A DNA stretch of 64,000 bases from Planctomycetota bacterium. Lineage in GTDB: Bacteria; Planctomycetota; UBA1135; GCA-002748355. The stretch lies in the NCBI GenBank assembly GCA_020426005.1, contig JAGQQW010000004.1:1-64000 (forward strand), given 5' to 3'. This document shows positions 1 through 64,000 of the stretch, in pieces. The number at the start of each line of letters is the position of its first letter. Within the stretch, counting starts at the first letter, position 1. The translations under genes and the position numbers were made by a program. The notes beneath the pieces were generated by a model. The model was not told the origin of the DNA. It did no database searches and saw nothing but the letters and a program-made list of their open reading frames with translations.

Positions 1-23
1 CCCATGTGCCTGGACACGAGGTT

Positions 24-194
24 GCCTACCAGCGCGTTGAAAAAGTCGGGCACGCGACGAGTGAGCGTTTTCGCCGTTCCGGTGGCTCACGAAAACGCAG
101 GCGAATCGTCGATTCGGCGAGGCTTTCGGGATCTGCCGGGGCGGCGATAGCGCCCGCTCGGTGGATGTCTGAGTTCTTCAACACGCTGCTACGC
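24..194. mobile_element. MITE-like inverted-repeat element, no coding capacity
   Basis: The ends at about 24-49 and 169-194 are imperfect inverted repeats, 20 of 26 positions matching by my alignment. Each has a core like GCGTTGAAAAAGTC. Cores of this kind are familiar at the ends of several transposase families, but I cannot name one. The roughly 120 bp between them contain no credible gene. They do contain a 9-bp stem (65-73 with 90-98) that could act as a terminator for the Kelch gene transcribed towards it. This may be a non-autonomous IS derivative or a relic. Confidence 0.4.
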
Positions 195-207
195 CCCGAT
201 GCCCGCT

Positions 208-1584
208 CTACAGGTCACCGATCGTGGCTTCTAGTCCGTTGGTGAGCGTTGCACCGAAGGCGTTGGCACCGCCATCGACCACGATCGCTTGCGTGAAGAA
301 CTGCACCCCCGTGAGGGATATGCTCGGAATCATCAACGACCAAGCGGCGCTGCCGTTGGCGATCGGCGCAGGAATCAGGACGTCGGGGCTCGCCAGGAGT
401 TCGCAGCCAGCCATGCCGATCGAGTCGAGCTTTAGGGGAAGCGGCACGACTCCCCAGGTTTTGCTCGACGAACCGACGAACAGAACCGACGCGCCGGATT
501 GCGGCAGTGAACTTGCGCGCATGACGAAAGGCCACCCCATCCATGGCCCACTCACGGCGCGATCCAGGCGAGGCGTTCCGACCGTTCCGCGACAACCCAC
601 ACCGTAGTTCTGGATTTGCGCAGTGTGCAATGCCGTATAGGTCCAAGTTTCGCTGGGCCTGGCGGCGGAGCTCGAATCGTAGCCTCCGAACATCACCGCC
701 TCGTTTCGCTTCCGCATGAACGCCATCGCATGGAGCGAACGCTTGCTCGGTCTCGCAGACGGATTGCGCTCGACCCAATACTCCCCATCCCACTCCCATG
801 TGTCGTCAGAAACCGGGACGCTTTTTTCCCCGAATCCCCCCCCGAAGAGCACGACGCGCTCGCGTGCATGGTCGTAGACAAGGTGTCCACCTCGACGAGC
901 GGACGGCTGAACGGATGTCGGACGTAGTGTCCAGGTCACGCCGTCGTATTCCCAAGTCTCGTCACTATCCCAGGCCTGAGTCGTGAGGGCCCCGCCAAAC
1001 AACACGCATACGCCGCGAGCGGGATCGTAGATCATCGAACCGCAGCAACGAGCTGATGGTCCGTTGCTGACCTGGACCTGCGACCAGGTCGTCCCATCCC
1101 ATTCCCAAGTATCGCCCACCATTCCCGATCCCTGGACGTAGCCGCCGAACAAGACCATTCGCCCTCGGCGCGAGTCGAATGCCATGTGTGCAAACCAACG
1201 TGCGCTGGGACTCGACGCGGGATTCCGTTGTGTCCATGACGTCCCGTCGTACTGCCAAGTGTCGCCGAGACCAACACCACCGAAGAGCAGAGTGACACCG
1301 CGCGCCGCGTCGTACGCCATCGAAAACGACTGACGAGCGATCGGACTCGACGCCGGTGATCGCTGCGACCAAGTGCTGCCGTTCCATTCCCACGTGTCGT
1401 TCAGACGTGTGTTGAAGCCGAGGCCACCAAACATGACGGCCACGTCGCGCCGCGTGTCGTACGCCATCCCCGCAAGGATGCGGTGGGGCGGAGTCGGAGC
1501 AGGACTGTGACTGACCCACTGTCCTTGAGCGTGGAGAGCGGTAGAGATGCATTCCAAGAGCAAGATCGTGACCAGTAGGCGCAT
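208..1584 (-). CDS. Secreted Kelch-repeat protein with lineage-type C-terminal domain
   Basis: A 458-residue exported protein. Residues 1-19 form a signal peptide ending in ALHAQG. Residues about 30-315 hold six Kelch-like blades with recurring VMFGG or VLFGG plus DTWEWDG and SARxxxxMAYD motifs, so a beta-propeller is expected. After it, from GVGCRGTVGTPRL, comes a C-terminal beta-rich domain of about 130 residues. It ends in an IP/L-x-G/Q-x-x-x-x-D/TNGLE pattern found on many other secreted proteins in this window. The start is supported by an AAGGAA-like site just upstream. No enzymatic residues are recognised; a binding or structural role at the cell surface is inferred. The gene stands alone. 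Confidence 0.85.
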   Translation of the reverse strand: MRLLVTILLLECISTALHAQGQWVSHSPAPTPPHRILAGMAYDTRRDVAVMFGGLGFNTRLNDTWEWNGSTWSQRSPASSPIARQSFSMAYDAARGVTLLFGGVGLGDTWQYDGTSWTQRNPASSPSARWFAHMAFDSRRGRMVLFGGYVQGSGMVGDTWEWDGTTWSQVQVSNGPSARCCGSMIYDPARGVCVLFGGALTTQAWDSDETWEYDGVTWTLRPTSVQPSARRGGHLVYDHARERVVLFGGGFGEKSVPVSDDTWEWDGEYWVERNPSARPSKRSLHAMAFMRKRNEAVMFGGYDSSSAARPSETWTYTALHTAQIQNYGVGCRGTVGTPRLDRAVSGPWMGWPFVMRASSLPQSGASVLFVGSSSKTWGVVPLPLKLDSIGMAGCELLASPDVLIPAPIANGSAAWSLMIPSISLTGVQFFTQAIVVDGGANAFGATLTNGLEATIGDL

Positions 1585-1688
1585 GGGATTCCTTCGTCGG
1601 GTTCACAGGATGTTCTACACCCTTCACGAGAAGACATGGAGCCCCGGTGCCGTCGAGCGTCGACGCTCGTGCATCAGCGTCAGCGAGA

Positions 1689-1794
1689 AGCCCTGACGCA
1701 TCCACCTTGCGCGATCCTCGGAGGCCTGCACCTCATTGACCGCAACGAAGCGTCGCGTCGCGTGCTGGCCTTCGAGAAAGCGATCGCGACAAAG
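1689..1794 (-). pseudogene. Degenerate copy of the 3' end of the M56/LysM gene
   Basis: The minus strand encodes a stretch (RRFVAVNEVQASEDRARWMR and following QGF) that aligns with the last 30 residues of the neighbouring M56 protein (GFVSAEEVLASKNRVMWIRQ and following GLH). At the DNA level 1689-1775 resembles 2009-2100 at about 70% by eye. The copy is cut off at the inverted-repeat element at 1795. It has no start or body, so it is read as the remnant of a paralogue or of a partial duplication. Confidence 0.5.
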
Positions 1795-1903
1795 GCGCAC
1801 GAACGGTGCCAGGGTCATTTCCCCGTACTTTCCCGCGTGTTTTGACCCTGGCACGATTCACGCACGAAAGTACGGGGAAATGACCCTGGCACCTTTCGTG
1901 CGC
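1795..1903. repeat. Long perfect inverted repeat (palindromic element)
   Basis: Positions 1805-1832 and 1866-1893 are exact reverse complements (28 bp). With one mismatch the arms extend to 1795-1832 and 1866-1903 (38 bp each), around a 33-nt centre. The outer edge of the core is GGTGCCAGGGTCATTT, and a third partial copy (TGACCCTGGCAC) lies in the centre at 1843-1854. The shape fits a REP/BIME-like or IS200/IS605-associated hairpin element. That assignment is an inference, because no TnpA gene is present here. Confidence 0.7.
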
Positions 1904-1999
1904 GTCAACGCGGAGCGACCAATCGGCGAACAGACGCAGTGCTCGCGAACTGCTTGCGTTCCGAGATTCAGCCTTCGCAGGAAAATCGAGTTCGACCGG

Positions 2000-3835
2000 T
2001 CAGTGCAACCCCTGACGAATCCACATCACGCGATTCTTCGAGGCAAGCACCTCTTCGGCGGATACGAATCCTCGCTTCGCCAGCTGCTCGGCGTGCGAGA
2101 GTTGGAGCTCGGCCTTCTTCAGCTCGCCTTCGAGGATCCGAGTGATCGCTCGGAGTTGGCGTTGCGTGGTGTCGAATCGAATCTTCGCGATCTTGATGGT
2201 CTTGTCTGTGGTCCGCCCGGCTTCGAATTCGTTGGTTGCATACTCCAACTCGACGGCCTGGATCTCGACTTCGCCGCGCAACTCGATCGCGCGCGTGACG
2301 AGGGTCGCGATTGCGCTCATCCCGCCGGCTTGTGGACCACTCGACGACGCACTGCGTGAGGCGGCCTGCGGCTCGACGGCCTCCGATGCCTGCGCGGCTG
2401 GTTCCGGGGACGCTGCCTCGAGGATCAGCACCTGACCGACTTTCAAGTGGCGTGGTTCGATACCGGGGTTGAGTCGCATCAGTCGGTCGACGTGCTTCGA
2501 AGAGCCGAAGACACTCTGCGCGATCGTCGCCAAGCTGTCGCCCGCTCGCACGCGGTAGCGGCGCCCAGCTCCGGCGGATCCTGCCGTCCTTCCGTTCTCG
2601 GCCGATGGCAGTTCACCAGCGGGCGCGCGCTCGGCCTGTGTGGACGCATTCGCACGACGACGCGCACGCAGAGCCGACAGCTCGGCGCGCAATTCGCGGA
2701 TCGTCGCGCGCAACTCCGCAACTTCCGCGCGCAACGCGTCGGTCGTTCCCTGCTCTTGCGCGACGGCGCGGTCGACGCCGAACACTCCAGCGCTCAGGGT
2801 GACCAGTGCGATGGCCGCGGCGGATTGCAGCCGACGCTGTCGTCGCGTCGGTGCGGGCGAAAGGGACTTCGTTCGTTGGAGCATGATTTCTAACCTCCGA
2901 CACAACTCGGACTTCTTGCGGAACACCGTCGCGACCAGGGGGCCGCTGGGCGAAGAGCTGGACACGGTCATCCAATGCATCATGCAGCGCGCGTAGTCGG
3001 GCACGGCTCCTTGTGCCGCAGCGGCATCGGCGAGCAGCTCCCCGTGGAAGCGCAGCTGTTGCTGCAGCCACCAGAACAGCGGATGCCAGAACAGCATTGG
3101 CCGAAGCAACGCGGCGGCCGTACGAAGACGACCGTCGCCAGCGGCGAGGTGTGCGATCTCGTGCAAGAGCACGAAGCGGGTCTCGGCTCGCGACGCCGCC
3201 ATGTGCACGGGCAACACGATCGTGCCGCGCCACAGACCGCAGCAAAACGGCTGCGTGTGGGCTCGCGTGATGCGCAAACGCGTCCGGCGCGGCAGCTCGA
3301 CGAGATCCGTGAGAGATGGCAGCGCAGGCTCGCTGCGCGACAGGACGAACAACAGACGCATCCAACCGAGGAGTAGCTGTGCGACGAAGAACGTCGCACC
3401 GACGAGGAGCAGCCACGCCACGACAGAAACGACAGGCAGCGAGCTCTGGTCGACAAGGAAAGGCGTGCTCTCTTCGGGGCCCCCGACGCTGCCGACTCTC
3501 GGCGCATCGATGAGAACGGGCGGAACAACCACTGGTTGGAGCGTCGAGAGCGAACCGCGAACTGGCTCGACGATCGGCAGCACGGGCATCGCAATTTCAG
3601 GAGCCGTCGATGCCGCTTGTTGGCCGAGTGTCCAGCGAGGCAACGGCGCGAGGGCAAAGGCCATGAATGCGGTCACGGACAGGATCGCCGTACCGGCAAG
3701 GCGGTGCTTCCAAGCGACGGAGCGCGTGCAGAAGAGAAGGACCGAGAACGATGCGAGCACGATCGTCGTGCCGACAAGGAGGTCGAGACCGTGCTCGATC
3801 AAGAACGCCTGGAGCTCTACATGGAGGAAGCTCAC
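2000..3835 (-). CDS. BlaR1/MecR1-like M56 metallopeptidase with LysM and coiled coil
   Basis: A 611-residue membrane protein. Hydrophobic segments lie near residues 20-38, 46-64, 135-160 and 337-352. The M56 zinc site is HEIAH at 225-229, with a downstream ELLAD (266-270) that probably supplies the third ligand. In place of the penicillin-binding sensor of classical BlaR1, the region after the last TM has a coiled coil (365-393), a LysM module (427-472, RYRVRAGDSLATIA...) and a long C-terminal coiled coil (510-600). Family knowledge: M56 proteins cleave or inactivate a partner BlaI repressor on an envelope signal. A peptidoglycan-sensing role through LysM is inferred. The GTG start overlaps the upstream blaI stop by 4 bp (GTGA), so translation is probably coupled. 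Confidence 0.85.
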   Translation of the reverse strand: MSFLHVELQAFLIEHGLDLLVGTTIVLASFSVLLFCTRSVAWKHRLAGTAILSVTAFMAFALAPLPRWTLGQQAASTAPEIAMPVLPIVEPVRGSLSTLQPVVVPPVLIDAPRVGSVGGPEESTPFLVDQSSLPVVSVVAWLLLVGATFFVAQLLLGWMRLLFVLSRSEPALPSLTDLVELPRRTRLRITRAHTQPFCCGLWRGTIVLPVHMAASRAETRFVLLHEIAHLAAGDGRLRTAAALLRPMLFWHPLFWWLQQQLRFHGELLADAAAAQGAVPDYARCMMHWMTVSSSSPSGPLVATVFRKKSELCRRLEIMLQRTKSLSPAPTRRQRRLQSAAAIALVTLSAGVFGVDRAVAQEQGTTDALRAEVAELRATIRELRAELSALRARRRANASTQAERAPAGELPSAENGRTAGSAGAGRRYRVRAGDSLATIAQSVFGSSKHVDRLMRLNPGIEPRHLKVGQVLILEAASPEPAAQASEAVEPQAASRSASSSGPQAGGMSAIATLVTRAIELRGEVEIQAVELEYATNEFEAGRTTDKTIKIAKIRFDTTQRQLRAITRILEGELKKAELQLSHAEQLAKRGFVSAEEVLASKNRVMWIRQGLH

Positions 3836-4224
3836 GGTTGTTTCCGCCGGCTCTTGGCCTCGTGTTCGGCGAGCAACTCTCGAAGTCGCTCGAGTTCGCT
3901 GTCGCTCGGCTTCTTCAGGGCGAACGCGCTCGCGACGAGCGCATCGAGGGCGCCGTCGAACACGCCGTCGAGCAATCCGCTCAGGAGTCGTTTGCTCGTG
4001 CGGTCGCGGGCGATCCGAGCACGGTAGACGAAGGAGCGACCGCGCGTTTGATGCGTGACCAGCCCCTTCTGCTCCATGATGCGCAGGAAGGCCTGCACGG
4101 TGTTCTGCACGATCGGGATCTCGTCTCGCAAGCTCTCGTGCACGTCACGCACCGTCGCCTCGCCGCGGTCCCACAGGACTTTGAGGATCTGGAGTTCGCG
4201 TTCGGTGGGCTCGATCGGGGGCAT
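3832..4224 (-). CDS. blaI: BlaI/MecI/CopY family transcriptional repressor
   Basis: A 130-residue winged-helix repressor, the usual length for the family. The N-terminus (TERELQILKVLWDRGEATVR) is the canonical BlaI recognition domain, followed by a dimerisation and cleavage region with an FVYRARI strand. I use the ATG at 4224, not the TTG at 4254, because it begins at the conserved PTERELQIL segment and follows a GAGG-containing stretch. It lies directly upstream of, and overlaps, the M56 sensor-peptidase gene, the standard BlaI/BlaR two-gene unit. The proposed operator lies just upstream of the start codon. Which genes beyond its own operon it controls is unknown; no beta-lactamase is nearby. 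Confidence 0.9.
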   Translation of the reverse strand: MPPIEPTERELQILKVLWDRGEATVRDVHESLRDEIPIVQNTVQAFLRIMEQKGLVTHQTRGRSFVYRARIARDRTSKRLLSGLLDGVFDGALDALVASAFALKKPSDSELERLRELLAEHEAKSRRKQP

Positions 4225-4254
4225 GCGGTCTCGTCCTCTCGATTGCGGAGGCAA

Positions 4255-4274
4255 TTTAAGCTTAATCGATTAAG
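4255..4274. promoter_or_regulatory. Candidate BlaI operator: overlapping palindromes
   Basis: A perfect 14-bp palindrome, CTTAATCGATTAAG (4261-4274), overlaps a second one, TTAAGCTTAA (4256-4265). They sit in an unusually AT-rich patch about 31 bp upstream of the blaI start. BlaI dimers bind dyad-symmetric sites at their own promoters, so autoregulation here is a reasonable inference. Confidence 0.5.
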
Positions 4275-4318
4275 CGATGGTAACTCGGTAGACGATGGCG
4301 TCAAGAGCCGACCGAGAC

Positions 4319-6913
4319 TCAGTAGCCCGCGTCCGCAGGCAGACGAATTTCGAGTCGGGTCTCTTCCCCTGCGCGCGGGTCGATGCGACGCTTCGGCACC
4401 GCGGAACCGTTCCAGGCAGGATTTCGTGGGTCGATCACTCGCGGAGATCGATGGACGTGGAGGAACCAGGGCACGACCGCGATTTCGTTGTCGCTGATGC
4501 CGTTCGAATCCGTCGGCGACAAGGAGAAGGGCGAGACGAGATCGTAGGTTTCTGGGGTGAGTTGCATGCGCACGTCGCTCGCTGGTTTTCCTGCTGCGTT
4601 CAGGACCCGCACCCGCAATCGCGAAGTCGCCACGGCGATCGTCATGCGCGTCGTTCGGTCCCGCTTGATCTCGACCGTGCCCGCGAACGGCAGCCTCGAC
4701 TGACGATGGCGATCGAGGGTCTTCTGAACGGCAGAACGGTAGGTCCCCGCCGGACCGTGATACCGAAAGCGACCCCGCGTGTCGGTCGTGAAGTTCAGTG
4801 GCGAGTGACTGTTGTCCAGCGACTCGGGATAGAGATAGACAATCCCCGTCCCGAAGGGCTTTCCGTCGATGAGCACCGTGGCTTCGAGGTCCCCAGGCAT
4901 CGCACACGTGAGATCGAGATCCTTACGGACCGTCTGGCCTTCGATCAAATCGACCGACGTGACTGCCAAGTCCCGTGAACACCCGGACACCGACGATCGA
5001 AGCCCGACCTTCCAGAAGCCCGGTGGAATCCCGCGGATCTCGAAACGTCCTTCAGCATCGGTATGCAACGAGTCCGTGACGCCCGTCCTGTAGCCATGTG
5101 TCGGCCAATGGGTGTGCTGGTCCTTGTAGAACAGCAGTCGCGGCCCCGACTCCCCTGGATACTCGCCGTCGGTTCCGCCTGCCATGCGCACGATGGCGTC
5201 CCACGCCTCGGGCGGCACGATGCGCCCAACGAGTGTGCCCCCCACGTCGACCCGCACGACCAACTCAGTCGCGACATCGAGCCTGACGTCGTCGATCCGA
5301 ATCGGCACGTGGCCAGGCCCCAGCAGCGCGAGCCCGAGTCCGTGGTCGCCGGGACCACGCAGCTCCAGGCAACCAGCGTCGTCGGTGACACCCTCGAAGA
5401 CGACGAGTGTGTGGCGTGCGTCGTGCCCATTCGCGTTCCAGTTGTGCTCGGACAACTGCCGCGTGCCGAGTGGCTTGCCGAACGTCTCGCAGACGCGGAG
5501 TCGTGTCCCGGCCACCGCGGTACCACTCCGCGTCACGACACGCACGACGCGCCCCGCGATCGGTCGAGCCGTGAGTTCGAGATGCATCGGCCTTCGCTCG
5601 TTGCACGCGAACGGATGACGGATCGTCGTGAATTCACTCTCCTTAGGAAACTCGACGATCAGCATCCACGAGCCGCGCGTCAGCCCCTTCACGACCGCGA
5701 GTCCGCCTTCATGGTCACCGCTCGTGCGCAAGCGAGCGCGATCTTGATTCGAGTTGTGACTCTGCTGTGAGACCAGCCGCACGCCGTACGCCTCGACCGG
5801 AGCACCGCGGGCATCGGTCACACGAAGCGTGAGTTCACTCGCATGCTGGACGCGGAGAACGACGTCGTCGCTCCCCCACACGACGTCGATCGGTTGCACG
5901 TCCTCGACGTCATAGTCGTCCGCGTAGACGCGAAGGCGCGCGTCGCCCGCCGGACCACCGGATGGCTTGGACACCTCGAACGAGCCGTCCTCGCCCGAGG
6001 TTGCACTGCGCGCTCTTCCCGCGCCCAGATCCGTGACCATGACGGTGACGCGCGGCGCCGGCTTTCCGAGCGGGTCGATCACCTTCCCGCGGATGGTCAC
6101 TGGAGGCGCTTCGACCCGGATCTCGATCTCGACACGAGATTCGTCGGAAGCGAGGGAAATCTTGTTTGCGGAGACTCGTGCGAGCGGACTCGTATCGAGG
6201 CGATAGGAGCCTGCTTCCAAGACTTCTCGAAGTTCGAAGTATCCGTTCTCCGCCGACAGACTTTCCGTGCTCTTGATGTGTGCGAATTGCTGGAAGCTCA
6301 CTCGGCCTTCTCGCCACAAGCTCACACGCACTCCCGACCGAGCCTGGCCGGTCGTATCCACGACACGCCCCACGACCTTCACACCGCGTCGCATCGTGAT
6401 GTCCCCGAGATCGACGACATCCTCGGTGAAGTGCACTTGCACACTGCGCACCATCGTGCAATACGGCTCTCTCGCGATGCGGACCGCGCACCAGACCCCT
6501 GGGAGCGCGCGCACGACCCACGAGAACCGACCATCCTCCCCACTCATCACGCGCTCGGGCATCGACCACGAAGGCGCCGTGTCGTGCGTCTTCGCCCAGC
6601 GCTCTCGCGTCGCTTCGTCATAACCGCCCCGCAGCGTGACGACACAACCCGCCACGGGACGCCCGCTCTCGTCGATGCAACGACCGCGAATCGTCGCTTC
6701 GTCGCGCTTCGAGTCGGGGACTGCACGATCAACGTCATCTGGTGACTCAGGACCCGCGGCGCTCGCACTGCCCACGTCGACGACTCTCTCCGAGGATGTC
6801 TCCATCGAAGATCCGACGGATGGCGCGACTTCGGACGAACCGACACTCACGAGGTAGGCCAGGATCCCGGTGAGCAGGATGCTGGCCAGCAGGGCTTGGG
6901 TGCGGGTGTTCAT
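4319..6913 (-). CDS. Large exported protein with carboxypeptidase-regulatory-like domains
   Basis: An 864-residue protein. I prefer the ATG at 6913 (MNTRTQALLASILLTGILAY), which starts directly with a signal or anchor helix, over the in-frame start at 6979. Repeated segments such as GRCIDESGRPVAGCVVTLRGG, GRVVDTTGQARSGVRVSL and GKVIDPLGKPAPRVTVMV are typical CarboxypepD_reg-like (CNA-B/transthyretin-like) beta-sandwiches. At least five occur. A conserved catalytic domain is not visible. The protein is probably periplasmic or surface-exposed and tethered by the N-terminal helix. It is divergent from the next gene, and the 179 bp between them should hold both promoters. Function unknown. Confidence 0.8.
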   Translation of the reverse strand: MNTRTQALLASILLTGILAYLVSVGSSEVAPSVGSSMETSSERVVDVGSASAAGPESPDDVDRAVPDSKRDEATIRGRCIDESGRPVAGCVVTLRGGYDEATRERWAKTHDTAPSWSMPERVMSGEDGRFSWVVRALPGVWCAVRIAREPYCTMVRSVQVHFTEDVVDLGDITMRRGVKVVGRVVDTTGQARSGVRVSLWREGRVSFQQFAHIKSTESLSAENGYFELREVLEAGSYRLDTSPLARVSANKISLASDESRVEIEIRVEAPPVTIRGKVIDPLGKPAPRVTVMVTDLGAGRARSATSGEDGSFEVSKPSGGPAGDARLRVYADDYDVEDVQPIDVVWGSDDVVLRVQHASELTLRVTDARGAPVEAYGVRLVSQQSHNSNQDRARLRTSGDHEGGLAVVKGLTRGSWMLIVEFPKESEFTTIRHPFACNERRPMHLELTARPIAGRVVRVVTRSGTAVAGTRLRVCETFGKPLGTRQLSEHNWNANGHDARHTLVVFEGVTDDAGCLELRGPGDHGLGLALLGPGHVPIRIDDVRLDVATELVVRVDVGGTLVGRIVPPEAWDAIVRMAGGTDGEYPGESGPRLLFYKDQHTHWPTHGYRTGVTDSLHTDAEGRFEIRGIPPGFWKVGLRSSVSGCSRDLAVTSVDLIEGQTVRKDLDLTCAMPGDLEATVLIDGKPFGTGIVYLYPESLDNSHSPLNFTTDTRGRFRYHGPAGTYRSAVQKTLDRHRQSRLPFAGTVEIKRDRTTRMTIAVATSRLRVRVLNAAGKPASDVRMQLTPETYDLVSPFSLSPTDSNGISDNEIAVVPWFLHVHRSPRVIDPRNPAWNGSAVPKRRIDPRAGEETRLEIRLPADAGY

Positions 6914-7092
6914 GCGGCACACCACGTGGGCGAGGAGAAACGAGCGCGTAGACCGTAGGACATCCCGCCCGAAACGCACAACGCATCGACGCGGGGCATT
7001 GCGGTTTCTCGCGTGCCCTCGCCCGGGAAAACGTCCTCATCGTGCCTCGCGACGCGTCGGCAGCTCGGCTTGCGTGCTGCTAACCTCCGGCC

Positions 7093-8895
7093 ATGACGCT
7101 TCGTTCCCACCCACGGAAAGTCGCTGGTCTCGCGCTCGCGATCGCATTCCTTGCAACGCCATGCGTCGCGCTCACGACGCAAGACAGCAAGCAAGTGCAC
7201 GCACTCTTCGGCCGCGTCGTCGCCAAATCCGGCGAGCCCGTCGCGGGTGCACGGGTCCACGTCTGTTCGCGCGTGTTGCCATCGAGACTCGACATCGGAA
7301 CGCCGATCGAACTCGAGACGACGACCGACGCGCGAGGCGGCTTTCGCATCGAGGCGCCGTCGGGTCGAGCCTACACGCTCTGGGCTGCATGGGAGGACGA
7401 CGACGGCGCAGTGCACGTGACCGAACTCGTCACCGACCGAGTCGTCGATCGACCCGCACGCCTCGTCGAAGACGGCGTGCGACGCCAACACGGCATCGAA
7501 CTCGAAGGTGCGGACGCGTGGCGCGATTCCGGCTTGTGCATCCGTGCGGGTACGGAGATCGGCGATCGCTTCGTGATGGATATCGATGCCGAGAGTCCTC
7601 GTTTGCCGATCCTTCCAGGCAATACGATCGCGGTCGAAGTGCGAACACGCACCGGCATGCTGATCGCCTACGAGGGCCTCGATTCCCAGGAACTCGATGT
7701 GCAAGTCGGAACGATTCCCATCACGATTGCGAAACCGCTCCGGATCACGATCCGGTTGGTGTCGGCGGTATCGGGGCTGCCTCTGGAGAATGCGTGGGTC
7801 GAGATCGCGACACAGTGCGCCATGGGCGGAATGAGCGCGCACCTGCCACCCAGTCGCGTCGCGACGACCGACCGTGATGGACTGGCTTCGTTCGTCATTC
7901 CCGAGCGTCTACACGTCGTCGGCAGACGGCTCGAAGACAATCATCAGTTCTTGCTCTTTGGTGCGGAGGATCACGCGGTCACGAAAGCCGCGATTCGAAG
8001 GATCGATACGGTGCAGGAGTTCCGCATCGAAGGCGGCAAGAGCCTCGTCGGTCGCCTCGAGGACTTCGACGGCAACGCGCTTGCCAACACGGCACTCGTG
8101 CTGATGACGATGACGCGGTTCGACGGCCAGGAGACGTGTCGCCTCGGCATGCTTCCTCGCGTGCTCGAAACCGACGCGAAGGGTGGCTTTCGCTTCGATG
8201 GGCTCACTGGACGAGATTCTTGGGAACTGTATCTCCCCGGCGCGGCACTCCGCGGGCAACGGGGCTTTCCGACACATCTACACGCGATCGCGTGCGGTAC
8301 GGCGAGCGCCGCGACAAACGTCGGCACCGTCCGTCTGAACCAACTCGCCGATGTGACCCTCGGGTTCGAACATGCCGACGCGACGCCAGCGATCGCGATT
8401 TCGGTCCTGCTCAGGGGGCCGAGCAGTTATCAGTACGCCACGCACATCACGAATCACGCAGGGCAACTCCGTTGCTTGTTGCCGAAAGGGGAATGGTTCG
8501 CGGGCGCCTGGTCGGTCGGCGGCGGCGTGGCGCGAGAACGCATCGTGCTCGAAGACAAGACGACCATGACCATCCGTCTGAGCAAGACGATCTCCATCTC
8601 GGGCCGCGTTCTCGACGACCGAGGCCGACCGATTGGCGGCGCCTCGGTACAGTTTTGCGGTCGCCCCCACGGCGTCGAAGAGGGACTCGCGGACGTGGCG
8701 TTTCGCCAATGCAATCCTGCGATGTCCGATGCAACGGGTCACTTCGAGTTGCAGGTTCCCGTTTCGATGGCGCGCTACGAACTCCAAGCCAGCGTCCAAC
8801 GTGGCGAGCGCTGGTTCTGGTCCACGCCCACCAAAGTCGACGTTGAGAACAACGACGTGGATCGAGTCCTGTTGACCATCTCGGGATCGCAATAG
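7093..8895 (+). CDS. Secreted carboxypeptidase-regulatory-like domain protein
   Basis: A 600-residue protein with a clear signal peptide (GLALAIAFLATPCVALT). The first mature segment, FGRVVAKSGEPVAGARVHVC, is a carboxypeptidase-regulatory-like module. Another is ISGRVLDDRGRPIGGASVQF near residue 505, with weaker copies between (LVGRLEDFDGNALANTALVL). The protein is predicted to be all beta, with no catalytic motif. It begins a run of same-strand secreted-protein genes that continues to about 23.9 kb. No obvious Shine-Dalgarno sequence precedes the ATG. Its role is unknown; a scaffold or surface-binding protein is the simplest guess. Confidence 0.8.
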   Translation: MTLRSHPRKVAGLALAIAFLATPCVALTTQDSKQVHALFGRVVAKSGEPVAGARVHVCSRVLPSRLDIGTPIELETTTDARGGFRIEAPSGRAYTLWAAWEDDDGAVHVTELVTDRVVDRPARLVEDGVRRQHGIELEGADAWRDSGLCIRAGTEIGDRFVMDIDAESPRLPILPGNTIAVEVRTRTGMLIAYEGLDSQELDVQVGTIPITIAKPLRITIRLVSAVSGLPLENAWVEIATQCAMGGMSAHLPPSRVATTDRDGLASFVIPERLHVVGRRLEDNHQFLLFGAEDHAVTKAAIRRIDTVQEFRIEGGKSLVGRLEDFDGNALANTALVLMTMTRFDGQETCRLGMLPRVLETDAKGGFRFDGLTGRDSWELYLPGAALRGQRGFPTHLHAIACGTASAATNVGTVRLNQLADVTLGFEHADATPAIAISVLLRGPSSYQYATHITNHAGQLRCLLPKGEWFAGAWSVGGGVARERIVLEDKTTMTIRLSKTISISGRVLDDRGRPIGGASVQFCGRPHGVEEGLADVAFRQCNPAMSDATGHFELQVPVSMARYELQASVQRGERWFWSTPTKVDVENNDVDRVLLTISGSQ

Positions 8896-8950
8896 CCCGT
8901 GCATCGGCACACGGCTACCGCTACCGACTTCACACCTCCGTGAGTTGACC

Positions 8951-11113
8951 ATGGCGCAACGAATCCATCCTCGGTTCCAACGAAAACAACGATCCACGTT
9001 GGTCGAATCCTCGCGACGTTGTCGCGATTCCAACGTCGGGCGGACAGGCATTGCGCTCCTCGCAACGGCCCTTCCGGTGTGTGCGCAAGACCACGCGTCC
9101 ACAATCGGCGAGGAAGACGCCTTCGGCGTTCCGTTCGCGATGCGGTGCCTCGACGAGAACGGGCTCCCGATCGTAGGCGCCGGGCTGATTTGTGGTCCTC
9201 GGCACGAACTCACGACCAAGCGCGCGCTCGATGCACCAATCGCTCGGAGCGACCACGATGGCTGGCTGCGGTGCACACTGCGTGTTCCGGAGCCCTCGCA
9301 TGCGCTCCTCGTGGCAGCGCCGGGGCATGCATCTCGGGTGCAGTTCGCGCAGCCGCTGCCGATGTACCGCAACGTGATTCGCTTCGCTCGTGGCACGATT
9401 GCCAAAGGCCGGGTGCATACCGTTCGCGATGGCCGCAAGGTCCCGATCGCGAACGCGCGGATCGAGATCTTCGATATGTTGCGCGCAGACTTCATGCACC
9501 GGCACACGCGCTTTTCGAGCGCGGGCACCACGAATGCCCAAGGTCGATTCGAGCTCGCTGGCGCTCTCAAACGCGGTGTGCACGTCGCAGTCGATGCACC
9601 GGGCTTCTATCGACGTTTATTCGTCGCTCCCGACGTCACCAAGACAATCGACTGTACTCTCGAGCCGAGTGGCTCGTATCGAGGTCGTGTCGTGGCACCG
9701 CCATCGGTCTCCAAGGACTGGACCATCGAGGCTGTCGGTCAAAACAGCTCCGACGCTCGACGGTATCCGCTGAAGCGCGCTGGCGCGTTCGAGATCCCGA
9801 TCCTCGACTCCACCCCCACGTGGCTCGTCGTACGTGACCGAGGTGTCGTCGTTGCGAGCAAGTCGGTCGATCCCGTTCGCGGTGCAGACCTCTTGCGCAC
9901 TCCGATCTACATCGAAGCCGACATCGAAGGGGATCGCGTGCTCGACATTCGCGTGCGGGATCTCGCGACCTTCGAGCCGATCCACGATTATCGAGTGACG
10001 ACGACGTGGAACGACCGGACCGCAACGGCTCAGAGGCTCCTCTTGAACCTGACTCCGCGGCCCCGGTGTTTCCACGAGAACGGTCGGTCGCGTGTGTTCC
10101 TCCTCCGGGACCGTGGAGGGGCCATGCACATCGATGCGCCCGGCTACGAGTATCGATCGATCCGATTCGACGACGTCGAACGCGACGAAGAACTCGTCGT
10201 GGACTTGACACCGGAACCCGCCAGCGCTCGCCGTGCCGCAGCGCGAATCCGAGACGCGAGCAAAGCCGACGGCCGCGACGCCAAGCAGGATGGAATGCTG
10301 TTCGCGGGGCATGTGCGCGGCCTGCCGCCTGGAGTCGATCACGTGCTTCGGATTGCGAAGAATGCCAATCACGGCTACCTGGGCCACCGTATCGAGATTG
10401 CGGCGGACGGTTCTTTCCACAAGAACATCGACGTCAAGCTACCTGTGCACGTCTACCTCGAGATCAGCAGACGTCCGAGGCACGGAGCGGCTCGTGTCGT
10501 CGAACTCGGCAAGATCGAGAGCGAGGCCGCGGCAAGCTCACTCGAACACCGAGTGACAACGAGCGCAACACTCGTGGGCCGGGTCGATCTCGCACCGTTC
10601 GCTGCGCATTTCCATCGCTTCCTCGTCCTGTCCGTGCCGCGACATGGACATTCCGTATGGGCCTGGGTCGATCGCGACGGTTCGTTTCGACTGCATGTGG
10701 CGGACGGCAAAGTGACCCTCTCCCTCCACGACGCTTGCTCGGGCCAGCAGCTACATGCATGCGAGTACGACGTCCGAAGGGGGCGCGACAACGAGATCCT
10801 TCTCGAGCCGAAGTTCGCTGCCGTCGATCTGACGCTCCGAGTTCGCAATGCCTTCGGCCTGCGCTTGGGCCAAATCGCGATGCGAGATCCCAACAGCGAA
10901 TGGACCTGGATGCGAAACGGGCTGGACTTGCCGGGATGCGCGCCGGAGTTGCGTCTTTTCTTACCCACCGGAACGGCCGAGATCTCGATCGCCGACGGCT
11001 GGCAGGTCACGCGCGATGGCGTCCGCGGGCGCAAGGGAGACGGCAACGTGCTCCAGCGCGTTGCACTCGATGTCGCGACCGGCAACGTCCATTCGCTGAC
11101 GATCGATGACTAA
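8951..11113 (+). CDS. Secreted carboxypeptidase-regulatory-like protein, copy A
   Basis: A 720-residue protein. The ATG at 8951 is used; a TTG two codons earlier is in frame. The signal peptide is unusual, with a long basic n-region (about 32 residues) before GIALLATALPVCAQ. The mature N-terminus (PFAMRCLDENGLPIVGAGLI) starts a carboxypeptidase-regulatory-like fold, and further beta-sandwich segments follow, for example KGRVHTVRDGRKVPIANARI. It is about 60% identical by eye to the product of 12406-14508 along its length. The next gene is a beta-helix protein, and that gene pair is repeated downstream. No enzymatic motif is recognised. Confidence 0.8.
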   Translation: MAQRIHPRFQRKQRSTLVESSRRCRDSNVGRTGIALLATALPVCAQDHASTIGEEDAFGVPFAMRCLDENGLPIVGAGLICGPRHELTTKRALDAPIARSDHDGWLRCTLRVPEPSHALLVAAPGHASRVQFAQPLPMYRNVIRFARGTIAKGRVHTVRDGRKVPIANARIEIFDMLRADFMHRHTRFSSAGTTNAQGRFELAGALKRGVHVAVDAPGFYRRLFVAPDVTKTIDCTLEPSGSYRGRVVAPPSVSKDWTIEAVGQNSSDARRYPLKRAGAFEIPILDSTPTWLVVRDRGVVVASKSVDPVRGADLLRTPIYIEADIEGDRVLDIRVRDLATFEPIHDYRVTTTWNDRTATAQRLLLNLTPRPRCFHENGRSRVFLLRDRGGAMHIDAPGYEYRSIRFDDVERDEELVVDLTPEPASARRAAARIRDASKADGRDAKQDGMLFAGHVRGLPPGVDHVLRIAKNANHGYLGHRIEIAADGSFHKNIDVKLPVHVYLEISRRPRHGAARVVELGKIESEAAASSLEHRVTTSATLVGRVDLAPFAAHFHRFLVLSVPRHGHSVWAWVDRDGSFRLHVADGKVTLSLHDACSGQQLHACEYDVRRGRDNEILLEPKFAAVDLTLRVRNAFGLRLGQIAMRDPNSEWTWMRNGLDLPGCAPELRLFLPTGTAEISIADGWQVTRDGVRGRKGDGNVLQRVALDVATGNVHSLTIDD

Positions 11114-11252
11114 TACTATCCTCATCGCGTCGAGGTCTCCCGCCGGCGAGCAGCATCGTCCGTGATCTGCGACTGTCGCTTTCGACCGTTATACTGGCAA
11201 GCGCCCCGACGTTGATGCAACACCCCGAGTCCATCCAACCACAAGGCACTCT

Positions 11253-12392
11253 GTGCAGTTCATTCGTTCGGCAATCTTCGCGATCACTCTCTGCGGTTCG
11301 ATCTTCGCTCAGTCGACGTGGATCGTCGATGTAGCCAATGGCGCCGGTAGTCACTTCAGTGACATCCAATCAGCAGTCCAAGCCGCCAAACACGGCGACT
11401 TGATTCTCATTCGACGCGGTACGTATTTCGGCCCCGTCGCTTGCTCCAAGGGTGTGCGCATCGTCGCGCTCTCGGGCGCAACGCTCATGAATACCAAGAC
11501 CAGCGGATTCACTCTGCAAGTATCCAGGATCCCAGCAGGACAGTCGTTCTCGATGACTGGGTTGACCGTGGGTCACGGAGCCTACAACCCGACTCGCGGG
11601 CTTCTCATGCTCTCGAACCTCGGCACCCTGTCGTTCTCGGATGTCACGTTCAGCTCGCCTCGCGGTATGGACATCTTCTCTTGTGCATCCGTCACGATGA
11701 CGAGTTGCCATATCACGGGCCAACTGCGATGCAGCCAATCTCATATCACGATGTCCTCCTCCAGCATCGAGGGCGGTTCGTGGACACCCGAGAGCATCTG
11801 TGAACTCGATCGGACGACGTTCGTGCTCGCGAACTCATCGGTCCGACCCCACAAACCGACATCGTCGATCAAGTTCAACGGTCTCGCGGTGTCTGCCAGA
11901 CAGTCGACGATTCGCCTACATGCGGGTTGCGACCTGGAGACCTCGACGGCGTACCCTCTCGAAGTCCTGATCGCCAAGGGCTCGAGCACGCTCATCGTCG
12001 ATCCCTCCGTCGTGTTGAAGCCGAGTGGTCGTGCTCAGGATTTCACGGGCTTTCTAGCAACGACGCGACCACTGCCGACATTGTCCGTGCAGGCTCAGGG
12101 CGTAGGGTCCCCGATCGCACTGCAGATCACGCAACCACTCCACTGGCTGTGGATCCTCCAAGTAGGCACACGCGGCGTGCCGCTCACGGTGGGCCCCTTC
12201 GGCGAGCTCAGCATCGACTTTGGTACGCTCATGATCCTCGGCGCGGGTGTGTCCACAAGAACTACGACGAAGATGCAGATCCCGACGCCGAGTGTGCCCG
12301 CTCTTCGGGGCATACCGTTCGCTTACCAAACCGCGAGCGGGGCATGGCCCACACTCGAATATTCCAACGTCGTCGGCACCATGCTGTATTGA
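11253..12392 (+). CDS. Secreted right-handed beta-helix protein, copy B
   Basis: A 379-residue protein starting at GTG (MQFIRSAIFAITLCGSIFAQ signal peptide). The segment DIQSAVQAAKHGDLILIRRG is the usual start of a pectate-lyase-like parallel beta-helix. It is followed by short strand repeats to about residue 260 (VTMTSCHITG, LRCSQSHITMSSSSIEGG). The last 100 residues are the C-terminal module shared with other secreted proteins here, ending IPTPSVPALRGIPFAYQ and SNVV. No catalytic site for polysaccharide cleavage is evident, so a binding or structural role is as likely as lyase activity. The next gene begins 13 bp after its stop, which suggests co-transcription. It is paralogous to 14686-15834. 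Confidence 0.8.
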   Translation: MQFIRSAIFAITLCGSIFAQSTWIVDVANGAGSHFSDIQSAVQAAKHGDLILIRRGTYFGPVACSKGVRIVALSGATLMNTKTSGFTLQVSRIPAGQSFSMTGLTVGHGAYNPTRGLLMLSNLGTLSFSDVTFSSPRGMDIFSCASVTMTSCHITGQLRCSQSHITMSSSSIEGGSWTPESICELDRTTFVLANSSVRPHKPTSSIKFNGLAVSARQSTIRLHAGCDLETSTAYPLEVLIAKGSSTLIVDPSVVLKPSGRAQDFTGFLATTRPLPTLSVQAQGVGSPIALQITQPLHWLWILQVGTRGVPLTVGPFGELSIDFGTLMILGAGVSTRTTTKMQIPTPSVPALRGIPFAYQTASGAWPTLEYSNVVGTMLY

Positions 12393-12405
12393 TCCCGGGT
12401 ACGTC

Positions 12406-14508
12406 ATGCACCCATTTCGCAACGGCTGGAGCCTGGCATGCACCCTCATCGTCAGCGTCTCCCTCTCGAACTTCGTGGCCCTGCGAGCACAAGCGACTAC
12501 GCCCAGAGTCGACCAGGAAGACGACTCCGGCACGCCCTTCGCGCTGCGCTGTCTCGACGAACTCGGGCAGCCCATCGAAGGCGCCGGCCTGATCTGGGGA
12601 CTGCGACACGAACTCACGACGAAGCGCGCACTCGACGAACCGCTCGCGCGCAGCGGTGCCGACGGTTGGATTCGCTGTGCATTGCCCACCTCTGAGCACC
12701 ACGACGCCGTGCTCGTTGCGGCGCCGGGGCACGCATCATGGGTGCAGTTTCCATGGTCCTCGCCGAACGACCGCAATACCCAGAGACTGGCACCTGGCGT
12801 GACCGCGAAGGGGACCGTCTTCCACGAATCCGGTGGAAAGAAGGTGCCGATCGCAGGCGCTCGGGTCGAGCTGTTCGACGTGTTCCGAGCGGACGAACAC
12901 GCATGGCGGACTCGCTTCTCGAGCGCAGGCACGACCGACGCCGAAGGGCGCTTCGCCATTGACGGGGCACTCGCACGCGGCGTGCACATGGTCGTCGAGG
13001 CACCCGGTCACTACCGTCGAATGCTGGTCGCGGTCGATGTGTCGAAGCCGATCGACTGCAACGTGGAGCCAAGCGGTTATTACCGTGGCCGTGTCATCGC
13101 GCCACCATCGCTTTCGAAGGACTGGACCATCGAGGCCGTAGGACAGAACTTCACGGACTGGCGCCGGTATCCCCTGCAAAAAGCAGGTGCGTTCGACATC
13201 ACGATTCTCGACCCGACACCGACGTATCTCGTCGTTCGTGATCAGGGTGGCGCAATCGTCAGCCGACTGTTCGATCCAGTTCGTGACGCCACGCGTCTCC
13301 GAGAACGGATCTACGTCGAAGCCGACGTCGAAGGGGCGCACGTGCTCGAGATTCGCGTGCGAGATCGCGAGGCTGCGCGCGACGTCGTCGACTACTACGT
13401 GTCGACGACGTGGCAAGACTTCATGAGCAGGACGCGGCCCGGGACCCCGTCGCGCCGCCACCCCGAACAGGTTCACGAAGACGGGAGGTCCAGAGTCTTC
13501 CTGCTTCGAGACCATGGCGGCATGTTGCACATCGATGCCCCCGGCTACGATCGCGAGTCCGTCGAGCTGGACACTATCGACCGCAGCAAGGAACTCGTCG
13601 TCTACATGACGCCCTCACCGGTTTCCCACACTGGCATCACGGAAGCGAATGCAAAGCTCAGTGAGGTTCCGCATGGAAAGACGTTCGCAGGAAACATCCG
13701 CGGACTACCACCCGGAGTCGACCATCGAATTCGCATCGCGAGCAGCGAAAGGCGTCCGCAGTCGGGTCACCGCATCGAGCTCCACGCAGACGGCTCGTTT
13801 AGGAAGCAGCTCGACGTCAAGACGTTCCCCGTACATGTGTTCGCCGAGCTCATGGCCCGACCACGGCATGGTCCACAGCGCTACGTGAAGCTAGGCACGA
13901 TCACGAACGAAGACGAGGCCAAGGACTACAACGGTGAGGTTCCAGCGAGCACCCGCCTGCGTGGCAAGATCCAATTCGGCGCTTTCTCTGGCCAGCACAA
14001 GCGTTTTCTCGTGATGGCAAGACCTGGTAACAACATGCGCGCATGGTCCTGGGTCGGCCCCGACGGATCGTTCGAGATGGACGTAGATGCGATACGACAG
14101 TCGGTCAGCCTTCACGATGCCTGCACCGGTCTACAGCTTCACACGGAGAACTACGACGCACAGGGCGAAGCAGCCACCGCCATCGAGATCGCGCCGCGGA
14201 TCGCTGCGATCGATGTCGAGATTCCGATGGTCGACGCGTTCGGACTGCACTTGCGTGAGCGCGAAGGAGTACGTGGTCCAAGCCGCGGAAATGTATGGAT
14301 GCTGCCAGACAACGGCTTGAACCTTCCGGGTTGTGCCTCTCCCGTGCGCATCTTCGTGCCAGCAGGACGTGCCGACGTGACGATCGTCGACGGGTGGCGC
14401 GTTCTCGACGACGGTACGCGGCAGCGCAGTGGCAACGGCAACGTGCTTCGAACCTCGACGCTGGAAGTCGAGCCTGGCGATGTACGCACGGTGAAGTTCG
14501 AGAAGTAG
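12406..14508 (+). CDS. Secreted carboxypeptidase-regulatory-like protein, copy A'
   Basis: A 700-residue protein. The ATG at 12406 gives a signal peptide (LACTLIVSVSLSNFVALRAQ), while the in-frame upstream extension runs back into the preceding gene and is rejected. The mature part matches the 8951-11113 product nearly end to end, sharing the segments ELTTKRALD, RTRFSSAGTT or HTRFSSAGTT, APPSLSKDWTIEAVGQN and NIRGLPPGVDH. The fold is inferred to be a string of carboxypeptidase-regulatory-like and related beta-sandwiches. It lies 13 bp downstream of beta-helix gene B and upstream of B', inside the A-B-A'-B' duplication. No catalytic residues are recognised. Confidence 0.8.
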   Translation: MHPFRNGWSLACTLIVSVSLSNFVALRAQATTPRVDQEDDSGTPFALRCLDELGQPIEGAGLIWGLRHELTTKRALDEPLARSGADGWIRCALPTSEHHDAVLVAAPGHASWVQFPWSSPNDRNTQRLAPGVTAKGTVFHESGGKKVPIAGARVELFDVFRADEHAWRTRFSSAGTTDAEGRFAIDGALARGVHMVVEAPGHYRRMLVAVDVSKPIDCNVEPSGYYRGRVIAPPSLSKDWTIEAVGQNFTDWRRYPLQKAGAFDITILDPTPTYLVVRDQGGAIVSRLFDPVRDATRLRERIYVEADVEGAHVLEIRVRDREAARDVVDYYVSTTWQDFMSRTRPGTPSRRHPEQVHEDGRSRVFLLRDHGGMLHIDAPGYDRESVELDTIDRSKELVVYMTPSPVSHTGITEANAKLSEVPHGKTFAGNIRGLPPGVDHRIRIASSERRPQSGHRIELHADGSFRKQLDVKTFPVHVFAELMARPRHGPQRYVKLGTITNEDEAKDYNGEVPASTRLRGKIQFGAFSGQHKRFLVMARPGNNMRAWSWVGPDGSFEMDVDAIRQSVSLHDACTGLQLHTENYDAQGEAATAIEIAPRIAAIDVEIPMVDAFGLHLREREGVRGPSRGNVWMLPDNGLNLPGCASPVRIFVPAGRADVTIVDGWRVLDDGTRQRSGNGNVLRTSTLEVEPGDVRTVKFEK

Positions 14509-14685
14509 ACGACCTGGTTCATACTCCGGGAGCATGGCACGCCAGCGCCGCTGCGACGTTCCAGGGAGTTTGCGTTGGAAGCGCCGAACCGTACGAACAC
14601 GAAGGCAACGCGGTCGACTAGACTGACGGAACACCCACTGCGTTGTTCGCAACACAACTACCCAATCCAGAAAACCAGAACGCTC

Positions 14686-15834
14686 ATGCAATACCTTCGA
14701 TCCGCCTTCCTCACGATCGCGTTGTCCTCTGCAGCCTTCGCTCAGTCGACGTGGGTCGTCGATGCCGCAAATGGCGGCGGCAGTCAGTTCACCGACATCC
14801 AGTCCGCCATCCAAGCCGCGAATCACGGGGACCTGATCCTCGTGCGCGCGGGGCTCTACAACGGTCCGGTCCTGTGCTCCAAGGGCGTGCGCCTCGTCGC
14901 GGCTCCGGGTGTGCGGCTCGTCAACGGGACGACGTCCGGGGTCACCCTGCAAGTCTCCGGAGTTCCAGCAGGCAAGAACTTCTCGATGACGGGCTTCGAA
15001 GTCCTCCACGGGACCTACAACAACTTCCCGGGGCTCTTCCTGACATCGAACGCAGGAACGCTCTCGTTCAAGAACGTCCGGTTCTACGGCTTGTGGCGCG
15101 GCATGGACATCCAATCCTGCGCTTCCGTTTCGATGACGGGTTGCACCATTCAGGCACAACTGAGGTGCAGCTTGTCCCACGTCACGTTGACATCGTCGCG
15201 GGTTCAAGGAGGAGTCGACCCGTTCCGGGCTTACACGAACATCTGTGAACTCGATCAGACGACGCTCGTCCTCGCGAAGACCTTCATCACGGTCTACACC
15301 CTCGGCTCGTATTCCTACGTCGGTCGAGCCGTGTTCGCCAAGGCGTCGAACATAAGGCTCCATGCTGGCGCCGATTTGACGTCTGTCGGTCCGGGCGACA
15401 TCGACGTGCTCGTAGGCAACGGATCGAGCACTCTCGTCGCGGATCCGTCCGCTCAGTTCCAACCGAGCGGCAACGGCAAACCGTACGTGGGATTCCAAGT
15501 GGCGACGCGCTCGTTGCCGACGCTCGATGTGCTGGCACAAGGTGTCGGTGCACCGATCGCGCTCGAACTCGTGTCTCCAGGCAACTGGCTCTGGGTCCTG
15601 CAAGTCGGTCTGAGTGGCGGTCCGCTCACCGTGGCTCCGTTCGGCGACCTCGGTATCGACCTGAGCACACTTCTGATCATCGGCGCGGGTGTCTCGAACG
15701 GCTCGCCGGTCAAGTTGCAGATCCCGACGCCGAACTTGCCAGCGCTCCGCGGTGTGCCGTTCGCGTATCAAACTGCCAGCGGTCCTTGGCCGACGCTCGA
15801 GTATTCGAACGTCGTCGCGACGATGCTCGACTGA
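14686..15834 (+). CDS. Secreted right-handed beta-helix protein, copy B'
   Basis: A 382-residue protein. The ATG at 14686 begins MQYLRSAFLTIALSSAAFAQ, matching the signal peptide of copy B; the longer in-frame start at 14575 lacks any support. The segments DIQSAIQAANHGDLILVRAG and CSKGVRLVAAPGVRLVNGTT match copy B closely, and the strand repeats and the C-terminal module (IPTPNLPALRGVPFAYQTAS) are conserved. It is the fourth member of the A-B-A'-B' block. A surface or secreted beta-helix with unknown ligand is inferred. The 177 bp before it hold no gene that I can support. Confidence 0.8.
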   Translation: MQYLRSAFLTIALSSAAFAQSTWVVDAANGGGSQFTDIQSAIQAANHGDLILVRAGLYNGPVLCSKGVRLVAAPGVRLVNGTTSGVTLQVSGVPAGKNFSMTGFEVLHGTYNNFPGLFLTSNAGTLSFKNVRFYGLWRGMDIQSCASVSMTGCTIQAQLRCSLSHVTLTSSRVQGGVDPFRAYTNICELDQTTLVLAKTFITVYTLGSYSYVGRAVFAKASNIRLHAGADLTSVGPGDIDVLVGNGSSTLVADPSAQFQPSGNGKPYVGFQVATRSLPTLDVLAQGVGAPIALELVSPGNWLWVLQVGLSGGPLTVAPFGDLGIDLSTLLIIGAGVSNGSPVKLQIPTPNLPALRGVPFAYQTASGPWPTLEYSNVVATMLD

Positions 15835-15967
15835 GTCCTGCCCGAGCGTCGGTCGTCGTCGTGATGCCGGGCGTTGTTCCCAATGACGTTCTGCGTGCAC
15901 TCGTTCGACGTTGTTTCTGCTGTAGGCTCTGTGAGACCACTCGCCTCCACGTTCTCACGGAGCCGCC

Positions 15968-17968
15968 ATGAATGCCGTCACGCGCACCATCGCCCTGTTT
16001 CTAATCGCGGCAACGGGGACACCCGCACTGGCTCAGGGCGACCTCACGCCGACGGGCTTGTCTTGCAACCACACCGTCATCCACAACGGGAAACAAGTCG
16101 CGATCACGTCGATCGTCAAGAACAACGACCCGTTCTTCGCGACGCCGAAACCCGCGAACACCGCGTATATCCTGTCGGATGACATCTTCTTGACGACGGC
16201 CGACGTCATCCTCGACACGTTCCAGAACAAGGCGCTCGGACCGGGCCAGACCGATCTCGTGACGCGGACCGTGACGATCCCCGATCTGATTGCGTGCAAG
16301 ACCTATTACATCTTCGTGTGGGTGAACTACGACGCCGGGATCTTCGAACTCAATCGCCTCAACAACACGCGGATGATCTCCGTGACGGGTGTCGTCCTAC
16401 CACCATCGCCCACCACGACGCTCGCACCCAACCTCGGTCGCCTCGAGATCCGCCACCGTATCGACGGATTGGCCGCGGTCAGTGCATTGCATCCCGGCGA
16501 ACAGTTCGGCACATCGATGGCGAACGCTGGCGACTTCAACAAGGACGGCTACGTGGACCTCGTCGTCGGCGCGCCATACCAATCTTCGAATGCCACGAAT
16601 ATCCAGACGGGTGCAGCCTACGTCTTCTCGGGCAAGGACGGCTCGAGGCTCTGGGCCGTGCAGGGTGTGGGCATCGGTCAACAGCTCGGCAAGTGGGTCG
16701 ACCGCGCGGGGGACGTCGACAACGACGGATACGCGGATGTCCTCGTCAGCGCAGGAAGCACTCCCGCCGTGTTCTCCGGTCGAACGGGTCAACTCCTCCG
16801 GGTCTTTCAAGCGATCGAGTCCGGCGACTCGCTCGACGGCAACGTCGCAGGGATCGGGGACATCAATGGCGACGGCCATGATGACGTCGCCGTCTGTGGC
16901 ACGGGGTATCCCGACAGCGCCATCGCCTACGTGATGTCGGGCAAGGATGGCAAGCGACTCGCACGGCTCGTGCACCCTCGCGCCTCGATCTACGACACGG
17001 TCGAGGAGGTCCATGTCTACGCTCTCGGCAACATCACGAACGCGATCGCGTTCGCGTTCAGCGCGGAGCACAAGCTGTCCGGCCTCAAGATGACGATCTA
17101 CGCCGGTCCCTACTTCCAGAAGGTCATCGATCATCAGTTTCTACCGCTCGGCCCGCACAATGGACCGATCACGGGTTGCGGCGATCTCGACAAGGATGGC
17201 TTCCGCGACTTCGTGACGAGTAGTTCGACGAGTGTCCACTGGTTCTCCGGCAAGACGAACAAGGTGCTGCGTTCGGTCGGATCGATGTACAACCTCTCGT
17301 CTCTGGCTGACATCGGCGACTTCGACCGAGACGGGTATTCGGATCTCGCCGTGGCTGCAGAGTTCGTCATCTCGAACAAGCAGGTGCCGGGCGTGCGCGT
17401 CTATTCGGGCAAGGACGCCGGCGTCCTCGCGTTCTTCAAGCACGACCGCGCGCGGACGGTGGCGAGCTTCGGCGACTCGGACCGTGACGGCTTCCCCGAG
17501 ATCGCGATCGCCGCACCCCAAGAATCTCCCGTCTGCCGACCGCAAGCGGGAACGGCTTGGGTCTTCGGCATCCAGCCTTACCTCGAAGGCGACGTTGCCG
17601 CGTTCTCGCTCGCGAACATGAACACGTTGAAACTGTCGCTCGACGCGGGCTCGACGTTTGCCGGGCAGGGTTACTGGGTCCTCGGCTCGCTCACGGGAAC
17701 CGCGCCTGGACTGCAGCTCGGCGGCATCACGCTTCCGCTCGTCTTCGATCCGATGACCGACCTGACGATGATGCTCGCGAACAGCTCGATCTTCGTGAAC
17801 ACGCTGGGAGCACTCGATGCATCGGGAAAGGCGGGTGCGCGCTTCGTGTTCGGCCCGAGCGGGCAATCGAGTCTCATCGGACGCCGAATCTACTTCGCGT
17901 TCCTCACGTTCGGAGGTGGCAAGTTCACGATGGCGAGCAATCCGATCCAGCTGCGACTCGAGAAGTAG
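15968..17968 (+). CDS. Secreted CARDB/FG-GAP (integrin-alpha-like) repeat protein
   Basis: A 666-residue protein with signal peptide ALFLIAATGTPALAQG and a GGAG site 5 nt before the ATG. Residues about 25-145 look like a CARDB immunoglobulin-like domain (HTVIHNGKQVAITSIVKNND). Residues about 165-530 form FG-GAP repeats of integrin-alpha type: GEQFGTSMANAGDFNKDGY, GDVDNDGYADVLVS, GDINGDGHDDVAVCG, GDLDKDGFRDFVTS, GDFDRDGYSDLAVA and GDSDRDGFPEIAIA. The DxDxDG loops should bind calcium. A C-terminal beta-rich domain ends L-x-G...FAF...SNPIQL, resembling the shared C-terminal module. The likely role is extracellular adhesion or binding. It stands alone between the duplicated block and a lipoprotein gene. 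Confidence 0.85.
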   Translation: MNAVTRTIALFLIAATGTPALAQGDLTPTGLSCNHTVIHNGKQVAITSIVKNNDPFFATPKPANTAYILSDDIFLTTADVILDTFQNKALGPGQTDLVTRTVTIPDLIACKTYYIFVWVNYDAGIFELNRLNNTRMISVTGVVLPPSPTTTLAPNLGRLEIRHRIDGLAAVSALHPGEQFGTSMANAGDFNKDGYVDLVVGAPYQSSNATNIQTGAAYVFSGKDGSRLWAVQGVGIGQQLGKWVDRAGDVDNDGYADVLVSAGSTPAVFSGRTGQLLRVFQAIESGDSLDGNVAGIGDINGDGHDDVAVCGTGYPDSAIAYVMSGKDGKRLARLVHPRASIYDTVEEVHVYALGNITNAIAFAFSAEHKLSGLKMTIYAGPYFQKVIDHQFLPLGPHNGPITGCGDLDKDGFRDFVTSSSTSVHWFSGKTNKVLRSVGSMYNLSSLADIGDFDRDGYSDLAVAAEFVISNKQVPGVRVYSGKDAGVLAFFKHDRARTVASFGDSDRDGFPEIAIAAPQESPVCRPQAGTAWVFGIQPYLEGDVAAFSLANMNTLKLSLDAGSTFAGQGYWVLGSLTGTAPGLQLGGITLPLVFDPMTDLTMMLANSSIFVNTLGALDASGKAGARFVFGPSGQSSLIGRRIYFAFLTFGGGKFTMASNPIQLRLEK

Positions 17969-18004
17969 ATTCAAGGCCGAGTAGTCTCGTTACGATCCCA
18001 CGCT

Positions 18005-18622
18005 ATGCCACGCATTCGTTTCCGAGGAAGTCTCGTTGTCGTCGCGATCGCCTCCGGGTGCGCAACCACTCGCCACGCGACGATCGAACTCGCGACGACG
18101 ACCGTCATCCAGCGTACGAGCGAGGATGTCCGCGTCGCCGACTCGCAAGTCAAGGTGACGATCGGCGACATCACGGCGGGACAAGTGCTCACGCGCCTCG
18201 ACGTGGGCGAAGAGTGCCTCCTCGGGCAGCGCCCGATGAAGCCCGGCGACAGCGTGCCGTTTCGGCTGCGCGGCATCGACTTGGATCTCGGCATGTCACG
18301 GATGGTCAACCTGCTGATCGGCGACGACTACGCGACCTTCTATCTCGGCACGAAGGACGACGTGGCGCGTGCCCAGATCCACGACTTCGTCGAACGAATC
18401 GCGCAATCGAAGTTCCGCTTCGTAATCGGAACGCGCGAAGTGGACGGCCATGAACTCGCGCGAGCACTCGAACGTGACGTGGCGCGACGCCCGTCTCCAC
18501 CGAGCGCGAAGGAATTCCTCGACGAGATCGCGGTGCACCCCGCCAGTAAGCCGCGATACGGTGCCATCGTCAGAGACGAAACCTACGACATCGCACGCTG
18601 GCTCCGCTCGTCGTTGTATTGA
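18005..18622 (+). CDS. Putative lipoprotein, DUF5329/YfeK-like C-terminus
   Basis: A 205-residue protein with an N-terminal lipobox (VVVAIASGC), so lipidation at Cys19 is expected. The region from about residue 120 (IHDFVERIAQSKFRFVIGTR) to the end, with SAKEFLDEIAVHPASKPRYG and a final ARWLRSSL, follows the pattern of the DUF5329 (YfeK) family as I remember it. That family is a small periplasmic one of unknown function, so the match is an inference. The N-terminal half shows an unknown beta-rich segment. It starts 36 bp after the FG-GAP gene and may be co-transcribed with it. Confidence 0.65.
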   Translation: MPRIRFRGSLVVVAIASGCATTRHATIELATTTVIQRTSEDVRVADSQVKVTIGDITAGQVLTRLDVGEECLLGQRPMKPGDSVPFRLRGIDLDLGMSRMVNLLIGDDYATFYLGTKDDVARAQIHDFVERIAQSKFRFVIGTREVDGHELARALERDVARRPSPPSAKEFLDEIAVHPASKPRYGAIVRDETYDIARWLRSSLY

Positions 18623-18674
18623 GCGGCATACGGCGTCGCGAACACGCGAACACCCGACTGGCTACACTGTGCCG

Positions 18675-20612
18675 ATGATGCATCCAACGATGGCACGTCG
18701 GCGTTGCGTTGCCTTCCTGGTCGCGACAAGCGCGCTGCTGAGCAGCGCTCTCCTTGCCCAGACGGGAGGCAAGATCCTCGGACGCGTCGTGGATCGCGAG
18801 GGCAACCCGGTCGTCGGTGCCGAGGTCGTGGTGCACTCGCAAGACGTCCTCTACCGCAGCGACCTCGGGCCGGGGGTCACCCACCGAATCAAGTCGGGTG
18901 CGCGCGGACGCTTTTCCTTCCGGATCGATGCCTCACGCACGTGGTCCGCGTGGGCGACGTGGACCGACGCGAATGGACGCCCCCACGCATCGACGGTGCG
19001 TGAACGCCTCGGTGACGGTGCCGTGACGACCCTGCCGGAGGATGGCATCGAACATGCGAAGCGCACGCTCGTCATCCGCAACGTGGACGCATGGCGACAG
19101 CGCGGGCCGCTGCGGTACCGCGTCGTCGCGCCGACGTTGTTTCGCTACTGGGTCGATCTCGAAGTTCCGGACAAGGATGGAGAAAGCGCGCAGAGCGAAG
19201 TCGGTGTCGCACTACCGCCGATGCCTGGTCTCCAGCCGTGGCTCGAGATCTTCGATCGCGAAGGCTACCCGCTGCACAACTGGCCGCTGACGAACGACGG
19301 CAAAGCCACGGTCACAGTCTCGATCCCGTCGCCACGGACCATCGCGGTGAAGGTCGTCGACGAAGACACGAAACAACCGGTGACTGACGCGAGTGTCCTC
19401 TGGGCTGCTTTTGCATGGCCGTGCTACCCGTTGCAATCGACGAGCATCGGCCGCTCGCTTCGAATTCGCGACCCAGGGATGGCGCAGCCGATTGCAGTCG
19501 ACCAAGACGGAGTCGCCCGATTCGATGTTTGTTGGTCGACAGAACCCCCGACCAACAAGTGCCACTTCTGTGACATCGTCGCCATGGCACCTGGACGTGC
19601 GCGCAAGACGATTCGCCTGAATGCAAACGACGGGACAGCGGAGTGCACACTCGAGATCGGTCCGTCGAGGACCGTTCGGTGCGGCTTGCGAGGTCGCGAC
19701 GGCACCCCGCTCGTTGGCATGCCATGCTATGTCTCCGCCAATGCCGCGCGAACGAAGACCTCCGAAATGAACTATGCATGGCGTCGACTCGAAACGGACA
19801 GCGACGGCACTCTGGCCTGGACCGCGTCCGTGCCCGCGAGCGCTTCGTTCGTCTGCCTCGCGCCAACCAACGCCGACCTCGCGGCCCTTCTGCCCAAGGA
19901 TGCTGAGCCGTTGCTCGGTCTGCCCCGCGCACATCAGCTGCTCTGGGTCGACACGCAGCAAAGGAAGGGTACGACCCACCTCGATTTCGACGACATCGGC
20001 TTCGGTCACTGGTCCGCTCACGAGGTCATCGCGAGAAGAAGCGACGGTGCACCAGCATCGCGATCGACACTTCTGTGTGAACGGACCCAAGGTGGACTCG
20101 GCACGGGTTTCTCGCAGGACGTCGTGCTGAGCCGTGATGGACGTGGACTCCTGGTCCTACAACCGGGTTCGTACGAGCTCGCGATCCTCGACCCGGAGAC
20201 GGGGGACTTCGCCATGCAACAACTCGACGTTCGAGAGGATCGCGTACCGTCGACGCAACGGCTCACTCTCGATCTCAGCTCGCCAAGGAGGATCGAGATC
20301 CTGGCCCTCGGCCCCGATGGCAATCCGTTGCCACGAGCCTCGCTCGAACACGGCCTCGGCACTCTCGGTGGTCGATGGGGTGTCGTCTCTCGAGCGCTGG
20401 CCTATCTGTCGCTTACGAGATCACCGACCAACGAACAGGGGATCGCGCACGTACTCCTCCCGTCTTGGGATCCCAGAGTCCTGAATGGCACGCTGAACAC
20501 GTGGCTGCAGTGGCGAGACAACGCAGGAAAGACATGGAGGACGCCCCGGCGGACGCTCGGAGACAGGGATTCCGGTCGTATCACATTCGAGTTCCCCAAA
20601 GTCGGGCGTTAG
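18675..20612 (+). CDS. Secreted carboxypeptidase-regulatory-like protein, tandem copy C
   Basis: A 645-residue protein. The ATG pair at 18675/18678 gives a signal peptide (VATSALLSSALLAQ), and the longer in-frame start at 18450 overlaps the lipoprotein gene. The mature N-terminus is a carboxypeptidase-regulatory-like module (GGKILGRVVDREGNPVVGAE). Residues about 20-249 differ from the downstream neighbour at only 13 positions by my count, but beyond FAWP the two proteins are only distantly alike. The next gene begins 2 bp after this stop codon. No catalytic motif is recognised; the protein is predicted to be secreted and all beta. Confidence 0.8.
   Translation: MMHPTMARRRCVAFLVATSALLSSALLAQTGGKILGRVVDREGNPVVGAEVVVHSQDVLYRSDLGPGVTHRIKSGARGRFSFRIDASRTWSAWATWTDANGRPHASTVRERLGDGAVTTLPEDGIEHAKRTLVIRNVDAWRQRGPLRYRVVAPTLFRYWVDLEVPDKDGESAQSEVGVALPPMPGLQPWLEIFDREGYPLHNWPLTNDGKATVTVSIPSPRTIAVKVVDEDTKQPVTDASVLWAAFAWPCYPLQSTSIGRSLRIRDPGMAQPIAVDQDGVARFDVCWSTEPPTNKCHFCDIVAMAPGRARKTIRLNANDGTAECTLEIGPSRTVRCGLRGRDGTPLVGMPCYVSANAARTKTSEMNYAWRRLETDSDGTLAWTASVPASASFVCLAPTNADLAALLPKDAEPLLGLPRAHQLLWVDTQQRKGTTHLDFDDIGFGHWSAHEVIARRSDGAPASRSTLLCERTQGGLGTGFSQDVVLSRDGRGLLVLQPGSYELAILDPETGDFAMQQLDVREDRVPSTQRLTLDLSSPRRIEILALGPDGNPLPRASLEHGLGTLGGRWGVVSRALAYLSLTRSPTNEQGIAHVLLPSWDPRVLNGTLNTWLQWRDNAGKTWRTPRRTLGDRDSGRITFEFPKVGR
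18735..19421 (+). repeat. Near-identical duplicated segment, copy 1
   Basis: This aligns without gaps with 20666-21352 at a constant offset of 1931 bp. The first part is almost identical base for base, and similarity declines towards the right end. The segment covers the end of the signal peptide and the first half of the mature protein only. Confidence 0.8.
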
Positions 20613-20614
20613 CG

Positions 20615-22522
20615 ATGCAGACAGCGAGACTCCACTTCGCCTACTTCGCGATCGCGACGACCGCTCTGCTGAGCAGCGCTCTCCTTGCCCAGACGGGAGG
20701 CAAGATCCTCGGACGCGTCGTGGATCGCGAGGGCAATCCGGTCGTCGGTGCCGAGGTCGTGGTGCACTCGCAAGACGTCCTCTACCGCAGCGACCTCGGG
20801 CCGGGCGTCACCCACCGAATCAAGTCGGGTGCGCGCGGACGCTTCGTCGTCCAGATCGATGCCTCGCGCACGTGGTCCGCGTGGGCGACGTGGACCGACG
20901 CGAATGGACTCCCACACGCCTCGACGGTGCGCGAACGGCTCGGCGACGGTGCCGTGACGACCCTGCCGGAGGATGGCATCGAGCATGCGAAGCGCACGCT
21001 CGTCATCCGCAACGCGGACGCATGGCGTCAGCGCGGACCGCTGCGCTACCGCGTCGTCGCGCCAACGTTGTTTCGCTACTGGGTCGATCTCGAAGTTCCG
21101 GACAAGGATGGAGAAAGCGCGCAGAGCGAGTTCCGTGTCGCACTACCGCCGATGCCCGGTCTCGAGCCGTGGCTCGAGATCTTCGATCGCGAAGGATACC
21201 CGCTGCACAACTGGCCACTGACGAACGACGGCAAGGCTACGGTCTCGGTCACGATCCCGACGCCACGAAGGATCGCCGTGAAGGTCGTCGACGAGGCAAC
21301 GAAGCAACCAGTGACCGACGCGAGCGTCCTCTGGGCCGCATTCGCGTGGCCGCACTATGCGCCGCGTGAGAACGGTTCGTACTCGCTGTACGTTCGAGAC
21401 TCGGGAATGGCGAAACCCAGACCTGTCGGTGCGGATGGCATCGCGCATCTCTACGTGTGCTGGGCGGATGCACCGAAACACTTGCGAGATCTCGTCGCAT
21501 TCGCACCGAACCGCGAGCGCAGCGTGCACCGCGTGACGGGGAAAGAGCTCGACGATGTAATCACGCTCGAGGTCGGGCCTTCGAAGACCGTACGATGCGA
21601 AGTGCGAGATCGCGAGGGCCATGCGATGCCGGATGTACCGTGCTACGTATCGGCGAATGCATCCTTGTCGAAGACGGGATACATGAACTACGCCTGGCGA
21701 CGACTCGATACGACATCTGATGGAACCTTGTCTTGGACTGCCGCATTGCCGCGCAATCCAACCTTCGTCTGCCTGGCTCCATCGCGCGCTCAACTCGCCC
21801 GACTCCTCCCCACCGACGCGGGCGCCCTGATTACATTGCCGGCGTCTCGCCAACTATTCCGGGCAGCATCGACCGCACAACCGAACCAGAACGACGAAGA
21901 CCTCGAGGACATCGGCTTCGGAACATGGGTCGCGCACGAAGTCGTCGCCCAGCGGAGCGACGGCGCTCCGGCAGCGCGCGCACTCCTCCTCTGTCGCCGC
22001 AGGGACACCACGCATTCTGGCAATGCGCAAGACATCGTTCTCTCCCGTGACGGCCGAGCGCTCCTCGTGCTATCCGAAGGCGAACACGACGTCGCGATCA
22101 TCGACCTCGAGACGGGAGACTTCGCGACGCAATCTCTCTCCGTGAGCAAGAACCGATCGGCCAAGGTGCAGCGCTTGGAGATCGCTCTCGCTGCCCCGTT
22201 CGCGGTCGACGTCGAAGCTCGTGACGCCTCCGAGAAGCCATTGGCGAATGCGAAGATTCACTACGAGTTGCTCAAAGGCGGCGGTCCGTGGGAAGTCATC
22301 CGCCGCGCGCTCGAGTACATGGCACGGCAGCAGCCGGCTACCGACGCGAACGGCAGGGCCCGCTTGATCGTTCCCACGCGCGACCCGACGCTTCCGGTCG
22401 CGGCACAAACGGGCCGCATGCTCTGGCGCGATCGCGGCGGCAAGGTACTTCGCTCGGACTCTCAACTCCTCGACGAATCGTATCGAGGCACCGTGACCTT
22501 CCACTTCTTGTTCTCACAGTAG
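20615..22522 (+). CDS. Secreted carboxypeptidase-regulatory-like protein, tandem copy C'
   Basis: A 635-residue protein starting at ATG 20615 with signal peptide FAIATTALLSSALLAQ. The N-terminal half is almost the same as in the upstream gene (GGKILGRVVDREGNPVVGAE; LRYRVVAPTLFRYWVDLEVP). The C-terminal half keeps the same plan (NYAWRRL, DIGFGTWVAHEV, QDIVLSRDGRALLVL) but has diverged strongly. It is 2 bp downstream of copy C, so the two are surely transcribed together. The contrast between a conserved front and a divergent back suggests gene conversion or recent partial duplication. The ligand or role is unknown. Confidence 0.8.
   Translation: MQTARLHFAYFAIATTALLSSALLAQTGGKILGRVVDREGNPVVGAEVVVHSQDVLYRSDLGPGVTHRIKSGARGRFVVQIDASRTWSAWATWTDANGLPHASTVRERLGDGAVTTLPEDGIEHAKRTLVIRNADAWRQRGPLRYRVVAPTLFRYWVDLEVPDKDGESAQSEFRVALPPMPGLEPWLEIFDREGYPLHNWPLTNDGKATVSVTIPTPRRIAVKVVDEATKQPVTDASVLWAAFAWPHYAPRENGSYSLYVRDSGMAKPRPVGADGIAHLYVCWADAPKHLRDLVAFAPNRERSVHRVTGKELDDVITLEVGPSKTVRCEVRDREGHAMPDVPCYVSANASLSKTGYMNYAWRRLDTTSDGTLSWTAALPRNPTFVCLAPSRAQLARLLPTDAGALITLPASRQLFRAASTAQPNQNDEDLEDIGFGTWVAHEVVAQRSDGAPAARALLLCRRRDTTHSGNAQDIVLSRDGRALLVLSEGEHDVAIIDLETGDFATQSLSVSKNRSAKVQRLEIALAAPFAVDVEARDASEKPLANAKIHYELLKGGGPWEVIRRALEYMARQQPATDANGRARLIVPTRDPTLPVAAQTGRMLWRDRGGKVLRSDSQLLDESYRGTVTFHFLFSQ
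20666..21352 (+). repeat. Near-identical duplicated segment, copy 2
   Basis: Second copy of 18735-19421. Thirteen amino-acid differences were counted over about 229 residues. Flanking sequence on both sides is clearly less similar. Confidence 0.8.
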
Positions 22523-22525
22523 ACG

Positions 22526-22553
22526 CCGGCGGGAAGCGCGGAGAACCTGCCGG
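22526..22553 (+). terminator. Possible hairpin terminator after the tandem pair
   Basis: An 8-bp stem (22526-22533 with 22546-22553, one G-U pair) with a 12-nt loop starts just after the stop of copy C'. There is no T-run, so intrinsic termination is uncertain. Confidence 0.3.
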
Positions 22554-22688
22554 ACTCAGGGGCAGCGGTGACATCGTGGCTGCGTTGTTTATTGGCAACG
22601 CCCTCGCGTTACTCTCGCTTCGAGCGGGAGTATTCTACGTGCACCCCGTCGAGCCGCCGCGACCTCTGATTGCAAAGAGGAAGAGCGC

Positions 22689-23864
22689 ATGTTGGCATCG
22701 AGCCGACTGGCACTGGCCGCCATTCTGATCGTTTCCGCGTCGACCGCCCAAGGCCGCGACCTCAAGGTCGATGCTCGCGGTGGTGTCGGCATCTACACGC
22801 AGATCCAGGATGCCATCGACGCCTCGGTCGACGGCGACCGCATCGAAGTTGCCCAGGGGAGCTACCAGGGATTCACGGTCACGAAGGCGATATCGATTTT
22901 TGGCACGAGTGGCGGCATCGCGATCGTGGGCACGCCTCGACAGCCTGCTGCGGTCATCGTTCGTGACATCCCTGCGTCCAAGACATGCTCGCTCCGAGAC
23001 GTCGTCATCTTCGGGCCTTATGCGACGATGTGTTCGGTTCAGGATTGCCGAGGGAACGTCCTTCTCGAGGGAGTCTATGGGATCGACCGTGGCGAGGTCG
23101 AAGTACGCAGATCGAGCAACGTCACGCTGAAGCGCATCTACCTCTTGGACTCTGGTCCTCTCCGCATCTCCGATTCGCATGTCAACCTGAGCGATTGCCT
23201 CATGAACGGGAATCGTTCGATCCTCGGGGCAGCCATCGAAATCGAGCGTAGCCTCGTCGATGCCTCGGATATCGCGGTGCTCATGTCTACCGATGCAACG
23301 GCACCGGCGATCGCGCTCAACAAGGCGCTCGTCTGGCTGCGATCCACGCGCCCGTTCGAGACGAACAGCGCGCGTCGCTTCCCGATCCACTGCGCCGCGG
23401 CATCGCGCACGCTCGCGATCGTCGGTACTGGATCCCTGACCGTGATGTCCCCCAACTACTACATCCTGACTCCCAACGCATCGGGCGCGAGTGCCATCGA
23501 TACACGCATCCTCCTGACACCGCGCGACGCTTGCGGCGTTGCGATCACGAAGCCGGGCGGCGTTGGCCAGTCGATCGAAGTGCGCATCGCCGGATCGGTC
23601 GGTACTCCGTTCGCGCTCTTCCTCGGAACTCCCCGTGACGCGACTTGGATCGCTCCGCTCGACGGCATCCTGTCGATCGATCCGCAAATCTTGCTAGTGT
23701 CACGGATCTTGTCGCAGAGCCAATATCAGACCGGATACGACTTCGTAACGGTGCCGATCCCCAACGACGCACGCCTTCGGTCTCTGCCCTACGGGGTCCA
23801 AGCACTCGGAACAGACCATCGTGGGATCGTGCTGAGCAACGCGGATATTGCGATCGTGCGGTGA
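22689..23864 (+). CDS. Secreted beta-helix protein with shared C-terminal module
   Basis: A 391-residue protein. The ATG at 22689 follows an AGAGGAAG site. The signal peptide is LALAAILIVSASTAQG. The sequence YTQIQDAIDASVDGDRIEVA opens a right-handed beta-helix like those at 11253 and 14686 but is much diverged from them. Short strands continue through VNLSDCLMNG and similar turns. The C-terminal 110 residues match the shared module, ending VPIPNDARLRSLPYGVQ and LSNADIAIV. It closes the island of plus-strand secreted proteins. A predicted secreted or surface protein; no catalytic residues identified. Confidence 0.75.
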   Translation: MLASSRLALAAILIVSASTAQGRDLKVDARGGVGIYTQIQDAIDASVDGDRIEVAQGSYQGFTVTKAISIFGTSGGIAIVGTPRQPAAVIVRDIPASKTCSLRDVVIFGPYATMCSVQDCRGNVLLEGVYGIDRGEVEVRRSSNVTLKRIYLLDSGPLRISDSHVNLSDCLMNGNRSILGAAIEIERSLVDASDIAVLMSTDATAPAIALNKALVWLRSTRPFETNSARRFPIHCAAASRTLAIVGTGSLTVMSPNYYILTPNASGASAIDTRILLTPRDACGVAITKPGGVGQSIEVRIAGSVGTPFALFLGTPRDATWIAPLDGILSIDPQILLVSRILSQSQYQTGYDFVTVPIPNDARLRSLPYGVQALGTDHRGIVLSNADIAIVR

Positions 23865-23902
23865 AACGGACAAGCTTGGCGGCCGCGACCGCCACCTCGT
23901 GA

Positions 23903-24406
23903 TCACGAGTTCATGGCGGATGCCAAGAGATCCGCGATCGCCGCATGACCGCGTGCTCGCGCGATGTCCTGCGCAGTTCGACCTGTGGTGTCCACGGCAT
24001 GCGGGTCCGCTCCGTGGTCCAGGAGTTCTGCAACCGCGGGTTCGCAGCCGAACCATGCAGCCTGCATCAACGGCGTGATGCCCGCAGTGTTCGGAACGTC
24101 GGCGTCGGCGCCGGCCTCGAGCAAGAGGCGGACACAGGTCGCTTGTCGATCGGGCTGCGATGGCGTCTCGAGAGTCGCGGCGTGCAACACCGAGTTGTCG
24201 TCCTCGAAGCGTCGATTCGGGTCCGCACCGGCCGCGAGCAGGAGCTGCACGATCTCGACGCGGTAGCTCCGCGCCGCGGACATGAGAGGCGTGTAGCCGA
24301 TGGCGTTGCACGCGTCGACGTCGAGACCCGCGGCGAGCAACGACTGGACGGCGTCGAGGTCTCCGCTTCCCGCTGCCTGGAGGAACCGTTGCGTCGAGTC
24401 CGTCAT
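23903..24406 (-). CDS. Ankyrin-repeat protein
   Basis: A 167-residue protein made almost entirely of ankyrin repeats. Four can be seen, with landmarks LDAVQSLLAAGLDVDACNAI, GYTPLMSAARSYRVEIVQLL, EAGADADVPNTAGITPLMQA and LLDHGADPHAVDTTGRTAQD. No signal peptide is visible, so it should be a cytoplasmic protein-protein interaction module. Its ATG overlaps the stop of the upstream lipoprotein gene by one base (TGATG), which suggests translational coupling and a shared pathway. The partner is unknown. Confidence 0.9.
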   Translation of the reverse strand: MTDSTQRFLQAAGSGDLDAVQSLLAAGLDVDACNAIGYTPLMSAARSYRVEIVQLLLAAGADPNRRFEDDNSVLHAATLETPSQPDRQATCVRLLLEAGADADVPNTAGITPLMQAAWFGCEPAVAELLDHGADPHAVDTTGRTAQDIARARGHAAIADLLASAMNS

Positions 24407-24858
24407 CAGCGCGAAGCGACCGTGTCGTCTTCGGTCGCGGGCATCACGATCGGCGCGGTGGACAACTCCAGCAGCCGGCGCAGGCTCTCTTGCATCGTGT
24501 TCATGCCGATGTGGCGCAGCCCATCAGGCCCGGTCTCTTCGATGCGCTTCTCGCGGAAGGCACGACCGAGCATGTCGATCCAACCTGCTTGTTGCCCGTC
24601 GGGATAGCAGACTCGATACAGCACGACGGGGTCGTCGGGATCCGCGATCTCGAGGAGCTCGAGGCTACCGACGCGGGCGCCGTCGACCGTGACGTCCCAG
24701 CGTGCCTTCTCGTGCACCGCGCGCGGACTCGCGTCCGGCGGTAGCTTCTCGACGACGGTGACGACGCACGAGGAGAGAGGCGCGAGGGCGGAAAGGAGAC
24801 AAGCCGCCACCGAAGCCTTGATCAGGTTCGGACGTTTGGGGGGATTCATCGCGATCAT
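24406..24858 (-). CDS. Small predicted lipoprotein of unknown function
   Basis: A 150-residue protein. A lipobox (SALAPLSSC) about 30 residues in predicts a lipidated, exported protein. The mature part contains WDVTVDGARVGSLELLEIAD and YPDGQQAGWIDMLGRAFR. I do not recognise a family. A second ATG three codons later is possible. The coupling to the ankyrin gene (stop and start share a base) is the only functional hint. It diverges from the helicase gene across about 200 bp. Confidence 0.65.
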   Translation of the reverse strand: MIAMNPPKRPNLIKASVAACLLSALAPLSSCVVTVVEKLPPDASPRAVHEKARWDVTVDGARVGSLELLEIADPDDPVVLYRVCYPDGQQAGWIDMLGRAFREKRIEETGPDGLRHIGMNTMQESLRRLLELSTAPIVMPATEDDTVASR

Positions 24859-25062
24859 GCGTTAGGCCCGGTGACGGCTGTCTGGTCGGTGCATGGCGCG
24901 TTCGAACAGACACACGCCACGTCGTTCCGTGAGGTCGGGGAGCACGAACTGCTGTTTCCCTTCGCTCAGATTCCTTGATCGGATGGAACGCGTAGTCGCT
25001 TGAGCGAAAATCGCGATGTCAGCGAAAAGATCGACGCGCCGTGGCCCTGCTCACCCGGCAAG

Positions 25063-27018
25063 ATGACGCCCGTGTCCCTCGCTGCCGATCTGCCTTCCCT
25101 CTTCGGTCCGGATGGCCCTCTTGCGCGTCGCCTCGAGGGCTACGAGCGCCGTCCCGAACAGGAGGCGCTGTGCACCGCCATCGCCGAGACGCTCGACAAG
25201 GGCGGGACGATCGTCGCCGAGGCGGGCACCGGCGTCGGCAAGTCGTTCGCCTATCTCGTTCCGGCGATCCTCTTGGCCGAGCGCACGAAGAAGCGCGTCG
25301 TCGTCTCGACGCGCACCAAGGCGCTCCAGGCGCAGCTCGCGACCAAGGACATCCCGTTCCTCCAGGCGGTGTTGCCGATCGAGTTCACGGCGACGGTCTG
25401 CGTCGGGCGCAACAACTACGTGTGTCGGCGCCGCCTCGAGACGGCGTGGAACGACCGCAACTCGCTCTTCGACGACGGCAGCGAGGCCGAAGAACTCGCA
25501 TCGATCCTCGATTGGGTGCGTCGCGGTCCCGAGTTCGGGCTGCGAAGCGAACTCTCGTTCGTCCCGAGCGCGAAGGCGTGGGGCGAAGTGCAGGCCGAGA
25601 GCGGGAACTGCCTCGGTGCGGCGTGTCGCCACTACGAACCCTGCGAGTGGCAGAAGGCCAAACGACGCATGCAGACGTCGCAGATCCTCATCGTCAACCA
25701 CGCGCTCTACTTCGCCGACCTCCAGCTCCGGCGACAGGGCGCGCAGTACCTGCCCGATCACCACCTCGTCGTCTTCGACGAAGCGCACCACGTCGAGAAC
25801 ATCGCTTCCGAAGCGCTCGGCGCTCGCCTCACGCCTGGCATGCTCGAATGGGTGCTCAGCCGGCTCGCGGGCCGTCGCAACAAGGGCCTCCTCGCTCGCC
25901 ACGGCCTCTATCGGGAGATCGAGGCGATCGAAGCGATTCGCCGCGTCGCCAAGGAGTACTGGGCACGGATCGATACACGCATGGAACCGATCGGCTCCGG
26001 CACGCTCCGCATGGGCACGGAGGACGTCGTCGAAGACACGCTCAGCTCGATGCTCGACGGACTCGCGCGCGGGCTCCACGAGTTCGCCGAGAGCGCCGAA
26101 CGAGAAACCGAGCTCGAGATCAAGTCCCGCGCCGACCGACTGTTCGATCTTGCGACGATCGTGAGATCGTTCGCGGCGCCCGCAGCGGACGGCACGGTGC
26201 GTTGGATCGAGCGCGAGCGAGCACATTGCACACTGCACGCTGCCCCTGTGCGCATCGGTGACATCCTGCGCGAGGCGCTCTTCGACCAGGTGCCCAACTC
26301 GGTCCTGGTGAGCGCGACCCTCGGTCCGCCGGACGATGGGTTCGCATGGCTGCGCGAACGACTCGGCATCGACAGGATGGCGACGACGCTACGCGTCGGC
26401 TCGCCGTTCCCCTACCGGGACAACGTGCGGTTCGAAGTCGAAGAAGGCCTGCCCGATCCGTCGTCACAGGCCCTCGAGTTCGAACGCGAGGCCGCGCATC
26501 GCGTCGTCGATCTGTGCCTCGACAACGACGGAAGCGCACTCGTCCTCTGCACTTCGTGGCGCTTCGCGCAGCGTTGTGCCGAAGTCCTGCGCCCCGCGCT
26601 CGCGGCGATCGATGTCGAGGTGCTCGTCCAAGGCGAGAGGCCGCTCGAACAACTCGTCGAACAAAAACGTGCTGACAAGCGCAGCGTCCTCGTCGGCACC
26701 GACAGCCTGTGGGAAGGGATCGACCTTCCTGGAGACGCCGTGACCCTCGTGATCCTGACGCGCTTTCCGTTCCCGGTTCCGAGTCACCCGCTCACCGCAG
26801 CACGCGCCGACGATCTCGAGAAGCGTGGCGCATCGAGCTTTCACGAGTACATGATCCCGCTCGCGTTGCTCAAGTTCGTGCAGGGTTTTGGGCGTCTCGT
26901 GCGCAGCAGTCACGACAAGGGTCGTGTCGTATTGCTCGACCCGCGCGCGCGTCGCAAGCGCTACGGTCGACGCTTCCTCGACGCGCTCCCCGGTGGCCTC
27001 GGCGAAGCAGCCGACTGA
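25063..27018 (+). CDS. dinG: DinG/YoaA-type ATP-dependent DNA helicase (XPD-like)
   Basis: A 651-residue superfamily 2 helicase of the Rad3/XPD group. Walker A is AEAGTGVGKS (53-61), and the DEAH box is at 239-242 (VVFDEAHHVE). Between them are Cys121, Cys183, Cys188 and Cys194, spaced as in the 4Fe-4S domain of DinG/XPD, followed by the typical ILIVNHALYFADL. C-terminal motifs include LVLCTSWRF, GTDSLWEGIDLPGDAVTLVI and KFVQGFGRLVRS. The family unwinds DNA 5'-3' and helps resolve R-loops, forks or damaged DNA. I chose ATG 25063; a TTG at 25000 would add 21 residues. The gene stands alone. Convergent with the epimerase gene, only 10 bp apart. Confidence 0.92.
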   Translation: MTPVSLAADLPSLFGPDGPLARRLEGYERRPEQEALCTAIAETLDKGGTIVAEAGTGVGKSFAYLVPAILLAERTKKRVVVSTRTKALQAQLATKDIPFLQAVLPIEFTATVCVGRNNYVCRRRLETAWNDRNSLFDDGSEAEELASILDWVRRGPEFGLRSELSFVPSAKAWGEVQAESGNCLGAACRHYEPCEWQKAKRRMQTSQILIVNHALYFADLQLRRQGAQYLPDHHLVVFDEAHHVENIASEALGARLTPGMLEWVLSRLAGRRNKGLLARHGLYREIEAIEAIRRVAKEYWARIDTRMEPIGSGTLRMGTEDVVEDTLSSMLDGLARGLHEFAESAERETELEIKSRADRLFDLATIVRSFAAPAADGTVRWIERERAHCTLHAAPVRIGDILREALFDQVPNSVLVSATLGPPDDGFAWLRERLGIDRMATTLRVGSPFPYRDNVRFEVEEGLPDPSSQALEFEREAAHRVVDLCLDNDGSALVLCTSWRFAQRCAEVLRPALAAIDVEVLVQGERPLEQLVEQKRADKRSVLVGTDSLWEGIDLPGDAVTLVILTRFPFPVPSHPLTAARADDLEKRGASSFHEYMIPLALLKFVQGFGRLVRSSHDKGRVVLLDPRARRKRYGRRFLDALPGGLGEAAD

Positions 27019-27028
27019 CGCACGGACA

Positions 27029-28213
27029 TCATTCCACGGGCGACGACATCGAATGCGCGAGCCGTGCGCACTGGATCTGCATCCGCGGCATGTGGAAGGG
27101 TCCCTTCCAATGATTGCCCTTGAGCGTCGAACTGATCGTTCCCGTCCGATGCAAGTAGCCGAACCACTCACCGAACTCGCGGTCGCGAAACTTCTCGTGC
27201 GCCCAGCCGTGTATCTCGGCGTGCCACTCGGCGTAGCGTCGCTCGCCAGTCATCGCAAAGGCCATCAGAGTCGCGATGATCGCCTCGTTGTGCGGCCACC
27301 AGAACTTCATGTCGTGCCAATACTCGCTGACGGGTAGTCCACGGGCATCGATGAAGTAGAGGAGCCCTCCATGCTCGGCATCACGCCCGCGGGCCCAGCT
27401 CCAATCGAGGATCTTGCATCCGAGGTCACACAGCTCGCCGTCGTCGCGATGTCGGGCTTCACGAAGGACGAACCACGCGGCTTCGATCGCGTGGCCCGGA
27501 TTGAGCAGGCGGCCATCGAACGTGTCGACGAAGCCGCCATCCATGCCGACGCTTTCGAGCACGCACTGCATGTCCTCACGCACGTGCAGATCACGGATCA
27601 CGGTGATCGCAGCGTCGATACGCTCGTCCACACGTTCGAGTCCGATCGACTCACGCAGTTCTTGTGCAGTGCCGATCGTGATCATCGGAATCGACAGACT
27701 GCGCATCGGCCGTTCGCCCGTCCACTTGGGCTCGCATTCGTGCGCCACGAAGGAATCGAACGCCCGCTGCGCGAGATCCCGATAGCGAGCAACGCCAGTC
27801 GCACGAAAGAGCTCCCCGAACGCGATCGCCGCAAAGCTCTCGGTAAACGCATAGCGTCGTTTGCGGAGCGGACGCCCTTCCTTGGTCAGCAAATACCACA
27901 TGCGACCGTCGCTCGGATCGACACAGTGCTTCTCGAGAAAGTCCGCACCGTGCAATGCGAGCTCCAGCCACTCGTCACGCTCCGCGGCTCCTGCGAACAA
28001 CGGCTCGTTGTAGACCTCGCCGAGCAACCACGTGAACCGCGCTTGCTGCCACACGGCCTTGTCCGTGTCGACGACCCTGCCGTCACGATCGAGCGAAACG
28101 GTGAATCCCCCGTCCTCGCGATCGACCGCGTGCCGCATCCAGAACGGCAGCGCGTCCCCGAGCAAGTCGTCACGATAGGAGCGAAACAACGCAGCTGCGT
28201 CCCTGGGTGTCAC
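27029..28213 (-). CDS. AGE-family epimerase (N-acylglucosamine 2-epimerase-like)
   Basis: A 394-residue (alpha/alpha)6-barrel enzyme of usual family length. Recognisable motifs are [10 protein letters not shown] (His241), FWWPHNEA (about 304-311), EWFGYL and KGPFHMPRM (His374). The two histidines are the expected general acid/base pair of AGE enzymes. The family interconverts GlcNAc and ManNAc or related sugars. In this operon ManNAc released by the lyase is the likely substrate, which would feed GlcNAc catabolism; that is an inference from context. The start overlaps the stop of the upstream symporter gene by 4 bp. Other AGE members act on mannose or cellobiose, so substrate is not proven. 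Confidence 0.9.
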
Positions 28214-30840
28214 GCGACCTCCTCTTTCCTGGGATTATCGAACACGGTCAACCCAGCGAGGTCGTGCACACGCGACGGGACGATGCAACTCGCGACGTAG
28301 CCGCACACGAAACAGCTCGCGATCCCGATCGTCGTGTAGAGATACCCGTGCACATGGCTGAAGCGCCACAGCGCGAACATGGTCGCAGAACCACAGAGTG
28401 CTCCGACGAGCGCCCCCACACCATTGGCGCGCCGCGTCAATGCACCGAGCGCGAAGAGGCCGCCGAGCACGCCCATGAACATGCCAAGCGTCATGATGAA
28501 CGCATCGAAGAGCGACTTGATCGTCGGATCGACGAAGAGCAGCGCGAGGAGCGTACCGCACACACCGAGGCCCAGCGTCAGAAGTCGCGCCGCTCGTAGA
28601 TAACCCCGCTCCGATCGACACGTGCGGAGCGGCCGCAAGAAGTCCGTGACGAGGACCGTCGCGCTCGAGTTCATGCTCGTCGACACGGTCGATTGTGCAG
28701 CTGCGAAGAGGCCAGCGACGATCAAACCGGCGAGCCCCGCAGGCATTTCGCGCGCGATGAACATCGGAAAGATCTGATCCGTCGTGATCGTCGGGTCCAA
28801 GCGTTCTGGATGCGATCGATAGTAGGTGAACAGCGCAGTTCCGATCCCGAAGAACAAGAGCGTCGCGGGGATCGTCAGCACCGCGTTGGTCCAGATCGCA
28901 CGTGCAGCAGTCTTGGGACTGGACGTAGTCAAGTAGCGTTGCACGACCGCTTGATCGGCGGTGTAGGAGGAGAAGTTCTGGCCGACGGCACCGACCACGA
29001 TCGCCCACAGAGCAATTTGAGAACTCGACGCATCCCAATGCGTGTTGGCAATCCGGAACTTGCCCGCGACCGTTCCGTCGTGTGCGAAGCCCTCGAGACC
29101 GCCGTCCGTTCCCGACACTGCCATCGCAAAGGCGATCGCCGCACCACACAACAATACGACGGCTTGCAGCGTGTCGGTCCAGATCACGGCACCGACTCCC
29201 CCCATCGTCGCGTAGAGCACGCTCAACGCGCCAATCAGCAAGACCGATTCGACAGGCCCGAGCGTCGTCGCGACGGAGAGCGCGAGCCCCGTCAACGACA
29301 TCACGATCGCCATGCGAAAGACATGAAAGAGAGAGAAGCAAGCGCTCGCGAACCAACGCACCGAACGATCGAAGCGCTTCTCGAAGTACTCGTATGCACT
29401 CGTCGCGTCGATGCGCCGGTAGAACGGCATCGCCAGATACACCGCGACGAAGGCAACCAGCGGGATCATCGCGTTCCCGACCGAGTAGACCCAATCCTGC
29501 GCGAACGTCTTCGACGGAATGCCGGTGAACGTGAGCGAGCTCAGCATCGTCGCGAAGATGCTGCATCCGGCAGCCCACCACGGCACGTGCTTGCCACCAC
29601 GGAAGTACTCGTCGGTGCTCCGTGTCTTCCGCGCCCAGTAGAAACCGACACCGACGACCGACAGGAGGTAGATCGACAGCACGAGGAAGTTGGCGACGCC
29701 GAACTCTCGGTGGTTCCTCACGACGCGGACGCGCCAAACGTCCGGAGTCCGCACGCGCGGACGCACTTCGCCACTCGGAACCAGAATCGAGTCACCATGG
29801 CGCACCGCGGAGGTCGTGACTTGATTGACCGGTGACGGACCTCCTGTCGTCCACGTATCGGTGATCGTGTGGTAGACGAGGCTCTCACGAGGAAAACCAG
29901 GGTGCTCATCGCGCAGCTCGTCAGCGCGACCGAAGAGGGTGCCGTCATCTCCCCCGAGCACGAGGATGTGACTCTGGCCATAGGGTGCAGCAGTGCCCGC
30001 CATCACACAGCGCGGAACGTCGGCGCACCGGCGCCAGGCTCCCTTGCGCGGCGCGAAGCACCAAACGTCCTCGAGGACTTCCACCTTCCCCTCGACTTCG
30101 CGACGGCCGCTCATCACGTACAAGCTGTCGCCGTAGCCATCGTGCTGTACGGCAGCGACGGCGAATGCACGTGCAACACCGGGAAACGGATCGAGCTCAC
30201 GCCACGCAAACTCGGCGTTCGTTTCCCGAGCCGTGAGATCGAGAGCGAAGAAGCGCCGCGTCGCATTCGCGAGTTCGCTCGCGATCTGGCCCGTGACGCA
30301 GTAGATCGTGTCGTCGATCCGTCCGGCCACGCCGTGGACGAGCGGCACCGGCAATTCGGGCCACTTCTCGATCGCCACGTCCTGACCGCCCTTCGAACAG
30401 CGCAACGCGAACACGTCACGAAAGACCGTGCGACCGTCACTACCACCGATGCAAACCACACCTTCCCGTGTCGAGACGGAACATCCGTACGCAGTCTTGT
30501 GCGGGAGCACACCTGCGACTCGCCATCTCGTAGGTTCGCCATCGATAGGGAGCACGTGAATCGCGTCATGCCAGCGCTTTTCGCTACTCCAGACGGGTAA
30601 CGGAAAGTTCGCTCCGCCCGCGACGATCAGCGCGCCGGCGTCGATACCGACGAACGGACCCGCGACACCCGGATTGTCAGGAAGCGTCGCGAACACGTCC
30701 CACTCGAGCCGCGGCCCCTGCGCGATCGCGAGGACCGCCGTCGCGAGCGCGAACACGCATGCGAGCAGCGTTCTGCGCTCAACGTGCACCGCGGCTCCAT
30801 TCGAAGAACCCGATTGCATCGAGGCCTGTACGAAGTTCAT
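28210..30840 (-). CDS. Fused Kelch mutarotase (NanM-like) and Na+:solute symporter
   Basis: An 876-residue fusion. After a signal-type helix ([16 protein letters not shown]), residues about 45-370 form Kelch blades in the style of the cyclically permuted sialic-acid mutarotases NanM/YjhT ([42 protein letters not shown]). From about 385 a sodium:solute symporter follows ([55 protein letters not shown]) with about 13 TM helices. Placing the mutarotase in front of the carrier suggests that the anomer is converted at the membrane before uptake. The gene overlaps the lyase gene by 62 bp if the ATG at 30840 is right; a GTG at 30789 is an alternative start. It sits between the lyase and epimerase genes. 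Confidence 0.88.
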
Positions 30841-31714
30841 CGACTTCGCTCGGTGACAGTCCTCGCAGCGGCGCGCGGCAAGGACCGAGGTCGAGACCTT
30901 GCATGCGCAGGACTTCTTTCATTGCCGAGTGGAACGGGAAGCGCGCGATCGCACGCACCATCGCGACCGAACGTGATTGCGCTGCGCGCGCGCGTGGCAT
31001 GTCGCCGCTCTCGAACGCGCCCTCGAGCTCGAGATAGAGCGGCGCTGCGATGTTGTACGTGCTCCCGATCGCCGCACGGGTGCCCGTGGCGAGTGCACCG
31101 AGCAGCATCTCGTCGGTCCCCCAGACGATGTCGAAACGACCATCGGCGAGCTCGAGACACGCCTGGAAGTCATGGAGCTGCGGAGCGGAGAATTTGATGC
31201 CGACGAGCGTATCGATCCCACGCCCGCTGCTCTCGAGACACGCCTCGCACAAGAACGTCGACATGTCGAGACCGACATGCGTGAGCACGGGGATGTGGTA
31301 GTAGTAGAACGGCGTTTCGGGGGCGGCACTCGCGATGTCGGCCATGCAATCGACGAGAACACGCGAACTCGTGATCGGATAGTACGAAGGACACGTCGCC
31401 GAGATCGCCGCGACGGACAGCGACTGTGCGTGTTCGGCAAGACGTCGAGCTTCCTCGATACTGTTGTGCCCGACCTGGACGATCACCGGCACTCGCTCGC
31501 GGACGGCGGCGACATAGGCCTCGGTGACCTCCATACGCTCGTCGCAGGACAGCGACATCCCTTCGCCCGTACTGCCACAGACATAGAGTCCGCGAACCCC
31601 GTCCTCGACCAAGCGCTCGACGATGTCGGGCACGCGGGACGTCGCGAGCCGTCCGTCGCGCTCGAGCGGCGTGTAGGTCGCTGCGACGAGTCCCGACAAG
31701 GGTGTGTGCTTCAT
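30779..31714 (-). CDS. nanA: N-acetylneuraminate lyase-like (DHDPS/NanA family)
   Basis: A 311-residue TIM-barrel aldolase. ATG 31714 begins [17 protein letters not shown], the standard N-terminus for the family; a longer frame running back across the sulfatase gene is rejected. Motifs: GSTGEG (48-53), the YYYHIP segment (137-142) holding the catalytic Tyr, and GIKFS with Schiff-base Lys174. YYYHIP plus GIKFS recalls the animal N-acetylneuraminate lyases more than DapA or E. coli NanA. The reaction would be sialic acid to ManNAc plus pyruvate. It is the first gene of a lyase, mutarotase-symporter and epimerase operon. Another DHDPS-family aldolase activity cannot be excluded. Confidence 0.85.
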
Positions 31715-31828
31715 CGCGAAAACGATGGCGAGTCCGTCGTCGGTCGTCATCGAGAATCCGTGCGGAAGCACGAAGACGGCTACAATCTTCGCAGCCGATC
31801 GGAACGAAGCCACGACAGCAGCCACCTC

Positions 31829-33325
31829 ATGCGCATGTTCGACCACGATGTCTCGCCTTCTGTGCATGGGCGCCGCGCCCTTGCATTGAAGCTCCTCGTC
31901 TTGACGGCGGCGTGGACCACGGCAGGATCGGTCGCCGCCGTTGCCACCGCACACGAGGACCGACCGCGCAACATCCTCTTCATCCTCTCTGACGATCAAC
32001 GCCACGATCAGCTGTCGTGTGCTGGACACCCGATCGTCGAGACGCCCCACCTCGATGCTCTTGCCAAACGTGGGACGCGCTTCCGACGAGCGTTCGTAAC
32101 GACGCCAATCTGTGCAGCGAGTCGCGCGTCGATCCTGACCGGTCTCTACGAGCGCACGCATCGCACGACGTTTCGTACGAAAGCGATGGCAGCCGAGCAC
32201 TTCGAGACGAGCTATCCGCTCGTGCTGCATCGAGCCGGATATCGCACGGGCTTCATCGGCAAATTCGGGGTGAACGTACCCCAGGAGTTGCGCAAAGAGA
32301 GCTTCGACGTCTTCTCGCCGATCTCGACCAATCCGTACTTCAAGAAACAGCCGGACGGAACGAAACGGCACACGAGCGAGATCATCGGCGATCGCGCGAC
32401 CCTGTTCCTTCGCGAGCAGGATCCAAAACAGCCGTTCTGCCTGTCGATCAGCTTCCACGCCGTGCACGCCGAGGACAGCGACAAGGAGAACCACTATCCG
32501 TGGCCGATCGCGATGGATGGTCGCTACGAAGACGTGGCCATCCCACCACCCGCGATGTCGGATCCCGCGATCTACGAAGCCCACCCGGCATTCTTGAAGA
32601 CCTCGCTCAATCGCCAGCGCTTCTTCTGGCGCTGGGACACGCCCGAGAAGTACGAAAGAAACATGCGCGCGTACTACCGAATGCTGAGCGGCATGGACCG
32701 GGTGATCGGTCGCGTACTGGATGCACTGCGCTCGCAGGGTCTCGAAGAGAACACGCTCGTCATCTTCTGCGGGGACAACGGCTATTTCCTGGGGCAGCGA
32801 GGGTTCGCCGGGAAGTGGTCGCACTACGACGAATCGCTGCGTGTTCCCCTGATCCTCGCGGATCCGCGCGCTCCGGAGTCCGCACGCGGCACCGTAAACG
32901 ACGCGTTCGCGCTCAACATCGACATCGCCGCGACGATCCTCGACGCGGCAGGGGTCTCCGTTCCCGAGAGCTACCAAGGTCGGAGCCTGCTCGAGATCGT
33001 GCAGGGCAGACCACCGAAGTCGTGGCGCAACGAGTTCTTCTGCGAGCACTTGATGCACTATCCGCCACGCAAGGGAACGCAGGACGGAGGCATTCCCAAG
33101 TGGGAAGGGATCCGGCAAGAGCGCTGGAGCTACGCGCGCTATTTCGAACAGGAACCGGTCTACGAGTACTTGCACGACTTGCAGAACGATCCACAGCAGC
33201 TCCACAACCTCGCGCTCGAACCCGAGTTCGCTGAGACGCTGCGTCGACTGCGTGAACGATGCACGGCGCGGCGTGACGAACTCGGCGGTGCGTGGAGTCT
33301 CGAGAAATACCCTCTACAGCGCTGA
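31829..33325 (+). CDS. Secreted type I sulfatase
   Basis: A 498-residue member of the formylglycine sulfatase family. The signal region is LALKLLVLTAAWTTAGSVAA. Metal ligands begin at DDQ (55-57, after NILFILS). The sulfatase signature is CAASR, so Cys95 would be converted to formylglycine (C-x-A-x-R class). Further motifs are GKFG, FHAVHAE, VIFCGDNGYFLGQRG and KWSHYDESLRVPL. The overall pattern is close to iduronate- or choline-sulfatase-like enzymes of Planctomycetota. It is divergent from the sialic-acid operon across 114 bp, which suggests co-regulation and removal of sulfate from the same glycan. The exact substrate is unknown. No anaerobic maturase is in the window. Confidence 0.9.
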   Translation: MRMFDHDVSPSVHGRRALALKLLVLTAAWTTAGSVAAVATAHEDRPRNILFILSDDQRHDQLSCAGHPIVETPHLDALAKRGTRFRRAFVTTPICAASRASILTGLYERTHRTTFRTKAMAAEHFETSYPLVLHRAGYRTGFIGKFGVNVPQELRKESFDVFSPISTNPYFKKQPDGTKRHTSEIIGDRATLFLREQDPKQPFCLSISFHAVHAEDSDKENHYPWPIAMDGRYEDVAIPPPAMSDPAIYEAHPAFLKTSLNRQRFFWRWDTPEKYERNMRAYYRMLSGMDRVIGRVLDALRSQGLEENTLVIFCGDNGYFLGQRGFAGKWSHYDESLRVPLILADPRAPESARGTVNDAFALNIDIAATILDAAGVSVPESYQGRSLLEIVQGRPPKSWRNEFFCEHLMHYPPRKGTQDGGIPKWEGIRQERWSYARYFEQEPVYEYLHDLQNDPQQLHNLALEPEFAETLRRLRERCTARRDELGGAWSLEKYPLQR

Positions 33326-33327
33326 TC

Positions 33328-33350
33328 GCTCCGCTGACGACGAGCGGGGC
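33328..33350. terminator. Possible bidirectional hairpin between convergent genes
   Basis: An 8-bp stem with one mismatch (33328-33335 with 33343-33350) and a 7-nt loop occupies the 29 bp between two convergent genes. There is no T-tract. Confidence 0.3.
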
Positions 33351-33354
33351 TTCC

Positions 33355-34794
33355 TCACTGGATGAACTCTGCGAGGACGTTGCCGAGTCTCGGCTGCGCG
33401 TCCAAGAAGAGCGGCTGATAGCACAGTTGCACGCCACGCAACTGCGCATTCGCAGGGATCGGCACAGGGAACGTCGCCGCACGTGTCGTCGAGATGTTCA
33501 CAGCGCCCGCGGTCATGGTTTGCACCGGATCCAGCCCGAGGATTCCGAGCTTGCCGAGGCCGAGTCTGCCGAGCTTCGGTGCGAAGAGCAGGATCGATGG
33601 CGTCGGGCGATCGGCGTACCCGGGCTTCGCGTGCACGTGCAGCGCGTACATGCCACCGACGCTCGGTGGTTCGTCGGCATCGAGGTGGTGATGCAGGTTC
33701 ACTGCAACGTGCTTGGCGTACGAATGAACGATGTCCGCATCTCCATCGGCGTCGAAATCCCCAATAAGCCCCAAGTGCATTGAGGCGCGCAGCGGCATCC
33801 GGATGGATGCATCGACCAAGCGTCCGCTCCCATCGTTGAGCCACAACATCCGTGCTGCAACGACGTCCATGTCGCCATCACCGTCTAGGTCGGCAATCGC
33901 GGCCTCATCCGTGGTCCAACTTGCTGGCATGTGGGATTTGGTGACATCGAGGTACGTGCCTGCTCCTTTGCCGAATAGCAGCCGTTTCGTGATGCCGGCA
34001 TAAAACACGTCTTGGATGCCGTCGCTATCGAAGTCCGCGACTTTCGCCGTCCAACCACCTGGCACCTGGAACTTGGTCGATAGGGCGAACCGAGCGTTGC
34101 CGACGTTCTCGACAACGAGCACTGGAGATTCACAAAGCAGATCCAGATCCCCATCATTGTCGAGATCGACGGCCACGATCGACACCGGCAACCCATATGG
34201 GAGGAAGTTCGGAAGCCCGCTGCTCGCGTCCCGAAACTTGCCTGTTCCATCGTTGAGAAACAACTGATGCGACTGTTTCCCGGAACCGCTGACGAAGAAC
34301 ACGTCCGTGTCGCCATCGCCGTCTGCATCGAACACGACCTGCGCACTCGTCCATTGCGCGTTGGCCGGGAAGTTCTGACTCATGTCCGCGAACACACCGC
34401 TGCCGTTGTTGAGCAGCAGACTGTTCGGAAAGTCCGTGTCGTTGGCGATGATCAAGTCCAAATCGCCATCGGCATCGACATCGGCAGCGTCGATCTGAGT
34501 CGACGCGACACGCGGCCCCAAGTTCGGAATGCGCGTCTTCGTTTCGTCCCGGAACCCACCCGTCCCGTCGTTGATCCAAAGGAGCACGCCGCCGTAGTCG
34601 GCGGCGATCAGGATGTCGAGCAACCCGTCCTTGTTCACGTCCGCCGTTGCACTGTTGTAGTGGCTGATTGGCCAAGCCGGCAGAGCGTGGAAGCGACTTG
34701 TCCGGAACTGATGGTGATCCGTCTGTGCTGCTTGTTGTGCGATGGAAACCGTGCATGCCAGCGACATGGCGAGGCCGAAATCGAGAATGCGCAT
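33355..34794 (-). CDS. Secreted FG-GAP/VCBS repeat protein with shared C-terminal module
   Basis: A 479-residue protein. The signal peptide is DFGLAMSLACTVSIAQQ, and a GGAG site lies 7 nt upstream of the ATG. FG-GAP/VCBS repeats fill residues about 40-365: ATADVNKDGLLDILIAADYG, DAADVDADGDLDLIIANDTD, FDADGDGDTDVFFVSG, AVDLDNDGDLDLLCES, ADFDSDGIQDVFYAG and GDFDADGDADIVHS, each with a calcium-loop DxDxDG. The last 95 residues form the shared C-terminal module (VPIPANAQLRGVQLCYQ, then LGNVLAEFI). A predicted secreted or surface beta-propeller of unknown ligand. It is convergent with the sulfatase gene. Confidence 0.85.
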   Translation of the reverse strand: MRILDFGLAMSLACTVSIAQQAAQTDHHQFRTSRFHALPAWPISHYNSATADVNKDGLLDILIAADYGGVLLWINDGTGGFRDETKTRIPNLGPRVASTQIDAADVDADGDLDLIIANDTDFPNSLLLNNGSGVFADMSQNFPANAQWTSAQVVFDADGDGDTDVFFVSGSGKQSHQLFLNDGTGKFRDASSGLPNFLPYGLPVSIVAVDLDNDGDLDLLCESPVLVVENVGNARFALSTKFQVPGGWTAKVADFDSDGIQDVFYAGITKRLLFGKGAGTYLDVTKSHMPASWTTDEAAIADLDGDGDMDVVAARMLWLNDGSGRLVDASIRMPLRASMHLGLIGDFDADGDADIVHSYAKHVAVNLHHHLDADEPPSVGGMYALHVHAKPGYADRPTPSILLFAPKLGRLGLGKLGILGLDPVQTMTAGAVNISTTRAATFPVPIPANAQLRGVQLCYQPLFLDAQPRLGNVLAEFIQ

Positions 34795-34986
34795 CGGGGG
34801 ACTCCGTTCGTGAGGTGTCCATCGTCACGGCAAGAGGCATGCCGAGCCTGAGACCACTGTCGGCCACAATCACATGCCAATTGCGTCTCGGATCGAGTAC
34901 GGATACGTCACGCACGTGGAGCACTTGTCGCAACGTGTTCCATTCGCGATCAGGACGCTCGCGGACCTTGCTGTTTCAACGAGCTG

Positions 34987-35616
34987 TCACCCCACCGGCC
35001 GCCGCAGAATCGTCTTGAGCCGCTCCGGCTCGACGCGGCGTGGATCCGACACGTAGATCTCGTGATGCAGCCCACGGAAGGCGAGCCCCTCCCGTTCGGC
35101 GAAGGCCTGCATGTGCGCGAGGGTCTCACCTTCGCGGTCGTACGGCCCGAGGTGCAGCATCTGCACGCAGCGGCCCTCCTTCAGCTTGACGATCTGCACG
35201 TCGTCGAACGGGCTCGGGTTCCCCTTCTCTCTTAGCTGCTTCTGTGCAGCCTTCAACTCACGGGCGCCGACGAACTCCGGGACGCGCACCGCCATACGCC
35301 ATGGCCACTCCTCTTTCGGAAGCGCGGCGAATGCCTCGTCCGAAAGCCCGTCGCGTCCCCAGAACGCTTCGAGCTTGCTGACGACGAAGTCCTTACCGCC
35401 AGCCTTGCACGTGAACTTCGTGGTGTAGGCAGCTGCATACAGCGCGCCGATGCGATGCCCGAACTCACTGTCGTCGTCCATCGAGCCCGACGCGTCGATT
35501 CCGACGCCATCGATCGCGAAGTAGCGCGCTGGACCGACCTCGACGAAGGTCGGCTTTTTCGGTTGTGCATACTCTGCTTTGTGCAGGGTGAACAAGTTGA
35601 TCTTGTCGCCAGTCAT
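34987..35616 (-). CDS. GyrI-like small-molecule-binding domain protein
   Basis: A 209-residue protein starting at ATG 35616, 5 nt after a strong AAGGAG. Landmarks KINLFTLHKAEYAQPKKPTF, VEVGPARYFAIDGVG, MLHLGPYDREGETLAHMQAF, and LHHEIYVSDPRR near the end are typical of stand-alone GyrI-like (SOUL/GyrI superfamily) proteins. These bind hydrophobic or cationic small molecules, and some are hydrolases or sequestering factors. The gene lies 10 bp downstream of an AraC regulator that itself ends in a GyrI-like domain. The two probably form a drug- or metabolite-responsive operon; the ligand is not known. Confidence 0.85.
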   Translation of the reverse strand: MTGDKINLFTLHKAEYAQPKKPTFVEVGPARYFAIDGVGIDASGSMDDDSEFGHRIGALYAAAYTTKFTCKAGGKDFVVSKLEAFWGRDGLSDEAFAALPKEEWPWRMAVRVPEFVGARELKAAQKQLREKGNPSPFDDVQIVKLKEGRCVQMLHLGPYDREGETLAHMQAFAEREGLAFRGLHHEIYVSDPRRVEPERLKTILRRPVG

Positions 35617-35626
35617 CGGGACTCCT

Positions 35627-36559
35627 TCATCGCGGTTCTTCCAAAAGGACGGCGACCTCCGTCTCGAGGTCTTCGGGAAGCGTCGTCTCCGGGTTGTCGA
35701 AGTAGTGCTCGATACACGGTCCGTCGTGCGGTTCACGCCCACTCACCGGCAACCAGTGACCGAACAGTGCGTGATACGTCTCCGAGAGATCTCGATAGGG
35801 ACCACGATGGAGCGTCGTCGCGTACGAACCGCCCAGAATCATGTCGAATGCGACCGAAGACGGTGCGTCCCTGGGCGGATCGCCAATGAGCGTGATGCAC
35901 GCGTCGAAGCGAATGTGCTCGGGAGCCGTGATTTCCGGATCGTCATGACAACGTCCGAGAATCTCACTGCGTCCTGTCATCAGGCCGCACGGTACGGCCC
36001 AGGCGAGGAGCTCGTCGAACGCCTCCCCGACGCCTTCGTAGGGCCCGACGTGTCGCACGAACGCGATCTGACGCGTGGGCAACTCCCGGATCGTGACGTC
36101 GATGTCGAGCGCTCTCGCTGCGGGAAGGTCTTCCACGAGATCGTCTCGAGGGACGTCGACGCGATAGTGCACCGCGTTGGGCGCGGACGGCCAGGTAAGC
36201 GGACGGTGGCGCGCACGGAACTCACTCGGCGAACACCCGAATCGTTCGCCGAACGCGCGCGTGAACGCCTCGTGTGCTTCATAACCGGCTTCGAACGCGA
36301 CCTGGGTCACGGGCCGCGCGCTGTGCTTGAGTCGCGCCGCCGCACGCTCGAGCCGGAGGCGACGCACGTGGCCCATCACCGACTCGCCAACCACTCCGCG
36401 AAAGATGCGATGGAAGTGATACCGCGAGAAGCACGCGACGTCCGCGAGATCCGCAGGGGACAGTGCATCGTCGAGGTGCGCCTGCACATAGGCGAGCGCG
36501 CGAGCAATGCGCCGGCGATAGTCGTCCTGGGTCGAAGGCTCGTTCACGGAGGGCAGCAT
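35627..36559 (-). CDS. AraC-family regulator with GyrI-like effector domain
   Basis: A 310-residue regulator. The N-terminal AraC DNA-binding domain (residues about 10-110) has two helix-turn-helices: LSPADLADVACFSRYHFHRI and VTQVAFEAGYEAHEAFTRAF, then FGCSPSEFR. Residues about 140-310 are a GyrI-like ligand-binding domain (RELPTRQIAFVRHVGPYEGV, ILGGSYATTLHRGPY). The order is as in Rob-type or YdeE-like regulators with C-terminal ligand binding. I chose the ATG at 36559; a GTG at 36574 is in frame. It is followed at 10 bp by a separate GyrI-like gene, its probable target. It may respond to toxic organic compounds (family inference). Confidence 0.9.
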   Translation of the reverse strand: MLPSVNEPSTQDDYRRRIARALAYVQAHLDDALSPADLADVACFSRYHFHRIFRGVVGESVMGHVRRLRLERAAARLKHSARPVTQVAFEAGYEAHEAFTRAFGERFGCSPSEFRARHRPLTWPSAPNAVHYRVDVPRDDLVEDLPAARALDIDVTIRELPTRQIAFVRHVGPYEGVGEAFDELLAWAVPCGLMTGRSEILGRCHDDPEITAPEHIRFDACITLIGDPPRDAPSSVAFDMILGGSYATTLHRGPYRDLSETYHALFGHWLPVSGREPHDGPCIEHYFDNPETTLPEDLETEVAVLLEEPR

Positions 36560-36643
36560 GACGCGACGAGTCACCGTTCGCTTGACCGTCCGTGCTCGAT
36601 GACCACGGAATCGGTGCGACCGTGAGTCGCGAGCCGAACGCGC

Positions 36644-39600
36644 TCAGCGAGCGCGTTCCAGGATGCGCTTCTCCAGTCGTGCCCGCGCCGCGCCGAGCGC
36701 GTCGCGCGGCGACGTCGTCGAACGACCGCTCCAATCGCTCACGGTGAAGTCCGCCTCCGAAAGACTCAGTCCCATGATGCGAGCGGGCTTTTCGACCCTC
36801 GAGCGCGCGATCTCCCGCCACGACGAGACTTCGAATACGTGCACCGCAAACGTGGAATAGAACGCGATCAGGTCTTCGGATGGCGAGGTCGCGAGGAACT
36901 CCGATCCGAGCAGCCCATTCCAGTTCCGCACGCGCGTCCAGTCCGCGACGCGCCATGCCTCGGCTGCACCCTGATTCGTCGTGACGACGAGCACTCCATG
37001 ACGCACGAGGAAGCGGAGCGACAACGTCCATCCGTCGAACCCTTCGATTCGGTGTGCGAGACGCTGCTCGCGCACGTTCCACACGAGGACCGCCCCCTGC
37101 GGTGCCGCGCTGAACGCAGCGAGACCGCGATCCGGATCGAGCGCACCGAGAAAGAAGTCGTGCGTTTCGTCCGTGATGGCGAGCAAGACATCGCCCGTCG
37201 CTCGATCTCGCACTTCGATCCGTGGTGACGACTTCCCTTGCACGTAAGCAGTCAGCCAATACCACCGTCCACACGGCGAGAACGCCCCGAGGGTCCACGG
37301 CCCCGTCACACGATGCAAGACTCGCTTCTCGCGTAGATCCCATACCGCGACGCGGCCTTCACGGTGCTCGATGCAAAGAAGCCAGCGGCCATCGTCGGAG
37401 AACGTCGCTCTCGGAGGTCGATCGCTGTCTTGGAGAATCTCCGCGACGACGGCTCCGGTGTCACGCGAGCGAACGCGTGTCGGCCGTTCGTTGTCGATCG
37501 TTGCTTCGTGACAGGCGACGAAATCGGGCTGATTCCCGGACCCGATGAAGTAGACCCCACCCACCGGCTCGGCATCGAGAACTGCATCCCGCGTCGGGAG
37601 CGCGTGCACGCGCCACGTTCGGAGCGTCTTGTCTGCCGACGCCGTGACGACCCATCGCCCGTCGTGGGAAAACGCATGATCGAGACAGAGCTGAGGAACG
37701 GGGCGGAGTACCGCGACCTCCCGTAGATCCCGCGTGTCGAGCACACGAATGTCGCGATCGTCGCACGCGAGATAGCGTCCGTCCCGGCTGAACACGGGAG
37801 AACGCGCACCGCGCGCCAATCCGTGCAGGCTCACGGTTCGCAATGCGTCTTGGTCCGTGACATCGACGAGCGCGGCCAACGACCTCCTTTGATCCCGGAA
37901 GTGCATGTAGAGTCCATTCCCCCGCGGCGAAAACGCGACGTCGGTGCACGCGCCATCGAGTCCCTCGTCCACCACGAGGTTCGTGTGCCGCTGACGGTCG
38001 TAGATCCACGCCTGCCGACTCTTGCCTTTCGCGGCGAGGTAGCGCCCGTTCGCGGACATCGTGAGTTGTTCGTCGACGAACTGTCCGGATCGGAGACGCA
38101 CGGACCCGCCTTCGAGACGATGGCGCGAGGTCTTCGGAGCGGTCTCTCCGTACTCGGTCACGACGACCTGCTGATCCGATCCGATACTCGCGACCACACC
38201 ATCGCCATGCACGAGTTGGACGACCGGAACGTCGTGGTGCGAAAACGCATCGCGCCGATCCCACGATGCGACAGCGAATGCGTAGACGACGCCATCGGCG
38301 CCGCCGACCCAGAGTCGTTCCCCGTCGAACGAAACACGCGTGCTCGCGACTCCGACGTCGATGCGAATCGCGACCTCGCCATCGTCGATCCGAAACACGC
38401 GACACACACCGTCGCTACAGGCGGTGGCGACGTGTCGACCGTCGTTCGAGAACGCGAGGTCTTCGATCTGTCCACTGTGCTCGTTCGAGCGCCAGACCTC
38501 GTGCGCGGCTTCGAGATCCCACGCGATCAGCAGCATCGAGTCGTCCGAGGAAACGGCAACGGGTGCCACGGGTGAAGTGACGACGTGGCGTACGTAGTGT
38601 TCGTGCCCGTGTAGCACCGCGGCTGCGTTGTGTTGCGCGAGAGCACCAAAGAGCGCATCCGTGGCTTCGAGACCGGGCGCCTTCTCGGCCCCTTCGATCG
38701 CGAGTTCGAGCGCACGTGCCGGATTCTGGGGAACGATGGCGAGCGCCTGCGCGCTCGCGCGAAGACCCTCGGCACGCACGCGCGCGGCGCGCTCGCTCCG
38801 AAAGCTCTTCTCGGCTTCGATCGCCTTCCAGGTCGCGATCGTCGCTCCGGCGACGAGGCTGAGCAAGGCGATACCGACACCTGCCACGAGGACGCGATTC
38901 CTCTTCACGAACTTGCGAAGCTGGTACGACGCGCTCGGCGGTCGGGCGAGCACCGGTGCATCGCAGAGATACCGCTCGAGATCCTCCGCGAACGCAGCCG
39001 CACTCTGATAGCGCAGCGCAGGATCCTTCTCGAGCGCCCGCAACGTGATCCAATCGAGATCACCGCGCAACGTGCGCGTGAGTGTCGAGGCGTCGATTCC
39101 ACCGAGTCCGTCGAGTACGGTCGTCGTGCGCGTCGCTTCCTGCGTGACTCGAAGGCTCGGTCTCTGCGGATCGACTTCTCGTAGCACACGCCGAAACTCC
39201 TCGTAGCCGCGTTGCAGGATCTGCGCCTCGAATGGCGGTCCACCGGTCAACAACTCGTACAGCAGCACGCCGAGCGTGTAGACATCGCTCCGCGTGTCGA
39301 TCGACGACGTCACCGGGTCGGCTTGCTCCGGACTCATGTAGGCGGGTGTACCGAGAACTCGCCCTTCGATCGTGAGCGACGAGGGTAAGCCAGCTTCGTC
39401 TCCCTGGGGTTGATCCATGTCCCCACCGCCGAACTCGATCTCGAGGACCTTGGCCACACCGAAGTCGATGATCTTCGGAAACGGGGTTCCATCGACACGG
39501 CGGACGAGGATGTTCGAAGGCTTCAGATCCCGATGCACGACGCCTTTGACATGCGCGTGATGCACTCCCCGACAGATTGCAACGAGGAGATCCAGCCGTT

Positions 39601-40102
39601 GTCGAATCGACAGGCGCTCGTTCTTGCAGAACTCGCTCAACGTCGAGCCTTCGACGAATTCCATCGCGAACCACGGCCGCCCGTCGTCGAGCACACCGGC
39701 GTCGTGGATGCGCGCGATGTTCGGATGCTCCATCGCTCCGAGGACGTGACGCTCCGCTTCGAGGCGCGCACGCGCCGACCCGAGGCTGCCTCGCCTCGCG
39801 ATCTTGAGCGCCACGCGACGACGCACCGGATCTTCTTGCAGCGCGAGCCACACCGTGCCCATACCACCTTCGCCGACGACTTCGACGAGGCGATACGGAC
39901 CGATACGATCGCCGGGGCGCAGGTCGTTCGGCTGTCCGGGATCGTCGAGCGGCTCGCCGAGCTCGACTCCCACGAGCGGCGCGAGCAGATGCGCCACGTG
40001 TGGATGGTCCTCGAGCAGCTGCTCGGGCGAACACGGCTCATGGCCGCTCTGCCACGCGTCGAAGACCCGCATCGCTTCGGCGAGCGCTTCGGTCCCGTCC
40101 AT
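36644..40102 (-). CDS. Membrane Ser/Thr protein kinase with WD40 propeller
   Basis: A 1152-residue Hanks-type kinase. The ATG at 40102 starts MDGTEALAEAM; the upstream extension crosses the sigma-factor start and is rejected. Kinase domain about 70-330: GEGGMGTVW (78-86), Lys100 in VALK, HRDLKPSN (190-197), DFG (213-215), GTPAYMSPEQ (251-260). A single TM helix lies at about 403-424, followed by a short coiled coil. WD40-like repeats fill the rest (LAFSNDGRHVATACSDGVCR, HAFSHDGRWVVTASADKTLR). The kinase is cytoplasmic; the propeller should lie across the membrane. It is divergent from an ECF sigma factor gene, a pairing frequent in Planctomycetota, so phosphorylation may control that sigma factor (inference). 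Confidence 0.92.
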   Translation of the reverse strand: MDGTEALAEAMRVFDAWQSGHEPCSPEQLLEDHPHVAHLLAPLVGVELGEPLDDPGQPNDLRPGDRIGPYRLVEVVGEGGMGTVWLALQEDPVRRRVALKIARRGSLGSARARLEAERHVLGAMEHPNIARIHDAGVLDDGRPWFAMEFVEGSTLSEFCKNERLSIRQRLDLLVAICRGVHHAHVKGVVHRDLKPSNILVRRVDGTPFPKIIDFGVAKVLEIEFGGGDMDQPQGDEAGLPSSLTIEGRVLGTPAYMSPEQADPVTSSIDTRSDVYTLGVLLYELLTGGPPFEAQILQRGYEEFRRVLREVDPQRPSLRVTQEATRTTTVLDGLGGIDASTLTRTLRGDLDWITLRALEKDPALRYQSAAAFAEDLERYLCDAPVLARPPSASYQLRKFVKRNRVLVAGVGIALLSLVAGATIATWKAIEAEKSFRSERAARVRAEGLRASAQALAIVPQNPARALELAIEGAEKAPGLEATDALFGALAQHNAAAVLHGHEHYVRHVVTSPVAPVAVSSDDSMLLIAWDLEAAHEVWRSNEHSGQIEDLAFSNDGRHVATACSDGVCRVFRIDDGEVAIRIDVGVASTRVSFDGERLWVGGADGVVYAFAVASWDRRDAFSHHDVPVVQLVHGDGVVASIGSDQQVVVTEYGETAPKTSRHRLEGGSVRLRSGQFVDEQLTMSANGRYLAAKGKSRQAWIYDRQRHTNLVVDEGLDGACTDVAFSPRGNGLYMHFRDQRRSLAALVDVTDQDALRTVSLHGLARGARSPVFSRDGRYLACDDRDIRVLDTRDLREVAVLRPVPQLCLDHAFSHDGRWVVTASADKTLRTWRVHALPTRDAVLDAEPVGGVYFIGSGNQPDFVACHEATIDNERPTRVRSRDTGAVVAEILQDSDRPPRATFSDDGRWLLCIEHREGRVAVWDLREKRVLHRVTGPWTLGAFSPCGRWYWLTAYVQGKSSPRIEVRDRATGDVLLAITDETHDFFLGALDPDRGLAAFSAAPQGAVLVWNVREQRLAHRIEGFDGWTLSLRFLVRHGVLVVTTNQGAAEAWRVADWTRVRNWNGLLGSEFLATSPSEDLIAFYSTFAVHVFEVSSWREIARSRVEKPARIMGLSLSEADFTVSDWSGRSTTSPRDALGAARARLEKRILERAR

Positions 40103-40161
40103 GGTCACGCGGGTTTCCTCGATCGCATACGGCTCATGAAGAGCGCTATCATGCGCGCTGC

Positions 40162-40842
40162 ATGAGCGATCGCGCCACGACAGGACCGAGCGAAAGGGCA
40201 AGACCCGAAGGCCCTGAGCCCCGAGGCGACGTCACCCGAGAGTTGCTTCAAGAGTGGTATCGCGGGAGCCGGGAAGCGCTCGACACCCTGCTGCAACGCG
40301 ATCTGGTTTGGCTGCAGTCGTACGTGCGTGACAGGCTCGGCGAACGCTTGCGCCAGAAGCACGAGACCATGGACATCGTGCAAGAAGCCGCGGTCGACAT
40401 CCTGCGCTATGGCCCGCGCTTCCTCATCTCGGATCGGCGTCAGTTCCGCTCGCTTCTCGGCAAGATCCTCGAGAACAACCTGCGCGACTTGCATCGGCGT
40501 AGCCTCTCTCAGCGACGGAACGTGGACCGCGAACGCGCACTGCCATCGGAAACCATGCTCGACCTCGATGGCCGGCATGCCGAGGCTCCGCGTCCGGACG
40601 AGAACGTCGCGCGCGACGACTTCCGTTGCTGGATCCGCCTCGCGCTCGAGTTCTTGGACGACGCCGATCGTTCCATCATCGTGATGCGACAGTTCGAGGA
40701 TCGGTCGTTCAAGGACATTGGTGAAGAGCTCGCGTGTGATCCCGACACGGCGAGGATGCGCTTCCATCGAGCGTTGCCGAAACTCGCAGACAAGATCCGG
40801 CAGCTCCGCAACGGCAAGATCGACACGTTGCTCGACTTCTGA
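40162..40842 (+). CDS. ECF-type RNA polymerase sigma factor
   Basis: A 226-residue sigma-70 family protein. Sigma region 2 covers about residues 28-112 (LVWLQSYVRDRLGERLRQKH, MDIVQEAAVDILRYGPRF, LLGKILENNLRDLHRR). Region 4 covers about 160-215 (EFLDDADRSIIVMRQFEDRS, FKDIGEELACDPDTARMRFH). ATG 40162 follows the divergent kinase start by only 59 bp. No anti-sigma factor is present. Together with the kinase this resembles the Planctomycetota ECF groups thought to be controlled by Ser/Thr kinases. The target regulon is not visible. Confidence 0.9.
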   Translation: MSDRATTGPSERARPEGPEPRGDVTRELLQEWYRGSREALDTLLQRDLVWLQSYVRDRLGERLRQKHETMDIVQEAAVDILRYGPRFLISDRRQFRSLLGKILENNLRDLHRRSLSQRRNVDRERALPSETMLDLDGRHAEAPRPDENVARDDFRCWIRLALEFLDDADRSIIVMRQFEDRSFKDIGEELACDPDTARMRFHRALPKLADKIRQLRNGKIDTLLDF

Positions 40843-40848
40843 GCCCAT

Positions 40849-40870
40849 CACTGCACGGTCACTGCACGGT
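40849..40870. repeat. 11-bp tandem repeat at the FG-GAP gene stop
   Basis: CACTGCACGGT occurs twice head-to-tail (40849-40859, 40860-40870). It spans the stop codon of the minus-strand gene in the gap between two convergent genes. The flanks CATCAC (40846-40851) and GTGATG (40869-40874) could pair as a weak hairpin. Confidence 0.6.
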
Positions 40871-43576
40871 GATGTCGAGCGCACTCGTCGCGCTCAACAG
40901 CCTTCCTGCGCACGGCAGTGGATTGATCCAGAGCGACTGCGTGGCGAACCGCACGCCCTGCGCACCGGCGAGTGGCAACGGTAGATCGAAGCGCCCATTC
41001 GTGTCGGAGGCGATCACGAGCGTGAAGAACGCCGGATCGAACACGTCTACGTGCACGATCGCACCGAACAGGTAGAGCCCGGCGCCGTTCGCTCTACCGG
41101 AGAACGCCTGAACTCCCACCGCCACCCGCGGTGCGTGTTCGGACACGAGGCGGAAGCCCGAGTTCGTGTGTACGGGTCGCGAGTTGACGTTGAGCGAAGG
41201 CGCTGGCTGCGTGCACGTCGTTGGCGCACCGACCCTTGCGACACCGATCGGGAGCGCGCGACCGAACCCGAGGTCTTCGGGCTTCCACACATGCAGCCCG
41301 GTCACGAGTCGCGCCAAGAACTCCGCACGCCCATCGCCGTCGAGATCCGCGGTCTGCATCGTGTCCGTGTAGGGCAACAGACCGTAGAGGTTGTAATCAC
41401 CGACGTACTCTACGGCTGGCATCGTCGTCCACTTGGAGCCATCGAACTTCGACGCGGTCAAGCCCCAGTAGTAGCGCGCGAGCACTTCGCTTCGACCGTC
41501 ACCATCCAGATCGGCGCATTGGATCGTGCGCCAGTTCTGCACGAGGTCGAAGCGGTTGGCGTTGCTGAGCAGGCCGATTCCCGCGAGCTGCGTGAATGCT
41601 CCATTCGAGTAGCGATACGCGAACATGCCGGTTGCGAAGCGAATCAGCACTTCGTCGGTTCCATCGCCGTCGATGTCCGCGGCCTGGAGTGTGCCGTAGT
41701 ACTCGGGACGATCGAAGCCGAGCGCGTCGCTGATGTTGATCGTCGCCGACAACCGGATCCACGCAGTGCCGTGGAAGCGATACACCAAGAGTCCGCCTGC
41801 AGCACGCCCGAGGACTTCGGCTCGACCGTCGCCATCCAGGTCGGCGGTCTGGATCGTCTCGTAGTACTGTGGCTTGTCGAAACCGGCCGCGTCACTGAAC
41901 GGCACCGAACCAGGCATCTGCTGCCACTTGGAACCGTCGAACTTCCAAGCGAAGAGACCTTCTTGGGTACGCGCGAGCAACTCGTCGCGCCCATCGGCAT
42001 CGATGTCGGCAGTTTGGATCGTCTCATAGTGTCCAGGGAAGTCGAAGATGTACGTCCTCAGCGCGATCGATCCCGGAAGTTGGTACCAAGTCGCCCCATC
42101 ATGGCGATACGCGAACAATCCGGCCTTCCTGCGCACGAGAAGCTCGTCCCTTCCGTCTCCATCGACGTCGGCCGTCTGGATCGTCCGGTACACGCTCGCA
42201 GCGCCATAGCCCTGAGAATCGCCGAACGGCAGAACACCGGGCAACTGTGTGCCATCGCTGTTCCACGCAAGAAGGCCAGCCGCACTGCGGGCGATGATTT
42301 CGGCCTTGCCGTCGCCATCGAGATCACAAGTCTGGATCGTCTCGTAGTAGCTCGGTTTCGTATTCCAATACGTGGCGTCGCTCAGAGGGAGAAGCGCCTT
42401 GGCCGGCGGGAATCGAACGTCCCTCCCACCGTAGTGCACCGAGTACGACTCGACTTCGATCAAGTCGTTGCGAAAACCCCGATCGACCGAGACCTGAGTC
42501 ATGCGACCGCGCTTCGAGACGTGGACGCAGGATGCGCTACCGCGTGCAGCGAACGACGAATCCGCGATATCGTAGGTCCGCACCGCACCGATGAAGTCGA
42601 GCTGACTGCCGTTGTTCGAACTCGCGACTTGAACGGCCTGATAGTCGTCGACTGACGGCGCAACGCTGAGGTGCACGGGCACCGCAGAGCCCTCGACGCG
42701 AACCGGGACGATCGTGTCACCACGGAAGGACACACCGGTCGTCGTCGCAGGAGTCCACTTGGCGGCATCCGGCACCATGTCGGTCGCATAGAAGTAGAAC
42801 GTCCGGCTCCCATCGCCGAGCGACATGTAGTAATGAGCGCCGACCTTGCCTGCCCACAGGTTCGAGAGGTCCGACAGCGCTGGCGCGATCGTGCGGAGCT
42901 CGATCTTGCCGAGGTACTTGGGCGCTTCGGGATTCGCGACGTCGTAGAAGAGCACCGCGTCCGGGGCAGCGTTCGGGCCGATCTGTAGTTTGGCGTTCGA
43001 GTTGCCAGGCCAGTTCTGCCCCGCGATCACGAGGATGTCACCGATCACCGACATGTCGCCGGGGTGGTTGTATTGACCGGCAACCGCGAATTGATGAAAC
43101 GTCTCGTGATGGACGCCGACTCCATCGACCTTCGAAGCGACGCCATAGATCTCGTGTTCGTTGGGGGCCTTCGCGAGGTTCTCCGTCTCGAGCACGAAGA
43201 AGTGACCCGAGTTGTCCTGGCTGTGTGTCACCGCGAAGTACGCCTTGCCCTGGCTCCAATCACCGATCGGCTCGACGTCTTGCACGTGCTCCTGCGGATA
43301 GGTCAGGATCTCGGTGAGCTTGGGACCGCCGTTCGCGACCGGCGGAATGACTCCACGCGCAAAGACGAGTTTCTCGTGCGTCGCACCGGGGAGATCCAGT
43401 CGTACCGATCCCCCGATCCCGCCGACGGGCACTGGGCCGAACTTCGCGCCCGTGCGCACCATGCCCGCCGTGAGGTTGTCGCCGGATAGGACTTGGGTCG
43501 TCGGTCGTTGAGCGAGGCAAGACGTCGCGAGCAGAGCCGCGGCGGCGATTCTGAGGATGGTCGGGTTCGTGGTCAT
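40859..43576 (-). CDS. Large secreted protein with seven FG-GAP-type repeats
   Basis: A 905-residue protein. ATG 43576 gives a signal peptide (ILRIAAAALLATSCLAQ). Residues about 60-420 resemble LVIVD/beta-propeller secreted proteins (GDMSVIGDILVIAGQNW, AVLFYDVANPEAPKYLG). Residues about 435-775 carry seven tandem repeats of around 50 residues with the pattern Y-x-T-I-Q-x-A-D-x-D-G-D-G-x-x-E-(L/V)-L, for example TIQTADVDGDGRDELLVRR. Each has a calcium-type DxDGDG loop. The last 120 residues are a beta-rich module (GRFDLPLPLAGAQGVRFATQ). Probably cell-surface or secreted; ligand unknown. It is convergent with the sigma-factor gene. Confidence 0.85.
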   Translation of the reverse strand: MTTNPTILRIAAAALLATSCLAQRPTTQVLSGDNLTAGMVRTGAKFGPVPVGGIGGSVRLDLPGATHEKLVFARGVIPPVANGGPKLTEILTYPQEHVQDVEPIGDWSQGKAYFAVTHSQDNSGHFFVLETENLAKAPNEHEIYGVASKVDGVGVHHETFHQFAVAGQYNHPGDMSVIGDILVIAGQNWPGNSNAKLQIGPNAAPDAVLFYDVANPEAPKYLGKIELRTIAPALSDLSNLWAGKVGAHYYMSLGDGSRTFYFYATDMVPDAAKWTPATTTGVSFRGDTIVPVRVEGSAVPVHLSVAPSVDDYQAVQVASSNNGSQLDFIGAVRTYDIADSSFAARGSASCVHVSKRGRMTQVSVDRGFRNDLIEVESYSVHYGGRDVRFPPAKALLPLSDATYWNTKPSYYETIQTCDLDGDGKAEIIARSAAGLLAWNSDGTQLPGVLPFGDSQGYGAASVYRTIQTADVDGDGRDELLVRRKAGLFAYRHDGATWYQLPGSIALRTYIFDFPGHYETIQTADIDADGRDELLARTQEGLFAWKFDGSKWQQMPGSVPFSDAAGFDKPQYYETIQTADLDGDGRAEVLGRAAGGLLVYRFHGTAWIRLSATINISDALGFDRPEYYGTLQAADIDGDGTDEVLIRFATGMFAYRYSNGAFTQLAGIGLLSNANRFDLVQNWRTIQCADLDGDGRSEVLARYYWGLTASKFDGSKWTTMPAVEYVGDYNLYGLLPYTDTMQTADLDGDGRAEFLARLVTGLHVWKPEDLGFGRALPIGVARVGAPTTCTQPAPSLNVNSRPVHTNSGFRLVSEHAPRVAVGVQAFSGRANGAGLYLFGAIVHVDVFDPAFFTLVIASDTNGRFDLPLPLAGAQGVRFATQSLWINPLPCAGRLLSATSALDITVQ

Positions 43577-43951
43577 CGATCGAGCGCTCCGGGGAGATGG
43601 TTCGCACGAGACAGCGCAGTCCGCCCCCCGCCACCGAACGCCAATCTTCGGAAATCCGCTCGCGAAGCCCGACGTGGCTCCGCGCAAGGTCCGAGCGAGG
43701 CTCCGAGCGAGAGGCTCCGTCGGGCCCGATCTGTCACGGAGACGTAACCGCAGTGCACGGTCTCACGGCGGCGCCAGCGCCTGCGATCGCGCCCGCGTCC
43801 CGGCGGCATCGCCTTTGGACCATGCTCGTCTCGAGAGGCACGCACCTTGCTGGGTTTGAAGCGCCGGCCGAGAAGCCGAGCACGCACGCGCCTGGCCGAC
43901 CCCGAAAGCCTCGACACATCCTGGTCATGTGCTGCCACAGGAGCCTCACCC
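43577..43951. other. Long divergent intergenic region, no gene seen
   Basis: 375 bp between two divergent secreted-protein genes. The open frames here are upstream extensions of those genes or GC-rich shadows without a recognisable product. An AGGAG at 43939-43943, 8 nt before the ATG of the plus-strand gene, is the only clear signal. Both promoters must lie here. Confidence 0.6.
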
Positions 43952-46798
43952 ATGCCTGCTTCGAAGTTCGTTCGCCTTTCCGCCATCCTCGCCGTCAGTG
44001 TCGCGCCGCTCACAGCACAAGCGAGTCTCGTCCACGACCTCGATCCAACGCCCGTGGTCACGAGTTCGGATCCGGTAGCGGGACGCGACGCGGGCTTCGT
44101 GAAGCTCGGGACATCGTCACGAATCCTCTGCACGGCCAAGCTACGGCGGGATGCGCGGAGCCTCGTGCGCTTCGACGTGACGAGCGGTCAATCGACTGTC
44201 CTCGTTCCCGAACTCGGCTATGCACTGCCCGTCTTCACCGCCAACGCGATCGCCGAACTCGGTGCTTCGCGCGCGATTCTGACCGTCTTCGATCCTGCGA
44301 CGGGTCCTGGACTCGCGACGACGGATGGTACGGCTGCAGGTACGACGCTGGCTGTGTCCGGGATCACGACGACCGCGTTGACGCCATTCGGCGCGCGTGT
44401 CTTGTTCGTGACGACGACGATGAACGGGAACACGCTCCACGTGAGTGACGGTACGGCAGCCGGGACGCTCGCTCTCGGAACATGGCAAGGCGTGAATCCG
44501 AAGCCCTTGCACGTCGATCCAGCGGGCAAGTTCGCGTACTTCGTGGTGACGACATCGTCGAACGGATCCGAACTCGGCTTCACCGACGGAACACCTCAGG
44601 GCACACGCCTGATCGACATCCGCGCGGGAAGCGGTTCGAGCACACCTTCGAGCATGATCGCTCTCGATCCACTGCGCGTCGTCTTCGCTGCGGATGACGG
44701 AGTCCGCGGCCGCGAACTGTGGATCAGCGACGGCACGGCCAGCGGAACGAAGTTGGTCGTGGACATCGTGCAGGGCATTGGTTCGAGTAATCCCGAGGAC
44801 TTCGTGTGGCTCGGAACCAAGCTCTACTTCGAAGCACGACGCACGGGTCTACCTGCAGCGCTCTTCACGACGGACGGCACGACGACAGGCACGACACACG
44901 CGCTCGACTTGACCGCGCCGACGTCCGTGTTCGAAGAACCGACCGTGCACAACGGTCGCGTCTACTTTCGCGGCCTCGACGCACAACGTGGCGAAGAACT
45001 CTTCGCGACGGATGGCACGTTTGGCGGCACGAAGCTCGTCTCCGACATCGCCGGCGGAGCATCGTCATCCTCACCACGCGCATTCGTATCGACCCAGTTA
45101 GGCCTCTGCTTCTGTGCGTCGACCCCTACGCACGGTGAGGAGTTGTGGCTGAGCCAGGGCACGCCCAGTTCGACGCAACTTCTCGCGGACATCAACCCGG
45201 GCACAGCCTCCAGTGATATCGCTCATCTGACGGAAGTCGTTCCCGGACGAGTCGCGATGATCGCATTCGATGCCGCGCACGGTCGCGAGCTCTGGACTTC
45301 TGGCGGCACGACTGCATCCACGCAGCGCCAGGACCTCTTCGACGTGCCAGGCGCGACGGCAGATTCGAACCCACGCGACATCGTCCGCATCGCCGACCGA
45401 GTCGCGATGATTGCGGAGCGCAATGACACGCTGTCGGTGTGGTCGAGTTCCCCTTCGTCGGCGGGGCCGACCGAGGTCCTGAAGCTCGGAAGCGCGAATG
45501 CGTTCCCCAACGTGATCGCGGACCTGCTCGCCCAGGACGGCCACGCGCTGCTTCGGTACTATCCGGCTTCGACGACCGGAGATCTGTGGACGACCGACGG
45601 CACGGTCGCGAACACCCGCGTCCTGCGTGCAGGCTTTGCCCCGCTCCTGAGCGTGATCGATGGCAATCGGTGCTTCTACCACTCCGGTACGGAGGTCGGC
45701 GTCCTCGACGGCAGGACGGGCACGAGCGTGCGCCTTGCGAGTGCCACATCCCCCGTGCCGATTCGTGCATCACGCGCCAATCGGCGAGGGGAGTTCCTCT
45801 TCGAAACCAACGGTGAGCTTCGGATCAGCGACGGAACCGTCTCGGGAACGCGAAGCTTCTACAAGTTCTGCACCTCTCTGCCGTGCAGCAACTCGCGTGA
45901 CTACGTGCCCCTCGGGCAATCTTGGATCTTCAGCGCATCGACTGCGGCGAGCGGCACGGAAGTGTGGGTCAGCGACGGCACGGCCGCCGGAACGCGACTA
46001 CTGCGAGACATCGATCCCGGCGTGGGCGACTCCTTTCCCGAAGAGTTCTGCGTGCAGAACGGCCGTGTCTATTTCGAATGTCGACATCCGCAGTTCGGTC
46101 GTGAGCTGTGGAGCACCGACGGCACGACGAGCGGAACCCAGATCGTGCTCGACGCGATCCCGGGTACGGGCAGCCTCGATCCGCGCCACCTGACACCCGT
46201 CGGAACCGACCGGATCTACTTCGCAGGGAACGTTCCCGGCCTCGGTCGAGAGCTCTGCCTGTACGACACGCGAACGAGCACGTTCTCGATCGCCGCCGAC
46301 GTGCGGCCGGGTTTGCCGTCGAGCGCGCCTTCCAATACCGGCCCGTTCGCCGTGATCGGCAGCAAGGTACACTTCGTGGCCGACGACGGCGTCCACGGTC
46401 GCGAGCTCTGGTCCTTCGACAACGGTGCCACGTCGACTCCATTCGGAACCGCTTGTGCGCAGCTCGCTCTCGACGCATCGACGGATCCGCGTCTCGGCTC
46501 GACGGTCGTCCTGACATCGAACAGCCCTTCGACGAGAGTGCACGTCACTCTGCTCGGCACGCCGGACTTCGCAGGGCTCGCATTGAATGCGATGGGCTGC
46601 CGTGCCTACGTCGCGCTCGCGTCGTATCACGCCGTGTTCTCCGTCGGACTCGGCACGACGAGTTCGTTCTCGGTGCCGATCCCGAACTCGTCGTCCCTGC
46701 TCGGTATCCGTGCGGCTCTGCAAACGATCGCGATCGACCCGAACAGTCCATCGACGATCGAGAGTTCGAACGGCCTCGACTGGACACTCGGGCGATGA
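43952..46798 (+). CDS. Secreted ELWxxDGT-repeat protein with shared C-terminal module
   Basis: A 948-residue protein. ATG 43952 follows AGGAG at 8 nt, and the signal peptide is LSAILAVSVAPLTAQA. About twelve ELWxxDGTxxGT-type repeats run through residues 80-800: LATTDGTAAGTTL, ELWISDGTASGTKLVVDI, ELFATDGTFGGTKLVSDI, EVWVSDGTAAGTRLLRDI, ELWSTDGTTSGTQIVLDA. The repeats are a known family of secreted proteins (ELWxxDGT repeat), predicted beta-propeller-like, with no known enzyme activity. The C-terminal part (FGTACAQLALDASTDPRLGS, then VPIPNSSSLLGIRAALQ, SNGLDWTLG) is the shared module. It is paired in function with 47165-49972, which lies beyond a small minus-strand gene. Confidence 0.88.
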   Translation: MPASKFVRLSAILAVSVAPLTAQASLVHDLDPTPVVTSSDPVAGRDAGFVKLGTSSRILCTAKLRRDARSLVRFDVTSGQSTVLVPELGYALPVFTANAIAELGASRAILTVFDPATGPGLATTDGTAAGTTLAVSGITTTALTPFGARVLFVTTTMNGNTLHVSDGTAAGTLALGTWQGVNPKPLHVDPAGKFAYFVVTTSSNGSELGFTDGTPQGTRLIDIRAGSGSSTPSSMIALDPLRVVFAADDGVRGRELWISDGTASGTKLVVDIVQGIGSSNPEDFVWLGTKLYFEARRTGLPAALFTTDGTTTGTTHALDLTAPTSVFEEPTVHNGRVYFRGLDAQRGEELFATDGTFGGTKLVSDIAGGASSSSPRAFVSTQLGLCFCASTPTHGEELWLSQGTPSSTQLLADINPGTASSDIAHLTEVVPGRVAMIAFDAAHGRELWTSGGTTASTQRQDLFDVPGATADSNPRDIVRIADRVAMIAERNDTLSVWSSSPSSAGPTEVLKLGSANAFPNVIADLLAQDGHALLRYYPASTTGDLWTTDGTVANTRVLRAGFAPLLSVIDGNRCFYHSGTEVGVLDGRTGTSVRLASATSPVPIRASRANRRGEFLFETNGELRISDGTVSGTRSFYKFCTSLPCSNSRDYVPLGQSWIFSASTAASGTEVWVSDGTAAGTRLLRDIDPGVGDSFPEEFCVQNGRVYFECRHPQFGRELWSTDGTTSGTQIVLDAIPGTGSLDPRHLTPVGTDRIYFAGNVPGLGRELCLYDTRTSTFSIAADVRPGLPSSAPSNTGPFAVIGSKVHFVADDGVHGRELWSFDNGATSTPFGTACAQLALDASTDPRLGSTVVLTSNSPSTRVHVTLLGTPDFAGLALNAMGCRAYVALASYHAVFSVGLGTTSSFSVPIPNSSSLLGIRAALQTIAIDPNSPSTIESSNGLDWTLGR

Positions 46799-46815
46799 GC
46801 CGAGCACTCGACGAT

Positions 46816-46977
46816 TCAGCTTCGCCGACGTGCTGCCCGTCTGCATCGCTCCGAACAGTACCGAACCGCATCCCAGCAGCGCGCCCACTTCTTGCGCCAG
46901 GAGAACGGACGCGAACAGTGTGCGCAGAGCTTGGTCGGCAGATCGAGTTTGTTTCGTGGTCGTGGCCGCTCACTCAT
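46816..46977 (-). CDS. DUF2256 mini zinc-binding protein
   Basis: A 53-residue protein. The core KLDLPTKLCAHCSRPFSWRK followed by KWARCWDAVRYCSERC and RRAARRR is the DUF2256 signature, with CxxC and CxxxC pairs suitable for one zinc ion. I take ATG 46977 (MSERPRPRNKLDLP) because the frame upstream is not conserved in composition. The family is widespread and of unknown function, often annotated near photolyase or cryptochrome genes. Here it is alone between two ELWxxDGT genes and converges with the first, 17 bp away. Easily missed by gene callers because of its size. Confidence 0.85.
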   Translation of the reverse strand: MSERPRPRNKLDLPTKLCAHCSRPFSWRKKWARCWDAVRYCSERCRRAARRRS

Positions 46978-47164
46978 CGATGATCGCCACCTCGCTCGAT
47001 TCCCCTGTAGGATCGAAAGCCCCCGCTGAAGACATATCCCAGGACGGTCGCCCATGCGCAAGCTTCTGCTCATGTCCTTGGTGGCCTTCACTCGCTGAAA
47101 GACCCATTTGACTCCGGCTAGCCTCCGAGCAACCCATCGCAACCCGAGAGAATGAGGTGCATTC

Positions 47165-49972
47165 GTGCGCTCGAACCCCATGTTGGTCGCCGCGTTCGCG
47201 GCCTTGCCGTTCCTTCACCCGAACCTCGCTGCGCAGCAGCCACAGATCCGGCTCGTCGCGGATCTCGCTCCGGATGGCGGCGCGATCGTGGCGCGTGCGC
47301 CGATCGCGTCGGTCGGAGCGCGCAACGTCCTCGCGTTGGCGACCCCGACGGGCGGCAGCGAACCCTATTCGTTCGGTCCGAATGGGCAGTCCATCGAATT
47401 GCTCGGCGATCTCGCTCCAGCGACTGCGTCGAGCTTTCCGCGCGTTCTGCTCACGTTTCAAAACCGTGTGCTCTTCCTCGCGACGACTGCGGAACTCGGG
47501 CGTGAGGTCTGGCAGACGGACGGTACGCGCAGCGGAACGAAGCTCGCCTTCGAACTCGCACCCGGTTCGGCATCCAGCAACGTCGACCAAGTCGTGGTCC
47601 TCAAGAACCGACTCTACTTCGTTGCGGATGACGGCTTGACCGGATCCGAACTCTGGTCGTGGGACGGAACGACGCTGATGCAGATCGTCGACCTCCACAC
47701 CGGAGTTGCGGGCAGCAACATCCAGAACCTGAGCGTCGTGCACGACCGACTCTGGTTTTCGGCAGATGCAGGAAATGCAACTGGCGTCGAACCCTACGTC
47801 TCGGACGGCACCTCGAGTGGAACACGCTTGATCAAGGATCTCGTCGTTGGCGCTTCCGGTTCGTCGCCACGCGGGTTCTGCGCGATGCCGAGTGGCAGAG
47901 TCGCGTTCTTGGCGAATACCGCCACGACGAACGGCATTGCCCTCTGGATGACGGACGGCACCAGTGCTGGCACGGCAGCGATGGTCGTCGCGACTGGAAG
48001 CGCGGACAAGCTCCGAAGCACGGGGCAGCGTGTCGTGTTCGAGCTCGACTACGGGAACGGGCCCGAACTCTGGGCGAGCGATGGCACGTCGGTCGGAACC
48101 TTTCGACTGTCCGCACAACAGTACGATCCGCGCTTCGTGCATCTCGGCTCCGTCTTGTTCCAATCGGGAGCCGACCTCTGGACGACGGACGGCACCACAA
48201 CAGGGACGTATCGACTGATCTCCAATCGACTCGCCGTCGGTGTCGCGCAGGGTCGACTCCTCTTGTCGGACAACCGGCAACTGACGACGTTCGACTTCAC
48301 GACGAGTCGTGAGACGTACCTCCTCAATACCTTCGCGACCGTGAGCTTCGGAAACGGCGCCCTCGATCGCCTCTGGCTCCTCGAAGCAGGGGGCATCTTC
48401 GTCCATACGGACGGCACGCCGAACGGCACCGCGCGCGTCGAAGTCGCACGCGCCACCGTGGATTCGTTGCCGCATGGATTCGTCCGCGTCGGTGACGGTG
48501 CGGTGTTCGGCACATGGATGTACGCGTCGACGATCCATGACGCCTACTACCGCACCGATGCAAAGACGCTCAACACACGGTCAGTCCCCTACCCCTCGCC
48601 CGTTCCAGGAGAACCGATCACCCCGTTTGCCGGCAGCCTCTGGTGCAGCGCAGACGTCGCGGGCATCGGCATCGAACTCGCATCTTTCGCGCCCGGCGAC
48701 TTCAAGACGCGCATCACGCACGATCTCAATCCTGGCCCGCAATCATCGGGGCCGCGCTCGCTGACAGCGGCAGGTCGCAAGCTCTACTTCGAAACGCTCA
48801 CTCCCGCAGCAATCTGGGTTCACGACGGACGAAGCGGGTCACCGCAGAACTTGTTGGCGCTGCCTGGCAATACTCCCGCGGAGATCACACCGTGGGGCGA
48901 ACACGCGCTGATCCGCAAGCGGTCGAGCAACCAGGACCAAGTCTTCGCCACGGATGGCACGACGAACGGCACCAAGCTCGTGCTGTCGGACAACACGGTC
49001 GAGGTCGTCGCCGTGGGGCAGCGTGATTGCATCCTCGCCGCGAGCAAGGGCGGAGCGTTCCTCGAGCCGACACGCATCCTCGTGTCGGACGGGACGGCTG
49101 CCGGCACGACCCTTCTCTACACGTCGCCGTCCGTCGGCATTCGCGACCTCGCGGAAGGTTGCGTGCTCGGCGATCGCTACGTGATCGGAACGTCGGACGG
49201 GCTACGCGTCAGTGACGGCAGCGCTGCAGGAACGACCTGGCTCAACCGCGGACAACTCGTCACGCACGTCGTGAAGCTCGATCCTTCGACTGCCGCGTTC
49301 GTGGTTGCACGCCAGTCTGCCGGAGAACTCTGGACGACCGATGGGACGACCTCCGGCACGACGCGGGTCACGATTTTCTCCGCCCCAGTCGAAACGATCA
49401 CGGCACACGGAGCGAGGTGGCTGCGCGTCGTCGCTGGGAGCAGGCTCTACCTCTGCGACGCTACGCGGGCCGTCGATCTGCAGGCATCGGTGAGCGTGTC
49501 TTCGGACCGTGCTCCGGCTGCGCTCGTCGGAGATCGACTCTTCTTGTCGGCAGACCACTCGCTCCACGGTTTGGAGCCGCACGTCGTCACCGGCCTCCGC
49601 GCAACCGCAAGCCCGATCGGCGAGGGCTGCGGTAGCGGTCGTCGCGTGCTGCACCTCGACAGTGATGCTCCGCGACTCGGCTCGATCGCCGAACTCTTCG
49701 TCGACCGTGGTTTGCCGACCGGCTTCGTGGTCTTGGCCCTCGGTTCCTACTCGCCCGATGCGGTCGCCGGGCCGGCAGGATGCGCGATCCACCTCGATCC
49801 GGTTTCGGTGGTTCTGACCTTGCCTCTCGCACTCACGCAGGGCGCCGGTCGACTGCCGATCGTCCTCCCGAACTCGGGAGCGTTGCTCGGGCTCGAAGTC
49901 GCATGGCAGACGTTCTCGCCGGCACCCAACTTCGAAGCATCCAACGCCTTGATTTGGTACTTGGACCAGTGA
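47165..49972 (+). CDS. Secreted ELWxxDGT-repeat protein with shared C-terminal module (second)
   Basis: A 935-residue protein. GTG 47165 supplies an Arg before the hydrophobic stretch (MLVAAFAALPFLHPNLAAQ); ATG 47180 is an alternative. ELWxxDGT-type repeats are spread over residues 95-790: EVWQTDGTRSGTKLAFEL, EPYVSDGTSSGTRLIKDL, ALWMTDGTSAGTAAM, DLWTTDGTTTGTYRL, ELWTTDGTTSGTTRV. The C-terminal part has GEGCGSGRRVLHLDSDAPRL, then IVLPNSGALLGLEVAWQ and SNALIWYL, the shared module. It is related to, but clearly diverged from, the 43952-46798 product. Likely secreted or surface-attached; ligand unknown. Confidence 0.88.
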   Translation: MRSNPMLVAAFAALPFLHPNLAAQQPQIRLVADLAPDGGAIVARAPIASVGARNVLALATPTGGSEPYSFGPNGQSIELLGDLAPATASSFPRVLLTFQNRVLFLATTAELGREVWQTDGTRSGTKLAFELAPGSASSNVDQVVVLKNRLYFVADDGLTGSELWSWDGTTLMQIVDLHTGVAGSNIQNLSVVHDRLWFSADAGNATGVEPYVSDGTSSGTRLIKDLVVGASGSSPRGFCAMPSGRVAFLANTATTNGIALWMTDGTSAGTAAMVVATGSADKLRSTGQRVVFELDYGNGPELWASDGTSVGTFRLSAQQYDPRFVHLGSVLFQSGADLWTTDGTTTGTYRLISNRLAVGVAQGRLLLSDNRQLTTFDFTTSRETYLLNTFATVSFGNGALDRLWLLEAGGIFVHTDGTPNGTARVEVARATVDSLPHGFVRVGDGAVFGTWMYASTIHDAYYRTDAKTLNTRSVPYPSPVPGEPITPFAGSLWCSADVAGIGIELASFAPGDFKTRITHDLNPGPQSSGPRSLTAAGRKLYFETLTPAAIWVHDGRSGSPQNLLALPGNTPAEITPWGEHALIRKRSSNQDQVFATDGTTNGTKLVLSDNTVEVVAVGQRDCILAASKGGAFLEPTRILVSDGTAAGTTLLYTSPSVGIRDLAEGCVLGDRYVIGTSDGLRVSDGSAAGTTWLNRGQLVTHVVKLDPSTAAFVVARQSAGELWTTDGTTSGTTRVTIFSAPVETITAHGARWLRVVAGSRLYLCDATRAVDLQASVSVSSDRAPAALVGDRLFLSADHSLHGLEPHVVTGLRATASPIGEGCGSGRRVLHLDSDAPRLGSIAELFVDRGLPTGFVVLALGSYSPDAVAGPAGCAIHLDPVSVVLTLPLALTQGAGRLPIVLPNSGALLGLEVAWQTFSPAPNFEASNALIWYLDQ

Positions 49973-50106
49973 AGTTCGCCAGATCACCCGATCTGCCTGC
50001 GTCCGTGCGCCTTACGAGAGACGCCGGTACGCTGCGAAAAATACAACGAACTCCTGACGCGGGACACTAGCATCGCGGCTTCGACACGCGAACCCACGGC
50101 AACGAG

Positions 50107-50871
50107 ATGGCGATCGTCAGCCCCGAAGACCACGCACGATTCCAGGATGAGGGCTACCTCACGATCGACACGCGGCTGCCACCCGAGGTACTCGACGGTG
50201 TCGTTCGTGAACTCGATGGGAAGTACCCATCTCTGAGCGGCGAGGATCCCCTCACGCAGAACACCCGCTTGCACGATGCGTGGACACTGTGCAGTCACGT
50301 GCACGCGATCGCGATCGCGCCGCGCATTCTCGAGATGTTGCGAGAACTCTATCATCGCGAACCGAAGCCGTTCCAAACACTCAACTTCCCCGTCGGCACG
50401 TCGCAGGCGGCGCATGCCGACACGCTGCACTTCAACTCGTTGCCCCACGGGTTCATGTGTGGTGTCTGGGTCGCCCTCGAGGACATGGACGAAGACAACG
50501 GTCCCGTCTACTACTACCCGAAGAGCCATCAACTGCCCGAGTTCGGAATGCACGACGCGGGCACACAACCGGGCTACGAGAACTACCTCGAGTACGAGCG
50601 CTTCATCGACCGTGTGGCGCGACACTACGGCTTGGAGCCGCGACTCGCAGTGATCCCGAAGGGTCATGCGCTCATCTGGTCCGCGAACCTCTTGCACGGC
50701 GGTGCTCCACGACGCGACCCTAACCGCAGTCGCCACAGCCAGGTCACGCACTACTTCTTCGAGCGCTGCCGCTACTACACACCGATGTTCTCACACGGCG
50801 TGGAGGTCGCATGGCGCGAACCGAAGTGGATCCCTCTCGAGTTGCCAGAACCGGATTCTCGGGCAGACTGA
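50107..50871 (+). CDS. Phytanoyl-CoA dioxygenase (PhyH) family protein
   Basis: A 254-residue Fe(II)/2-oxoglutarate dioxygenase fold. The iron site is His103-x-Asp105 (QAAHADTLHF) with distal His197 (NLLHGG). Arg or basic residues in NRSRHS (206-211) are suitable for 2-oxoglutarate binding. Other PhyH marks are GVWVALEDMDEDNGPVYYYP and KSHQLPEF. No signal peptide, so cytoplasmic. The PhyH family hydroxylates varied small molecules or halogenates them; the Asp is kept, which indicates hydroxylation rather than halogenation. Substrate unknown. It sits alone, convergent with a chemoreceptor gene 18 bp away. Confidence 0.88.
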   Translation: MAIVSPEDHARFQDEGYLTIDTRLPPEVLDGVVRELDGKYPSLSGEDPLTQNTRLHDAWTLCSHVHAIAIAPRILEMLRELYHREPKPFQTLNFPVGTSQAAHADTLHFNSLPHGFMCGVWVALEDMDEDNGPVYYYPKSHQLPEFGMHDAGTQPGYENYLEYERFIDRVARHYGLEPRLAVIPKGHALIWSANLLHGGAPRRDPNRSRHSQVTHYFFERCRYYTPMFSHGVEVAWREPKWIPLELPEPDSRAD

Positions 50872-50889
50872 ACACGTCGCCGCGAGGGC

Positions 50890-52236
50890 TCAGCGCTTCA
50901 AGAGCGAGCGTGCACTGTCACGCAGACCGGCGAGGATCGTCGTCTGCTCTTCGACTGCAGCGGCGACACTAGTGCTGTTCTCGCCGACATGGCTGGAGTT
51001 GGTCGCGATCCCGTCGATGGCTCCCGCCACCCCACCGATCTGGTCTTGGATCTGCTCGATCTGCGAACGAATCCGCCCGAGAGCTTCCGTCGTCGCGCTC
51101 GCAAGCTGCTTGACCTCGCTCGCAACGACGTGAAAGCCTCGACCTGCTTCGCCGGCTCGCGCGGCCTCGATCGTCGCATTGAGTGCGAGTAGGTTCGTCT
51201 GATCCGAAAGGTCGCGAATGAAATCCACGACGTGGTTGATCTGGCCGCTTCCGCTGTCGAGCTCGGCAACGAGATTCTTGAGATCGCCGGTGCGCTGCGC
51301 GAGTTCGTTACTGCGTTGCGCGGTGTCCGCAACTCGACCGTTGATCTCCGAAGCGGCCGATGCGAGTTCGGTGATCGACGCGGCAATCGACTCGGCCGTC
51401 TTGGTTGCTTGGCGCTCGAGCACTTGTGCCGTCGTATCGACCGCAAACTTGATCACACGGTCAACGACTCCATCGACGTTTCGAATCGGCGTGTACGTCG
51501 CCTGGATGTAGATCGAACTGCCATCCTTGCGTCGACGTTCGAACTCGCCCTGTTGTGCCTCACCCGAGGCGAGCTTCTGCCAGAACATCGCGTAGGACGC
51601 ATCGTGCGCAGTGCCTGTTGGCATGAATATTCGGTGATGCTGCCCCACGATCTCGTCCCGTCGATACCCCATCGCACTGAGGAAGTTCGAGTTTGCATCG
51701 CGAATCGTTCCGCTCGAGTCGAACTCGATCATCGCCTGCGTGCGCTCGACGGCTTCGAGAATCGCGGCCTTGTCGATCGCCTCGGTTGCGCGCTTGGAGA
51801 TGTCGCTCGCGATCTTGACGACGCCGGTAACCTGGCCTCGCTCGCTCAAGATCGGCGCGTACGTCGCCTGGAGCCAGACAGGTTTGCCCCCCTTCGCCAG
51901 GCGCTTGAACTCGCTCGTGCGATGCTTGCCGCGCGCGAGATCGGACCAGAACGCAACGTAGTCCGTCGACTGCGCGAACTTCGGGTCGACGAACATACGG
52001 TGGTGCTTCCCGACGATTTCTTCGCGGGCGTATCCCATGACCCGGAGGAAGTTGTCGTTGGCTTCACGAATCGTGCCGTCCGTCTCGAAGACGATCGTCG
52101 CCATCGTCGCGTCGACGACATCTCCAACGGCACATTTGCTCACCAAATCCGGTGGCAACGCGGTGGAGAAGTCCGCCGGTTCCTCGAACGCAGCCCCACC
52201 CGAACGACGACGCCCTAGCAACTTCTCGAGAATCAC
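50890..52236 (-). CDS. Soluble chemoreceptor with two PAS domains (BdlA-like)
   Basis: A 448-residue protein without TM segments. PAS 1 covers about residues 40-150 ([54 protein letters not shown]) and PAS 2 about 165-275 ([40 protein letters not shown]). The remainder is a methyl-accepting signalling domain with the conserved tip [20 protein letters not shown] and [18 protein letters not shown]. The order matches BdlA-type cytoplasmic sensors that respond to redox or oxygen and influence motility or biofilm dispersal. The start codon is GTG. No che genes are nearby, so the partner kinase lies elsewhere. Confidence 0.92.
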
Positions 52237-52362
52237 GAAACTCCACGCCTCCTACGAGGCCCTCATCGGCCACGAAGCGCGGATCAGTTGAGTCCGCTCG
52301 CGGGCGCTTTCCGTTCCGGCCAAAAAAGAGGGAGTTTGGGCTTCCGCTGGTCAAGACGTCGT

Positions 52363-53394
52363 TCAGAGCGTCAGCTCCAGACCGTTGCTGAGCTGCAGCC
52401 CCAAAGGTGCGGCGGCATCGAGCACGAGCGCTTGCGTCGTGAAGACGGTTCCGTGGAGCGCCTTGTCATTGGGCAGAGGAAACGGCGTTGCCCACTGACC
52501 GAACGAGTTGGTCGCAAACGGGAACGAGAATGTCGTCGCCGTGAGGTCGAGGTAGATCGTGCAGTTGGGGCCGATCGAGAGCGACGTGGCTGCGCCTAGG
52601 CTGAGGAGGAGCGCGCTTGGAGCGACCTTCGGTGCCGCGGCGAGGCTGAAGCTGAACGCCTTCCCCATGACCGGTGCAGGCGAACTCAGCGTCGTCATGC
52701 CAGCACACGGCGTGCCGACGATCTTGGAGACAGCGACGCGGGTGATCTTGCAGTCGACGAGGGTCGAATCGCCGTTGTAGCGCTGGTTCTGGCCGAACCC
52801 CGCCTTGCACTCGATCGCTTGGCCGGTCGTCAGTGTGAAGACACCGCGGTACGTCTTCGCGAACCGCACATCCGTGGCGGTGCAGCCCGCAGGCCCGTCG
52901 TAGCCATTCAGCTCCGCCGAGAAGACCGCCTGACCTTGCACGACGACGCTGACATCGCTGTTCGTCGGCCATGAGAAGTCGAGCCCGCCGAACGCGGCCT
53001 CGACGAGGTAGCTGCCGTCCGCTGGCGCAGTGAAGCGCAAGACGGCATTCTCGCCGGCTTGTCCCGGGTGCAGGAACATCCGTTGCGCCGCCATGCGCGC
53101 AGACGTGCAGCAGTATGTCGTCGCAGCTTCGTTCTTCCCGACAGTCGGATACTGAGGGAACTGGTTCGACCACGCCTGCAAACTGCCACAGTGCGCCGCG
53201 CGATTCGCAAAGACGTTGATGGGAGCACCACGATTCAGCGACCAACCATAGGACCAGACACCGTTCGGGTTCTTCGTACTCGAGAACTCCGCGGTCGCAT
53301 CCCAGGTCTGCGCGGGCAGCACGTGCGCCAAGGTCGCGATGACAACGAGGGTTGCGGGGATCGAAAACAGAGTGGTGCGAAATCGCAGTTTCAT
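52363..53394 (-). CDS. Secreted protein with shared C-terminal module
   Basis: A 343-residue protein. ATG 53394 gives MKLRFRTTLFSIPATLVVIA with cleavage near HVLPAQ. The mature N-terminal part (about 30-215) is a beta-rich domain (TWDATAEFSSTKNPNGVWSY, DGSYLVEAAFGGLDFSW) that resembles carbohydrate-binding or ricin/CBM-like folds without a firm match. The C-terminal part from GTPCAGMTTLSSPAPVMGKA to FPLPNDKALHGTVFTTQALV and LSNGLELTL is the shared C-terminal module. It is on the same strand as the chemoreceptor downstream (127 bp gap). Ligand unknown. Confidence 0.8.
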   Translation of the reverse strand: MKLRFRTTLFSIPATLVVIATLAHVLPAQTWDATAEFSSTKNPNGVWSYGWSLNRGAPINVFANRAAHCGSLQAWSNQFPQYPTVGKNEAATTYCCTSARMAAQRMFLHPGQAGENAVLRFTAPADGSYLVEAAFGGLDFSWPTNSDVSVVVQGQAVFSAELNGYDGPAGCTATDVRFAKTYRGVFTLTTGQAIECKAGFGQNQRYNGDSTLVDCKITRVAVSKIVGTPCAGMTTLSSPAPVMGKAFSFSLAAAPKVAPSALLLSLGAATSLSIGPNCTIYLDLTATTFSFPFATNSFGQWATPFPLPNDKALHGTVFTTQALVLDAAAPLGLQLSNGLELTL

Positions 53395-53486
53395 GCGTGG
53401 CCTCGGTTGGTTGCGTCGACTCGGGCAGCAAGGTGCCGTCATGGTTCGCATGCGGAGTTTCCGCGCGTCCGGGGCCAGAAAAATCG

Positions 53487-53870
53487 TCAAGCGTCGTCGC
53501 GGACCCGATCTCCTTGCCCGGCGTCACCATCGCTTGCTTGGCTCCCGGGTCGTTCCGCACCGCAATGCCAACAAAGCTCGAATCCACCATCGACGGACTC
53601 GTCGCAGTTCGGACACGACCACGTCGGGCGCGTTGCATGGCCATCCGCGCGCTCGTGCTTCTCATAGCGCCGAATGATCTCCAACGCGCGCTCGTATTCC
53701 GTCGGATCGTGCACCCACACGACCGGCTGGACGGACAAGTCCACGGGACCGATGCCGGCCATCGCGGCGAGCGTCTCTCCGGTCACCTCGGCAGAGATGC
53801 CATCGGCTTCGAGAAGCGACTTGACGTGGTGCGCGATCATCGCGTTCTCGGCGAAATAGATTCGGGTCAT
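53487..53870 (-). CDS. DUF2007 domain protein with C-terminal zinc ribbon
   Basis: A 127-residue protein. ATG 53870 starts MTRIYFAENAMIAHHVKSLL, the standard DUF2007 (putative signal-transducing) opening, followed by an ADGISAEVTGETLAAMAG loop and VVWVHDPTEYERALEIIRR. The end carries a CPNC...CWHC zinc ribbon (SCPNCDESVDGGFELCWHCG). DUF2007 proteins are small alpha/beta domains of unknown, possibly PII-like, regulatory function. Cytoplasmic. It lies upstream of the secreted protein at 52363 and downstream of the Tat-type protein at 53917, all on the minus strand. Confidence 0.85.
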   Translation of the reverse strand: MTRIYFAENAMIAHHVKSLLEADGISAEVTGETLAAMAGIGPVDLSVQPVVWVHDPTEYERALEIIRRYEKHERADGHATRPTWSCPNCDESVDGGFELCWHCGAERPGSQASDGDAGQGDRVRDDA

Positions 53871-53916
53871 CGGTATCCTCGAGATCCAGTCGTTCGCAAT
53901 CTGCAGCCCAACCCTG

Positions 53917-54963
53917 CTATCCCCCGCCGACCAAGGGATCGAAATAGCGCTCGAAGAGGACCTGGGCCGCAGTCTCGACCAGTTGCGGATCGTCGACGAG
54001 GCGAGCCAGGCTCGTGAACGCGTAGAGCACTTTGAACAAGTGACCCGACGCGATCCAATCGCCGTTGCGATTGTCACGGACGTTCCACGTCTCGTGCCAC
54101 TGTGCGCGACGCTCCTCGTCGCGCCACCAGCGAGCATCGAGAAGCGCTTGTCGAGTGACGCTCGCTCGATCGATCGGGTCGCTCTGTGGCACTGGTGGCA
54201 CGTCGAAGTCGAGATGCGCGCGTAGTCCGAGGAGCCCTTTCTGCGCGAGCTGACGGCTGCCGAGCGCGTCGAGCCGAATCAGCGCTTCGGTATGCGTCGT
54301 CCAATGCGTGAAGTTCGGACGCGGCGCGTGTCGGTGGCCGACCAGCGGAGCGAAGTCGGCGAGTCGCTCGAACGTTCGTCGCGCGAGCAGCTTCTTGTTC
54401 ACACCCGCAGGGTTCGGATCTTGGGTCTTCTCCGTCGGTAACGCCTCGGAATGCCGTGGCGCCGTCGGCTTCTTCTTGGAGAGGATCCTGTTCCAGTCGC
54501 AGATGCGATTCGTGATGGCCGGGATCGCGAGCGTCGGTGCATCGCCGAGCGCACGCAGAGCGAGCGCTGTGTAGATGACCGCGTGACCATGTGCACGAAC
54601 ACCGTTCTCGAGCGCCGGCTCGAGCGACTTCGCGATGCGTGTCGATGCCTGCGGGTCGGCGTCTGCAGGCGCAAAGGGGCGAACGGCCTCCGCGTGCCCT
54701 TTCCGCAACACGGCGAGTTCGGCGCGAATGGCCTCGCGCGTCGTTTCGTCGATCGCGGAATCGTCACACAGGTAGTGGCCAGCGAGCAGCGCCGCTCCCC
54801 AGTGCGCGTCGAACCAGTTCTTCGCGCGCGCCATCGCGGTCAAGCCGTGAGCGAGCAGTGGTGGCGCGTCTTCATGGCCGCGGCTCATGGACGGACAGCG
54901 CGGGACAGCTGTCAGCGAAGCGAGTACGCCTCCTGTGATTCGGACGAAGTTGCGACGGTTCAC
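53917..54963 (-). CDS. Exported Tat-type protein, alpha-helical, function unknown
   Basis: A 348-residue protein. The N-terminus MNRRNFVRITGGVLASLTAV is a twin-arginine signal (RRNF), so export of a folded protein is expected. The mature part is largely helical with repeats such as HGLTAMARAKNWFDAHWGAA, ENGVRAHGHAVIYTALALRA, and LARRTFERLADFAPLVGHR. This suggests an alpha/alpha toroid like the prenyltransferase/terpenoid-cyclase folds, but I can assign no family. A Tat substrate often holds a cofactor. It is the first minus-strand gene after a 47-bp gap from 55011. Confidence 0.65.
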   Translation of the reverse strand: MNRRNFVRITGGVLASLTAVPRCPSMSRGHEDAPPLLAHGLTAMARAKNWFDAHWGAALLAGHYLCDDSAIDETTREAIRAELAVLRKGHAEAVRPFAPADADPQASTRIAKSLEPALENGVRAHGHAVIYTALALRALGDAPTLAIPAITNRICDWNRILSKKKPTAPRHSEALPTEKTQDPNPAGVNKKLLARRTFERLADFAPLVGHRHAPRPNFTHWTTHTEALIRLDALGSRQLAQKGLLGLRAHLDFDVPPVPQSDPIDRASVTRQALLDARWWRDEERRAQWHETWNVRDNRNGDWIASGHLFKVLYAFTSLARLVDDPQLVETAAQVLFERYFDPLVGGG

Positions 54964-55010
54964 GATTGCGATCTTACCTTCACGGAAGCCATCGCCCGAC
55001 CGTCAGCGCC

Positions 55011-55475
55011 TCACTGGACCGGCTCGGCGGGCACCGGCTCGAACCTTGCAAACTGGGGGCCTGGAGGTGTTCGTCCGTACTCGACGGTGACGGGCAGCCA
55101 CGCACGCACCCTCACGACGGTGGGTATTGGTGTCGCGGAGTCCGAAGCCCGCCGTGCCGGCACGTACTCGACGAGGAACTCGCCCATGTTCAGCTCGGGC
55201 GGACGCTCACCAGGTTCCTTGGAAGTGAAGCGGCCACCGTACAATTCGCTTTCCAAGTCGGCTTGCGCCCTCGTCAGGCTCTCCTTTGTTGCCTTGTGAA
55301 GGACGAGGTTGGCCTCCTCCCACGAATCGACCGACACGCCATTCACGGACAATGCTCGACCGGGCAGCGAGAACCAAGACGGCGGTACTTCTCGCGAGAC
55401 CTCTGTCGGGACGAGAAAGTACACCAAGGCGAAGCCGGTCAGTGCGCCGACACCGAGAAACAAGAGACTCTTCAT
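55011..55475 (-). CDS. Small membrane-anchored protein, paralogue of 56156-56581
   Basis: A 154-residue protein. ATG 55475 begins MKSLLFLGVGALTGFALVYF, one N-terminal TM anchor, then an extracytoplasmic domain with PSWFSLPGRALSVNGVSVDS and MGEFLVEYVPA. It shares its plan with the 56156-56581 product: a helix, then W-F-x-L-x-G, an x-V-x-x-G-x-x-V motif, a helical middle and FVLEY or FLVEY. Its start overlaps the stop of the DUF2306 gene by 4 bp, so the three genes are one operon. Function unknown. Confidence 0.65.
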   Translation of the reverse strand: MKSLLFLGVGALTGFALVYFLVPTEVSREVPPSWFSLPGRALSVNGVSVDSWEEANLVLHKATKESLTRAQADLESELYGGRFTSKEPGERPPELNMGEFLVEYVPARRASDSATPIPTVVRVRAWLPVTVEYGRTPPGPQFARFEPVPAEPVQ

Positions 55476-56152
55476 GGGTAGATCTCCAACGCCGAACCAC
55501 GTGTATCGGCGACCTTGAAACTTCGGCAAGCGAATTGTCCTCCCAAGAGGGAAAGCGCCAGGCTGATCCACACGGCGAGAGCATAGGCGTTCTCTCCGTC
55601 GGCGACGAGTTCACGGGTCCAGCCGTAGGCGAGTCGGAACATCGCGGCCGAGAGCAACACTGCGTAGGACCGAATCATCCAGCGGGCGTGCGCTCGCACT
55701 TCGCCCCGCCTGAGCGCACGCAGTCCCAGCAGCGTGTGGCCCGCCAAGAACAAGACGAGCAGCGCAAACGCTGCCCGGCCGGGCACGCCGCCTTTCGCGA
55801 ACGGCGCCATTCCTGCACCGGTGGGAACCACCCAGCCGAGGACCGCTAGCAGATACGCCTTACCAAGCAGACGGTGCAAACGCCCACCGCCGCGCGAGAC
55901 GCCGCTCCACAACAACAGGGGTGCTGCAAGCAGCGCGACGCAGCCGGCCAACACGTGCAGATAGAAGCACGCATACCAAAGGCGCTTGCCGGTAAGCGCT
56001 TCGCGCTCGACGAGGAACAGATAGTTCCGATCCGTGGACAGGTACGGCACCACGTACCAAACCACGAAGAGCGACAGCGCGGCGCCCATGAGTTGCCAAC
56101 CGCGGGCCAGCCGGATCGTTGGTGGCTCGGTGCGTGGGGCAACGCGCGACAC
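55472..56152 (-). CDS. DUF2306 membrane protein
   Basis: A 226-residue protein with six or seven predicted TM helices (GAALSLFVVWYVVPYLS, ACFYLHVLAGCVALLAAPLL, GKAYLLAVLGWVVPTGAG, FALLVLFLAGHTLLGLRAL). Residues FYLHVLAGCVALL, RLHRLLGKAYLL and ARWMIRSYAVLL are the conserved DUF2306 marks, with His residues that may coordinate a cofactor such as heme. The start codon is GTG. It is flanked by two related anchored proteins: 3 bp from 56156-56581 and overlapping 55011-55475. Function unknown; a membrane complex with these two partners is plausible. Confidence 0.85.
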   Translation of the reverse strand: MSRVAPRTEPPTIRLARGWQLMGAALSLFVVWYVVPYLSTDRNYLFLVEREALTGKRLWYACFYLHVLAGCVALLAAPLLLWSGVSRGGGRLHRLLGKAYLLAVLGWVVPTGAGMAPFAKGGVPGRAAFALLVLFLAGHTLLGLRALRRGEVRAHARWMIRSYAVLLSAAMFRLAYGWTRELVADGENAYALAVWISLALSLLGGQFACRSFKVADTRGSALEIYP

Positions 56153-56155
56153 GAG

Positions 56156-56581
56156 TCACCGGGCATCGGAATCGGTGGTTTCGACGATCTCGTGGCGCGC
56201 GTAGCCGGAAGGGTGTTCCTGACCTCCCCCGGCGATTTCCGAGAGATAGAACCGCTGCACGACCACGCGCCTCAGGACGTCCGCAGATTCGACCGGGCGG
56301 TATTCGAGGACGAAGACCCGGTCCAAGATCTCTCGCTCCCACTTCCCGCTGCGCCGCGTTCGCTCATGGTAGGCCGTCATTTTGGCCTCCAGGTCGTCGG
56401 CCGGCCGTGCCAAGTCGTTGTTCACCTCCAACCAATCGGCGACCGGGATTCCGTCGAGTCGGACAGGTTGCCCGTCGAGCTCGAACCAACCGCGGCGAAC
56501 GAACCTGGTTTCGCGCAAACACGCATACGTGATTGCAGCGGCGACGCCGCAGCCGACGAAGAAGCAGAGCAACGCACGCAT
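56156..56581 (-). CDS. Small membrane-anchored protein, paralogue of 55011-55475
   Basis: A 141-residue protein. ATG 56581 starts MRALLCFFVGCGVAAAITYA, a single N-terminal helix. The rest carries RGWFELDGQPVRLDGIPVAD, W-LEVNNDLARPADDLEAK, and DRVFVLEYRPVESADVLRR. The motif order matches the 55011-55475 product. It is the first gene of the three-gene unit that has a DUF2306 membrane protein in the middle. No known family; function unknown. Confidence 0.65.
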   Translation of the reverse strand: MRALLCFFVGCGVAAAITYACLRETRFVRRGWFELDGQPVRLDGIPVADWLEVNNDLARPADDLEAKMTAYHERTRRSGKWEREILDRVFVLEYRPVESADVLRRVVVQRFYLSEIAGGGQEHPSGYARHEIVETTDSDAR

Positions 56582-56731
56582 TCGAGGTCCTCCCTGCCGG
56601 CCGTGCCCCATCGTGGAGCAGCCCAACCAGAAAACGGTAGCCGGTAGTGGCGGCGTGCGACAGACGTAGGAGGGATTCGGGCGTCAGCGAGTCCCCTCGG
56701 GACGTGCGGAGATGATGCCACGCGTGTCAAA

Positions 56732-57616
56732 TCAGCGGCTCTGCTTCCAAGTGAAGTCGCAACGCCACGTCTGCGACGTGCTCGTCACGGTCTCACCTCG
56801 GAGACGGACGAGGGTCGTTCGCTCGCGAACGATAGTGAACGGACGTCGGTCCTTGCCATGACTCACGCAGTCGAGTTTCTCCGTCGCGGACAACTCGCTC
56901 ACGAAGTCCGCGGGGAGCTTTCGATCCGCACGCGCGCAGCTCCGCGCGAATGCCGCCGTGTAGGCCTCACGTGCCGCGTCCGAACGCAACTCGGTCGTAC
57001 TCGACAGATGCACTGCGCCGCGTCGCTCGCGCGCCGGGCCATGATGCGCGGTCACGCACAGCGCCGGAAGTTCGAGAGCATCGACCTGGAACGTCGTCGC
57101 TTGGACGCGACGCTGCCATGCCGCGAGCGGTGCGCTGGTCCACGCAGAGATCCAAGTGCGACAGACGTCCTCCGCGCGCTGCGTGCAGTCCGCGTCCGGG
57201 ATCGCGCTCGCCGGGACGCGGATTGGACGAGCAGCCTCGATCTTGCGCAAGGCTCTCGCTGGCGCGTTCCCGCCCACCTCGAGCCACAACCACGCGTTGT
57301 CGTCGAGGAGTCTCCCCGACGCCGAGACGAGGAGCGACAACTCGGTTCCCTGGCCGCGCGGTCGCGGGAGGATGGACACCCGCATCGCATCGCCCTCGCG
57401 CGTCGCTCGCACATCGTAGTTCCGCTCTTGCGTCGACACCTTCGTGACGAAGGTCTCCCGCACCGTCGCTTCGCACGGGAGAGGCCACGGGAACTCAAGA
57501 TCTGCAGCCATCGACCGATCGACCTCGAGCCTGATGCGATCCACGTCATGTGTCGCAGCAACAGCACACGCGAAACAGAGCACAATCGGACTCCATCTCA
57601 TCCTGGGCATCCTCAT
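56732..57616 (-). CDS. Secreted protein of unknown function, paralogue of 57694-58755
   Basis: A 294-residue protein. Possible ATG starts are 57616, 57610 and 57601; all lead into RWSPIVLCFACAVAATHD, a short signal peptide. The mature part has FPWPLPCEATVRETFVTK and NYDVRATREGDAMRVSILP, then an alpha/beta middle with DCTQRAEDVCRTWISAW and an all-beta end (SQTWRCDFTWK). The FPWPLP...V-x-E...V segment and overall plan match the longer upstream protein at 57694, so the two are read as distant paralogues. No family or catalytic site recognised. Confidence 0.6.
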   Translation of the reverse strand: MRMPRMRWSPIVLCFACAVAATHDVDRIRLEVDRSMAADLEFPWPLPCEATVRETFVTKVSTQERNYDVRATREGDAMRVSILPRPRGQGTELSLLVSASGRLLDDNAWLWLEVGGNAPARALRKIEAARPIRVPASAIPDADCTQRAEDVCRTWISAWTSAPLAAWQRRVQATTFQVDALELPALCVTAHHGPARERRGAVHLSSTTELRSDAAREAYTAAFARSCARADRKLPADFVSELSATEKLDCVSHGKDRRPFTIVRERTTLVRLRGETVTSTSQTWRCDFTWKQSR

Positions 57617-57693
57617 CGAAGAAGTGTGGCAGCAGCGCGTTCCGTGTCGAGCTGTGCACATCGAGGAGCGGTACTCCCCTCGCGCCATCGGCA

Positions 57694-58755
57694 TCACTCC
57701 TTCCAGTCGAACTCGTACACCCGACGCTCGAAAAATCGCTGCGATGCCGCGCCTTCGATCTCGACGACATGATTCTTCGTCGTGCTCGCCGAGAGTGGGC
57801 GCAGGTTGCCGAGCTGGGTGACGACTTCGACGCTCGTGCGAATGTCGATCTTCTTGACCTTGTCCGGATCGAAGTCCTTGGCTTCGGGGCTGTGTTTCAT
57901 CGACGAAGCGAAGAGCTGCGCGAGATAGTCCGCGTACGCCTTGCACGCCTCGGGTCCCGTGGCGAGCGTCACGGTTCGCAATTTGACGTAGCCGTCCTTG
58001 CCGCCGGCCTCCTTGGGGTCGACCGGGCCGAGATTCTGCGCGATCAACTTGGCCGGCATCGCGAACGAACCGAGCGGCAACTTCGTCGCCAGCTCACGCT
58101 GCTTGCCATTCGGAACGTCCCACTGGTTCCATCCCCCCACCCAAGCGTTCCAGAACTGACCGGCTGACGCTTCGAGCGTCGCGCGCATCGACGGCGATTC
58201 GAGGGCCGCCCGCATCTGCGCGGCTTTCGCGTCGCCGTGCGCGCCGTCGGATTTCGAGAGTTCGGTGACGACTCGACGGATCGTCTCGTCCATCCCGATC
58301 GTGCCAACGTAGTTGCCGCGCGCGTCGACGATCAGGTCCGGAATCGCTGCGGCCATCGCGAGTGCGGGAGCGAGCTGCTCGCGCACCGCCGGCTGCTCGA
58401 GGTCCACGCCATCGATCTTCACGAACTCGAACGAACGAAGAGAGACGAGCAACTCGTTCGCCGTCGCGTCGTCGCCAGCCTCGTCCTTCGACACCTCCCT
58501 CGGACGCAGTTGCACTTGGTAGCGCATGTGCATCGTCTTGCCCTTCTTCGTCGTGTGCTCGGTCACGGTCACCGATCCCGGTACCGGCCAGTCGAACGTC
58601 GGTTGCGTCGCGGCCTGCGTCGCGTCGGGCGCCTTCGTCGCCGGAGACTCGCCTTGCGCTCGAACTCCAGTCGTGACGAGCGCGAACGCCATGACATAGC
58701 AAGTGGGCGAGATCGAAACGGTGCGATGGGACGACAGGCGCGAGCGGTGCATCAT
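57694..58755 (-). CDS. Secreted protein of unknown function, paralogue of 56732-57616
   Basis: A 353-residue protein. ATG 58755 (MMHRSRLSSHRTVSI) leads into a signal peptide, CYVMAFALVTTGVRAQG. The mature part begins TFDWPVPGSVTVTEHTTKKG and continues with MHMRYQVQLRPREV. A central helical region (MRAALESPSMRATLEASAGQ) is followed by FWNAWVGGWNQWDVPNGKQ and beta strands to the end. The middle resembles DUF6263-like or lipoprotein-like beta proteins only loosely; I do not assign it. It is divergent from the methionine aminopeptidase gene over 156 bp, and its paralogue follows 77 bp downstream. Confidence 0.6.
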   Translation of the reverse strand: MMHRSRLSSHRTVSISPTCYVMAFALVTTGVRAQGESPATKAPDATQAATQPTFDWPVPGSVTVTEHTTKKGKTMHMRYQVQLRPREVSKDEAGDDATANELLVSLRSFEFVKIDGVDLEQPAVREQLAPALAMAAAIPDLIVDARGNYVGTIGMDETIRRVVTELSKSDGAHGDAKAAQMRAALESPSMRATLEASAGQFWNAWVGGWNQWDVPNGKQRELATKLPLGSFAMPAKLIAQNLGPVDPKEAGGKDGYVKLRTVTLATGPEACKAYADYLAQLFASSMKHSPEAKDFDPDKVKKIDIRTSVEVVTQLGNLRPLSASTTKNHVVEIEGAASQRFFERRVYEFDWKE

Positions 58756-58911
58756 GGTCCCGATTCGAACACAGATGGCCTTGGAGGGACAGTCGAGGCC
58801 GCCTTGCGTCGTCGAAATCCGTCCTGAGTCGCCTCGCACTGGGCTGGACTGGCGATTTCACCCACTCGGAACATGACCGCGCTTTCCGGGCGCTGTTATG
58901 CTCCGCCGTCC

Positions 58912-59814
58912 ATGGCCGTCATCGACTACGACAAGTTTCGCGAAGCGGGACGCATCGCTGCTGCAGCTCGCGAACATGCCAAAGCCCTGATCACGCCCGG
59001 ACGCCTGATGCGCGAGGTCGTCGAAGCCTGCGAAGCGAAGATCTTCGAACTCGGCGGTGAGCTCGCGTTTCCGGCCCAGATCTCGAAGAACCACGTCGCG
59101 GCCCACTACTGCCCCCCGCCCGACGACACGACGATCATCGAGGATGGCGACATCCTCAAGCTCGACTGCGGCGTGCACGTCGACGGCTACGTCGCCGACA
59201 ACGCGGTCACGGTCGACCTGCGTGACGGACCCGACGGCGCGCTCGCGAGCGCATCGCGCATGGCGCTCGAGAACGTCATCGCGATGATCGGGCCGGGCGT
59301 CGCCGTTCGCGACATCGGCAAGACGATCCAGGACACGATCGAGAGCATGGGGCTCAAACCGGTGTTCAACCTCACCGGGCACGGAGTCGCGCGCTGGGTC
59401 ATCCACTGCGCCCCGTCGATCCCCAACTACGACGACCAGCGCAAGGGCACCATCAAGCCAGGCCAGGTCATCGCATGCGAGCCGTTCGCGAGCGACGGTC
59501 GCGGCTATATCGAAGAAGTCGGCGAGCCCGAGGTCTTCCAGCAGAGCCGGCCACTCAAGATGCGCGACAAGCTTCCGTCACGCATCGAAGAGGCACTCGA
59601 AGCGTTCCGTCGGTTGCCGTTCGCGCGTCGGGACCTGATGCGCTTCTTCGAGGACGAGAAGGAGTCGGAAGAGACGCTGCGCTTCTTGCGCAAGAAGCGC
59701 CTCCTCACCGAGTACCCGCCGCTCGCCGAGAAGAAGGGCACCCGCATCAGTCAGCACGAGCACACGATCCTCATCACCGAAACCGGCGCCGAGGTCACGA
59801 CCCTCAGCGCCTGA
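58912..59814 (+). CDS. map: Type II (archaeal-type) methionine aminopeptidase
   Basis: A 300-residue M24 enzyme that removes the initiator Met from new proteins. The start MAVIDYDKFREAGRIA matches family N-termini. Metal ligands: Asp85 (LKLDCGVHVDG), Asp96 (ADNAVT), His157 (NLTGHG), Glu190 (ACEPFASDGRG), Glu283 (QHEHTILITE); His65 (AAHY) is the substrate His. Between His157 and Glu190 and from 200 to 275 it carries the helical insertion of type II enzymes (RRLPFARRDLMRF). Bacteria normally use type I, so this resembles archaeal MetAP. Convergent with the dehydrogenase gene at 12 bp. Confidence 0.92.
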   Translation: MAVIDYDKFREAGRIAAAAREHAKALITPGRLMREVVEACEAKIFELGGELAFPAQISKNHVAAHYCPPPDDTTIIEDGDILKLDCGVHVDGYVADNAVTVDLRDGPDGALASASRMALENVIAMIGPGVAVRDIGKTIQDTIESMGLKPVFNLTGHGVARWVIHCAPSIPNYDDQRKGTIKPGQVIACEPFASDGRGYIEEVGEPEVFQQSRPLKMRDKLPSRIEEALEAFRRLPFARRDLMRFFEDEKESEETLRFLRKKRLLTEYPPLAEKKGTRISQHEHTILITETGAEVTTLSA

Positions 59815-59837
59815 TCACGAACGCGGTCAGTTCGTGA
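59815..59837. terminator. Perfect 8-bp hairpin between convergent genes
   Basis: TCACGAAC (59815-59822) pairs with GTTCGTGA (59830-59837) around a 7-nt loop. It fills the 12-bp gap between two convergent genes and includes the stop of the dehydrogenase gene. There is no T-run, so a bidirectional terminator is only a suggestion. Confidence 0.4.
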
Positions 59838-60891
59838 CGTGCTCGCGGCGCCCTTCGGCGAGGATCTCGAGCGCGCGGCGGTGTGCGGCTTCGGCCGTCG
59901 AGATGTGTTCGCGTTCGCTGAGTTCGAAGATCTCTTCGAGCGCATCGGGAATGCGACGGACGCGTTCGAGACTCTTGGCCTCGTCGTAGCCACCGGGCAT
60001 GAGCTCGACCGCGACGTTGATGATGCCACCTGCGTTGATGACGTAGTCGGGAGCGTAGAGGATGCCTCGCTGGCGCACGAGGTCGCCGTGTTCGAGCGTC
60101 GCGAGCTGGTTGTTGGCACAACCCGCGATGACTTTGCAGCGAAGGGCCGGAATCGTCTCGTCGTTGAGGATCGCACCGAGTGCGCACGGAGCGAGAACGT
60201 CGCAGTCGGCACTGAGCACGTCGTCGTCGTGCAAGATCTCGGCGTCGAGTTCCTTCGCGAGTTGCTCGGCGCGCTCGACGTTCATGTCGTAGATCGACAG
60301 GTGTGCACCGAGTTCGCGGAGTTCGCGAGCCATGATCGACCCGACTGCGCCAACGCCCTGCAGGACGATGTGCTTGCCGGAGACCGAGTCCCCGTCGAAC
60401 GCGCGTTCGACGCACTTCTGGATCCCCAGTACGCAACCGCGCGCGGTGTACGGGCTCGGGTTGCCCGACGAGCCGGACGCCCGCGACAGCCCGGTCACGT
60501 AGCGCGTCTCCTGACGCACGATCTCGAGGTCCTCGATCGACGTGTTGACGTCTTCGGCGGTGATGTAGAGCCCACCGAGGTGATCGATGAAGCGCCCCAT
60601 CGCGCGATAGAGCTTCTCGGACTTGATGGTCTTCGGATCGCCGATGATGACGCTCTTGCCACCGCCGAGCCCCGTATGCGCGATCGCAGATTTGAAGGTC
60701 ATTCCCTTCGAGAGCCGCAGGACGTCGGTGAGGGCCGCCTCCTCGCTCTTGTAGGGCCACATGCGCATGCCGCCCAGGGCCGGGCCGAGTGTCGTGTCGT
60801 GCACCGCGATCAACGCGTGGAGCTGGGACTCGGGATCTTTGGCAACGACTACCTTCTCGTAGTCGTCGATGGGCAACTCGCGGATTTCCAT
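59827..60891 (-). CDS. Leucine dehydrogenase-like Glu/Leu/Phe/Val dehydrogenase
   Basis: A 354-residue NAD-dependent amino-acid dehydrogenase. ATG 60891 (MEIRELPIDDYEKVVVAKD) is the usual start; a longer frame upstream is not conserved. The substrate site has LGPALGGMRMWPYKSEEAAL, Lys67 (FKSA) and catalytic Lys79 (LGGGKSVI). The Rossmann motif is GVGAVG (179-184). YITAEDVNTSIEDL and VINAGGIINVAVEL are typical of leucine dehydrogenases. It would deaminate branched-chain amino acids oxidatively; other branched or aromatic substrates remain possible. Convergent with the aminopeptidase gene and 218 bp after topA. Confidence 0.88.
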   Translation of the reverse strand: MEIRELPIDDYEKVVVAKDPESQLHALIAVHDTTLGPALGGMRMWPYKSEEAALTDVLRLSKGMTFKSAIAHTGLGGGKSVIIGDPKTIKSEKLYRAMGRFIDHLGGLYITAEDVNTSIEDLEIVRQETRYVTGLSRASGSSGNPSPYTARGCVLGIQKCVERAFDGDSVSGKHIVLQGVGAVGSIMARELRELGAHLSIYDMNVERAEQLAKELDAEILHDDDVLSADCDVLAPCALGAILNDETIPALRCKVIAGCANNQLATLEHGDLVRQRGILYAPDYVINAGGIINVAVELMPGGYDEAKSLERVRRIPDALEEIFELSEREHISTAEAAHRRALEILAEGRREHVTN

Positions 60892-61109
60892 GCGGAGGCG
60901 AAGTTCGTAAGGGTCACCCGGGGCGCGGCGCGGCCGCGACCGGTCGGAACACGCCCGCGCCAGAGGCCCGGACGATCGAGGGGCGGAGATTCTACGGAAG
61001 CGGTGCCAGCACGGGAAGCACGAGGCTGAGCTCGCCCCGGGGACACCATGCAAACACGCTCGCAGACGACACTTACGATTCCGTGAAGTCGACGAGCGGA
61101 GCCGTGATC

Positions 61110-63827
61110 TCAGGCGCTCGGCTTCTTCTTCGACGAGCCCGACTTCTTCTTCGCGGGGGCCTTCTTCTTGGCCGTCGTCTTCTTCGCCGTCGAGGACTTC
61201 GCCGAGGCCTTCGTACCGGCCTTCTTCGATGCCGCCTTCTTGGCCTTCTTCTTCTTTTTCTTCGGGCCTGCGGCCGCACGCGCGGCGATCAGTTCGAGCG
61301 CCAAGTCGAGCGTGACTTCGTCGACGCTCGTGCCACGAGGAAGCGACGCGTGCGTCGTGCCGTCGGTCACGTACGGGCCGAAGCGCCCTTCGAGCAGCTT
61401 GATCTCGTCGCCGCTCTCGGGGTGCTTGCCACAAACCTTGAGCGGCTCGCGACGAGCCGCCGTGCGTCCGCGACGCTGTTTGGGTTGCGCCAGCAACTTC
61501 AACGCCTCGTCGAGGGTCACCCTCAGCGGTGAGAGTTCGGCGGGAAGCGAACGCGTCTCTTTTTCGGCGTAGACGTACGGGCCGTAGCGACCATTGTTGG
61601 CGAAGACGTCCGCGTCGGTGCCCGGCTGCTTCCCGAGGAGTCGCGGAAGCGACAGGAGCCCGAGCGCTTCGTCGAGCGTGATCGTCTCGATCTCCATGCC
61701 GGCGAGGAGCGACGCCATCTTGGGCTTGTCCTCACCTTCGATCATGTCGCCGAGTTGCACGTACGGGCCGAAGCGACCGGTCTTGGCGTACACAGGGAGC
61801 CCGCTGTCCGGCTCGTTACCGATCACGCGCGGCCCCGCCTCCGCCTTCTGCAGCAGGTCGATCGCTTTCTCGAGCGTGAGTTCATCGGGCGCGATGTCGT
61901 CGGCGATCGAGGCACGCACGTCCCCCATCGACAAGAACGGCCCGTACCGCCCGACACGCACCTCGACGATCGTCCCGTCGTGCTCGCCGAGCGTGATACC
62001 GCAGACTTCTCGCGGATCGATCTTCTCGACGACCGAGGCGAGCTTCGAACGCAGGCCGAGGCTGCCGTTCCCGTTGTAGAAGCGCTCGAGGTAGTCCTTG
62101 TTGTCGATCTCGCCGAGCGAGATCTTGTCGAGGTCGTCCTCCATCGAGGCCGTGAAGCCGTAGTCGACGAGATCGGTGAGCCAGCCCTCCATCAGCTTCG
62201 TGACCGCGAACGCGGTCCACGTCGGACAGAGCGCGTTGCCGAGCTTGCGGACGTATTCGCGCCGCAGGATGGTCTCGATGATCGACGCGTAGGTACTCGG
62301 ACGACCGATGCCGCGCGCTTCGAGTTCGCGCACGAGACTGGCTTCGGTGAGGCGCGCCGGTGGCTGCGTGGTGTGGTCCTTCGCGTCGAGCCCGAGCAAC
62401 TTCAAGGCATCTCCAGGACGCATCTTGGGCAACCGCTTCTCGGCTTCGTCACCGCTGTCTGCAGCGGCGTGACGATCGTAGGCCGCGAGGAACCCGGGGA
62501 ACTCGATCACCTTGCCCCCCACCTGGAACGTCGCGTCATCGACTTGGATCTCGACGCTCACGCGGGTTCCCTTCGCGTCCTTCATCTGGCTCGCGACGGT
62601 GCGGCGCCAGATCAGGTCGTAGAGGCGGCCGGCATCGGTGCCGAGCGACTTCGCCACGACGTCGGTATCGGTGAACCCCTGAGCGCCCGCAGGCCGGATC
62701 GCCTCGTGCGCCTCTTGGGCGTTCTTGACCTTGCTCTTGTAGGAACGCGGCGCGTCGGGAAGCGAATCCTTGCCGAAGCGCTGCGAGATCACCTCGCGAG
62801 CGTTGCGCAACGCTTCTTCGCTCAGCGTCGTCGAATCGGTTCGCATGTAGGTGATGAAGCCGTTCTCGTACAGCCGTTGCGCGAGGTCCATCGTTCGCCG
62901 CGCGCTGTAGCGCAACCGACGGTTGGCCTCCTGCTGGAGGGTCGACGTCGTGAACGGCGCCTGCGGACGCTCGGTGAACGGCTTCTCCTCGACCGAAGCG
63001 ACGCTTGGCTCGGCGTTCTCGATGCGTGCGAGCAGATCGCGCGCGGCCTTCTCATCGAGGAGAACAGGCGCCTGACCGTCGACCTCCTTGAGCTTGCCGG
63101 TCGTCGGTTCGAAGTCCTTCCCGGTCGCGATGCGACGCCCAGAGACCTTGGTCAGCGTCGCGTCGAAGGGCTTCGCGTCCGGATCTTGCGGCGCCGAGAA
63201 CGACCCGACGAGATCCCAGAACGTCGCCTTGCGGAACGCCATCCGCGCGCGCTCACGTTCGACGATCAGGCGCACCGCGACGCTCTGCACGCGTCCGGCC
63301 GACAGGCGCGGTTTCACCTTCTTCCACAGGAGCGGCGACACCTCGTAGCCATAGAGCCGGTCGAGGATGCGCCGCGTCTCCTGCGCACGCACGAGGTCCT
63401 CGTCGATGTCCCGCACCGCGTCGAGCGCATCGTGGATCGCCTTCTTCGTGATCTCGTGGAAGACGAGCCGCTTGTACGGAACGTTCGGCCGCAACACCTC
63501 CTTGAGGTGCCACGAAATGGACTCCCCTTCGCGGTCCTCGTCGGTCGCGAGGTAGAGGCTGTCGCTGTCGGCGAGCAGGGCTTTGAGCTTCTTGATCTGG
63601 TCCTTCTTGCTCGAAGGCACGACATAGAGCGGCTCGAAGTCGTTCTCGATGTTGACGCCGAGACGTGCCCAGGGCTCCTTCTTGTACTTCGCGGGGATCT
63701 CGGAGGCCGACTCGGGCAGATCCCGGATGTGTCCAATGCTCGCTTCGACGTGATAGCCGTCACCCAGGAAGCGCGCGAGCGTGCGCGCCTTGGCGGGTGA
63801 TTCGACGATGACCAGGGCTTTGGGCAT
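61110..63827 (-). CDS. topA: DNA topoisomerase I, type IA
   Basis: A 905-residue topoisomerase that relaxes negative supercoils. ATG 63827 starts MPKALVIVESPAKARTLARF. The Toprim domain holds Glu9 and the DxDxE triad (ATDEDREGE, 96-100). The cleavage domain has the active Tyr327 in FITYMRTDST, with RLSAGRVQSVAVRLI before it. From about residue 590 there are four or five C-terminal repeats of Toprim_Crpt type (GRYGPFLSMGD, GRFGPYVQLGD, NGRYGPYVYAE, GRFGPYVTDGT) instead of the four-Cys zinc fingers of E. coli TopA. The last ~52 residues are a Lys/Ala-rich, histone-H1-like tail. No Cys4 zinc motif was seen. Essential core gene; alone on the minus strand. Confidence 0.97.
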   Translation of the reverse strand: MPKALVIVESPAKARTLARFLGDGYHVEASIGHIRDLPESASEIPAKYKKEPWARLGVNIENDFEPLYVVPSSKKDQIKKLKALLADSDSLYLATDEDREGESISWHLKEVLRPNVPYKRLVFHEITKKAIHDALDAVRDIDEDLVRAQETRRILDRLYGYEVSPLLWKKVKPRLSAGRVQSVAVRLIVERERARMAFRKATFWDLVGSFSAPQDPDAKPFDATLTKVSGRRIATGKDFEPTTGKLKEVDGQAPVLLDEKAARDLLARIENAEPSVASVEEKPFTERPQAPFTTSTLQQEANRRLRYSARRTMDLAQRLYENGFITYMRTDSTTLSEEALRNAREVISQRFGKDSLPDAPRSYKSKVKNAQEAHEAIRPAGAQGFTDTDVVAKSLGTDAGRLYDLIWRRTVASQMKDAKGTRVSVEIQVDDATFQVGGKVIEFPGFLAAYDRHAAADSGDEAEKRLPKMRPGDALKLLGLDAKDHTTQPPARLTEASLVRELEARGIGRPSTYASIIETILRREYVRKLGNALCPTWTAFAVTKLMEGWLTDLVDYGFTASMEDDLDKISLGEIDNKDYLERFYNGNGSLGLRSKLASVVEKIDPREVCGITLGEHDGTIVEVRVGRYGPFLSMGDVRASIADDIAPDELTLEKAIDLLQKAEAGPRVIGNEPDSGLPVYAKTGRFGPYVQLGDMIEGEDKPKMASLLAGMEIETITLDEALGLLSLPRLLGKQPGTDADVFANNGRYGPYVYAEKETRSLPAELSPLRVTLDEALKLLAQPKQRRGRTAARREPLKVCGKHPESGDEIKLLEGRFGPYVTDGTTHASLPRGTSVDEVTLDLALELIAARAAAGPKKKKKKAKKAASKKAGTKASAKSSTAKKTTAKKKAPAKKKSGSSKKKPSA

Positions 63828-64000
63828 GTGTGCGACGACAGGAGGGTTCTCGATAGGCGCGGCGTCTCCGGGCGACCCGCATCGGGTCACGCCGGGGAGC
63901 GAAGGCGGCCGATGGTAGGAAGGAGCGTCGCGCGATTGCAAGGCAGCGTCGCCGGACACCCCTCGCGAACTTCAGGGCACCGAACCGCGATCCCCTCGTC

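Follow-up and report, generated by a model that had tools for sequence, protein, structure and literature searches.

The window, the whole 64,000-nucleotide stretch of Planctomycetota DNA analyzed here, carries on its plus strand a gene for a type II methionine aminopeptidase (MetAP). The gene and the features mapped onto it are listed below, with residues numbered in the window protein and the corresponding P. furiosus residues in brackets.

58912..59814, plus strand: type II MetAP gene, 300 aa, stop included (TIGR00501 score, PDB match, model)
59077..59079, plus strand: Gln56 (Asn53), a signature residue of planctomycetal type II sequences (Q in 51/51)
59104..59106, plus strand: His65 (His62), by alignment; H in 51/51 planctomycetal type II sequences
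59164..59166, plus strand: metal ligand Asp85 (D82), by alignment to P. furiosus, invariant
59197..59199, plus strand: metal ligand Asp96 (D93), by alignment to P. furiosus, invariant
59380..59382, plus strand: metal ligand His157 (H153), by alignment to P. furiosus, invariant
59404..59406, plus strand: His165 (H161), by alignment; H in 51/51 planctomycetal type II sequences
59479..59481, plus strand: metal ligand Glu190 (E187), by alignment to P. furiosus; E in 51/51
59578..59694, plus strand: helices within the type II insertion (residues 223-232, 239-246 and 249-261; AlphaFold2, pLDDT ~95)
59758..59760, plus strand: metal ligand Glu283 (E280), by alignment to P. furiosus; E in 51/51

The reading frame starts with the ATG at 58912 and its stop codon ends at 59814. 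An in-frame ATG further upstream, at 58873, would give a protein of 313 aa. In the closest relative, L037 (89% identical), the residues preceding 58912 are not conserved and similarity begins exactly at MAVIDYDK, which supports the start at 58912. The third-position GC content of the MetAP gene (0.864) is near that of topA (0.855), indicating that the frame is coding. The open reading frame put forward in the preliminary description is thus real and correctly bounded.

Profile searches assign the window protein to the type II family. It scores 286 bits (E=4e-85) against TIGR00501, the NCBI equivalog model for type II MetAP, whose curated cut-off is 222.65 bits. Against the type I model, TIGR00500, it reaches 122.7 bits, under the cut-off of 171.35 bits; this score and the presence of the type II insertion place it outside type I. 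The EBP1/PA2G4 model TIGR00495 returns 97 bits versus a cut-off of 430, so that membership in this family does not hold either. An identity as M24B prolidase or Xaa-Pro aminopeptidase was ruled out by the scores against the PepQ and Xaa-Pro aminopeptidase models (just 18-24 bits) and by the missing AMP_N domain, PF00557 being the only Pfam domain in the protein. Among solved proteins, P. furiosus MetAP is nearest (193 bits), followed by eukaryotic MetAP2 (~120 bits) and bacterial type I enzymes (at most 91 bits). In the phylogeny of both MetAP types, the window protein sits with type II, and type I is separated at 100/100 (99 by SH-aLRT in a larger tree). We conclude that the window gene encodes a genuine type II MetAP, an ordinary member of its type by every test run. 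The preliminary description had read it as an archaeal-type MetAP II, to be checked by a phylogeny of the two types and to be abandoned if the protein grouped with type I or with M24 prolidase-like proteins; tree and profile scores bear that reading out. NCBI's database models would already call these proteins type II, and as far as we found they have gone unremarked in the open-access literature.

The five metal ligands and the two active-site histidines correspond one-to-one with those of P. furiosus MetAP and are invariant across 51 planctomycetal sequences. The fourth and fifth ligands are 92 residues apart both here and in P. furiosus, compared to 30 in E. coli type I, which amounts to an insertion of about 62 residues. 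An AlphaFold2 model of the window protein (pLDDT 93.6, pTM 0.91) retains this insertion as helices. All ligands and the insertion recognized earlier in the letters of the gene are therefore confirmed. The best structural match of the model is P. furiosus MetAP (TM 0.90-0.93; 0.91 for 1xgs), human MetAP2 gives a TMq (TM score normalized by the query) of 0.87, and E. coli type I lies behind both at 0.72.

These comparisons define how the protein relates to known M24-fold proteins. It resembles P. furiosus MetAP (type IIa, 1xgs/1wkm) in length, in fold, in the lack of an N-terminal extension, in all ligands and in an insertion of equal size, at about 36% identity, but its host is a bacterium with the genes for a formylated initiator Met, and Gln56 replaces Asn53. 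Position 56 is Q in all 51 planctomycetal type II sequences, where 99% of the 76 sequences from Asgard have N, and this position varies between solved P. furiosus chains, with Gly in 6lvh and Asn in 1wkm. The active site and insertion are likewise shared with eukaryotic MetAP2 (human 1b6a, Chaetomium 8onx; TMq ~0.87, 30-31% identity). Eukaryotic MetAP2 is extended at its N terminus and occurs alongside MetAP1 (PMC10724148), whereas the window protein has neither such an extension nor a type I partner. E. coli Map (type I, TIGR00500) has the same pita-bread core, the same five ligands and presumably the same job downstream of deformylase, but not the insertion between ligands 4 and 5. Finally, the ribosome-associated proteins EBP1/PA2G4 and Arx1 share fold and insertion (TMq 0.81-0.86); unlike them, the window protein keeps every catalytic residue.

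The window belongs to a Planctomycetota MAG of 6.0 Mb in 634 contigs, estimated to be 67% complete with 3.3% contamination. Its placement in this phylum follows from L038 and L039, whose named contigs coincide with contigs of genomes in the window's family. Three M24 genes were found in it, the MetAP gene and two genes for AMP_N-bearing, aminopeptidase-P-like proteins. The search for a type I gene that the preliminary description had proposed returned none above cut-off. Since the assembly is only 67% complete, this absence proves little by itself, and relatives were therefore surveyed. Convergent to the MetAP gene lie genes for a Glu/Leu/Phe/Val dehydrogenase (59827-61434) and for DNA topoisomerase I, topA (61110-63959). 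The order topA - dehydrogenase - MetAP is kept in the nearest relative, L037, and not in L038 or L039, and no conserved MetAP gene neighborhood was found beyond L037. Proximity to core genes had been offered as a sign of a housekeeping role; as the neighborhood is conserved only in the window and L037, this argument is weak and adjacency is poor evidence for such a role.

The survey covered 392 Planctomycetota genomes, scored with the TIGR00501 and TIGR00500 cut-offs. Type II MetAP was found over cut-off in 51 of them, namely 40 of the 41 members of the window's order, all four genomes of family f24, all six of family f44, and a single genome of family f32, G052. The 41st member of the order, G268, has a type II fragment that scores 220 bits, below cut-off. 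Type I passes its cut-off in 321 of the 392 genomes, and in none of the 41 order members or the ten f24 and f44 genomes; the only carrier of type II with a type I gene above cut-off is G052. The remaining genomes, many of them incomplete, pass neither cut-off. The pattern of the two types across the phylum is thus almost perfectly complementary. The type II genomes are mostly MAGs at 84-95% completeness, and with some 50 genomes at roughly this level, chance loss of type I from all of them is not credible. Assemblies of one and two contigs (G387 and G155) agree, having type II without type I. In type II genomes the best TIGR00500 match is the type II gene itself, and the next best matches, at ~50-81 bits, lie in long open frames. 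The housekeeping role proposed in the preliminary description is very likely.

Elsewhere in the phylum, the best type I matches of families f7 and f87 (e.g. L051) score no better than close to the cut-off (E between about 1e-50 and 1e-60), with G095 reaching 185 bits inside a long open frame; they form a diverged type I group. None of ten bacterial controls scored over the type II cut-off, and the 4 of 14 controls that passed are the four archaea. No full-length type II copy was found on plasmids or phages, where no match spans more than 62% of the query and the annotated ones among those listed are type I or plain MetAP; nor was type II MetAP found in viral contigs. An origin from a mobile element was rejected on these grounds.

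In other Planctomycetota, the type I gene usually occupies the slot between adk and infA of the secY-adk-map-infA block, and the window gene lies outside that slot. An adk-map-infA block has been described for Aquificae too (PMC3879981). Among the 18 type II genomes examined, map is missing from the usual slot (secY-adk-[map]-infA) in every one: 14 have secY-adk-infA(-rpmJ-rpsM), and the other four (three of f24 and G387) have secY-infA or secY-rpmJ and lack both adk and map. The arrangement secY-adk-mapI was found in seven of ten other genomes (G052, G072, G027, G248, G381, G013 and G062). Thus, map-I is absent from its customary position, and map-II is located elsewhere. The slot is also empty in the type I genomes G061 and G025, and so we regard it as supporting evidence only. 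Absence of adk and/or map from the secY-infA interval was seen in G061 (L166), G025 (L172) and f24 genomes (L179, L185 and L186); as type I genomes are among those with gaps, the interval has undergone more than one rearrangement within the phylum.

The relationships of the carriers were examined in a SecY tree of 28 genomes, 18 of them type II; the assembly of the window genome contains no SecY, and two other genomes of its family stand in for it there. The 18 type II genomes all fall into one clade with support of 97/96. In the type II protein tree, families f2, f4, f24 and f44 each form a clade, and the copy of G052 is nested inside f3. G052 is the sole surveyed genome with both types, its type I gene being in the operon slot, and its type II copy, by its position in the tree, is a later and recent transfer within the phylum, into a genome that retained type I. 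The preliminary description had spoken of an ancient transfer, and the acquisition is indeed old; the type II tree runs along family lines. Planctomycetal type II sequences are split from archaeal and eukaryotic ones at 97/91, and their branch lies outside all sampled archaeal sequences; the sampling comprised Asgard (59 genomes searched), P. furiosus and one eukaryote. The label archaeal stands as to enzyme type and does not extend to an exact donor lineage. Monophyly of the planctomycetal type II sequences against the long type I outgroup received 42/3 (91 by SH-aLRT alone, in a larger tree), and because of the 42/3 support for the attachment of this outgroup we do not claim a rooted order. 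In most of the 59 Asgard genomes there are at least two type II MetAP genes; L091, L093, L094, L095 and L098 have two or three, some in tandem (e.g. G431:C17 and G423:C18).

We consider it highly probable that MetAP-I was replaced once, long ago, by an archaeal-type MetAP-II that is now the lineage's sole MetAP. An archaeal contig binned by mistake into a bacterial MAG might have been suspected from the 634 contigs, the 67% completeness and the 3.3% contamination of the window MAG. However, the contig bears a bacterial-type topA whose third-position GC the MetAP gene matches, the independent assembly L037 has the same gene order, and the type II gene occurs in 41 of 41 sampled order members, the one- and two-contig assemblies G387 and G155 included. 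This distribution across the clade refutes contamination, to which we assign next to no probability. It is also improbable that the type II enzyme is an accessory or specialized aminopeptidase and that housekeeping is done by a diverged type I MetAP missed by TIGR00500. The low-scoring type I matches of f7 and f87 show that type I can diverge, but TIGR00500 picks out the type II gene itself as its top match in type II genomes, the two next best matches in the window genome carry AMP_N, and the map slot is empty in 18 of 18 genomes. Moreover, the whole clade has type II, as would be expected of an essential gene.

Whether the gene was acquired once is a further matter. Several independent acquisitions, by the order, f24 and f44, would be compatible with the weak monophyly against the outgroup, and G052 shows that MetAP-II has moved laterally inside the phylum. 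We nevertheless find this scenario unlikely, if somewhat less so than a hidden type I enzyme, given the single SecY clade of type II genomes, a gene tree that keeps families as clades and splits them from the sampled archaeal sequences, and a Gln56 common to all 51 sequences. With similarly low confidence, we can imagine that the planctomycetal enzymes are a deep third type II branch, outside all sampled archaeal and eukaryotic ones, which descends from an archaeal lineage that is extinct or belongs to the stem, or even represents what is left of an ancient bacterial type II enzyme, and which adapted to the bacterial ribosome and deformylase, Gln56 marking a changed pocket chemistry.

For the single replacement that we favor, the following course can be proposed. 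The ancestor of one large clade, comprising the window's order, f24 and f44, would have acquired an archaeal-type MetAP-II, probably by transfer from archaea. The ancestral MetAP-I gene would then have been lost, leaving the position between adk and infA empty, and MetAP-II would have been inherited vertically within the clade thereafter. Of 52 type II genomes, 49 have peptide deformylase and 48 have Met-tRNA formyltransferase (fmt) above cut-off, showing that the lineage keeps the bacterial formyl cycle; the incomplete window genome has deformylase, while its best fmt match is partial and below cut-off. MetAP requires a free amino terminus, which suggests that deformylase acts before the type II enzyme. 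Since formyltransferase and deformylase are retained, MetAP-II would have to work on chains already deblocked by deformylase, and as a presumed dinuclear-metal M24 aminopeptidase it would cleave off the initiator Met ahead of a small second residue. We know of no coupling to deformylase for archaeal and cytosolic eukaryotic type II enzymes. We infer that the enzyme is catalytically active and essential in the clade.

Recent papers assign type I to bacteria and type II to archaea (PMC11078913; PMC10724148), and state that neither bacteria nor yeast survive the deletion of all their MetAP genes (PMC10724148). The introduction of PMC1266368 swaps the assignment of the two types to bacteria and archaea. 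A search of the open-access literature yielded no account of a bacterial type II MetAP. The unexpected part is the bacterial host and the exclusivity, not the enzyme itself. The textbook rule of type I alone in bacteria does not hold for a large group of Planctomycetota, and across a whole clade an essential step of protein maturation appears to have been taken over by the other MetAP type; the old gene has disappeared from its slot in a conserved operon, and the formylation cycle of bacteria has been retained. This makes it possible to ask whether a type II enzyme is able to operate alongside a bacterial ribosome and deformylase, and to test the sensitivity of the clade to fumagillin-type MetAP2 inhibitors; the MetAP2 histidine that reacts with these inhibitors presumably corresponds to the conserved His65.

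Two other genes of the window deserve mention. The DNA topoisomerase I has four Toprim_C_rpt repeats and a Lys/Ala-rich tail, and positions 52363-53490 encode a putative secreted protein whose C-terminal part resembles that of other proteins in genomes of this kind (compare L020, 3456-3866).
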